Both the position numbers and the translations under genes were made by a program. Of a stretch of DNA of 64,000 nucleotides, positions 1-64,000 are shown piece after piece. Within the stretch, counting starts at the first letter, position 1, and every line of letters begins with the position of its first letter. This DNA comes from Cliona cf. orientalis (taxonomy: Eukaryota; Porifera; Demospongiae; Clionaida; Clionaidae): contig OZ005707.1 of the NCBI GenBank assembly GCA_963930775.1, forward strand, positions 5,270,001 to 5,334,000. The letters run 5' to 3'. The notes under the pieces were generated by a model. That model made no database searches and was not told the origin of the DNA. It saw only the letters and a list, made by a program, of their open reading frames with translations.

Positions 1-1445
1 GCAGTTGAGTCCACCGCGAGTGAGTGGAGTTGTAGTCATGGTGATACACAGGAAGGAGAAAGGTACATTAATTTTATAGGCACAATTAATAATAATAATA
101 TGGTAGTGGAAATACTTGACAAGGAGTGAGCGAGCGAAGCGAGCTCACTCCTTAATTACTGCATAATGATAGTATGCATGTGTGGTTGACGACCTTTACC
201 TACAAAATTGTGCGCGCATGCATGAGCAGAAAGCAAGCTAGGGTACATGCACATCTTAACTGATTATGTGACTTTGTCAATCAGCTAGCTAGAGAAATTC
301 GTTAGTTGTCTTGTATTAGTGATGTCAAACATTGGCTGGATTCGCTAAAATTTTTCTCCTCATATTTATATTAGTGACATGGCACAAATGATATGTAAGT
401 TTACACATGCTGTAGATCCAATGGTGAGGCACCCAGACCACTTATAGGGTAAGTTTGGGTGCTGAACATGATGGTTTACATAGTCTCTTCAAAGACAAAT
501 TTTTCTGACTTTGTGCAATGTGGACTTTCAGAACTACCATTACTTGTAATAGACCAATCATGCCATTTTTTGTATTGCTTACTCCGGAGAATGTTGACAT
601 GAATTAACCCAGGATTGAGGCATAAATATGGAATTAATATAGGTCATATACATATCAGAGTGATCAGCTATACCTACTCTACACACTGGAGCAGAGTAAT
701 AATGCTAATGATGAAGTGAATTTTTTGCCCTGACATCCCTACTTGTATCCTCGTCCCCAGGCCCTTTGAGGGCGGTGAGGAGAAAGGGCCTGGTATTCAC
801 TATTTGCACATGCTCCATTACCCTAAAAATCTTAGGGAATCGGATATTGTACACTTTAATCTAAATCTGTCCTGCCATCCTTTTGAAGCAGCTCACTTTA
901 GTCATTGCTGGGATCATACCCATGCTGACATTATGAAAATTAATGTGCAACATCATAGGAGAATCGTGTGGAAGTAGTCAGATATTGGCAGATCTGAGAC
1001 GCAGAGTCACTGAGCAGAAACTTAAATACAACTGTTACGATGTGTTTGGTGATCCAACGAACCGATCGCAGTGGAAGGGTCTCTCAAGCTGTGCTTCTAG
1101 AATCATCACCTCTGAGCAGCATGGAACTACGCCTGAACTGAATGAGTGTTTCTTGGCTGAAAAAGAAGGTGCTATTCTTTTATCATTATAATAAATTATG
1201 ATTTTTATACACACAATTTTTATACTTTCCCAGGTACAGCTGTTCCAATTGGCTCAATTGTGGGAGGTGTGTTGGGTGGAATTGGTGCTCTTGCAGCTGT
1301 TATCATTGTACTGTTGATTTTTCTGCTTTTACTAAGGCACAAGTGTCCCATAAAACGATTTTTATTGAGTAACAGAATTAGTAATAAAGGATTTGTTTCT
1401 ACTGTAACTTACAGTAAATTGTCTGATGAGATAGACTCGGAGTGA
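1..1445 (+). CDS. ADP-ribosyl cyclase A1, 3' part (CD38/CD157 family, type I membrane form)
   Basis: Three exons are visible: 1-62 (cut by the window edge), 959-1168 and 1234-1445, joined in phase 1. The first two encode the C-terminal third of the ADP-ribosyl cyclase fold: the end of the strand after the conserved glutamate, then an ESCG...L...KYNCYDVFGDP stretch matching the family's last disulfide region. The family converts NAD+ to cyclic ADP-ribose and hydrolyses it. The last exon encodes a long hydrophobic segment (GGVLGGIGALAAVIIVLL...) followed by a basic cytosolic tail of about 35 residues ending in DEIDSE, so this is a membrane-anchored form with a tail, unlike its neighbour B1. It is nearly identical to the A2 copy at 12,673-14,229. 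Upstream exons lie outside the window, so this may be the intact A gene. Family call is firm; completeness is unknown. Confidence 0.82.
121..153. repeat. Short perfect hairpin in intron of A1
   Basis: AAGGAGTGAGC is mirrored by GCTCACTCCTT around an 11-base centre. The matching site in A2 (about 12,966-12,999) has one arm mutated (CTTACTCC), so the stem is being lost in unit 2. No function is implied by the sequence. Confidence 0.6.
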
Positions 1446-1585
1446 AATCTACTCATTGCGCATGCGTATAATATTATGCCGCCTGGGGTCGGGCCCCCGT
1501 GGGTTACGACGATACGTAGATCAATCATGTAGGGGTGTATCGATTTGCTGGGAGATCCCTTTTTTTTCAGTTCCAGCTAGCCGCT

Positions 1586-4016
1586 ATGGGCGTATCGAGA
1601 GTGTGTCTTGTGCTACTACTGGTAGGGCTGTCGCTCTGCTCGCCAGCTTTCTCCTACAGTCATCATCTATGGAAGCGCCAGAATGGTGCCATGTGTGATC
1701 CTACTCCAGCCAACCTTCGACAATCCTTTGAAACAAATTGCACTGGGCTGAAGGTGGATAACGCCACCTGCGATCGAGCTTGGATGGCTTTCACTAGGGC
1801 GTTTGCACGCCGAAATCCGACTACAGTTATGGCCAGGTTAGTTTCAGGGGCTGCATGGGTGAAATGGGTGGCTAGCCGCATAATACTGGCAGAGAACCCC
1901 CCAATGTACCCACCCACCTTGCGGATTGCATTGAATAGTTCCGAGCTAGCTAGTACTAAACGGCAGTACATAATTATTTCAGTATCACAAAATGTGACCT
2001 GCAATAAGAAAAGTGCCCATTTGTGGTAGTATGAAACAGCACCAATTTTTATCATGATAATTATGGCCAGTTTGCTTTCTAGTGTATAGAGTCACCAACA
2101 TAGAGCGGATACACCTACAGTACATTAATTATACGTATACAATGTATACTCTATACACACTATTACAATAAGCTACATAATGACAAACACAAAGGGTCCC
2201 TTTTCTCACAGCTGGTCACAAAATTAATGATGTGGATCTGAGTGATTGAGAGGCGAGAGAGAATAAAAAATTATCTTGCTAAAAATTAATCAAAGCGGCT
2301 GTGCTAGGGCAAGCAATTGAGCATCAAAAATCCACATAACTCTACATGCTCAGAGCTTACATGCATGGTCTTCTATAACTTTAGTCACAGTAGTGATATA
2401 ATATTATAATAGGTATTCACAACAGTATACATTTACTGAATTCTCCAATTTCCTAGATGTAGTGTATAAGCATGCCTGTCATGCTGCACATACCGTACTA
2501 CTAGCACATGTGTATATATGAAACATGAATAAATGCTAGTAGCTATTGCAACCACTGTGATGCTATTCAGATGAAGCGTAACAGTTTAATACTGCCGTAC
2601 TATACTGTATGTACTCAGCTATATACATGTGTACTCTAGCTCCCCAGGCTAATTATACAGCCTTGATAATAATAATTGTATATTTTGGTATTGTTGTCAA
2701 TGTATATCTTTCTGGTGCAATTGGCAGTGACTATGATGGCTATTTTGAAGTTCTACCAATAGTAGTTGGGCGCAGTCAAAGCCTGTTCTGGTCTGGTGTT
2801 CTGGAGCTGGTGGGAATGGTGAGCTGTATGTGCTCCAGTGGGGCAAATGTGGTCTCATCTGCAAACACACCATCCTCGGCAATATTCAACGGCATTGGGA
2901 ACATAAACTGGTGTGGTACAACTGATCCTTCATCAAATGGTGAGTCTCAGAATCATATTATACTTAAAATAGATCAGAGTTTCAAGCTTGGTACAGCAGC
3001 TCAAACTAGGTGCATTAACAATTTACGATAATATAGCTCTACATACTCTCATAAATAATATTTGGCATAGCCAGGCCCACTTTCATAGCTGTTTATACAA
3101 GAAGTTGTAACTTGTAATGGGACTAGCTCATCAATCCAAAATGGGTAATGTCACCTCTCTAAATGAATAGAGAGTATTGGCGGGATCTAGAGAGGTACGT
3201 ACCAACAGTGGATGGGGATGAGAAACGTCAGTATAGGGATTCTAATGCTTTTATAAGCAGTGTTCTCAATGCAATGTTGATCTTTTCACTATGTTGATTG
3301 ATATCAGTGTATGAAAAACAGTTAATATTCACGGTACACTGTTTACTTCTGCAGATGGTATCGATACCACTAATCAATGCCCTTGCAGTGTGACTACCGC
3401 CTTCTGGGCCAGCTTCTCCATTAATTTTGCACTGTCAGCTCAAGGGACTGCTTTCTTCTTGGGATATGGAGAGAGAGAAAACGGTGCTTTTCAGACGTCT
3501 TCGTTCTTTTCTCAGCATGAGCTACCAAATTTGAGCCCTCCACGTGTGACAGAGGTCGTCGTCATGGTGGTTACAAACAGGACAGGAGAATCATGTGGAA
3601 ATGGCACCTTGGTGACACTCCAGGAGAGAATATTGGCTAAAAACTTGAAGTTTAGCTGCTATGACATCTTCGGAAATCCAACAGTAACTTCCCAAGTGGC
3701 TGCGCTGTCTGTTTGTGCTTCCAAAATTATCACAGCCACGCAGAATGGTATGTATGGTTTAAGATCAACCAATGTCTTACCATGCAAATATCTATTGATT
3801 TACAAACAGGTACCATACCAGCTCCGGATAATTGCTTTGCTTTGAGAATTACGAGTGGAGTAGGTTAGTGTATATAAAGTCTAGCTTCCCAATGATATTA
3901 TTATTAGCAATGAAATTATCGATTTTTTTTTTACAGGTGTAGCCGTGCCTCAAATATTTGCCCTGATTGGTAGCCTGCTGTTGGTGGTTGCCACTCTGCT
4001 TGTGATCAACAACTGA
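1586..4016 (+). CDS. ADP-ribosyl cyclase B1, GPI-anchored type
   Basis: Five exons (1586-1836, 2728-2939, 3355-3747, 3810-3863, 3937-4016) give an unbroken 329-residue protein. The start is the ATG before a signal peptide (MGVSRVCLVLLLVGLSLCS). Cyclase family marks in order: SLFWSGV (W105), NINWCG (145-147), TAFW (W172) and HELPNL (E210). By recalled alignment these match CD38 W125, the DLTWCG motif, W189 and catalytic E226. Where CD38 has the acidic TLEDT motif this protein has ANT (129-131). The protein ends right after a hydrophobic stretch (GSLLLVVATLLVINN), which is a GPI-attachment signal pattern as in CD157. Cyclic ADP-ribose production at the cell surface is the likely role. It lies 140 bp after A1 on the same strand and is duplicated as B2. 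Confidence 0.88.
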
Positions 4017-4595
4017 TAGTAATTATCACTATTAATTTTTTTCTAGGTGTGCGGGGATGTTTTCTTTTTTTCTATTTAGCTGAAATAGGCTCACTAGTAT
4101 AAACAGTAACTGTATAGAGTCCCTGGCAAGTGTAATTAACTATAGACTCAAGTAGAGGCTGATCATGAATTGTATGCATTATGTATACCTTAGATGATTT
4201 CCACTAAGCTCTAGAGCAGGTGGTATTATTAACCCTCGGCGCATGCGTGCGCCGTAGGGTTACGGTAGTCGTTCTGTGTGTCTGTCTGTCTAGACAGACA
4301 GACAGCTGTCTATCTGTTACCACGCTAGCTGCTACATATCTCGTTTGCGAGTCCATTTTTCGGTGTTGCAAGGTTCCTTATGATGTTCCAAACGTGTGGA
4401 TTTCGCCGAAAACGCTTCGTTCGCCAGTTAATTTTCGCGTCATTTGCTGATTCTAAGCTTCTTGACTTTAAATAGAATATTATGTGTCATGCGCTATATA
4501 CGGTAAGTTTCCTCAGTGCATGCGCAGTAGTAGCGAGTCCAAAGAATAACCCGCAAAAATGCGTCGCTTGTTTTCACGCGTTATACTCGATCTAA

Positions 4596-4840
4596 GGCCA
4601 TATAAAATAACTTACTTGATTCTCATCCACCTTTTTCCAAAAAATAGGGGCGGGAGGAGGCATTTTATTTTTATTTTTTACTCATCAGGACACTAGAAAG
4701 AGCAGTATCTGGAGCATATTTTCGAGATATTTGGTAAAGGGTCGCTACTGCGCACGCGCGATAGCAATAAAATTCATAGAGGCGGCCTGTAAAAATTGGG
4801 ACGGGCGGGGATGAGAATCAAGTAAGTTATTTTATATGGC
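4596..4840. mobile_element. PIF/Harbinger-like MITE
   Basis: The inverted repeats begin GGCCATATAAAATAAC and continue into CTTACTTGATTCTCATCC, mirrored at 4807-4840. The element is flanked on both sides by TAA, the 3 bp target duplication typical of PIF/Harbinger elements. There is no coding capacity. Confidence 0.75.
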
Positions 4841-5287
4841 CTAAACGCGGCACCATAAAAGTGACATTACAAATTTTCACGCCCACAAGCCAATTCTCGA
4901 CCGTTTTCCATGCTTCGCACGTCAATCGGCAGCTCTTTTGCTGTACTTTCTGGATTTGATAGTAAGAAACATCAATACATAATTTTTCTGGCATTTATTT
5001 CCGCGGTTTCTGCCTAGGTTTGTGAGTATTCATTACCTCCAAAACTTTTAGTGGTCCTTACTGTGACATAGGCCTATAGGTTTTTTCTAGTGCTGATTTC
5101 AATAATATGCATCATTGCAATTAAGTCATTGATGGCCACTTTTTTGTGGAATAGGCCTATACTTTTTAGGTAATTTCATTCAGATTAATTTTAGTGATAT
5201 AGAAATAGTTAGGCTGATGGCACATTTAGGGGAGTACTGAAATGACGTCATCATATGTATAATATTAATATGTATGTACATGACATT

Positions 5288-6033
5288 GTATATGTAGTGC
5301 ACGTGCACAGGCAGTGATACTAAGACAGTGGGACAGTATGACAGTGAGACACTAAGACAGTTTGACAGTAAGACAGTGGGACAATAAGACAGAGGGACAG
5401 TATGACATGTAAAGTGCGACAGTAAGACAGTGGGACACTAAGACAGTGGGACAGTATGACAGTGCGACAGTAAGACAGTGGGACAGTATGAGTGTATGAT
5501 AGTGGGACACTAAGACAGTGGGACAGTAAGACAGTGGGACACTAAGACAGTGGGACAGTAAGACAGTGGGACACTAAGACAGTGGGACACTAAGACAGTG
5601 GGACAGTATGACAGTGGGACAGTGCGACAGTAAGACAGTGGGACAGTATGAGTGTATGATAGTGGGACACTAAGACAGTGGGACAGTAAGACAGTGGGAC
5701 ACTAAGATATATAGTGGGACAGTATGACAGTGAGACAGTAGCTAAGACCGGGACAGTAGCTATGCATAAGACAGTTGGACAGTATGACATGCTGTCCCAC
5801 AGGCTGTCATTGTAATAGCCCTACTGTCCCACTGTCTTAGTGTCTCACTGTCATACTGTCCCACTGTCTTACTGTCCCTCTGTCTTATTGTCCCACTGTC
5901 ATACTGTCCCACTGTCCACTGTCTTACTGTCCCTCTGTCTTATTGTCCCACTGTCTTACTGTCAAACTGTCTTGGTGTCTCACTGTCATACTGTCCCACT
6001 GTCTTAGTATCACTGCCTGTGCACTACATATAC
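5288..6033. repeat. Foldback element with minisatellite arms
   Basis: The left arm (to about 5790) is an array of a 10-20 bp unit of the type GACAGTGGGACACTAA; the right arm (about 5790-6015) is the same array in reverse complement. Both outer ends carry the same unique sequence (GTATATGTAGTGCAC, then CAGGCAGTGATACTAAGACA, mirrored at 6002-6033). The whole 746 bp could fold into one long hairpin. Foldback transposons with tandem-repeat arms are the closest known class. Confidence 0.8.
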
Positions 6034-6050
6034 ATGTACATAGCTACATA

Positions 6051-7085
6051 TTTATTTATTTATTTATTTATTTATAACAATTTCTGTACAATGAATGACA
6101 GAGATTAACGTGAGTAGCTGAAGTTGTAGCTAATACAGGCACGCAACCAGATATAGTATGAGGTAGATAAACAGGTATAATAAGACTAATGAGTTTATGA
6201 TAAATGAGATTTAAAACAGGGAAGGGAAGGTGAAGATAGCACATAGTGTGGTAGGGAATTCCACTGAGCAATAGTCCCAGGAAAGAAAGAATGCTGGAAT
6301 TGAGCTGTCCTGCAGTGAATGTCTTGCAGTTGCTGGACGTGAGAATGCCTGCTACTGTACCGGATGACCTTAAAATGGAGAGGAGGATCCGGATAAACAA
6401 TCTTATTGTTGACCAACTTGAACAAGTGCCAGAGACTAGCATTAGTACGCCTGGCCGAAAGAGGGGGAACATTACTTTGATTGTAGAGTTTGTCATGGCT
6501 AGCTGACCAGTTCTTTAAACAAACTCTTAAAGCAAATCTTTGAACCTTTTCCAATGCCTCAATATCACAGACTAGATAGGGGTTCCATACAACAGAGCAG
6601 TATTCTAGATGAGGTCGAATAAATGATTTATAAAATTGCAGCAGGGTGGACGATGCAGCATGCTTATAGAAGCGTCGGTATAGTAACCCTATTAGACGCC
6701 TTGCTTTATTGCAGAGACTGGTGACATGTGCAGACTAGGACAGGTCAGAATTAATCTGGATGCCTAGGTACTTTACATTGTTGACAAGCACCAAAGGAGA
6801 ATTATTGACTAAGATAGGAGGGGGGTGAAGTCTCAAACTGCGTTTCCTCGATATGACCATGTAGCAACACTTAGCTGGTTGTAGAGAAAGAAGAGAATTC
6901 GCAACCCAATTCACTATTGCAGTGACATCGCTTTGTAGGATGGTGTAGTCCTCTATACAGGAGACCGGTCTATATAGAGCAATGTCATCTGCAAATAGAG
7001 ACATTGTACTTCCAGGGGAGATCTGGTAGGTAACTTCATTGATGAATAATAAACCAGAAGAGCAGTCTCTGAGACTGTAAATTTC
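6051..7085 (-). mobile_element. LINE retrotransposon 3' fragment (reverse transcriptase C-terminal end)
   Basis: On the minus strand a frame begins near 7085 with GLLFINEV, then LFADDIALYR (6970-7000), the reverse transcriptase catalytic FADD motif. It continues through the thumb region (YLGIQINSDLS) and the typical late motif RPHLEYC to FFPGTIAQWNSLP near the end, stopping at 6195. One in-frame TAG at 6735-6737 interrupts the frame where related elements usually have tryptophan. The 3' end is an AATA-type simple repeat (6051-6077). The copy is truncated at its 5' end and dead. It fits the Jockey/CR1 group of non-LTR elements. Confidence 0.85.
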
Positions 7086-7792
7086 GAAAAATTTCCTGGG
7101 GAAGCATGCCCCCAGACTCCCCTAGTTCAGGCGTGCTTATGCGGCACGCCACTATCCAGCATGACGCATTACCTGACCACATTAAAATTGCTTCCTCCGG
7201 CCCTGAAAGGGTATGTACGGTTAGCTATACTTGTAGATCCAACAAGATGACTAGTTCATCACTGATTGGAGCACCGTGGCAGCAGCTCAGTGGGTGTGAC
7301 AGTCATCTGCTTGCATAATTATTATGGTCATTGTCCTCAAGGACTCCTGGAGGCTGGAAGCTGACTTGATGCATGTAGGCACTGCCATGAGTGTGGAATT
7401 CGATACAACACATCAAAGTTGTTGCTGCTGTGAGCCATTAAACCTTGAACAACACATTAGCCTCACCCCCATGCAGCCCTCATGCAGTTGGTTCTTTACC
7501 CTTTTCTACGTGTAACATTGAAACTGGGCAAAGGGAAGCTACTATAACATTTTATTGTCATCGCCTGCTTGTGCAGCTAATGCCATGCAACGCGCCGAGG
7601 GTTTTGTGCTCTAGAGAGCTCTAGACTAAGTTACCATGGTATAATACCAGTGCTCCACCATACAGGCACTGTACACTGATTAAATCATAATATTATTGTG
7701 GGCTTGGGTAGCTCTGTTTTGTTAGTTTTTGAACATGACTTGACTATGGATGCTCTACTCTCAGTGACATTAGATGTTGCTACCATAGTAAC

Positions 7793-7907
7793 ATACACAC
7801 CCAGAAATTTACGATCCTGTCCCAATACATATCATATTATGGTAGCTACAGGGTCGTTTTAATACCATTTTCGATCCCGATTTGAGAATCGATTTCTGGG
7901 TGTGTAT
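7793..7907. mobile_element. Short inverted-repeat element shared by both units
   Basis: ATACACACCCAGAAAT at the left is mirrored by ATTTCTGGGTGTGTAT at the right. The same element, with the same flanks, is at 19,027-19,147 in unit 2, so it was present before the segmental duplication. Confidence 0.65.
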
Positions 7908-9047
7908 TACCAAAGACAGCAGGGGCGGATTGCATGCTTAAGCACCCCCCTCCAGCCAAGACAACATACAGGCTTCTATAGACATAGCTAGCTCCAGCGC
8001 CCCCTTCTAGCCAAAAAACCCTCGATCTGACATACACATGTAAATTTACACTGTAGCTATGATAAACCTGTCTGTAGGGACAAAAACTCGAGTTCCACTG
8101 GTTTCTCCACATTTTCTGGTTGCAGTTGCTTCACTTTGCGGCAATTAAGTGGGTGTGTTTTCGTAATAAATGGGGCATGGCCAAAATTTTCGCGCGCGCG
8201 TGCAATGTCATAGCTAATTATGAAGTTATAGTTTCATCATAAACATCAGCGATTAGTAACAATTATCAATATCAAGATTAATTTTAGTCTAGTTATAAAG
8301 TGGTTGTTCCCATGCCCGATCCCATGCCAGCAGTAGTGGTCGGCGCCGGCGGCCGCAGCCTCTTCACATCATTTGGGTTTGCACTGTAAGTAGGCAAGAA
8401 AGGTATGGGGGGTGGATAGTGTCAAAAGTATAGTCACTGTTTTGGAGGAGGGTGACTTCACTGAGGAGGGGGGTGGTTTCAACTGGAGGGGGTGCTTTTC
8501 AGTTGGAGGATACCACTATTTGTGGAGGAGGGGTGCGTTTTGATCTCGAGGGAGGGGGTCTAGCTCATCTGGAGTAGGGGTCATAGTTCGCTGGAGGAGG
8601 GGTGCGTTTTGATCTCGAGGATGGGGTCTAGCTCATCTGGAGTAGGGGGTAATACTTCGCTGGAGGAGGGGTGCATTTTGATCGCGAGGAGGGGATCATA
8701 CTTTCGCTGGACAAGGGGTACATTTTGATCTCGAGGGGTCTGCTACCTCCACTGGAGGAGGGGCATATTTGAAGCAATGGAATGGAGCTAGCAGTTGCCG
8801 ATAGATGCCGTTTGTGTCTATTATAATTATGTGGGTGTGGCACATTTCGCGCATGCGCATAAAAATCTTCGCGTCATGTGGCATGGCCTGTGTGCTTTGA
8901 ATTTGGACGTGGCTATAGATTAGTCTCGCAAGCCACACCCCAGAACCTTTGTACGACAGGAGACACCACCAGCACATTTATAGTAGTCCAAAACAACTCA
9001 TTTCCAAGCGACTTGCTTCCCAGCACACGTTCCGCACCATCATGGTA

Positions 9048-9445
9048 CAGTCCAACCTCGATTATCCGAACCTCGATTATCCGAACCCTCGATTATCCGA
9101 ACTCGAGATCCGAAGAAAATGCAGGGTCAAAGTACACATTGTGACCACGTGACCCAATTGCGCATGCGCAGTAAACCTACGTCGTGTAGTTGCCACGCGA
9201 GAACCAGCTGCTGCGCTGCTATTAAATCTAGTTCTAACACTCAAAGAAGTAAAAGAAACGCAAGGTAAGTGTTCTATCAATCGAGGATGAGATTAAAATC
9301 GTCGAAATGCTCGATAAATCTGTCATATGTACGTTTTTACATGCATGATCGACTTTGTGGGTGTGGCTTGGGCGTGGTCATCGTTATCCGAACGGTTCGA
9401 GATTTCCCCTTGGCCAAAGGGGTTCGGATAATCGAGGTTGGACTG
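9048..9445. mobile_element. pogo/Tigger-like MITE
   Basis: The inverted termini CAGTCCAACCTCGATTATC / GATAATCGAGGTTGGACTG are flanked by TA on both sides, the mariner-superfamily target site. The left terminus contains three near-copies of CTCGATTATCCGAAC in tandem. Nested in the 8403-9971 foldback element. Confidence 0.8.
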
Positions 9446-9873
9446 TACCAGCACATAGCGCGAAGACTAAAATAATGTTAACAGATTTGCGCATGCGTAA
9501 AAATGTGCCACACCCACAATATTCTGTTCGGTAGTCGGCTCCTCGCATCCTCGTCCAACCAGAGTATCACCCCCTAGAGCCCTCCTTGACATCAAAATAC
9601 ACCCCTCCTTGATCCTCCAGCAAAAGTGTGTGACCCCCCCCCCCCCCCCCCCCCCCCACTCCAGGTGATGTAGACCCCCTCCTCGAGATCAAATGCACCC
9701 CTCCCCAGCGAAGTATGACCCCCCACTCCGGATGCGCTAGACCCCCTCCTCGAGATCAAAACGCACTCCTCCACAAAAACTGGTATCCTCCAACAGAAAA
9801 GTACCCCCTCCAGTAGCCTCGTACCCAGGCCCGGAACGAGGCTACCCCTCCAGTTGAAACCACCCCCCTCCTT

Positions 9874-9901
9874 AGTCTCGCGGCGCCGGCGCCGCGAGAC
9901 T
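9874..9901. repeat. Perfect 28 bp GC-rich palindrome
   Basis: The site reads AGTCTCGCGGCGCC then its exact mirror with no spacer, inside the right arm of the foldback insertion. AGTCTCGC also begins the MULE-like element at 14,647, so this may be two abutting element ends. Confidence 0.6.
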
Positions 9902-10325
9902 ACCCCCTCCTCAGAGAAGTCACCCTCCTCCAAAACACTGACTGTACTTTTGACACTATCCACCCCCCATAAAGAAAGAGCTAGTGAAGTAGAAGAAGCA
10001 GATAGTGTATAAGTTGTGAGATTCTACATACACGAATACGAATACCTTGCCCCAAAAGCCGTTACACAGTACTACAGTGGAGTATAGGATAACATCTCTC
10101 TTTCCCTTTCTAGGTCTTGCACATGGTAACACCATGATAATAATATTATTCGCTGTGGCTAGAGTGCCGGGAACGGCACCCAAAATATAAGGCTTAAAGA
10201 GCCGGCACAACTCACGTGATCTATAGATCCCAGCCCCCTTCGGGGGCTGGGATCTATAGGTAGCTAATAATAATAAGAACAAGCTATTACTGACCGATAC
10301 ACGGCAAGTGAGACTAGTAGCGGGG

Positions 10326-10432
10326 GGATTGGGTTTAGGTAGTCGGTTGTTGACGAAGGGTTTGGGTTTCGGTGATCGGTTGTTGACAAGCTCGAGGGGT
10401 TTGGGTTTCGGTGATCGGTTGTTGACTAGGGT
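10326..10432. repeat. Minisatellite, about 3 copies
   Basis: A unit of roughly 30 bp ending in GATCGGTTGTTGAC and containing GGGTTTGGGTTTCGG is repeated three times with small changes. Confidence 0.75.
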
Positions 10433-10484
10433 TAGTATTATGGGTTTAAGGTGTATAAATTTGGCAAAAAACGGTAGCCGGCAG

Positions 10485-10580
10485 CGGCGAGCCGGGTGGC
10501 CGAGTGGACTGGGGTCTGGGCTGGTAGAGCAGTGATCATGGGTTCGAATCCCGCTTGGGGTATGAACTTTTTTTTTTTTT
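10485..10580 (+). mobile_element. tRNA-derived SINE head (Pol III promoter-like)
   Basis: An A-box-like TGGCCGAGTGG (10,497-10,507) is followed 34 bases later by a perfect B-box GGTTCGAATCC (10,541-10,551) and then a run of 13 T (10,568-10,580), a Pol III stop. The GGCCGAGTGG form points to a Ser/Leu tRNA ancestor. The acceptor stem does not pair, so it is not a working tRNA gene. Confidence 0.72.
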
Positions 10581-10712
10581 CCTACTCTCGAAAATTTTCT
10601 AAGTTTTTTGGCGGGAACTAGAACCGGCACTCCAACGAGAATATTTCCGGTACCGTTCCCGGCACTCTGGCCACAGCGAATATTATTAGGCCACTATTTG
10701 TTGAATAGTATA

Positions 10713-11035
10713 TAGTTTCTCATCAGGGACTTTCCCAGAATTGTATGCGGGCGGGCGGTACATTACCATTATGCCATTATTTAATTACATTAGTGCATTC
10801 CAGGAAATGTGCTATGTAAACACTTCTTGATCCTTAAAATAACAAAATGTACACACAAAGAAGCAATACTAGTATGGTCATCATTGTATCAAGCTAGACC
10901 CCTTTTTCGCCCGACGACCTTTACCCACTCTATCCACACGCGAGGCAGATGTGCGCATGCGTAGTAGCATATAATGGCATAATGACGAGATTGAAGCGGG
11001 GGCAAAATTCCATGCGGGCGGGGGATGAGAAACTA
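10713..11035. mobile_element. MITE with TAGTTTCTCATC ends
   Basis: TAGTTTCTCATC is mirrored by GATGAGAAACTA. The interior has GCGGGCGG blocks. A relative is at 56,524-56,724. Confidence 0.6.
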
Positions 11036-11094
11036 ATTTGCAACCAACAGTGGCCTTATGTCATATATACATATTCAACACACACCACATAGTA

Positions 11095-11710
11095 CCGTAT
11101 AGCTCCAAACTGTCGTGGTTCAAAATTTTCGTGAAATTGCTGAAAATCTTATGATTAAAAATTTTCGTGATAAAAATTTCATGATCGCAACATTTTTTCG
11201 TGATTACCACCGCGCCGCAGCACCCGTCATGTTGTCGCTCCACCCACAATATTGCACGTGGCTCGGCGTTGGGCTAGTACAATGCATGCTAATGTGAAGA
11301 GAAAGGAACTAGATGAGACTTATACGGGCCTCTCTTTCTGCCTTTAGCGCCTTCTGATGTCGTCTGTTTCGCCATCTCTTCAACGCGGTTGTTGGCGGAT
11401 TCGATACAAGACGAAGGAATTGTTTGTACAAAGGTCCTTGCGGATTTGGTAGGCAACTTTTGCTCATTTTCAGAAAGTAAGTGTACAGAATCTGTACATT
11501 ATTAGCAGCGATTCAATACTTCATTTCAGACAGTTCATACATTCACTAGTACTGCATGCGTACACATACGTGCTTGCGATGTACCTGTGCACACGGAACG
11601 TAGCCACGCCCACAATAGTACTAACATTTTGTGAGGAAAATTTTCGTGATCAGAAATAAAATCACAAAATTCACGAAAATATTGTGCCATGAAAATTTGG
11701 AGCTATATGG
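11095..11710. mobile_element. TA-flanked MITE interrupting the CUB pseudogene
   Basis: The ends are CCGTATAGCTCCAAA and its mirror TTGGAGCTATATGG, flanked by TA (11,093-11,094 and 11,711-11,712). Unit 2 has the undisturbed TA at the matching place (about 19,759-19,760). The insertion splits the terminal exon of the duplicated CUB gene after its third base. Confidence 0.82.
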
Positions 11711-12380
11711 TATCTGTATAAGAAGCTGCTGATTGCTTTAATCAATAATCACCTTTCGAGTGTTGCTTGGGCGTTGGCTCGGAGGACAGGGTTGCAAGCA
11801 TTTTCAAATTGAATGGCCGTAAGAATTATTTCGTCACCATAATCAACTCCTGCAGCTACAGAGAAAAGAGAGCAAATTTAATTATTATTAGAACTCCTTC
11901 AGTCCTATATTACATTGCACTCCCCTTCCTCCCTCCTACCACCTCCTCCATGAAAGTTCATGCAGAATTTTAGCAGAGGCGTAGGAAGATGATATTTCAT
12001 TGGTTCTTGTATCAGTAAACACCAGTGTCTTGTCAGTGAAATTCACATGGACCTGGTGAGCAGCGTTGATCTTCTCGAAGCGCAGCAGGATATCAGGTGA
12101 CTGGCGCTTCATTCGCTTGAGGTACGTCAGACGCCACTGCCACCTACGGTGCTGGAGAGAGACAATAACCAATAATTTCATAATAATTATCACGTCCGTG
12201 TGCTCATGTGATCAAAATCTCACAAATTCCTCGAGATCACGTTTTCTTCTTCTTCCAGGGCTTTTTCCCTCCATTACTTGTCTGTCCGCGTCAGGCATAG
12301 TGCAACCTATCAATAATTACAATGATCAAGCAGGTATCACATTCGTGACTATGACTACTTCTAGCTACATTGTTGACCCC
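11711..12380 (-). pseudogene. 3' fragment of CUB-A gene (duplicated, broken)
   Basis: This block copies the 3' end of the CUB-A gene in unit 2. Recognisable exons: exon 21 (11,753-11,849, same length and open), part of exon 17 (about 11,991-12,151) and exon 16 with its dibasic RRRKR site (12,224-12,306). Exons 18-20 are missing: sequence jumps at about 11,990 from the counterpart of 20,051 to that of 21,377. Exon 22 is split by a MITE. Exons 1-15 were never included, because the duplication junction lies at about 12,381. It cannot make the full protein. Confidence 0.85.
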
Positions 12381-14229
12381 TACCTGGTTGTGGACCCAAC
12401 CAGAACCTCTTCTGGTCTGGTGTGATCGATCTGGTGGCAGTGATCAGCTGCAGGTGCCCAACCGGTGCAGACGTGGTCTCCTCTGCCAATACTCCATCCT
12501 CAGCCATTATTGACAACATAGGACTGATAAATAATTGGTGTGGCACCTCCAACGTTACATCGAAAGGTGAGCGCATGACTATCATAATATTATTTTATTT
12601 GAGGGTATCTTTTTGAGATAATATTGTTATGGCGTCCAACCGAACATGCCTGATAATAATATTTTTACTTAGATGGAATTGACTATTCAAATGGCTGTCC
12701 ATGTGGAGTGACTGAAGCTTTCTGGGCTCAATTCTCAATACAGTTTGTGTCAGTAGCCAGTGGTACTGTGTTCTATTTGGGTAATGGAGAGAGAGAAGGC
12801 GGTGTCTTTCGACCGGACTCCAACTTTGCACAGTACGAGCTTCCGCAGTTGAGTCCACCGCAAGTGAGTGGAATTGTAGTCATGGTGATACACAGAAAGG
12901 AGAAAGGTACATTAATTTTATTAATAATAATGATATTATGGTAACGGTTGATAATTTATGCTATACAAGGAGTGAGCGAGCGAAGCGAGCTTACTCCTTT
13001 CCGCTGCATAATGATAGTATGCATGTGTGTTTGACGACCTTTACCTACATAATTGTGCGTGCATGCATGAGCAGGAAGCAAGCTAGGACACGTGCACATC
13101 TTGGCTGATCATGTGACTTTGTCAATCAGCTAGCTAGAGAAATACGTTAGTTGTCTTGTAGCCTCATCCCCAGGCCCTTTGAGGGGGAGGAGGAGAAAAG
13201 GCCTGGTACATGTGCTCCGTTACCCTAAGAATCTTAGGGGATCGGATATTGTACACTTTAATCTAAATCTGCCCCGCCAACCTTTTGAAGCAGCTTACTT
13301 TAGTCGTTGCTGGGGTCATAGCCAGTTGTGTCGGTGGGCTATCTGTTGTAACACCCCAATTCCAGGGATGCCAAGAAAGGTAAGTTTTTAGCTTGGGTCA
13401 AATGGCTTCCGGTCACCTCCCACTCGTACGCACATAATAATATACGTACGCACAGACAAATGTAACCTTAGTGTAATGATATAGGTAGCCTCGTACCCAT
13501 GCTCAGGCTCTCCCCTCCAGGTATATACGAGGCTATACATTAAGGTGATAGCAAAACTATTAATCTTGCAAGCACCAATTTGTACACAGATATGGTAAAG
13601 GATCGATAGTTTATACTATCAAGTATATATGTAAACGGATAATATTGGGAAGTTTTGTGAAGGAAACATTATAGTGTGGTCACCTTAAGGTGTGCTGAAT
13701 TTGTGCTAATATCATGAAAATTGATGTGCAACATCATAGGAGAATCGTGTGGAAGTGGTCAGACATTGGCAGATCTGAGGCGCAGAGTCACTGAGCAGAA
13801 ACTTAAATACAACTGTTATGATGTGTTTGGTGATCCAACGAACCAATCGCAGTGGAAGGGTCTCTCAATCTGTGCATCTAGAATCATCACCTCTGAGCAG
13901 CATGGAACTACGCCTGAACTGAATGAGTGTTTCTTGGCTGAAAAAGAAGGTGCTATTCTTTTATCATTATAATAAATTATAATTATTATACACACAATTT
14001 TTATACTTTCCCAGGTACAGCTGTTCCAATTGGCTCAATTATTGTGGGAGGTGTGTTGGGTGGAATTGGTGCTCTTGCAGCTGTTATCATTGTACTGTTG
14101 ATTTTTCTGCTCTTACTAAGGCACAAGTGTTCCATAAAACGATTTTTATTGAATAACAGAATTAGTAATAAAGGATTTGTTTCTACTGTAACTTACAGTA
14201 AATTGTCTGATGAGATAGACTCGGAGTGA
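12381..14229 (+). pseudogene. ADP-ribosyl cyclase A2, 5'-truncated copy
   Basis: Four exons are recognisable: about 12,382-12,566 (partial), 12,673-12,906, 13,740-13,949 and 14,015-14,229. They encode NLFWSGV, INNWCG, EAFWAQFS and YELPQLSP, that is the conserved tryptophans and catalytic-type glutamate, then the transmembrane segment and basic tail seen in A1. No exon with a start codon or signal peptide precedes them: upstream of about 12,381 the sequence is antisense CUB-A, with in-frame TGA and TAG codons. This fits truncation by the duplication junction. All remaining exons are open, so decay is recent or a chimeric transcript exists. Treated as a pseudogene, with transcription unknown. 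Confidence 0.78.
13489..13538. repeat. Small GTAGCCTCGT inverted repeat element
   Basis: TAGCCTCGTACCCA is mirrored by TACGAGGCTA about 50 bp on. Related CCCAGGC/GAGGCTA pieces occur near 750, 9815, 13,157, 37,598, 44,933 and 47,290, indicating a dispersed family. Confidence 0.5.
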
Positions 14230-14386
14230 AATCCACTCATTGCGCATGCGTATAATATGCCGCCTGGGGGCGGGCCCCCGTGGGTTGTTATCATACATAC
14301 GTAGAGGGGTGTGTCGATTTGCTGGGAGATCCCCTTTTTCAGTTCCACTACGTAGTCTATATTATCTATGGTTCCAGCTAGCCGCT

Positions 14387-17300
14387 ATGGGCGTTTCGAG
14401 AGTGTGTCTTGTGCTACTACTGGTAGGGCTGTCGCTCTGCTCGCCAGCTTTCTCCTACAGTCATCATCTGTGGAAGCGCCAGAATGGTGCCATGTGTGAT
14501 CCTACTCCAGCCAACCTTCGACAATCCTTTGAAACAAATTGCACTGGGCTGGAGGTGGATAACGCCACCTGCGATCGAGCTTGGATGGCTTTCACTAGGG
14601 CGTTTGCACGCCGAAACCCGACTACAGTTATGGCCAGGTTAGTTTCTAGTCTCGCAAGCCAGACCCTCACACTCCACAGCGTTTTAGTTCTTTCAGGAAA
14701 AACACGCGGAGGGAGGGTCTGGCCCACTGCCTATACCCGTTTGGATCCAGCCAGACAAGATGTTGTCTGGCCAATCAGATTCGTGGAAAATATGATTACG
14801 TCACGTTCAATGTTTACCCTGCGTATAGCTGGTGAACGGCGAGATTTTTTGGAAGTTGACTTACCGTTTGGGCATTTTCTAGTATCGAAAAAGTAGCGTC
14901 GCTTGTTCAAGTTGTTTCTTTGTGCTTCCGTGGCTACCATTTTCGAGCGAGATTTTGAATTACATCACGCAGTTGAACGTCATGTGTCGAAATGTTACGA
15001 AATCATGGATCCAAACGGGCATAGGCAGTGGGCCAGACCCTCCCCCCGCGTGTTTATCCTGAAAGAACTAAACGCTGCGGAGTGTGAGGGTCTGGCTTGC
15101 GAGACTAGTTAGTTTCAGGGGCTGCATGGATGAAATGGGTGGCTAGCCGCATAATACTGGCAGAGAACCCCTCAATGTACTCACCCCACTCTTGCGGATT
15201 GCATTGCATAGTTCCGAGTACTAAACGGCAGTACATTTCAGTATGAAATGTGACCTGCTACAAGAAAAGGGACCGTTCATGGTAGTATGAAACACCACCA
15301 ATTTTTATCAGGCATAATGGCTAGTTTGCTTCCTACAGATGTAGTAGTGAGTATACTTGTATCAGTGTATACATGCTTTCTACGCTAACGTGTGAAGGAA
15401 TTTTAATGAGATGTAAATGATATTCAGCGCCCTTTCAGGAAGTTCCGGCCAGGTTCCTGTCACGCCCATTGGTGGGAATAAAATGTATTACGCTCTATGG
15501 GAGTAGCATGCATTTTGGAGGCTGCACAGAGTTTCAGGTTAGGTACAGAGAAACGGCGCTAGCTACGGTATTCTAGGGTGCCGTACACTATGTAGCTGAG
15601 GCGCTTTTTTGAGAGAGCTACTATTCGCTTGGTTAGCGCGATAAATGCGTGCTACTCCCATAGGGCGTAATACATTTTATTCCCACCAATGGGCGTGACA
15701 GGAACCTGGCCGGAACTTCCTGAAAGGGCGCTGAATATTATTTGCATCTCATTAAAATTCCTTCACACGTTAGCGTAGAAAGCATGTATAGACACCAACA
15801 TAGAGTGGATACACCTACAGTACATTATCTAGAGACGATGTTTTAACATCAATGGGGCGAGCCTCCGCGAACCCCACACAAGACGAAATACAAATGATTT
15901 GGTATACATATCGGAATTTATGATTGACTCGAGGGAGAAACAGTCACTTGTTTTTAGGGCCTTGAATTTGGAGTCTCACATAGACACTCTGCACTCAAAA
16001 TGTTTCACGTACTCTGCCTGCCTAGAATGACATAAATTTTCTCTGTAGTCTTTCTCCCCCTCAGTCTGAGTTTCTGCAGCTCTCCTTGTGAAATTTCAGA
16101 TATCTGTTTCTGTATTTTCTCAGTCTTTCTTCTTTTTAGTTCCTTGATGACATGTGAGCTTGCCCTCTTCAAGTGTTCGCTCCTGTGTCCCCTTAGTCGT
16201 GTGTGCATGCGCGTAGTGGAAAACTATTGCGGCATATCGTTGAAATAGAAGACAGGTATATACGGAATGATGGACGGCAGATATATATATATTATTATAT
16301 ATACAAACGGAAAATCTCGATTGATATCACTTGTGTGGGGCTCGCTTCGGCTCGCCCCAATTATACAATGTATACACACTCACAGCTGGTCATATTAATT
16401 TTAGTGATGTGGATCAGAGCGATTGAGAGGCCAGAGAGTTAAAAGAATTATTAATCAAAGTGCTGCGCTAGGGCAAGCGATTGAGTATCAAATCTACATA
16501 GCTCTACGTGCTCAGAGCTTACATCCATGCTCTTCTATAACTTTAGTCACAGTAGTGATATAATATTATAGGTATTCACAACAGTATACATTTACTGAAT
16601 TCTCCAATTTCCTAGATGTAGTATATATAAGCATGCCTCTCATGCTGCACATTCCGTAGTAGCACATGTGTATGATACTATAGTATACAACATGAATAAA
16701 CGCTAGACTAAGTATTGCAACCACTGTGATGTTATTCAGATGAAGCATAACAGTTTAATCATTGCCATACTATACTGTATGTACTCAGCTACAAGTACAT
16801 GTGTACTCTCCCTAATACAGCCTTGATAATAATCATTGTACATAGGCGTAGGAATGGGGGGGGGGGGGGGGGGGGGGCTGACAGATTGCTGGCCAGAGAG
16901 CCCAAAATACAGCCTATCAACAGATATTTCACAGGCCTGACTGAGTCAACTTATAAAATTTCATGAATAAAACAGCTAAATAGTATGCTCTACTTGACTT
17001 ACTGCTCGTTCTACAGCCAGGAAACCTCTTGCCTCACTTGTAACACAGCCTCGTTGATGCAAAAATGGGCGTGGTTCGAAAGAAATGTGGGTGTGATAAA
17101 AAAAATCGCGCGCGCTTCGTGTGTTGCTATCTTTTGGCCCCTCCAACCTTATACATGTTCCTACGCCTATGCTGTATATTTTGGTATTGTATATTATGTT
17201 GTCAATGTATACCTTTCTGGTTGGCAGTGACTATGACCGCTATTTTGAAGTTCTACCAATTGTAGTTGGGCGCAGTCAAAGCCTGTTCTGGTCTGGTGTT

Positions 17301-18514
17301 CTGGAGCTGGTGGAAATGGTGAGCTGCATGTGCTCCGGGGGGGCAAATGTGGTCTCATCTGCAAACACACCATCCTCGGCAATATTCAACGGCATTGGGA
17401 ACATAAACTGGTGTGGTACAACTGATTCTTCATCAAATGGTGAGTCTCAGAATGATATTATAGTGAATAGCTACTTAAAATAGACCAGAGTTTCAAGCTT
17501 GGTGCGGCAGCTTAAAGGTGCATTAACAATTTACGATAATATAGCTCTACATACTCTCATAAATATATAGCATGGCCAGGCCCACTTTCGTAGCTGTTTA
17601 TACAAGAAGTTGTAACTTGTAACGGGACTGGCTCATCAATCCTAAATGGGTAATGTCACCTCTCTAAATGAATAGAGAGTATTGGCGGGATCTAGAGAGG
17701 TACGTACCAACAGTGGATGGGGATGAGAAACGTCAGTATAGGGATTCTAATGCTTTTATAAGCGGTGTTCTCAATGCACTGTTGATCTTTTCACTATGAT
17801 TGTTATCAGTGTATGAAAAACAGTTATTATTCACGGTACACTGTTTACTTCTGCAGATGGTATTGATACCACTAATCAATGCCCTTGCAGTGTGACTACC
17901 GCCTTCTGGGCCAGCTTCTCCATTAATTTTGCACTGTCAGCTCAAGGGACTGCTTTCTTCCTGGGATATGGAGAGAAAGAAAATGGTGCTTTTCAGACGT
18001 CTTCGTTCTTTTCTCAGCATGAGCTACCAAATTTGAGCCCTCCACGTGTGACAGAGGTCGTCGTTATGGTGGTTACAAACAGGACAGGAGAATCATGTGG
18101 AAATGGCACCTTGGTGACACTCCAGGAGAGAATATTGGCTAGAAACTTGAAGTTTAGCTGCTATGACGTCTTCGGAAATCCAACAGTAACTTCCCAAGTG
18201 GATGCACTGTCTGTTTGTGCTTCCAAAATTATCACAGCCAAGCAGAATGGTATGGTTTAAGATCAACCAAGGTCTCACCATGCAAATATCTATTGATTTA
18301 CAAACAGGTGCCATACCAGCTCCGGATAATTGCTTTGCTTTGAGAATTACGAGTGGAGTAGGTTAGTGTATATAAAGTCTAGCTTCCCAATGATATTATT
18401 ATTAGCAATGAAATTATCGATTTTTTTTTTACAGGTGTAGCCGTGCCTCAAATATTTGCCCTGATTGGTAGCCTGCTGTTGGTGGTTGCCACTCTGCTTG
18501 TGATCAACAACTGA
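14387..18514 (+). CDS. ADP-ribosyl cyclase B2, GPI-anchored type
   Basis: Five exons (14,387-14,637, 17,228-17,439, 17,857-18,249, 18,308-18,361, 18,435-18,514) have exactly the lengths of the B1 exons and give 329 residues. Signal peptide, FWSGV, NINWCG, TAFW, HELPNL and the short hydrophobic GPI-type C-terminus are all kept. In the 393 bp third exon I count 10 differences from B1. The TLEDT acidic motif of CD38 is replaced by ANT, as in B1. Intron 1 has grown from 891 bp in B1 to 2590 bp through four inverted-repeat insertions. Both copies look functional, so this is a recent gene duplication. Confidence 0.88.
14647..15107. mobile_element. MULE-type MITE in B2 intron 1
   Basis: TAGTCTCGCAAGCCAGACCC begins inverted repeats running at least 29 bp and continuing imperfectly for more than 100 bp. 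A 9 bp direct repeat GTTAGTTTC flanks the element (14,638-14,646 and 15,108-15,116). B1 has one GTTAGTTTC at the same place (1837-1845). Nine-base duplications are typical of Mutator-like elements. Confidence 0.85.
15368..15790. mobile_element. Large near-perfect palindrome in B2 intron 1
   Basis: Arms of about 145 bp start TATACATGCTTTCTACGC and mirror each other almost exactly around a centre of about 130 bp. B1 lacks the insertion. It is a foldback or MITE-type element with no coding content. Confidence 0.8.
15853..16359. mobile_element. TIR element with TGGGGCGAGC ends in B2 intron 1
   Basis: TGGGGCGAGCC and CGCGAACCCCACACAAG at the left are mirrored by CTTGTGTGGGGCTCGC and GGCTCGCCCCA at the right. 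It is absent from B1. Confidence 0.72.
16843..17169. mobile_element. TIR element with poly-G tract in B2 intron 1
   Basis: TAGGCGTAGGAA is mirrored by TTCCTACGCCTA. A run of 23 G follows the left end. It is absent from B1. The GGCGTAGGAA end resembles those at 20,035 and, more loosely, 20,859, so they may form one family. Confidence 0.7.
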
Positions 18515-18798
18515 TAGTAATTATCACTATTAATTTTTTTCTAAGTGTGTGGGAGTATTTTCTTTTTTTCTATTTAGCTGAAATAGGCTCACTAGTACAT
18601 TAATAGTAACTGTCTAGAGTCCCTGGCAAGTGTGTTGCCATGATTGAAAGTGCAAAGCACGTATGAATAATAATTAGGAGATTTAATAGAAGTGTATAAT
18701 ATTAATTGTTATTCAGCCACAGTCACTGTGGTGGTGTGCACACGTAGAAACTATAGATTCAAATAGAGGCTGATCATGAATTGCATGCATTATGTATA

Positions 18799-18847
18799 CC
18801 TTAGATGATTTCCATCAAGCTCTAGAGCAGGTGGAAATCATCTAAGG
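18799..18847. repeat. 16 bp perfect inverted repeat at the unit 2 counterpart of the 3.4 kb insertion
   Basis: CCTTAGATGATTTCCA and its exact mirror are separated by 17 bases including GCTCTAGAGC. In unit 1 only the left half remains (4189-4204), and the 3.4 kb composite begins within the centre. Confidence 0.6.
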
Positions 18848-19026
18848 TACTTGGTATTAATTCTTACTGTATATACCAGTGCTTCACCATACAGGCACTG
18901 TACACTGATTAATAATTGTGGGCTAGGGTAGCTCTGTTTTGTTAGTTTTTGAACACGACTTGATTATGGATGCTCTACTGGAGATAGAATGGTCTCAGTG
19001 ACATTAAATGTTATTACCATAGTAAC

Positions 19027-19147
19027 ATAAACACCCAGAAATTTATGATCCTGTCCTGATACATATAATAATATTATTATGGTACAGGGTCGATTCAATA
19101 CGTATCATTTTCGATCCCGATTTGAGAAGCTATTTCTGGGTGTGTAT
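19027..19147. mobile_element. Unit 2 copy of the ACACCCAGAAAT element
   Basis: Same termini and flanks as 7793-7907. It therefore predates the duplication. Confidence 0.6.
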
Positions 19148-19729
19148 TATACCCAAGACTGTTAGGTAAATCTCAGGATGCATGGCTTAGTAGCAGTTTC
19201 AATAAATTTAAACAGTCATACATATCATATTGGATAATTATTACCTATGCACAGAATGTGCCGTATTTATGCTAGCATGATCTAAATTTAGTGTGGAGTG
19301 CGTGACGACCTTTACCAGAAAATCACACAAATTTAAAATCGTTTTTTAGCTTGCGTTCTATTAGCATAAACATAGTACATAATAATATACAATGTTATAA
19401 TTAAATCTTTGTCATAAAACATCGGCGACTCATAACAATTATCAAATATCAAGATTAATTTTAGTCTAGTTATGGTACTAGAGTGGGTGTCCCATGCCTG
19501 ATCCCGTGGGTGACGGCGTCGTCATAAGGTTTGCACTGTAAAGTAGGCAAGAAAGAGCTAGTGAAGTAGAAGAAGCAGATAGTGTATAAGCTGTGAGATT
19601 CTACATACATGAATACCTTGCCCCAAAAGCCGTTACGCTGTACTATAATATACAGTGGAGTATAGGATAATAATTATCTCTCCTTCCCTTTCTAGGTCTT
19701 GGTAACACCATGATAATAATATTATTATG

Positions 19730-22700
19730 TCATACATATTCAACACACACCACGCAGTATCTGTATAAGAAGCTGCTGCTTGCTTTAATCAATTATTAAT
19801 CACCTTTCGAGTGTAGCTTGGGCGTTGGCTCGGAGGACAGGGTTGCAAGCATTTTGAAATTCAAGGGCCGTACGAATTATCTCTTCATCATAATTAATTC
19901 CTGCAGCTACATAGAAAAGAGCAAATTTTAATTATTATTAGCTACTCCTGAACTATTGGCACACATAGCCATTGCACTCCCCTTCCTCCCTCCTACCACC
20001 TCCTCCATGAAAGTTCATGCAGAATTTTAGCAGAGGCGTAGGAAGATGATTTGGTAAATGGCCGGGAGCTCTGGTGCCTATGTTTACACCAATTGATAAT
20101 TAAACACTTCAGAGTGAAGTATGACATTGTGTTCCACTCAGAAATTTCATGGGTGCACCAGCACCCAGTGCACCCATGCTTCCTACGCCAGTGTTTAGGA
20201 AGCTGTAACTCAAATGAAAATGTTTACATAGGGCTAATGTGTCATGAGATAGAATATCACATGACAAACCTGGTTCTGCTTGTCTCTTTCCTCTCAATGG
20301 AGGCAGTCCAATTTCCTCTGGGACTGGCTCGGGGGGAAGGAGAAAGTCCGTGGGGAGTGTCTCATTCTCCAGGGTTATCGCATCAAACTGTCCATTGGTC
20401 AGACGGTCGATAACTGCAGACTCGTTTGCATTCGGGAGAAGACCCTATGTAATGATATAATTTCCATGACAACTGAATGTTTACATGTACTCAGTCCCTG
20501 GACCTTAGTGCTCATGGATCGTTTCTACATTGCACACAGAAGCTCATGGGCAACACTGAAAGGCAGGGGAAATATATAAAGTAGTCTATTGGAGTGCTCA
20601 GACTAGATGCCCATAGGCACACTGTACACACGTGCTAGTAGAGGGTGAATCTTGCACATCATCTTGTGGTTGCCCACAAAAACTTGGTGTGCAGCTGTTC
20701 TACTCTACAGGAATTTACCCTTGGATCAATCACAAACAACTGGAAGTAGGCATGACGACCAACAATGATCATAGGTCCTGCAAAAACAAAAAATGAACAA
20801 GTGCTGAAAGCAAGTACCATAATATCTTATATGCTGCTCTAGCTGGTGCATATGTACGCACTGGCGTAAGAAGCAGGGGGGCTGGGGGGGGGGGGGGGCT
20901 GTAGCCCCCCCATCTTGTCAACCAAGTGGGCCTAAACCTAGGAAGATATTTATTCTACTAGGCCTTGATATCTTCAGATTTGTGATGTAAAGTCTACTTT
21001 ACAGCCAAATTAGCGTAATAATGGGCATGGTTTGAGGCGTATTGTGTGATCCAAAAAAATTTTTGTGCGCTTTGCACACAATTTTATTTACAGCCCCCCT
21101 GTTCAAAAACATCTTCTTTCGCCACTGGTACGTGGTTAAATAAACTAACTCACCTGGTCCAGGGAATGGAATAAGCCTGTCTTTGTCCTTGGCCTCCTCA
21201 CGAAACTCTTCAATATCTCCCAAAGCATTAAACGTATGGAGAAACAAAATGTCTTCAACTCTATAAATATTGCAGCCAGTATATTATAATAATATGTGCA
21301 TGCATGGTCATGCAAGGCGTAGCTACTGAATCACACATGTGCTGAACAAAATCAGAGCCTACGTAGATACCTCCGAAATATTTCATTGGTTCTTGTATCA
21401 GTAAACACCAGTGTCTTGTCAGTGAAATTCACGTGGACCTGGTGAGCAACGTTGATCTTCTCGAAGCGCAGCAGGATATCAGGTGACTGGCGCTTCATTC
21501 GCTTGAGGTACGTCAGATGCCACTGCCACATACGGTGCTGAAGAGAGACAATAACCAATAATTTCATAATAATTATCACGTCCGTGTGCTCATGTGATCA
21601 AAATCTCACAAATTCCTCGAGATCACGTTTTCTTCTTCTTCCAGGGCTTTCTCCCTCCATTACTTGTCCGTCCGCGTCAGGCATAGTGCAACCTATCAAT
21701 AATTACAGTGATTGAGCAGGTATCACATTCGCGACTGTGACAACTTCTAGCTACATGGTTGACCCCTATGTACCTGCTGGTGGATCTGCCTGCCTGAAGC
21801 AAATCACTGTGGCTCGAAAACCACTGCGACGAACACTTGGGCTTGTGCGAAACTTAGCAATGAACGAACCTGCACAAGCATGTAGTAGTGATTTAAGTTT
21901 ATTATGCTGTCATTAATTTAATAATCATACCCAGGTCTAACTGATCAGAGTTTGCCTCAGTATCGGTGCCACAACTTTCTGACGTGCCAAATGGAGTTCT
22001 GTCCACTGTCAGGTAGTCAACACACCTGGAGTTATATTATTATCAGTATTCTCCCTAGCATACCTAAGGCATGTTGGCCCAACAAGCCTTCAGTACAGAA
22101 ATTCCCTTTGATGTGGGAATTGGATAACTGCAAAGCTTTTATGTGGCTACAACTCCACATACACCATGACCTCCTATCATGCCTTAAATTTGCTTGGGGA
22201 GAACACTGATTATTTGTATAAGCTTGCAAAGTTGAGTGATATCTGTTATAATTCTTCTCGCTGTATATAATAATACCTGTCAAGACAAGTCGGTGGTTCC
22301 ATGTCAGCAGAGGTGAGATTAAAGAAAGCTATGTGATTAGGTGGACATTGAACATTGTAGGTCACCAATTGTTGATTTCCATACCTATAATACGTGGACA
22401 ATATTATTATTATGCAATTTTAATGGCATTATCTCTTGGTTCCTGGCATATCAGTACACAACTGGATGGTACACACAATCAGGCGCAGTGCATTAGGTAC
22501 ACACCCACCCGTCCATACTCACACACACACATACACACTTAACCACAGCAGTCCATGAATGTCCGTAATCATAAAAAAATTATTGCTACGATATGTATAC
22601 TGTGTAGTGGGAAATTTTCGAGGGAAAAAACTTTTTCAGATCGGTAGGAAAGGAGCATTTCACGGAGAAAACTTTTGTGGAATGTTAAAACTGGTCGCAT

Positions 22701-25700
22701 AATGGGTGCGGCATGCCTAGAATTTCGTGGAGAAACTTTCGCGGATGGCTGAAAAATCGTGAAATTCGTGAAAGTTTTCTCCCTCGAAAGTTTCTCGCTA
22801 TACGGTATCACTTACGGTTCGCTCAATTCTATTCCAGGGGAAATCAAGAACTTCACTTGACCCTCATTGCCAATGCTTACTATATCTTGAACTGGTGGCA
22901 TACCCTCGGGTGGACCTATAGGATAACAGATCGGCGTTCCTGCTGGGCCAGGAGCAAATACCGTCCGGTAGACAGAAAATTGACTGTGCACCAAATGTAT
23001 CAAAATAATATTATAACTTAGGTGAAAATTAACAATCATAAACATACTTTGCACCAGGATCTGGAGTCAGGGATGGGAAAAAGTTCGTGCAAGGTACCAC
23101 ATCCAATCGAGGGAGAAGGCAATAATTTGGACCATATAGCTGAGAAGAGACTATCCTGCAGTTCAACATAATTTGAAGATATTTAATACCGGTAGCAGCT
23201 GTATAACATAACAAGAAAAGAATTAATGACAGTAGATGTTACCTCAACAAACTTGTCACAAACACCAGTTCACTCCAATGATTCATTTCGGGTATTCCAG
23301 GTCTACCACTAGTTCACAATAGATGCAGATGTGAGATTCTATTGATGACCACGCATCCAACTATCTATACTCGCTCCTCAACACCAAATAATATGCCGTA
23401 GTCAGTACAGACAAATCGATCGAATAGTGTCGATCTGTACACTAGCTCCGCGCGAGTCCCTGTATAGGTGTGAAGGTGTGACCACTTCTTTCGATCAGCC
23501 ATCTGTTAATCTCAGTGTTGTGGTCATCTGTGGGCTGCCCGACTATATACACATCCATTCAGTGACCATCTGCTGGAAATCCTTTGTTCAAATCACATAG
23601 CCATTATTATATTAAAATTTTAGAAAACATTATATTGCGCATGCGCATACGTAACTGCCATGGCAGTCAGGTATTATAGCAGGTAATCATATTATTATGA
23701 GAATCATACTGACTGGAGATTGTGCCATTGCATAGGACCAGCGGGATAAAAAGAATAATGAGTAGCTTCAAAAACTATAGGGTGAGAAAAAAGGAATACC
23801 GGATAATTGACTCATAGGTGCCACGATAGCTATGTAAGATCACCTGAAATTATATTATAACAATTATGTTGGAGAATCTGATGGGCTATAGCTACGGTCT
23901 CAAAACTATTGGTGGTGACCTTCAAGTTTCAGTCATATGATCAATCTTTGGCTATCAAAATTAATTAAACAAAATTATCAAAGAACAACACTTATCACAA
24001 TGTCATAATAGTGATAACAAAAAATTTAATACAACACTACTGTCCTAGCTATCATAGCAGAGTTCATAGTTCATTTACCAGGACAGTAAGCAACAATCAA
24101 TAAATTCTCTGTTGCTAGCTGTACTCAACATTAATAATTATTATTTATTATTAGAGACATTAATTTCCTGCATCTGGGTGCCAGAGCCTTCAATGTTCAT
24201 TTGCCGACACTGAGAGGGTCAAGGCGAAGGAGTTCTCGGCAGGCAGTCCTCAAAGCAAGATCACAAGATTTATCAAAGAATTGGCAGAATCTAACAATAT
24301 TATTGGGTATACGACCTTTGATAGAAGGTGCCACTATGAGTGTGTGTGTAGAATTTGAAGTGAGGTATATAATCATAGAGTCGGTAGACTCTATAAGTAG
24401 GAATGGCCTGGATATGCCATATTATATGTAATACATTACAAAAATATTAATAACTCAGAGCAAGTTAAACTTTATATGAACCCTTGACCACATCCCCAGT
24501 GGCTGCATAGTTCTAATGGTGCATGTGGTAAAGGTCGTCAATACACACCTCGATGCTGGGGCCTCAATCGTAGAGATGGAGTCTAAGATCAACTTTCGAC
24601 TTCGAGTTTCGATGCTTCTATCAAAGGAGATGAACTCGACAGCACAGTACAGCTTCCGAACTTCAGATCGATCGTGGCATGACGCATGCTATAAATAGCG
24701 CAAGGCTAGCTTTATTTATCCACAGGATTACGTCAGCCAAGAGAACGCGTGAAGTTCGGCCGGCATTACTTGTCGGAGAAAGTAGCACTCAGCTTTTAAT
24801 GTATTCGCTGGATATGTATGTAAGTTAATATATGATTCTGTGGATTTTCAGGTCTCAGAAGTGTTCTGTAAAGGCTCTGAATTTTAGCGCTATGACGACA
24901 TAGGTTACATCATAATTACAACATAATTACCTAATAACCGCAAAAAAGTAAATTTATACTGGGGATGTAATGAAAAACTTAGAGACTACGTCCAGAGTCC
25001 CTCATGAACACGCCGCCATAAATTCGAACTAGGACACATCGATAAACTGCGCATGCTCCGTATACGCGTACAATATTGGGGCGCGCGGCTTGAGCCGGTT
25101 GACCTTCACCTGCCATGTGCTCGACTGAATAGGGAAATCCCCCTGCCCTGAAAGTGAGCTCGCTAGAGAAAGCGAACTGAGAGAAACGCCAGAAGGATAT
25201 CATCGGATAGTCCACGATGTCTTCTACGCTAGGTTCGAATTCTGGGTCCCAACAATCTTTCATGAGCGCTAAACATTTTGAAAGCAATTTCATCATCATT
25301 ACTCATAATTACCTCATCGGTCGGCCGATTTGTTTTTTTCTAATTGGGACTCTGGACGTAATAATATAGGATGACATAGTGTGAGAGGAGAGGGAGGCAT
25401 ACCCCACCGTATATTTGGGCAATAGAGCTCACTCTGCTTGATATTGTACAATAAAAGAATATTTGGCCCAGGCCTATCGATAGGACAGTGCTGATACAAC
25501 CTTCATGGCTTCATGGTTTTAGTGGTTGAGTGTTAATTATAATATTCAGGCCCATGTACAAGAGTGGCTGTGATGTCAAATCTGGAAAGAAATGTTTGTA
25601 CTATACTACTACGTGTGTTGCATACTCCTATAATAATATTATTATTGTGCCCTTGGGATACTTACATTCAATCCGCATAGCTCGCATGCAATTTCCTGTG

Positions 25701-28700
25701 TCATTTCCAGACTGTATGTCCTCTTGAATGAATCCCAAACTATCAACACTTCGATAGGGATCAATAATCAAATCTTCGAACCGTGGTGGCATGTTACCAG
25801 CTAGGATGAGATAAAAGCAGTATATATACATATATGCAGTTAAGCATCAATACATGTGTAGGTATGTAACTCATACTGGGATGAGTGAGTATGTGTGTGA
25901 AATACACTCTTACGTGGGAGAGGGAATATTGGAAAAGCCATGTCTCTTCGTTCGATGTTGTCAACCACAGGATATGGGAAAACCCAGTTATTGAAGATGT
26001 ACTCATAAACTGCATTTGCGGCCTCTATTTCTGGTTGTTCTGGTAAGAACTGAGGATGAAGTGAGGTGTGTGGTAAGTGAGAGCTAGAAATGGAATGACT
26101 CAGAGCAATGGAATAAGCAACGCATGGCCTACTCTAGCAAGTGCAGCTACAGATATATACCATACTGAGATCCTAATACAATCGTGCGGTTAACACTTAC
26201 AGTATTTTCAATCTCATCTGGTGGAATAGTGTATTCGGTCAACGTAGCACGATCTCCTTCGTACAGCAGTATTCCTACAAGAGTTAGAGTATAATAAGCA
26301 TCATCATAATACTGTATATGTAGTATCTTCATTGTACGTCCCCGATCCCTTACCCACCCATGTACCGTATAGCGGGAAATTTTCGTATGGTGCTAATTTT
26401 CGTATATTTCGTATGCTCCATCCCTTATACGAAAATAAAAACTGCGAAAATTTGAACGTACGAAATTTTTTTTCCTTTCACACGTGACCTTTGACCTATA
26501 CGCGCCACACGCGGTCGCTAGCTGGAGGTGCTAAATGCAAGGCTAGCTCACTGAATGTCTCTTTATCGATTCTTTGCCAAGGCATTGAAACGAAGTGACC
26601 TTTCTGATTCCAGTGGACCGCTATCGGCATCGATTACGATCAGTGATGCTAGCGTTACCGTATACCGCACGTAAGTGAGAGCGCTACCAGCTGCGCATGC
26701 GCGCAATCTCCCGCAGCAAGCATACGAAATTTAAAATTATTCTAAGGGTGTTTTGGCCGATCATACGAAAATTAGCACCAACGAAAATTTCCCGCTATAT
26801 GGTAATGCACAACTCAAGGGTGGGGGGTGTGCCAGGTTGTGTGCACGAGCAGAAAGCACATGGTGGGTAGTGTTGATAGGTGTGGCCAACAAAATGAAGT
26901 ACGTATGACGCTCATGGACCTTGCCAAACAATTCGAAGCATAATGAAGCCAGTTTTTCAATGAGATATTCTATACTTACGAGTCGCTCAGATGCCTAGAT
27001 CTCCAGTTCTGGTAATTTTTGTGCTGACGACAACAGATAAAACTGATTACTTTAACCCTTACACATGCGGGTGGGGTAAAAATTAATATCAGTAATTTTG
27101 CACCCAGATCCCTCTTTCTGTGAGGGAGAAGGGGTATGGTGACTAGCTAAAATTTTATGTCAGGCAAGACACGTATAACTTCGCTAGCCACCTAAGTTTT
27201 AAGTTTAACCTCACCAGCTACCTACATGTACAGTGTAATTAGTATTAATAATTATTGGCTTTGCTGGCACTGAGCTTGCATGGTGACTGACACCACAGCA
27301 CTTATACAAGTTTCATATTTGATTGGTAAGTAAGGCCGTGTAGGTGATTCATATTCAGTGGTGGATCCAGAGGGGGATCCAGGGGTGTACAGGAACCCCA
27401 CTTTGAGCTACATTAACACTAAGAAGATACTATACATTATGACGAATTATTATTTTTCATTTGAGAGAAATAATGCCACATTGGTGTAACAAGATCTAGC
27501 TTGTAGCTATCAATAACTATACTGATGTTAGGCTATCTGGCTAAAGAACTAAGAAAACTGCTGCTACAGCTCACCTTAGAATGGTTTAGAAGAAATCCGT
27601 TCGAAAATAGATCGACTGGACTAGTAGGGCTGGTAGTTTGTCTCCAGAACGAGCGAAATGGGCGTAGTTTTGCCCAAATATGGGCGTGGCTTCCAAAAAT
27701 TCGCATGCGCTTTGCGCGCAACAGTATAATATCAGAACCCCCCTTCTAGAAATCCTGGATCCGCCACTGACATTTGTGATGGTGCTGTTGTACTCCTATA
27801 GTTATCAAGCCATACGACTGTGCTAAAGCTGCAATATGATTGGCACATGGAAAATCCTCTGTGGGTCATCAGTAAATTTTGGATTATAATCCTTTTTTGC
27901 CTAAAGCCAACAGACCCTTTTTTTCCTCCTTGAGACTAGATAAGGAGTAGAGCCGTGATTTGGGGACAGTGGGGCATGAATCCAGGTTGTGTTTGTGGCT
28001 TTGATAACTGTTGATAACTGTATTGTGTCACCTCTATTTCATAGCGGTCATAATTACCCCGCGCGCATGCGCAAGGGGTAAAGCAATCGGTTTGTCAGTC
28101 TGTCGTTGTCGTTGTTGTTGTTGTTGTTGTTGTCGTTGTCGGCACGAAAATCGCCAGATCTCGAGTTCTAAGCATCTGTGCGTGCTATAAGCACATCCAA
28201 TCGATAGATATCGATGAAAAACTGGTTTGTACGGGCTTCGAATTGCACAAAAGGGCTTACTAGTGCTACAAATCGTGCATTTTCTGTTCAACATGCCTGT
28301 GGTTTATCGACCACACCCACTCTTTTAGCATGCTGATGCGACTGCGCATGCTCAAGCTCAGTGTTGGAAAGGGTCGTCAGGTCATGAAACAGCTCTGCTG
28401 CAGAGTGTTGCAGTACTACGCTATACAGTGGCTACAGAGCGCGCGGGGTATGTGCTCTACAGAGCTCTAGTTTTGGTAAGAATTTGCATAAAGAAAAGAA
28501 AGTTGAAGATACATGTATACAGATCAAGCCTGATTACTGGGGGCCTCCCCTGACTCACACTCCACTGCATACAAAATAATAGAGACGATGACATCATGGT
28601 GACATACCTGGCCCGAAGAAGGTCAACGGTGCAGAACCACTGAACTCTCTAGTTCTAACCACCACGTTGAATGCGTTAAGAGTTTTAATATTCGGTATGG

Positions 28701-31700
28701 TCAACGGATCCCGATCAGTTGCATTGAACATTATCATCAACTCCCTATATACACAAAATCCAATATAATTCATTGAGACTCCACCCATTGGCATTCTAAT
28801 ATCAACCCAATGGCTAGAGTAAGAGATTGTTCTTCGGACGACAGCAATGCTTGGATGCTCTACCCGGCGTTAAAGAGGGGGTGTGGTCTGGATTAAGCCT
28901 TCACCAAATAGGGCCTAGGCCTAGCATCAACATCAGGTGTGTACCTTTGCTACCTTTGGAGCTAGAGCTGTTCAACCATGACGTCCGATTTCATCAAACC
29001 TCGGACTTACATGTTATTGTATGTGATCATATCACCACCGATAAGATCAAGACGTTCCTCCTTCCCTGTGAAGAATCTCTTGCTGCGTAGCAGCATTCGT
29101 TTCAGAGTCATGGCCTCAGAAACACTGCGCCTCTTCTTGTGGGGTAATTCAACCATTGCAGGCTGCAACAAGGGGTACATGTACGTGTGGAAAGCTATAA
29201 AGGATCTGTAGTGCTCAAAATTTGGTGGTTATCAATATAGATATATGACTGGAATAATCTGTGGGGCTCTAGTACAGTTCAGCTATAGGGCTGATTGAAA
29301 TCAACGACAAAGGTTAGGCTCCAACTTTATGAAGTGAATTTAGCTATAATTGTATTACAATAATGACTTTATGGCATGTACCGTATTTATTCTAATGGAA
29401 CGCAAACAAAAAAAAAACTTTTGCACTGGTAAAGGTCATCACACACTCCATTAATTACGATATATTACGAAAAGGCCTATAACACGAATTATCTTGTACT
29501 AATTAGAACAGTGCTTTGGGTTACATGCTGTTATAGACATGCAAAGGGTTAGTTTTCATAGTGGCCACTTACCGAGTCAATGATACTAGTCTTGTGCCCA
29601 ACCCCCCCCCCCCTTCATGCACACACATATCTGTGAGAAAGGATCTGAGGGATCGTGCACATTCCGCGCGCCATTCCGCATGTCCCAGTGGAATGCATGA
29701 CTCATGCAGGCTGTAGTCAATAACAATATTGAGCATTTTTGGTCAATCTGGTACATGCTGTGGCTCTGAATGTTACTAACATAATGAGCGTGTGAAATTG
29801 ATTACATTCTGTACGTATTTGAGTTGTCATGTGTTGCATGCTGCAATCTGATTGGTGCCTGGAAATTTCTAAATCAGAGGCGGCTCTGCCATTTCTTCAG
29901 TGGTCAGGCCATTAACTAGCCAATTAAACCTTTCATCAAAGTATTACTGTGTACTATGTTTATGCTAATAAAATGCAAGATCTAATTAGCACAAGGAAAT
30001 TCATGTTCTAGGACAATATTATAGCTATCTACGTGTATCTTACTGTAGAGCGTGCCGACCTTTACCAGAAAACAGTGCAAAAATTAAAACTGTATTTTTG
30101 TGTTCCATTAACAAATCGCATGCAAGGCCCAAAAGTGGTCCGGCCATGGCCGGTGTGGCCGGCTCGTCAGAGCCGCCCCTGTAAATGGGGACAAGGCAAT
30201 TCCCCAGACCCTCTCTCTTTCTCTCTCTCCCCGGGTGCATAGGAGGGGCTGGGTATGAGACTACAATGATACTATAATTTGTAGTGAAGTAATATTCTTA
30301 CCGGAGGAAACATGTCGAATATTAAATCGACAAATTCACCATCCCAAGCTCGAAAGAAATTGTAGTCTACGCATCCTGGGAGCAGATATTCGGCAGGATT
30401 AAAGCACGATGCTCGCATCACAAAACCATTAAACGGACCACCAGCATCGTCTACACCATCAGAGCAAAAGGAGATGCTTGCTTTTCCATCAGGAAATAGT
30501 CTTCCACGCCCTACAAAAAATTAGTATTGCAAGAATTAGTAAATGCTCCCTGAGAATACAGTGATAATGTCGGATCTATATAGAATGATTGCAAAGGAGA
30601 CAATTAGATAGATAATCATGTAAGTTACGTGTCAAGTGCCAGCTAGAGCACAGTGTCACACTCTGTATGCACTGTAGCATAGCAGAACTGTTAAGATTAT
30701 GAATAATTATTGACAATGCTCATCTATACTATATGTCTGGCGCTGGAGCATGTGCAGTCGAACAGCCTATGCATAATTATACAAGTATAAAACAATTGAA
30801 TACCGTATTTATTCGAATACTAGCCGCGGCTACTATTAATTTAGCCTTGCTGGAGTGCGGCTACTAATCGAGGGCGGCTCTTATTCGAGGAAGGCTTTTA
30901 TTCATTTTGGAGAGACACCTTTGCGCCGAGCGCTTTGCGCCGATCCGGTGGTATCTTGTTGTGATAGACTAGTTTTTCAGGACTACTTTTTGAGTAGTCG
31001 AGATATTATGATCGAAAAACAGCAGCAGAACCAAGCCAGGGACGTCTTCTGTCATGCTTTTGCCTCGAACTGACGATCGCTCATGGTGAGCAAATATGGC
31101 CACACCCACTTAATTGTGTTCACGCATGCGTGCGGCTACTATTCGAGGGCGGCTACTATTTCTTTGGCGAAGCTCCAGGTGCGGCTACTATTCGGGGTGC
31201 GGCTTCTATTCGAATAAACACGGTAAATTGAAGGATGAAGTAGGGATGGCAGGGTCAAAAAGTACACAAACAAGATTTGTAGGGATAATCATATCCACTA
31301 TACATCCCTACGCTTGCTTTTCTCGATTATAATACATTTATTGTTTGTTTGTGCTATCCTTTAGTGAGTGTTCTTGATGTGCATGTGGGAGAAAATGTCC
31401 CCTAGCTATGGCTCAGGATAGTCGATCAGCTTTGATTCAGTTGCATTATTTTTACACCCCATAGCATAAGACCTCGATTACCGGCCGACCTCTATTATCG
31501 GCTGAACGCACATCGATTATCGACCTATATTTTACGGACATTTACGCGTTTATACGGAAAAATTTACAAAGGTGATGCGGAGCTCCGTTTATGCTCAAAG
31601 AATGGATCAGAGGTTTTAGACTCGTTTGAAGATACCAGGTAGGCTTAACTTACTTCTACAACGAAAATACAAGGGAGAGAAGGGTATAGAATGGTGTTGA

Positions 31701-34700
31701 ACCAATTTGAATGGGCGTGATATGGCGTACTGAACGGTGGCAGATCGTGAGGGCTGGAAGCTAGCTACTTGGCCTAATCTGATATTAGACACTTTACTTA
31801 CTTTTTTCCAGATCAGAAGGAAGGAGACAGTACTCATATGAACCCCAGAAAGCATCGCCGAAGTTAATATTAGCATTTATATCATGCCATTATCAATCAT
31901 AAAATGTATTGTATACAATGCAGTAATGATTATTCATAGCTCGTTTTCACTGTATCTCAGTAATTATAATGCTGCATAAGAACGAGCTGTTGTAATTGGT
32001 AAAGGGTAATCACACCTGCTGGTTTCAGTACTGTTGACTAGAAGTGGCAATTTTGAACTGGTAAGTGTCGACAGACAAAAAGGCTCGATTTGGCCGATAA
32101 TTGCTACATTCATGCTGTATGAGCGGCCGATAATAAATGTCCGTGGACGGTAACCGAGGCCCGATCATCGGGATTTGGAGGACTATAGCGTCGTCTCTGA
32201 TTGTCGTGTTGTCTTCATCTGGATATCGTCTTGTAGAGGAGGTGAAGATCTGTCTGTAGAACGTTGAAGTAAGGTCTGAAAGTGTTCCTAAGTCGACTTA
32301 TGAGCCGAACTGATAACTCGGCCGATAGTTGAGGTCTTACGCTACATTGCTATATAGCTACTCAAAAAGCAAGCGTAGGGATGTATAGTGGATGTGATTA
32401 TCCCTACAAATCTTGTTTTTGACCCTGCCATCCCTACTTCATCCTTCAATTTATCCAACTGTTTTTATACTTGTTTCTTTTTTATTGCTCTCAGAGTTAT
32501 TTATCAATGTCATCTTACATGGTTCGCTTCTTCAACTCTCAATGGTCCATCATTAGAAGATGGGAGGTGCCGAAGTTTGCGCGTGCGTGCAAAAGTCGTA
32601 GCCATGCCCCTCACATTCCTGTGCCTGGCCAATCCATAGTGGCCTGACAAAGAAGCTGCCATGAGACTCTTCGGTAGTAGCTAGCCTACCACTATCTTTG
32701 TCACTGAGGTATTGAGCTGGCTGACTGCTGAGGGCCCACGCCCGAAGAACGGTCACTATTAGCCTAGCTGCTCGCCAGCGCTAGCACAGACATAGCTAAG
32801 AGGCTATAGCTAGCGCACGCGCACGTAGCTAGCTAGATAATTATAGATGCCGTGGCGCGCGCCGCTGACTACGGTCACATGACTTCACCATGGCAACACA
32901 TTCTGAGCATGCGCATTATATCACAAAATGGCGTATCTCGGACACTATATTGTGCCGTACACACCCACGACTACGTAGCTGTCAAGATAACAGAAAACTA
33001 GCGTGCCACTGCACTGCGCGCTACAAAATGGAGTGGATTTATACTCAAACTAAGATGAGCGATCAAGGCAGTCTTGAGTTAGCCCTGGTAATGAAAAAGA
33101 AAGAAAGAAAGAAAGAATGACAAATGGCTATTCTTTTGAACATCTGGTTCTGGCATGTACAATTGTTTTGATGAATGATCTTGGTCTTGTTAGATAGACA
33201 ATTTGCTGGAGATTCTGATTTTGATGCTTAGAAATTTCATAAAGTTACCTGTTTTGAGATATTTGGGTATTTGTAATGTATTATGTATATGGAGTGTCCG
33301 GGCCATCCCTACTTACAGAGTCTACCGACTCTATGATAGGTGTGGCCAATCATTTCTCCTAGTATTCATGATCCTTGGAGCAAAGGCTCGTCACTTTTAT
33401 ATCACTTTCAATATCATGATAGTGATGGGCAGTCGCTTATTAAAATTGATACCGAGAGCTTGAGATCTTTTGTGTTGACACTGACAAAGTAGATTGCTTT
33501 ACCCTTGCACAATGTCATACATGTAGGACAATAGTTATACACTATTTTAACCATTGTTGTAGAGACTAGCGACGTCTGGCCTTGTCTGCACATCGTTATT
33601 GTCACCACAGAAAGTCACTTCACCTCCAGTTAACCCTTCAGCTTGAACCGTCACAAAATCACCTCTGCATTTGTAAAAACAAATACCAGTACGTACTATA
33701 ATATCATTTCAGAGAAGTTTTGGATTTGAGTTCGATCGCATTAATTTGCATCTTCATAGGGCCTAGGCTGTAAGTGGTCACAGCACCAAGGATAAGGATA
33801 AAAGTAACAATACACATGTGTACTACATGCTTCGAGTTATGTGCATGCGCATCATTGAAAGAAAGGAAATCAAGGTTGCTCAAAGACCGTAATTGGTAGC
33901 AACATACAATAACTGTGAGTTACGATACCAAAATTCCATGCATTATTTTAAGATTCAATCTTCCATTTTCATGCAGAACACTTATATAAAATTTGCACCA
34001 TATTATTATAATAATAGCTATATACATATAAGTTTCCTGCTGTCTACATAGAACTTACAGACAGCCGGCGCTCGGATCAGGTGGGGGCAGACTAGAATTT
34101 TGAATATATAGGTGAAGAAAGGTATCGTTAGGGCACTGTACTCTGAAATCGTGGACAACGTCATCATCATAATTCAGACCTGCACAAAATTAATCATATA
34201 CCAACAATAATCTGTCAGAGAATGACACAACTAATACAAGAGCTCTGTAGAGCACATAATATTTACCCCGCGCGCACATGCGCAGCAAGGGGTAAAGCAA
34301 TTGGTTGTCTGTCAACACAAAAATCGCCAGATCTCGAGATCTAGGCATCTGAGCGACTCATGCGCATAATATCATATAGGTAAAGGTAGTCAACGAAGCA
34401 GACGTATTGCAGTGTGCAGATATGGATACACTGCATGACTAGGATGCATGCAGTTGCAGCACGCGGGGTATGTGCTCTATAGAGCTCTAGTTATTCCATG
34501 CATCACATTGCATTGCATCTGCATCATTGAGAGCTGCAGCGATGCTTGTGGGCCTTATCAAACGATTCGAAGCATAATGAAGCCAGTTTGTTGACGATTT
34601 TGACGGATTTATTGTGCTTACTAGTCACTCAGATGCCTCATGTATCTGGCAATTTTCATGTCTACAAACAGACAGACAGACAGATGGAAGAACTGATTGC

Positions 34701-35868
34701 TTGATCCCCTGCGCATGCACTCAGCTACTGAACTACCCAAGCAATAGTAAGGTAAACTGGGATAATTTCGTATGTGGGGCAATTCCGTATCCTTGCGTTC
34801 CCCGTTCCACAATGCGAGCATTAATTTTACAAAGCGAGCTGGTGGTATACCTAGTAACTATTGGCAGCTACCTAGGACGCCTGGAAGTGCGGCGACTACG
34901 GGCGTTGTGTAGCAGAAATCACGAAGAAACGAAATTGCCCCGCATACGAAAATTAATTACCCTGGTTTACCTTAAAATTTGCATCATCCAATAGATGAAT
35001 TTACCACTAGTAAACTATTATACTGACCCAGTCTTTCAACAGACTGTCATAAAATTGAATTTGAAAGTTGCAGCTGCCATATAGCTAGGATGGTCAGTTG
35101 CAAGTAATATTATTATTGTATAGTCATGAGTTAGCCGACATCAGCAGAAGAATGTGCATTGTATGTGTGCACCATGCCCCTGTTCTGTGCGTGTGAGCGT
35201 GTGTGTCTGTCACCAAGCTATTAACTGCTACACATACCTGGTTTCTTTGCTGCATTTTCCTAGCAACCGAAATTTTTATGTCAACTACTGGAGGGGTATC
35301 AGTGTTGCCAGGTTGGTTCCTCCAAAAATCCAGAAATCACAGAAAAAGCGTGCATTTCTTCTTATCTCTCATAGTAAACTATACCTCGTCTAGCTATTGA
35401 TCAAAAATCCGTAGATTCTGGATAAATCCGTAGATCTGGCAACACTGGGGTATGGGTCGGCCAATGACAAGAGGGGGTCATGCATGGGCTGACAAACTAG
35501 ATGCATTTGACCATGCACCCCAATAATAATATAAGTAATAATTGTGTACCAAAGTTTGGTCTGATGTTTGTGATGAACCAAGTCCTACCCCTCAGTTTAT
35601 CAGCAGGGATGATGGTTGCTTCGCACGTTTGTACTAAACCTTCGCAGGATCCAGCCACCATTGGGTCCGGGACCTTATAAGCCTTGTAATTGCTGCATGC
35701 AAGGAAAAGTAGCTTATTGATTCACACAATTTGAGTGACTTACTTTATTCCTTCTTGTACGCGACCAACTCGGTTAAATTCGATATCACAGTCCGCACCA
35801 ACTCTAACACCGAGGCATCCGAGTGGCAGACAAAGCACGATAGCGAGCAGAGAAAGCTGTGATATCAT
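19730..35868 (-). CDS. CUB-A: secreted protein with two CUB-like modules and dibasic sites
   Basis: Twenty-two exons keep one frame (877 aa). In transcript order: 35744-35868, 35589-35692, 34059-34179, 33552-33664, 30302-30510, 29021-29163, 28608-28744, 26201-26274, 25914-26049, 25666-25800, 23048-23198, 22816-22983, 22277-22384, 21931-22025, 21774-21869, 21610-21692, 21371-21537, 21154-21260, 20719-20777, 20270-20444, 19804-19900, 19730-19760. A signal peptide (MISQLSLLAIVLCLPLG) starts it. CUB-like module 1 (about 90-220) has ISFCSDG...FNGFVMRASCF; module 2 (about 539-638) has CVDYLTVD, ESCG and RRSGFRATVICF. Each is followed by a basic linker: RSKR in exon 6, RRRKR at 657-661, and GKR late in exon 20. 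It appears to be an internal duplication, since CUB-B has one module. No transmembrane segment is seen. Function is unknown; the family is not one I recognise. Confidence 0.85.
20035..20189. mobile_element. MITE in CUB-A intron 20
   Basis: GGCGTAGGAAGATG is mirrored by CATGCTTCCTACGCC. The intact left end also survives in the unit 1 pseudogene (about 11,973), so the element was there before duplication and the unit 1 deletion starts inside it. Confidence 0.6.
20859..21128. mobile_element. TIR element with poly-G in CUB-A intron 18
   Basis: CACTGGCGTAAGAAG and its imperfect mirror CTTCTTTCGCCACTG border it, with GTACG repeated directly on both sides. It contains a G-run near 20,885 and a matching CCCCCC stretch. 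Confidence 0.65.
22600..22805. mobile_element. TA-flanked MITE next to a splice donor
   Basis: The left end GTGGGAAATTTTCGAGGG is mirrored by CCTCGAAAGTTTCTCGC, then TATACGG and TA. It begins only a few bases inside intron 12 of CUB-A, whose donor is at 22,810-22,815. Confidence 0.65.
24560..24830. repeat. Dispersed repeat, inverted relative at 44,165-44,420
   Basis: The stretch containing CTATAAATAGCGCAAGGCTA, CTTTATTTATCCAC and TTCGATGCTTCTATCAAAGG matches the reverse complement of 44,165-44,420 over most of its length. It lies in intron 10 of CUB-A; the partner lies in an intron of CDV3. No coding sense was seen. Confidence 0.6.
26365..26802. mobile_element. TA-flanked MITE, CCGTATAGCGGGAAATTTTCG family
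   Basis: The termini CCGTATAGCGGGAAATTT and its mirror AAATTTCCCGCTATATGG are flanked by TA. Related to 11,095-11,710 and 22,600-22,805. In CUB-A intron 7. Confidence 0.75.
27356..27779. mobile_element. TIR element with CAGTGGNGGATCCAG ends
   Basis: CAGTGGTGGATCCAG is mirrored by CTGGATCCGCCACTG. No coding content. Confidence 0.7.
28053..28470. mobile_element. CCCCGCGCG-ended element with trinucleotide run
   Basis: ATTACCCCGCGCG at the left and CGCGCGGGGTATGTGCTC plus TACAGAGCTCTAG at the right. A (GTT)n/(GTC) tract lies at about 28,104-28,140. A closer full-length relative with both ends is at 34,239-34,489. Confidence 0.6.
29875..30181. mobile_element. TIR element with CAGAGGCGGCTCTG ends
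   Basis: CAGAGGCGGCTCTG is mirrored by CAGAGCCGCCCCTG, with one arm mismatch. In CUB-A intron 5. Confidence 0.6.
30803..31223. mobile_element. TA-flanked MITE, CCGTATTTATTCGAATA family
   Basis: CCGTATTTATTCGAATA is mirrored by TATTCGAATAAACACGG with TA on both sides. The interior repeats CGGCTACTATTCGAGGG several times. In CUB-A intron 4. Confidence 0.75.
31225..32453. mobile_element. Foldback element with arms of about 95 bp
   Basis: AAATTGAAGGATGAAGTAGG opens an arm running to about 31,325, mirrored at 32,357-32,453. The pogo-like element 31,469-32,337 is nested in it. It abuts the 30,803-31,223 MITE directly, sharing the TA. Confidence 0.75.
31469..32337. mobile_element. pogo-like non-autonomous element
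   Basis: The ends AGACCTCGATTACCGGCCGA and TCGGCCGATAGTTGAGGTCT are inverted and TA-flanked. Degenerate CGATTATCG and GCCGATAAT pieces recur inside. No transposase frame was seen. Confidence 0.7.
34239..34489. mobile_element. MITE with AGAGCTCTGTAGAGCACATA ends
   Basis: The ends AGAGCTCTGTAGAGCACATA and TATGTGCTCTATAGAGCTCT are inverted, each followed inward by CCCCGCG/CGCGGGG. In CUB-A intron 2, just upstream of exon 3 in transcript order. Confidence 0.75.
35300..35447. mobile_element. Small hAT-like MITE
   Basis: CAGTGTTGCCAG is mirrored by CTGGCAACACTG, a terminus seen in hAT families. GGGTAT is repeated directly at both borders. In CUB-A intron 2. Confidence 0.65.
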
Positions 35869-36174
35869 CTCTTGATATATTTGGTATGCACGGTGCTGCA
35901 GGATTCAATTGCTGCCCGCGCGACGATCGACGCAAGTTGCGTAGAACGTAGCTATAATTTGAGAGCAAGTGCAGCTGAAGTTTCCTGTTAATGGGCGTCG
36001 ATGAAAACGGCTAGCTAGCCAACTTGGCAAATCCAGAGCCGCTACTTCCCTGTGAAGATGCAGGTGGACGCGTAACCTAACCCTAACCGGCTCAATGACA
36101 TGCGGTTCAGAGCGGGGAGGCCGGCCCGCGCGCGGTCAAAGAAAAGCCATTGTTTTGAAGTAGGCCATAATTAA

Positions 36175-37106
36175 TTAATCTTTAACACATTTCCAGTACA
36201 AAATATGAACAACAATTAATAGAATCAAAACGAAAATGTCACAAAACACAAAAATAGATGGAAATAATAGTACATCCCTCCTTTTCTGGACAGTCAGAAC
36301 AGTCAAATTAGCATCAGCACAGCTAGCGCTGGATTCAAACAACGTACAGAGTGGATCCCTGGTGAATTCCCAAGGCATGTTGACATAGAACTGCTGAGTG
36401 TTTCCAGGTGAAACTTCAACGCTCCTGGGCCTACTGATACGATTGATCTCCGTCAAGTTGTACGTCCTAGCTAGTACAAAGTATGTGAGCCCGCCGAATC
36501 CCGTGCTGAAATCGGTAACAAATAATGAGTAATAATCTGAACGCTCCACATTAAAGACAATGGGATTAGTAGTATTGTATTTGTCTGCCTCAAAACAGCT
36601 ATACTCCTGCATATTGCTGATTGTGTTTTCGCTACAATCATCTGGTATTAATATAGAATTACTCGAAGCGTATTGATAAGCAGAAGTTGATGAAATTATC
36701 CACAATGTACGTCCTTGAAAAGCGGGCTCCACCATGACAACAATCTGAGAGCCGGCCAAAAGGTGCATCAAGTTAATAAATGGAAGTTTCTCCGTCTGGG
36801 TTGGGAGAGAGTCGCACACTATGCCAGGAATAATGTGAATAGTTCCAGAGCAGGTAGGAGAGCTGTCAAGACGTCGACCTAGACGAACTTGAACTGTTTC
36901 TATCCAGTTGGAAACAAGGCCAAATTCAATCACAGTGAGGCTTCCGGATGGTCGCTGTAGCGTAAAGGGAGGGGGCGACGTTGAACGAGGGAGTTGGGAA
37001 AGAGATACCAGTCCAACTATCCCCAGCACCAAGAGGGAGATGAAGATGGAATAGCAGCTGGACCAGAAGCAGCATTGACGCCGCCCACACCTTCCTGCAT
37101 GTGATG

Positions 37107-37140
<34 letters not shown>

Positions 37141-38722
37141 TACACACACATGATAATAGTTATCTGCCAGTAATTGGGGTGCATGAGCAATTACTGGCAG
37201 ATAACTATTTTGTTGGTAGTTGACCTCTGTTCATTATTGGCCTACTTTATGTTGACCCAACCCCTTCCCGTTGCTGGCAAATTGCCTATAAAAACTTTGG
37301 TTGCTAAACAACTACCAACAAACATACATACATACATACATACATACATGTACAGGAGATATCAAGTACATAATATTAATCTTCCATTGTTGTGTGTCAA
37401 TATTCTGCTCCTCAGCATTGCCTAATTAAATATGCCTATATACATGAATAAAATTATAGGGCCAAAAAGCTTTGATATGATTATACTAACTTACAGGCTC
37501 CACCCAAGAACAACATCTTTCCAATACTGTTTTGCCACCATTGAACTTGGTCTATTAACGTACATCCCTTGTCCACCTTCTCCCTCTAGATCTACTATTA
37601 ACTTCGTACCCAGACCGCGGGAGGAAAGGAGGAAACTGGCCTGGTACCTATTATGCAAATAGTTTCAGGAACACGTGATCATGCCACGGATAATACGTAG
37701 AATGCAGATGAAATATCCAGTGAATGGTAGATCAAGGCTCAACATAGGATTTGCTGCCTTCCTACACTTTGAGAATGGTAATTGTCGTTAGGCACACAAA
37801 TGATATTATTACCTTAAGCTATTGATTTAAACTTTTTTCGTCTGAATGCACGCTAATAATTATTATTAACTTAAGTCATTGATTTGTTTTTATCAAAATG
37901 ATATGGAATGGTTTACTGACACGTACTGAAAAATATAGAAGATATGCAATTCACAACTACGTACGTACCTTGCTTGGAGGGCTCAATCGGATGTTCCACA
38001 GTCAATGTACTTCTAGATCTACGGTCCTCAACCCTAATCAGAACACTTTTAGGATCATCATCGACAAATTCTGAGTCAATTCCATTTCCACCTTTCTTCT
38101 CCTTACTACCACGTTCATCCTTTGGATCCTCCGGGGAAGAGGAAACGCTGTTTGTGGGAACGTAGTCATTCAGTGCCTCCTGCAGACTGTCAGCCAGCTC
38201 CTTGTGTGCATCTCCTGCTTCCGGTACACTCTCTCTCAGGCATTGGATTAGCCGCATCAAAAAATCATCGTGGCCACAGCTGGGAATTATCGCAAATAGC
38301 CTGTCAATTCTGTCGTGATTGGTGTCGGTCTGTGGAATGTTCAGGAGCTCACGGTACTCCTTGTGTGGGATGAGGCCGTTCTTGTTGAGCAGAGAGAGAA
38401 TGGATTTGAAGTTCAGGCACCGTCTGAACTTATCGTGATGGTTGTTCAGAATTGTTGTCTGATAAGACGTAGGAACTTGGACAGCTATACAGAATGAAAT
38501 TTAGTGTAGATTCATATTGATAACCGGTCTGTAGTAAATACTATTAAGGGTTAGCTACTATAAACCAAATAATTTCTACAAAATTAATCATGATATTATG
38601 TATTATCTGAGCAGTGGCTAACCTGGCTCTTTCAATTCGTCTTCTGCTGCTGAAGGTATTAACAACGCGCTCAGTCCTGCAGCCGCTTGAGAAACGTATT
38701 CACTATCTAGGTGCTCAGCCAT
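36175..38722 (-). CDS. CARD protein with two membrane segments and a large ectodomain (CARD-2TM 1)
   Basis: Three exons (38623-38722, 37969-38484, 36175-37094) join in frame to 511 residues. Residues about 46-140 form a CARD-like helical domain (FRRCLNFKSILSLLNKNGLI, EYRELL, RIDRLFAIIPSCGHDDFLMR), followed by a charged Ser/Glu/Lys linker. Membrane segment 1 is at about 213-237 (FISLLVLGIVGLVSL). An ectodomain of about 230 residues has cysteines and the glycosylation motif YNLTE. Membrane segment 2 (about 478-503) is followed by a tail of some eight residues ending KCVKD. CARDs recruit partners in apoptosis and innate immunity, so a cytosolic CARD on a two-pass surface protein is unusual. A paralogue is at 57,383. 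CUB-A starts 306 bp downstream on the same strand; CUB-B diverges 207 bp upstream. The CARD call rests on pattern, not a search. Confidence 0.8.
37155..37209. repeat. Perfect 22 bp hairpin in CARD-2TM 1 intron 2
   Basis: AATAGTTATCTGCCAGTAAT continues into a 22 bp arm that is mirrored exactly after an 11-base loop. A second inverted pair (TTTGTTGGTAGTTG / CAACTACCAACAAA) surrounds the next 110 bp, so this is probably an element end. Confidence 0.6.
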
Positions 38723-38929
38723 GCCTGGTGTATAGTTTGCTGTGGTTGCATACAACTCATACGTCATGGGTCACCTTCCACTGTACCCTGGCAAGTGCGC
38801 ATGCGCAGTATGTTAGGGTGTGTCTACTCTACTACATGCATGCTCACTGGCTATATAAACAGACACCTCTTTTGCCATTGAGTTGTGTTTCAGCTGCAGA
38901 TCAAGTCCAAAACAGAGTTTTAATATTTC
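38723..38929. promoter_or_regulatory. Divergent promoter, CARD-2TM 1 / CUB-B
   Basis: Only 207 bp separate the two start codons. It holds a perfect TGCGCATGCGCA palindrome (38,796-38,807), the consensus of the NRF1 family, and a TATATAA box (38,852-38,858) about 70 bp upstream of the CUB-B start and pointing at CUB-B. Co-regulation is inferred. Confidence 0.65.
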
Positions 38930-41900
38930 ATGATGGCAAATCTTCAAGCGGTGTTTGCAGCTTCAACAGTGTTGCTGCTTCTCCTGCTCAGCATTGAGGC
39001 GAGATCGTTGAACGGTTTAACCATGCTACCACCACCAGATGTCAGCTCCCTGATTGCACCGTGCAAGAACATAGGATCAACATTTCCCCCTCCAAAGTAT
39101 GTAAATTGAATCTAATCACTGACTACAAGTTTATAAGCTATATAGCTTGCATATTATAAAATTATCTTTGCATGCATAATTGCACAGTTTAGTTTAAAGT
39201 GTGACTGATGGAGATATGCATAGATGTAGAGTATTAAAGGATGTTGTTTTGCAAAACTGCAAGCCTGGTGGTGGGTGTATCTAGATAGTAGCATCATAGT
39301 TGGTATACATGCTACCTTATAGAACTGTCTTAGACAGCAATATCCATAATACTTCACTCCCCTAGCTCTCCAAAAGGGCTGCTCTGATAAGATAAGCCTA
39401 TGGCTTCTCCAAAATTCCATTAAGTGCAGTGTGATAATACCTATGGTCTGCATGCTCATTTTATGTGAATGGGTTCTGCTAATAGAGAATGGGAGATTAT
39501 GGTAATCCTGCTGATTGCAAAGCGAAATGCTCTGCCAATCGCTAAGGAATAGAGCACTCCCCTTCATTGCATGAATCTAGGCCTACTGTTAGATATTTAT
39601 GGTCTGCCTTAATTGCTCGGTGCTTATTTGAGCAATAATTTATTGCCTCCATCAACCAATAATAGATGTTCTTTTTTGGCTTAAAATCAATATAGACACC
39701 ATTTCTCTCTTGGCACCCATAATATCGTATTAAATATTATATATGCATGACCATACATGACACTGTATATACTAGCTCAATCTTCTTCTCTCACTCATGC
39801 AGCTCCTTTGCTTGTTATCGCACGACGACTAAACAAGACGGGCGCCTTCAAAGTTGTGAAGCAGCTAAAATCCGGGAGGGAGAAATCTCTGTCGTTGAAC
39901 AGAGTGAGAATTATACTACTATGATTGTGCACACTCCTGGGCGATTGTTAAACAGAGAGTATGTAGACAGGTAAATTGAATTAAAATTTAATAACGGTAT
40001 TCACAAACAAAAGGGTGCCCCTAATGGAATTAATATTATTGTTTAGGTTGCTTTGTCGATGGGATGTCCGATGTCCCGATAATCAACTCATCTACTGGGA
40101 TATGGCAGAGCATTTCATTGAACCGCAGCGATCATCACCATTCTTTCAGGTACCAAACTGACCAAAAAGCTATTTCCCGCTTTAGTTACATGACATTGCA
40201 CTTTCCATCACTGTCAATTTACAGAAAGATGTTTGTGTGGACTATCTCAAGCTGTACAGGGACAGTGGAGTAGAGAGAAGCTGTGGTTTTGTGGATAGTT
40301 ACGCCGACCTGGAACCAAATAACCTAAGAATCGAATTCCGTTCCAATAATGAGTATGTAAAGTTAGAGATCATTATGCATCTGTATTGCAATTGCTAATT
40401 ATTCAATGCAGTCTTAGATTTCCTGGTTTCAAGCTGAGAATAGTGTGCTTCAATCCTGACCTCCAGGATATTCAGGGCTGTTCGAATTCACCACAACAGA
40501 TGAGACTGGTATGCAGCCACATACGTCATTACAATAAACCTCATTTATTTTGCTAGCAAACCATTGCAATATGCATTGTTATCATATATAGAAACAAGCA
40601 AGACACACAAGAAGTATTAAGAGTAGCAAGCAACGAGGACTAGAGCCTGTTTCACAGCTACGAGTAAGAGTTATACCTGTCAGGAATATCCCGTGGCTGC
40701 ATGTAAATATTAATTAATGGAAAGCATCAGCAATTTATTAATAATTAGCTAACCATAATGTGATAGCAGAGGGAGAGCGAGACTCAACAGAGCAAGCGCC
40801 TATACTCCCAGCCCGTACGTGGCAAGTGGTGTCTACCGCTGAAAGAGGAGGTATTGGCGATGTCCCACCCTTCACTAATTAAGCCGCATATTAAACTCGG
40901 ACATTAAGTTAGCGCCTTAATAATTAGATTTGTAACCTGCCCACATTCGTGCATGTAAAATAGTATGAAAAAATCACTTAGTGTAGATTATTACCGTTTA
41001 ACTTGGCACAGCTCCAAGTGAATGTTAGCATGGGTGGCAGTCCATGCTCATGGGACTGAAAATGTGTTATGGTAATAGGTATATACATGTATACTTTCGC
41101 TAAATAGCAAGTTAGTAGAATAGGATATAAAAAAGAAACCATTTTGGACATGTATGTTTGTGTGGGAGGGGGAACCAAGAGGGGGAGATGGACTGGGGGT
41201 GTCCTCCAAAACCATGACCTCTGATCAAGTTAATCTGGTGGTGTCCACAAAACAAAGAGACACTCCCTCTCTGCCAAAAACATAGCATGCATCATCAGCA
41301 TCATGTATTGTAGCCTTGTACCTACCTACTATCCTTAGTGTGCATACGGTACTTGTACTATAGCTACCATCCCTGTACATTATAGTCAAGTCTTATATAA
41401 TATATGTATAATAATATGTGATTGTTTTTCTCTCTACTAGCCGAGTACATTGAGGCCAAGGAGAACTCGTCAAGCAACACAAAACTTAGTGCAACAGACA
41501 ACTATTGTCAGTCGAGACTCAACTATACGTTACGCCTCTGCTAACTTACAGGTAAGTAGATCATACTAGGGTAACAACTCAATCTTGACACATAGTACGC
41601 TTTTTCAACACAGATCACAAGGTCAAGATCAGTGACCTTTTCTGTGAATGGAATCCTCGCCTTCCATACAACCACTAGTCTGAATGGCCTGGTCAGTTAC
41701 TATAGCAGCAGAGGACAACAAGTAGAACTTAAGGGACCAGGTATATAGTAAATTTTTCAGCTCGGAAATTTTAACCCTCCATCCACAGCTTAGCAATGTC
41801 ATATACAATAATTTAGACTATTGCCTAATAAGTATAATACACTATGCCAAAATTTTATCTAGGACTGCTGTATCTGAGCGGTGGAGTGGCATACTACACT

Positions 41901-42469
41901 CAATATGGAGTAGACAGCAAGGTATGCCAGCAGAACAAAATTAATAGCGCAATAATTAATTATTCATGATTCACATCATACTTATTATATTACACATGGA
42001 TAGTTTATGCCAAGCTCAAGCCAAAGGGATGCCATTAGTAGGATGCTGGATGCAGAGGAACTGCTGGCGGTGAAAAATGATTTTGTTATAGAAGAAGAGC
42101 AAGGTACTGTATATTAGTGCAAATCCTAATCAATTGTACAAACACACTATGTGCACATTCCCATATATAGCAACAACAAAACCACCTCTGGACAGCTCTG
42201 CCGATAACCCAGTTGCCATCGTACCACAGCAGTCAGCCACTCAAAGCAGAGGTAGGGAAACTCCATAATATTTTAGCACTATCCTAATACCAGTAATAAT
42301 AAGCTACAAGCAATGTTGAAAGTTTAAACTATTATCTATCACGTGTTTATGGCCCAATACAGGTTCATTTTCAGCCAGTGTGATTGCCACAGCTGAGACT
42401 AGTGTCAACTCTTGCAACGCTGTGGTCAGAGCAGTCTCACAGTCCGTGCTACACCTAGCAGAACTCTAA
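38930..42469 (+). CDS. CUB-B: secreted protein with one CUB-like module
   Basis: Thirteen exons keep one frame for 466 residues: 38930-39096, 39803-39970, 40047-40149, 40225-40352, 40412-40508, 40592-40663, 40770-40850, 41441-41551, 41614-41740, 41863-41921, 42004-42103, 42171-42251, 42363-42469. It begins with a signal peptide (VLLLLLLSIEARS). The CUB-like module spans about 56-187 with VCVDYLKLY, RSCGF, LRIEFRSNN and FPGFKLRIVCFNPD. Exons 6-8 encode three basic clusters (RSIKSSKQR, SKRLYS, RPRRTR), likely processing sites. The C-terminal part (VTFSVNGILAFHTTTSLNG, later NSCNAVVRAVSQ) matches the C-terminal part of CUB-A in order and phase. It is a one-module paralogue in opposite orientation. 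Function unknown. Confidence 0.84.
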
Positions 42470-42704
42470 TAACTCGCAGAGATCAATTCAGTCAGCTTTT
42501 AGCTAGGCATAATCAATAATATTTTAATGCGAAAATGCATTATATATAATATATTTAATCGAACACACAACACAAATAATTCATCCTAGGGCATGATCAC
42601 AAGAATAGCAAAAGTTTTTTAGTACCAGATTCGTGGCGTGTATTGATCACCTCGAGTAAGGTGGGTTGGTGGGTGGGTGGGGTGGGATCATGGCTGGCGT
42701 GAGA

Positions 42705-42830
42705 TCAGTTGCTCCGAAGAGCACTGTACTTGTTGGTGAGTTCTAGACTGGGTGCCTCGTACTGCGAGTCCGCTGATCGACTGCTTTTGCTCGACTTGAC
42801 TTCTTTAAAATCCTTATCTATGGCTTTACT

Positions 42831-42863
<33 letters not shown>

Positions 42864-45800
42864 TGATGATGATAATGACGGCTGAATCAGAATACACAGA
42901 TTCAGTGGAATTGATATTATTAGCCATGGGGGGGGGGGGGGGGGACACCATCGTGACTATAAACCTTTCTCTGGCTTGCTCAGATTCACATTGTTGAGTA
43001 TTATGTGTACATGTATATGTGACAGGATCTGAGAAAAGGGACCATTTCGCGCTATTCCCGAATTTTCATTTTAAAATGCTTATATCTCTGGAACCATAGC
43101 AGCTATAAACTTCAAACCTGGCATAAATATTCTTCAATCATCCTACTACACTCGCTGCAGATCGCGGGCCCCGCCCACTTCCAGTGTGGGCGGGGCGAGC
43201 GCGTGCGTCGATCGCATTCGAAAATCGCTGTTTTATGCCTCACTTTGGCGGCTCACCGCTCAGCACGGGAGGCTTGCTGTAGCTTCTAACGTTGGATCTG
43301 TGAAGTAGAAGGTCCAAACTGCTAATAAACCAAGCCAGAAGCCTAGGGCTCTTGAGGCCTTGAAATAGTGACAGTTTGAAAAATGGCAAAAAATCGCGTT
43401 TAGCGCGAAATGGTCCCTTTTCTCAGATCCTGTCACATATAAGACATTTCAATTTCTTACTTACTCTTTGCCTGTTGGTTGGCTTTGTAAACTAGCTTGT
43501 AAAGACGGAAACGCTGAAGCATTCTGGATATCCGGGGGGATATTGTGAGGCGGCCTGCGAGCCCCAGTGGGACCGCCTCCCCCTTGCCGTCTGCTAGGGG
43601 GGATGTATACTCCACCGCTGGTTTTAGTCTCAATAGCAGCAGTCACTGGTTCAGGCGATTCTGACATGGGAATGGATATTGGAAAAATACAACATGAAAA
43701 CTGATGTTATGGAAGACACCTGTGGGCAAAATGCCCTTGTTAGCACTTACCTGCAAATTACCCATAAAATCCATGAAGCTTGTATGGATACAGTCCCAAT
43801 AAAAAATAGCATGCTAGGCTTAGATCTAAAGCTCTTAGAGGTTACATACATTATTGTAGTGTCCCAGGCAAGTGCCCACTCCATGTACTACATTTCAAGG
43901 GGCCACTATAACAGCTTCTATGCAAACGTATGGAAGTTTGATCTCGGGCAAGTGCCCATGCGGGCCAAAATTGCGAATTATGTTTAAGCACCCATGGGCA
44001 CTTATCCAGGACACTATGGTACATCCAATTTACTTTTCTGTGGTAATGAAATAATTATAATGTAATCTATGAGGTAATTATCCAAAAATTCAGAGCCTCC
44101 ATGGAGCCTCTCTGAGATTTGAAAATTGGCAAGTATGTAGAATATCTGACGCATATATCAAGCAAATAGATTAAAAGCTGAGTGCTACGTTCTCTGACAA
44201 GTACCGCTGGCCGAGCTTCATGCGTTCTCTTGACAGACGTAAACCCGTGGATAAATAAAGCTAGCCTTGCGCTATATATAGCATCATGCATGCTGTGTGC
44301 CATGCCACGAGCAATCTGAAGTTTGGAAGCTGTACTGCACTGTCAAGTTCATCTCCTGTTATTGAAGCATCGAAACTTGTTACTGTCGAGGTCGAGAATT
44401 GGTCTCAAACTCCATTGGTAGGTTTGCTCGATGATGGCGAACAGAGCGTGGCAAGTGCGATCGTCAAGAGCCACGAAATTTAGAACCACGAAAATTAATT
44501 CTGGAGGCTAAATCTTACTTTTCATGAAAATTTACACCCCCCCCCCCCCGAAAATTACCCATAATACAGTATATGCTAGATACTGTATACATCTACTCTT
44601 GATCCAGCGAATGAAGTCCATACCTGTTACTATGGGGGCAGAGCTCATCTTCTGCCAAGCTGATATAGTACCCGACTTGTCATCGCCAACGTCAGCTGCC
44701 AAACAGAATTCAAGACACAATAATAATATCATTACCATTTTTGTTATTATTCGACACTACTAGCAGCTATCACAATAATAACAATGATAACAATGATCTG
44801 ACATACCCTCCTCGTCCTCATCAGGATTACTGGCTGGTTCGTTGGTATCGGTGCGCTGAAGAGGTCCTTCCTCACCACTGTAGATGTAGAAGTGAAACAA
44901 TGGCCCCTAATGGTAGAGACTGTACCAATAGTCTTGTCCCCAGGCTCACCCCCTCTTTTCTTTGCTTTATAGGTGTGATATTTTTTTTACTTGCGCACGC
45001 GAAAACGTTATTCTTGCAGGAGGGGGGGGGGGGGGGGAGGGGTCGGAATGAGGCTACCTTACTGCACTGACATCAACATTAACTAGTGGTGTATATGCAT
45101 GGCCAAGAGCAGTTATTGTGCTTGCTATTCCCAATCCTGAATTGACAAACAGGATATGACGTCATTAATTTAGTGGATCTGGCTTATTCAAGTCAAAGAA
45201 GCTGAGGGTACGAGATAAACCATTCAGACTATAATAACAGCATTATCATCAATATCCATAATATAGTCACTTTTGCTGACGGTACAATCTTTGCAGTGAA
45301 ACTTGGGAGTCAAAGAGGGAAGGGAGCACATTTTAATATTTTTGGGGGATATAGTACACACCCTCCAATCCAGGACCCTCAAGAGACAACCCTTTACCAG
45401 ATCATTATACAGGGTTTGAGCTAGGACGTGGATATCGTATTAATCAACTTAGAAGGGTGGAACATAATACACAGATGCTCACTCTAATCGCAAAGCTTGC
45501 ACTTTTAGTCCTTCCAGATCTTGGGTCTCTTCTTCCTGCTCACGCCATTCATCTTCCTGGCTCTACAACATCGGCAAAAAAGTCACATCACAAGTCGGTA
45601 AGTTTACTGCCTCCTAGTGGAGCACTTACTTGGGATTGTGCACTAATTCCAACGGGTGCATCGATCTTTACCTCTTTCTCTGGTTGGGTTTCAGTTGTCT
45701 GAGTCAGCAGAAAAGTAATGATTACGGCGAAACTGATACTAGATCTTTGAGAAATACCTCAAGAGTCTTGGCCATGGACGAACTAGTCGTTTTCGCGAAC

Positions 45801-45865
45801 TTTTTCTCTTTTCCTTTCTTTTTTTTCTTGTCCTTCATCGCAAAGAAATTGTCCAAGTCGGCCAT
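42705..45865 (-). CDS. CDV3: CDV3 homologue
   Basis: Seven exons (45758-45865, 45630-45698, 45483-45562, 44807-44877, 44624-44695, 43465-43660, 42705-42828) give 239 residues, close to the vertebrate protein. Family marks: an N-terminal DNFFAMKDKKKKKG, EDEWREQEEE followed by GLKVQALRL, the central SAWQKMSSAPIVT, ESPEP...SGGVYIPPSRR, ASAFPSLQ, and a C-terminal LTNKYSALRSN. CDV3 is a conserved, largely disordered cytosolic protein of poorly known role. The start ATG heads the conserved motif. Its introns carry several MITEs. It is convergent with CUB-B, with 235 bp between stop codons. Confidence 0.9.
43015..43441. mobile_element. MITE with TATATGTGACAGGATCTGAG ends
   Basis: TATATGTGACAGGATCTGAG opens a roughly 39 bp arm mirrored exactly at 43,403-43,441. 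It lies in CDV3 intron 6, about 20 bp from the donor. Confidence 0.8.
43856..44020. mobile_element. MITE with TAGTGTCC ends
   Basis: GTAGTGTCCCAGGCAAGTGC is mirrored by GGGCACTTATCCAGGACACT with small changes. A 58 bp relative is at 59,523-59,580 and a partial one near 54,664. Confidence 0.65.
44165..44420. repeat. Dispersed repeat, inverted relative of 24,560-24,830
   Basis: The reverse complement matches 24,560-24,830, including AAATAAAGCTAGCCTTGCGC. It is in CDV3 intron 5. Confidence 0.6.
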
Positions 45866-53988
<8,123 letters not shown>

Positions 53989-54752
53989 TTATTCTAATTT
54001 ATTATAGCTACTCATGCCATAATGAGAATCTGCTTTTTCTAGTTTTTTGGTGTTTTTTTTATGCATTTTGCATACTCCAGTTTATCTATCTATGTGAATA
54101 TTATTATTATGGATCCACCTTGCTAGGATTCTTCAATATTACTGACATGAATGTATAATAATATCACACATACTTACTCACTCACTAGTCACTACTGACT
54201 ATGATATCGATACATTGATGTGTTCTAGCTACTGTAAGCACTGCATGGTATGTACTTGAGTTCAAAAGTACTAGTGTGATATGCATAATATAGATGCCTA
54301 ATAGTGTTCATGCTGGTGCCTATAGAAATAACATGCCTGGGCAAGAATAATACTATATTGCTTATTCTTATTTAATATAGTGTTCATCATGGCTACAACT
54401 TTGAGCGGAGTAGAGGCACTAGAGTGTCCAGATGTTTTTCCATATGGAATCTTATCCTGTTGTCCAAGTCATTGAATGGCAGTGGCACTGCAGGCTCTGT
54501 CATGTTTTTGCAATACCAATCCTTGGCAAACTTGATATTCCCTATCCCCACTCTGAAAATAATTAGCAATGGATCATATACCTTAAGTTACTTAAAAATC
54601 ACCTGATATTGATGGGAAATACCTATAATTTATTACTAAGTCTTTTTTTCCCCCTGCAGCCCAGCACCATGGGCGCTTATACCGGACACTATGTATACAT
54701 GTACGGTACATACACCTTATACATGAGCATACCATATTAATTAATTAAAATC
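53989..54752. other. Intergenic between kinase gene and small minus-strand gene
   Basis: AT-rich sequence with no clear exon. A remnant of the TAGTGTCC MITE family lies near 54,660-54,690. The 3' ends of the two convergent genes are presumably here. Confidence 0.4.
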
Positions 54753-55703
54753 TTAAATAGTATGAAGAAAGTTAGCACAATATCTAGGTATGTACCTTAT
54801 GCCTGAACATAACATATCTTTGATGGAGGTTTGCACTGCTTGTCGAATGGCTCCAGGTACAGTCTCGTAAAAGATATGTTTGTCGTCGTCGCTTATCACC
54901 ATGCGAGAGCACCAGTCATAGCTGATATCAACTAGAGTGTAGAGCGCAGCCTCAGTCTCGGGACTCTGAGTTGTAGTGTCTTTTGAGTCTGATGGAAAGA
55001 CTCTAACTGGTTGGCAGGAGGTAGGGATCTCTATCACCACATTGGACTCAAAGTAATGCTGATTAGGAAGTGGGCCGATATCATTCTTGATAGCCTGCAT
55101 GCACATAGTCATTATTATTATGTGTCGTTTTTAACATCCTATTGCTCATCCATCAATTGTAGCTATGTGTCTGCACTGCAGTATCTATGCTTGGTTAACT
55201 TGGGGTCGTGAGTTGGCATCACCATGATGATACCATTTGTGAATAGCCCCTATATCCCGGTACTCTTGCTTTCTACTCCATATATGCACAGTGATACTCA
55301 CTGCACTTCATGCAAGTGACTTACAGTTGTTCACATACTTAACATCCTCATCCCCTTTTACCGTGTCATCATCACATAAATTGGACAAAGCTTGGTTTCT
55401 GAATAGCCAGGCCTTTTAATAATATTATAGCAGTGGCACACATATTAATACCGGGTATTATCCTCTCTCTATTCGTGACCATTACTAAGTTATAATTGTG
55501 ATACAGCAGCTGAGCTGGCCAAGATCAGTTGGGTGCTCATTATATTATTATTATCCAACCCAATAATTGGTCAGTATCATAGCCATTTGATAGCATGTTA
55601 CAGTATTATGATAACTTACCAAATCAATGGCTGTTTTCAACTTTGTTAAGCTCAATCCAACTACGGGAGCATGCAAAACAACATTTGTCTTCACCAGGGT
55701 CAT
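54753..55703 (-). CDS. Unrecognised small protein, two exons
   Basis: Exons 55,620-55,703 and 54,753-55,094 join in phase 0 to 141 residues. The first exon is hydrophobic (TNVVLHAPVVGLSLTKL); the second has NQHYFESNVVIEIP, DISYDWCSRMV and a C-terminus of YIPRYCANFLHTI. No signal peptide or membrane segment is clear and no family is recognised. The start is uncertain: the first exon could instead be internal, with an upstream phase-0 exon. Support is the clean splice signals and open frame only. Confidence 0.45.
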
Positions 55704-56145
55704 CTCTATTACTTCCTAGTTTCAATGATGGGCAGACCAAATCTTGATACTATAGCTCAGTATAATATACTATAATAATATTATACTGTAACATGCAAAA
55801 AATCTATAGAGCCAAAATCGGAAGCTGAGACCACATGTGACTTGCATGCACATCCTCTTTTCTTTATCTGGGTGATCTAGGTGGAGTATTGTGGTGTAGA
55901 ATTGGCTTATCTATAGGTCACTTGATGGAGTACTTTCATAATAAAGTGACATAACAATAGCACATATCAAAGCACCATACATGGAAGCATAGAAAGAGAC
56001 CATGCATTAGTTAGTTAGTCAGATTAATCTAAAGTAGAAATTTCCAGTCCTTAATAAGTGCTAACTAACGGGTAGAAGCACAAAGCTAACATAATAAAAA
56101 ATTAATAATAAAAATATCTAGTGGCCAATATAATTTTCAACTGTT

Positions 56146-57259
56146 TCACATCTTAGCTTGAAGAGCCATAACTATAGCTTGCCCACTTGGTTCATAGAAA
56201 ACAGTTGATACGACTCTGCATACATTGAAATTTTCATTATTTTTATAGCAATTGTATAAAGTATTGCCACTTGATATAGCATCGTCCCCAGCAAGCCCTG
56301 CCAGATTCCCACCTAAGTTGTTTAATATTGCAGCTTTCAGCAGCATGCAGCATATAAATTAGCTATATTATAGTCTCTTGCTCATTAAATTATCAGGTTT
56401 CAAAACTATAATAATATGCTCAGATGCAGTACTATTATGACTCAGTGACTCTGTAGTAATACAACAATGTCACAACAATAACAATCCAGATAAGGATATC
56501 AATTAGGCCAATCAAACTACATTGTTAGTTTCTCATCCACCTGTTTTTATATTATTTCTATGCGGGCGGGCAGTCATTATTCATTATCCAATATTATGGC
56601 ATTTTGAGGGTGTGGTTTCCTGGAACCACCCAAATAATTAGCAAAAAAGAGGTATGGCTGGTGTTTCAAGGCAATAATGAAGGTAGAAGCGGTTGGTTGA
56701 AGCAGGAGGTGATGAGAAACTAACATTCAAGTTGTGTGGCCTTAGCCACCTCTATATTAAAAGCTGGCCCTGGAATAGAATGGGCCTTCCTGCATGCTAG
56801 CATGCACGTAGGGTGATGAGGCTATTATAAAATAATTCTAGATTTGTGCCAAACAAATATTTTTTTTATTGTAGCTAAGTTCATGCAAGCTGGTGATTAC
56901 GATCAGACTTACTCTGCTTGACTGCCACACATTTGAACTACATTTGTTATGCCCTGTGTTATAAGCTTAACATATATCTTGGTTATCGCGTCCCTTTCTG
57001 TAAACATGATGATTGTAACAGGAATGGAGATCTTTGCCATCTGCCTCTCTGAGTCGGCACTCTCCACCACCACAGGTGAGCCGCGCCTGTTTTCAATTAT
57101 GAAATGAAGTGACGTTCCGACCTCCTGCCAAAATTATAGTGATAGAAGACCCTTCAAATTATTGATTTAATTCCCACTTACCGCAGAAATTTTCTCTCTA
57201 AGGAGGTTGGTGTCCAGCTCGGAGTCAACGATCACCATAGCCTTCACAGGTAATGCCAT
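56146..57259 (-). CDS. Unrecognised small protein, three exons
   Basis: Exons 57,182-57,259, 56,913-57,124 and 56,146-56,215 join in frame to 119 residues. The start at MALPVKAMVIV has A at -3 and G at +4; an in-frame ATG 36 bases upstream is a weaker choice. The sequence alternates hydrophobic strands and charged turns (SLHFIIENRRGSPVVVES, ISIPVTIIMFTERD, QAIVMALQAKM), suggesting a small alpha/beta cytosolic protein. Its length and final strand loosely recall proteasome assembly chaperone 3, but this is too weak to name it. It shares a divergent promoter with CARD-2TM 2. Confidence 0.5.
56524..56724. mobile_element. MITE with GTTAGTTTCTCATC ends
   Basis: GTTAGTTTCTCATCCACCTG is mirrored by GAGGTGATGAGAAACTAAC. 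It is a relative of 10,713-11,035, in an intron of the 119-residue gene. Confidence 0.65.
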
Positions 57260-57382
57260 TGTGAACTCTTCGATCAGATCATCACGCATGCGCATTAGAT
57301 TCGTTCACGCGCACGCATTGACCGCCTCCATAACTATTAAACGGAGGTAGCACGCTGACTGGTTTGTAGTGTGCAGTAGGCT
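57260..57382. promoter_or_regulatory. Divergent promoter of CARD-2TM 2 and small gene
   Basis: The start codons are 123 bp apart. The interval contains CGCATGCGCA (an NRF1-like half), GC-rich CGCGCACGC and a CCTCC...GGAGG inverted pair. No TATA box is seen. Confidence 0.6.
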
Positions 57383-60300
57383 ATGGCTGAGCAAGCAGGT
57401 AAAGCTACTAGGGCACTTGATACAATTCATGTTCCCAAAAGATCACGACATCTGCTCAGGCAAGATAGGGTTCTCCGCAGTAAGCATCAAAAGCTGAGAG
57501 AGAAACTTAATTTCACAGCAATTTACTCCCATTTGAACGAATGCAGACTTCTCCCTTACTGTGATCACTCTAAGTTACTTGACGGAACGCTAACAGAGCA
57601 GGCAAGAATTGATTCAATCATTGAAAACTTAACGAGATGCAACAAAGATAATTATCTCATGGAATTCATTGTTTGCCTGAAAAGGAGTGCAGATGGTACG
57701 GGTGATGGACATTCAGAGCTGGTCCAGAGCCTTCAGGCTGCTTATGAAGTTGAGGCAGAAGATGAGGACTCAGACTGTAAGTAGCTAGCTAATCTAGACT
57801 CAATAAATTACTATAATCCATCATCCTATGTATATCCACAACTAGATCTACAGTATATTGAACAATCATAATAATAATATTATGTCACATATACATATTA
57901 TTATTATGATTGATTGCACATGTATGAACTTGAAAAAGTAGGATCCCAAAATTAAATTCAACTGCAAACAGCTATTTTTGGCCCTAGTCACCAGTGCAGC
58001 ACTTAGTGGGCCTGGCGCCGCCTCGACACCAAATAATAAGTAAGAAGCTTGGAGTCCTAAATAAAAAGCACTTGTGAGTTTCATAAAGGCTCCCAAACAT
58101 CTTCACATCTTCTTAGAGGAATCATTCTGGTGCATTCTGAGCACAAAGTTATTACCATGATTTTTGGAGACTTCTTTGTATGCCTATAAAAGCCACCTCA
58201 CCCAAAATAATAACAGTGAGACAGCCACTGCAGAGAATCCATGTGTACACATTTGAGGCTACATGCATACGCATTGTATAATAATATGCCAGGATAAGCT
58301 CAGTGTGATTAATTCAATATGCATCATGAATGTAAATCTACTCAGTATAAGATTTCCTTTATGACGTGCTTATCAAAACATGACATGTTTGGCAGAGAAT
58401 AGCTAGGGCAGAGTTTTTATGAAATATAATTATATAGAAAATTTGTCCTATATATCCTACACATTTCCTACATGCATGCATGAATTCTGAGTATTGTCTA
58501 GTGATCATGGCAGCTCTGTACACTTATTGGTCCAAGTCTTTGGGGTATAGATGTACATACATAATAATAATTATTACTGGGTAGATGAATTTCACTGGGG
58601 AGGCCCCCCTATAGCTAGCTCATATTTTGAACTAGGGGGGCTGAAGCTCCCCTCAGCCCCCATGGTTCTTAATATGCCAGAACCCGGTACAAGTACTATA
58701 TTAAATTATAGCATCAATTTAAAAAAGTAGATCTTTCAATATCCATGCATGTAGCTACATCACAGCAGATCCTAGTCTAAGAATGCATGGCATGATTACT
58801 ACCGACAGTAATCTATTTCTCTCAGCTTTAATTTCTATGCTCAGACAATGACTAACACTACTGTGCATGTGCTAGTGGCCTATAAGGAAGTTAGTTGTTG
58901 TTGGATGAATACAAAGGTTACAAATTTGTGCAGGTCAGCTGATAAAGTTGTGTATGTCATACATTGGCCATGGACAGGTGTGCTTTTGACCTATTATGTC
59001 AATGTACTGGTATACACGTTTAACTTATAAGCACTCATGATACCGTGCACGTGGATTGAGCTAGCTATATATAGCAGTTTTGCATGACATGAGCATTTCA
59101 GGGTAACTGACTTAGAGGAGCATGTTAGGGGTGCATTTATAGGGAAAGAATAATATTAAAAATCAAGGCCCAGGTGCCACAGAATACGAAATATGGCAAT
59201 AATTTTAAAATGATGATTGTCATACTAATTCTTTGTGGACAAATAATAATAATTATTATTAGCCATACTTCTCCTGCAGCTGACAGCAGATTGCAGGGAG
59301 AACAAATAATTGATACAGACTCAACTCGTGGCAAAGGTACTTGATCTACTATATAGTACTCTTATAATGGTTAATCATAGATGCTATAGACTACGGGTTA
59401 AGTTAACACCATTATGATAATATAATAAGGAGTAAAGTATAGCTACTAGTAATATCTACTGGTATGGACCGGATAGGGAAAAAGGTAGTACTTAATTACT
59501 CAGCTAAGCCATGATGTTGTAATACCGTAGTGTCCCAGGCAATTGCAAGTTATGGGTGCTTACCCGGGACACTACGGTAGTTCAATCAAGCTCATTTGCA
59601 ATCATGAACATGAATGCTTAATTTCCTACCATCCAGCTGCCGTAACTGAAACAAGCACAAAAAAGAACAAACACTGCCTTATTTGTGGATGTGTGCTCAT
59701 AATGCTTCCACTTATACTAGTACTGATGATCATCGTTCTAGTGATAGTACTCTCCCAAACTCCACGCATAAATAATGACCCAGGACCAGATATGGTCAGG
59801 CCATTGTTAACTAACAGACCAGCAGTCGAAGGGCAGACTCGATTACTCGAAGTTGACCTTGGAACTGATCCATTTTGGGTGTTACAAGCTGACTTCCAAA
59901 TCGAGGATTGCACAGGGACAGTGCTGACAATACAAGGAGTACAGTGCCATGAACTCCCCAGAAAGGTCATCAAAGAGACGACTCCCAGTCGATTTCTCTA
60001 CTATGCATACCTATTACCAGGATCAGTTGTAAACATTACTGTTGCTGATACCATAGATAATAGTGGGGTGGAGGTATGGGCGATGAATTCTGAGGCTTGG
60101 AAACTAACAGATCTTGGGTTAAATCTTGACTCATGCAGTGTCCCTCCCTCTGGTTCCAGTTGTTTTCTAGCACAGAGCAAAGCTGGACAAACAATTCAAC
60201 AGGAAATTGAAAAGGCAGATTTTTATTTCTATTTTACCAATAGACTATCGAATGGGGTTAGATTCACATATGTGGCAGAGCAGTATCTGCACAATCTCAC

Positions 60301-60619
60301 AGAAGTTCGTCAACTATACAGCCCAACAGAGACCCATATTATTAGGGATCGGTCTCAAACGGTTACCATTTCTCCCATTTTTGATTTTCAACAAAATAAG
60401 TGTGTCATGCTGAGCTCATCGTGCACAAGTACACAAAGCCATGCTGTAACAATTGGGAATCTGAAGAGACGAATGGACATTCTAGTCTTCCCTGGAGTTG
60501 GTGGAATCATCGTGCTGTTGGTGGCTCTGTCAGTGGTTAGTGTCTACATTGCAGTGGTTGTGTGGTCTCACTGGAAGAGGAAATACAAGAGCAAGACAGT
60601 CATGGATTTAGCTATTTAG
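57383..60619 (+). CDS. CARD protein with two membrane segments and a large ectodomain (CARD-2TM 2)
   Basis: Three exons (57,383-57,776, 59,280-59,336, 59,637-60,619), each junction in phase 1, give 477 residues. Residues about 15-120 are CARD-like (LREKLNFTAIYSHLNECRLL, RIDSIIENLTRCNKDNYLME, LVQSLQ), in the same order as CARD-2TM 1. After an acidic linker come membrane segment 1 (about 164-190), an ectodomain with CTGT, C-x-x-LP, SSCFLA, ADFYFYFTNRLSNG and HNLTE, a KRRMDILVFPG stretch, membrane segment 2 (about 430-456) and a basic tail ending MDLAI. It shares with CARD-2TM 1 the ectodomain cysteines, the NLTE site and the KRR-D-L-FP motif just before segment 2. A 58 bp MITE (59,523-59,580) lies in the last intron and supplies a false upstream ATG. 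Confidence 0.82.
57777..59279. other. CARD-2TM 2 intron 1
   Basis: A 1.5 kb AT-rich intron with no exon seen. An imperfect inverted repeat near 58,600-58,650 (GGAGGCCCCCC / GGGGGG) may be a small transposon remnant. Confidence 0.5.
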
Positions 60620-60995
60620 TTATAACAATGTCATAGCTATTAGTACAAGGCTTCTGTGCTGTGTAAAAGTATGTATTACCTTACTAATTATTATTCTTTT
60701 TTTCTGCTATGATGTAGCTACCCACGAGCAGACGTATACACATTCTTAAGCTTGACTGTTAGCTAGTAGTGATATTAACTATTCAGCAACAAAATTATTT
60801 TGAGCTACATACCATTAATGCATTCTGATTACTGTAATACATAGTCAGATTTCACTTTAAAATTTGAGTCTGTTTGACAAGTTAATAGTAATAGCATATG
60901 AATATCCACTAATCTTGTGACCTAGAAAAGAGAATGAATACAGAATCTGCATGATAATATTGAACTGTCGAGGGATGATAGCCAGTTGAGCTACA

Positions 60996-62560
60996 ATGAA
61001 AGCTCAAATATTAATTTTATTGCTTTGTTATGTTCTACAATTTGCCAATGCTGCCCCTCAGAAGAATGTGCTACTAATGTTCATTGATGATGGCGGCTTT
61101 GAGATGGGAGTCTACGGCAACAAGGCAGTGAATACACCCAACATCGATAATTTTGCCAAGAGAGCAGTTACCTTCAAGCATGGCTTTACCTCTGTCAGCA
61201 GCTGCTCACCAAGCAGATCAGCTCTTCTAACAGGTATTAGCTATACATATCATTCTTGACTCTCTGGATACTAACCTTATAGTGTATTGCATATTACTGT
61301 ACATTTATAGGTCTACCGCAACATCAGAATGGAATGTATGGGCTTCATAGCACATTCATGCACTTTGAGTCCTTTCTATCTGTCAACAGTCTTCCATTGA
61401 TCTTAAATAGCACTCATGGTGACTACTGGTATGGAATTATTGGGAAGAAACATATTGGACCTGACCACGTCTATCCATTCCCATTCTCGTACACAGAGCT
61501 AGATGGCTATGACATCAACCAAGTTGGCAGAAACATAACCTTGATGAATGAATATGTACGCAAATTCTTGACTGAGGCTCAGCAAAAAAAGAAGCCATTC
61601 TTTCTCTACGTTGCCTTTCATGATGTGCATCGAGGTTGTAATAAAACATTCTGTGAGCATTTCGGGGATGGAAGCGGAGAAAATAATGTGATACCAGACT
61701 GGAAACCAATCGATTACAAGCCTGAAGATGTTGAGGTGCCCCCTTACCTTCCAGACACACCTGCAACTCGTATGGACCTTGCAGCTCTATACCGTGTAAC
61801 GAACAGAATGGACCAAGGAGTTGGACTCTTTCTAAAATCCTTACAAGACTTTGGCTATGAAAATAACACCCTCGTTATTTTGACTTCAGACAATGGCATC
61901 CCATTCCCAAATGCAAAGACTAATCTCTACGAGCCTGGAATGGGAGAGCCAATGATAATTTCCAACCCCATGGCGCCTGAGAGGTGGGGACAACAAACCG
62001 AGGCGCTAGCTAGCACTACTGACATCGTTCCGACTCTCTTGGACTGGTTTGGACTGAAGCATCAAGCGCATAGTGCAGTTTTGCATGGGAAATCATTGCT
62101 GCCAGTCTTACATGCAGAGCCCACCACAGGATATGACTTGGCTTTCTCGAGCCATGACCTTCATGAGATAACCATGTACTACCCCATGCGTGTCGTGAGG
62201 GATAAAAGTCATCGATTGATACACAACATCAACTTCAAAATGCCCTACCCAATGGCCGGTGATATATTTGCTTCACTGACTTTCCAAGGCATTCTCAATA
62301 GCACATCGCAAAATGAATCCACTAAATGGTTCAAAACGCTGGATCAATACTATTACAGAGATGAGTTTGAACTCTACGACCTCAATAAAGATCCACTGGA
62401 ATCTAAGAACGTGATAGATGATCCAGCCTATCAAGATATTGCTAAGGAGTTGAAGGAGAAATTGAGGCAGTGGCTGGTCAATACCAGTGACCCCTGGCTG
62501 TGTATGCCCGAGGGGGAAAAGACAGGACATCAATGCAGCCCCTTTTTAAATGGACTATAA
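60996..62560 (+). CDS. SGSH: Heparan N-sulfatase (N-sulfoglucosamine sulfohydrolase) 1
   Basis: Two exons (60,996-61,233 and 61,311-62,560) join in phase 1 to 495 residues; the human enzyme has 502. A signal peptide starts it (MKAQILILLLCYVLQFANA). Active-site positions keep the human numbering at the start: D31 and D32 (calcium), C70 in CSPSR (the formylglycine cysteine) and R74. Later come GKKHIGP, FHDVHRG and [20 protein letters not shown] is near-identical to the human enzyme. It removes N-linked sulfate from glucosamine during lysosomal heparan sulfate breakdown. Several NXT/S sites fit a lysosomal glycoprotein. The C-terminus (DPWLCMPEG) also matches. A tandem paralogue follows 346 bp downstream. 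Confidence 0.95.
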
Positions 62561-62906
62561 TTAAATCACATGCATGGAAGCTAAAATCGCTAGACCGCTT
62601 GTAGCTATATGGTTATTGAGTTCTTGTTACAGTAGCTATCTTAAGTTAATGATTTGCTACAGCATAGCGCATGTGGAGTTTTGCAATGTTAACACCAGTA
62701 GTCATGATCATCACACTAACATAAGCAAAAGTAAACCTTGGCATACACGTCACATGTGCATGCACTCATCAACCAGCACCGGTTAATGAATATGTAGCTA
62801 GACACACCAAGACATGTGACTGTGAAAGAATGCCAGCACCTGTTGGCATAATAGCATTCATGGAGCATTAAGGCAATAGTGCCACCACATCGTATTAGGA
62901 GAAAAG

Positions 62907-64000
62907 ATGGTGTCCCAAACTCATTCGGTCAGTTTTCTGTTACTTCTGGGCAGTGTGATATTAACTAGTGCAACTGCACTACCAGGCCCTGTGGATGATA
63001 AAAAGAATGTGCTGCTGATTTTCATTGACGATGGTGGATTCCAAATGGGAGTCTATGGCAACAAGGCAGTCAAAACACCCAACATCGATAGCTTTGCCAA
63101 GAGAGCTGTTGTCTTCAAGCACGGCTTTACCTCTGTTAGTAGCTGCTCACCAAGCAGATCAGCTCTTCTAACAGGTACAAATAAACACCCATAGCTGTAG
63201 TATCTGAATTGCGTAGCTAGTGAGCTACTTAATTTTTCCTCACTAAGGTTTGCCTCAGCACCAGAATGGGATGTATGGATTACATCATGCTGAGCATCAC
63301 TTTCAATCCTTTGATGATGTACAAAGTCTTCCTAGGATTCTAAACAAGACTGGTGGTGACTACTGGTATGGGATCATTGGAAAGAAACACTTTGGACCAG
63401 ACACTGTCTATCCATTCCCATTCTCGTACACTGAGTTGGACGGTTACAGTCTCAACCTAGTGGGGAGAAATATAACATACATGAACACTTTGGTGCAAAA
63501 ATTCTTCACAGAGGCTAAGCAGAAGGATAAACCTTTCTTTCTCTACGTTGCATTTTTTGATGTGCACCGAGGCTGTGGGGCCACATTCTGTGAACACTAT
63601 GGAGATGGGACTGGGAAAAACAATGTGATACCAGATTGGACCCCTATCGACTACAAGCCTGAAGATGTTGAGGTGCCCCCTTACCTTCCAGACACACCTG
63701 CTACGCGTATGGATATTGCAGCTCAGTATCGTGCTGTGAGTCGAATGGATCAAGGTGTTGGACTGTTTCTGAAATCTCTACAAGACTACGGCTATGGTAA
63801 CAATACCCTAGTCATACTCACAGCTGATAATGGCATCCCTTTCCCCAATGCAAAAACTAATCTCTACGAGTCTGGAATGGGAGAGCCAATGATACTTTCC
63901 AATCCCATGGCCCCTGAGAGGTGGGGACAACAGACCGAGGCTCTAGCTAGCACTACTGACATCGTTCCGACCATCTTGGACTGGTTCAATATTAAGTATC
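62907..64000 (+). CDS. SGSH: Heparan N-sulfatase 2 (partial, cut by window end)
   Basis: Exon 1 is 62,907-63,174 and exon 2 runs from 63,248 past the window end; the intron position matches SGSH 1. There is a signal peptide ([16 protein letters not shown]), D41/D42, C80 in CSPSR, R84, GKKHFGP and ADNGIPFP. One change stands out: AFFDVHRG where SGSH 1 and human have AFHD.H, so the first histidine of the pair is phenylalanine; the second is kept. The coding sequence is very close to SGSH 1 in many blocks, which points to a tandem duplication. Activity is likely but this substitution should be noted. Confidence 0.92.

Follow-up and report, generated by a model that had tools for sequence, protein, structure and literature searches.

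The genome of the sponge Cliona cf. orientalis encodes a small family of predicted membrane proteins in which an N-terminal CARD is joined, through a charged linker, to two hydrophobic segments that bracket a cysteine-containing ectodomain. Within the open-licence PMC papers searched, and as far as the passages available from them go, this is a death-fold membrane protein in a new arrangement. We favor, as a rather probable reading, an in-out-in two-pass membrane protein that acts as a membrane sensor or as a membrane-bound adaptor clustering cytosolic CARDs.

Copy 1 of the family is a gene of three exons, read from the minus strand of the window, i.e., the whole stretch of 64,000 nucleotides that was analyzed, which lies on contig C19 of the 217-Mb genome searched. 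The gene occupies positions 36175-38722, with the start codon at 38722 and the stop codon at 36175, and its exons (38722-38623, 38484-37969, and 37094-36175), joined by inferred splices with GT..AG borders, give a stop-free reading of 511 amino acids. Its parts are as follows:

38623..38722, minus: exon 1, with the start codon and the first 33 residues of the protein (donor CCAG/GTTAG)
37969..38484, minus: exon 2, CARD and charged linker (donor AAG/GTACG; in-frame piece, window 37970-38482, minus)
38162..38473, minus: CARD, protein residues about 38-141, from profile and fold comparisons
36175..37094, minus: exon 3, TM1, ectodomain, TM2, tail, and stop (in-frame piece, window 36178-37092, minus)
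36994..37062, minus: TM1, residues 217-239, from hydropathy and flank counts, with hand-set ends
36265..36993, minus: ectodomain of 243 residues with six cysteines and three sequons
36196..36264, minus: TM2, residues 483-505, from hydropathy, with hand-set ends

An earlier note on this DNA had described a CARD-like domain, a linker, and two hydrophobic segments around an ectodomain, and this layout is confirmed by the translation, by hydropathy, and by a second copy in the same window. The protein start, MAE, is common to copies 1 and 2. Head to head with copy 1, with start codons about 0.2 kb apart, stands a plus-strand gene (window 38930 onward) whose start by eye resembles a signal peptide.

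Copy 2, on the plus strand at window positions 57383-60619, has the same layout as copy 1, and two further copies lie elsewhere in the genome:

57383..57776, plus: copy 2 exon 1, CARD
59280..59336, plus: copy 2 exon 2, a short linker exon (57 nt) proposed from its splice signals; its inclusion or omission leaves the frame intact
59637..60619, plus: copy 2 exon 3, TM1, ectodomain, TM2, basic tail, and stop
C19:4646-4648 kb: copy 3
C11:9181-9187 kb: copy 4

The proteins of copies 1 and 2 align over nearly their full length at 26% identity (125 bits, E 1e-35), and because the layout is repeated at this degree of divergence, that of copy 1 is not a matter of chance. In single-exon searches of the genome, the membrane exon was recovered at four loci at E 1e-9 or better, and a CARD exon lies upstream on the same strand at every one of them, on two chromosomes. 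Copy 3 has a frame change inside the CARD exon and a stop just after TM2, and copy 4 has a frame change inside the ectodomain; as read, both look disrupted, through decay or assembly error, and hence the family may be under relaxed constraint. Thus, the family implied by the earlier note stands as a small one, with both halves at all four loci and two members in this state. In a tree of CARDs built on 75 columns, the deeper branches of which are untrustworthy, copies 1, 2, and 4 are grouped with a support of 0.96.

The single-exon search also gave further matches on C9 and C17 and a weak one on C12, which was rejected as a hydrophobic stretch. A short piece at C5:8344862 shows 42% likeness to copy 3 across 52 residues, seems by eye even more similar to copy 4, and resembles only the membrane-near end of these two copies; in locus L069 (9.5 kb), the host-CARD HMM described below gave no score above 7.0 bits (E 0.29). 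A 571-residue plus-strand ORF (L062:5024-6736), putatively that of a tyrosine recombinase, sits within an intron of copy 4. Elsewhere in the window, an ADP-ribosyl cyclase exon (3315-3842, plus; PF02267, E 3e-21) has a 98-99% identical second copy (17817-18257, plus), which is part of a duplication spaced 14.5 kb; tandem sulfatase exons (61283-62557 and 63247-63999, plus) lie just behind copy 2; and a long repeat array with 8-base spacing and inverted copies is found at 5276-6063.

The CARD of the family appears, from sequence comparison, to be a divergent one. The Pfam check that the earlier note had proposed for it did not bear it out: PF00619 gave no CARD match at E up to 10, for the full protein and six exon pieces, and a PF00619 search of the genome itself returned 49 places without the family CARD exons among them. 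The CARD call is sustained by two other lines of evidence, which provide a death-fold match for residues of about 38-141 and thereby decide the first refutation test of the earlier note in its favor. Profile similarity to accepted CARDs is significant with an HMM of host CARDs, which drew on 30 of the 49 PF00619 matches, 8 of these 30 being removed as near-duplicates; the family profile was built without the first CARD piece of copy 3. The modeled structure of the family CARD is a six-helix death fold nearest to CARDs by fold comparison, for which the VIA note is that helical models may reach about 13 through chance, and the matches include MAVS CARD filaments. The putative assignment to CARD rather than DEATH rests on this comparison of folds. 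Among PDB sequences, neither the copy 1 CARD alone (phmmer) nor the family profile found a CARD chain, the best match of the profile (E 0.76) being a ribosomal protein. The top phmmer match of the copy 1 CARD there, Njmu-R1 (E 0.0028), was rejected as chance, since Pfam lists it for copy 1 only (E 0.16) and the family profile does not find it.

In the membrane part, the hydropathy curve has maxima near residues 217-239 and 483-505, with best 19-residue means of 2.42 and 3.09, and with the six cysteines and three sequons between them, this agrees with the two membrane segments and the cysteine-containing, glycosylatable ectodomain described earlier. Copies 1 and 2 have 243 and 245 residues, respectively, between TM1 and TM2, with six cysteines in each, and one sequon, NLT, is kept in copies 1-3. 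TM1 of copy 1 is preceded by a basic, cysteine-rich stretch, and in both copies 1 and 2, four basic residues flank TM1 before and two after it; given this excess on the N-terminal side, the CARD is predicted to be placed inside. The charge sidedness is clear for TM1 only, because the basic residues of KRR/KRRMD sit just outside TM2. A basic motif, [KS][RK]R[RM]D[IV]L, adjoins TM2 on the ectodomain side and is by eye kept in all four copies; it might serve as a protease site or touch the membrane. The tails after TM2 comprise 6 and 15 residues before the stop. No Pfam family was found for the membrane exons at E below 0.2, and their profile retrieved nothing below E 0.074 among PDB sequences; pattern stretches in viral contigs (26) and in prokaryote genomes (18) yielded no confirmed case, and the DNA of the copy 1 gene had no match among phages. 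The structure model of the ectodomain is too poor for fold comparison (pLDDT 49), and by these comparisons the ectodomain appears to lack a confidently recognized ligand-binding family.

One likeness was found within the same genome. The plant APD1-4 proteins have a two-pass ectodomain as part of membrane E3 ligases, with a C-terminal RING after TM2. The genome has 18 matches over the cut-off for PF16041 and 16 for PF16040, none at the family loci, and Pfam found neither in the family exons. We took 12 of 19 PF16041 matches as an APD-type sample; by eye, these show a TM, an ectodomain, and a second TM, save for L076 and L079, which begin behind the first segment, and none of the 12 ORFs has a CARD by the host-CARD HMM. 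When the family profile, in which the membrane exon of copy 4 was included only up to its frame change, was aligned with that of the host APD-type proteins (hhalign), the probability was 90.3% with the TMs (8.4% reversed; at most 0.4% in 20 shuffles) and, for the ectodomain without TMs, 63.3% over 89 columns and 14.9% in global mode (0.6% reversed; at most 1.1% in 50 shuffles). Single copies fell short of significance (0.1-10.7%), and an HMM of the host APD-type proteins matched pieces of copies 2-4 at E 0.38-1.4, no better than unrelated ORFs; the copy 1 exon was not among the matches listed, which extend to near E 8.7. The TM-ectodomain-TM layout is common to both, but the family differs in having neither a RING after TM2 nor a Pfam match, and we regard APD1-4 kinship as a weakly suggested lead.

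The CARD and membrane halves are joined by putative splices across introns of about 0.9 kb in copy 1 and of 1.5 plus 0.3 kb in copy 2, and one might hence read each locus as two side-by-side genes, one for a soluble protein with the CARD and one for a two-pass protein. This we consider very improbable: the halves occur together at all four loci on two chromosomes, in the same order and on the same strand, and the junction of the CARD and membrane blocks is in phase 1 throughout, as the gene models give it for copies 1 and 2 and as read by eye for copies 3 and 4. Further, when copies 1 and 2 are compared by codon position, the CARD exon shows 55% agreement at position 1, 66% at position 2, and 37% at position 3, and the membrane exon shows 39%, 55%, and 29%, respectively, a pattern of coding constraint, from which it follows that both halves are kept as protein. 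The junction phase and the codon constraint together favor a single gene.

For such a single protein, a role other than sensing can be envisaged. It might be a membrane-anchored CARD regulator or decoy that sequesters or dampens CARD partners, with the ectodomain serving placement; the divergence of the CARD, which has no Pfam match, the short tails, and the disruption as read of two of the four copies would suit this role, but the ectodomain cysteines and the codon-level constraint are kept across 26% identity, and since placement alone would hardly need these, we judge it rather unlikely. Alternatively, the two-pass part could be a channel or transporter subunit whose state the CARD regulates or reports. 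P2X and ASIC channels have an in-out-in layout, and the family would resemble them in its predicted topology and in its large, cysteine-paired ectodomain; the membrane exon has no Pfam match below E 0.2 and none in the PDB below 0.07, a weak test given the model pLDDT of 49, and we hold a channel to be very unlikely.

Under the sensor or adaptor reading that we favor, the CARD would lie in the cytosol, with a flexible charged linker leading to TM1; the ectodomain between TM1 and TM2 would be disulfide-paired and probably glycosylated, and the short tail would follow TM2. A ligand, a neighbor, or a clustering event would gather the ectodomains and thereby bring several CARDs together under the membrane, and the cluster would then recruit a host CARD partner, such as a CARD-caspase, a CARD-bearing NLR, or CARD/DEATH adaptors. 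In this way, a surface event could start a caspase-type response through the family protein. Candidates for such partners are present in the genome: beside the 49 CARD places there are, at the exon level, 47 caspase-domain places, one of which has a CARD place on C19 at a distance of about 0.8 kb, the CARD-caspase of the host being at C19:1.63 Mb. The genome further contains 150 or more DEATH-domain places above the cut-off, 150 of 1292 candidates having been scored, and its CARD, DEATH, and caspase content is in line with that expected for a sponge. At L067, a CARD-like exon (23.7 bits; Pfam cut-off, 23.9) precedes NACHT and LRR. About 48 kb from copy 4 lies a CARD gene cluster with long charged stretches, coiled coil by eye (C11:9068748-9133879), in which at least one ORF, at C11:9133142, also has a DEATH match. 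Outside the family, the family CARD HMM scores best, among L062-L083, at L064 (C10:8647500-8653500; ORFs 2710-3015 and 3147-5999, plus), where the ORF behind a CARD exon has a hydrophobic segment and, after it, NB-ARC; if that segment spans the membrane, the CARD and NB-ARC would be on opposite sides, which would be odd.

Most known CARDs belong to cytosolic sensors, adaptors, and caspases. MAVS, which has one C-terminal anchor and no ectodomain, likewise places an N-terminal CARD on a membrane, but the family has an ectodomain of 243 residues set between two such segments. Death receptors are single-pass proteins with TNFR repeats outside and a C-terminal death fold, and they include DR6 with its C-terminal CARD-like domain (2dbh); the family, in contrast, is two-pass, with an N-terminal CARD and without a Pfam match outside, and its two hydrophobic segments and lack of a Pfam family show neither the single pass nor the repeats of the TNFR type. 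NLRs with predicted TM segments are reported for Dysidea avara (PMC12909245) and actiniarians (PMC5094078); such TM-bearing NLR/NB-ARC genes of sponges and anemones have a membrane segment in common with the family, but Pfam found no NACHT or NB-ARC in either of its exon sets, though it did at L064 and L067. A sponge transcript listed as a "Gene containing Ig domains and a CARD domain" (PMC6208332) resembles the family in joining a CARD to a typically extracellular domain; it has Ig domains, for which the family has no Pfam match, and the passage is silent on membrane layout. In one survey, the choanoflagellates covered lacked detected CARD and Death domains (PMC6040629).

Nowhere in the passages of open-licence PMC papers searched was a combination of CARD and two-pass ectodomain described, and in this respect the word "undescribed" in the earlier note holds; it has to be tempered by the weak resemblance of the ectodomain to the APD1-4 type of the same genome. 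One tentative and somewhat doubtful idea is that, at the root of the animal tree, a CARD became fused to a two-pass ectodomain of an APD1-4-like type, and that this created a class of surface receptors with a direct line to death-fold signaling, with neither an NLR nor a TNF receptor in between. If our reading is true, the union of a CARD with a two-pass ectodomain would be a one-protein route from the cell exterior to caspase or NF-kB-type outputs, and early animals would have tried couplings of the surface to death-fold signaling other than TNF receptors and Toll receptors.
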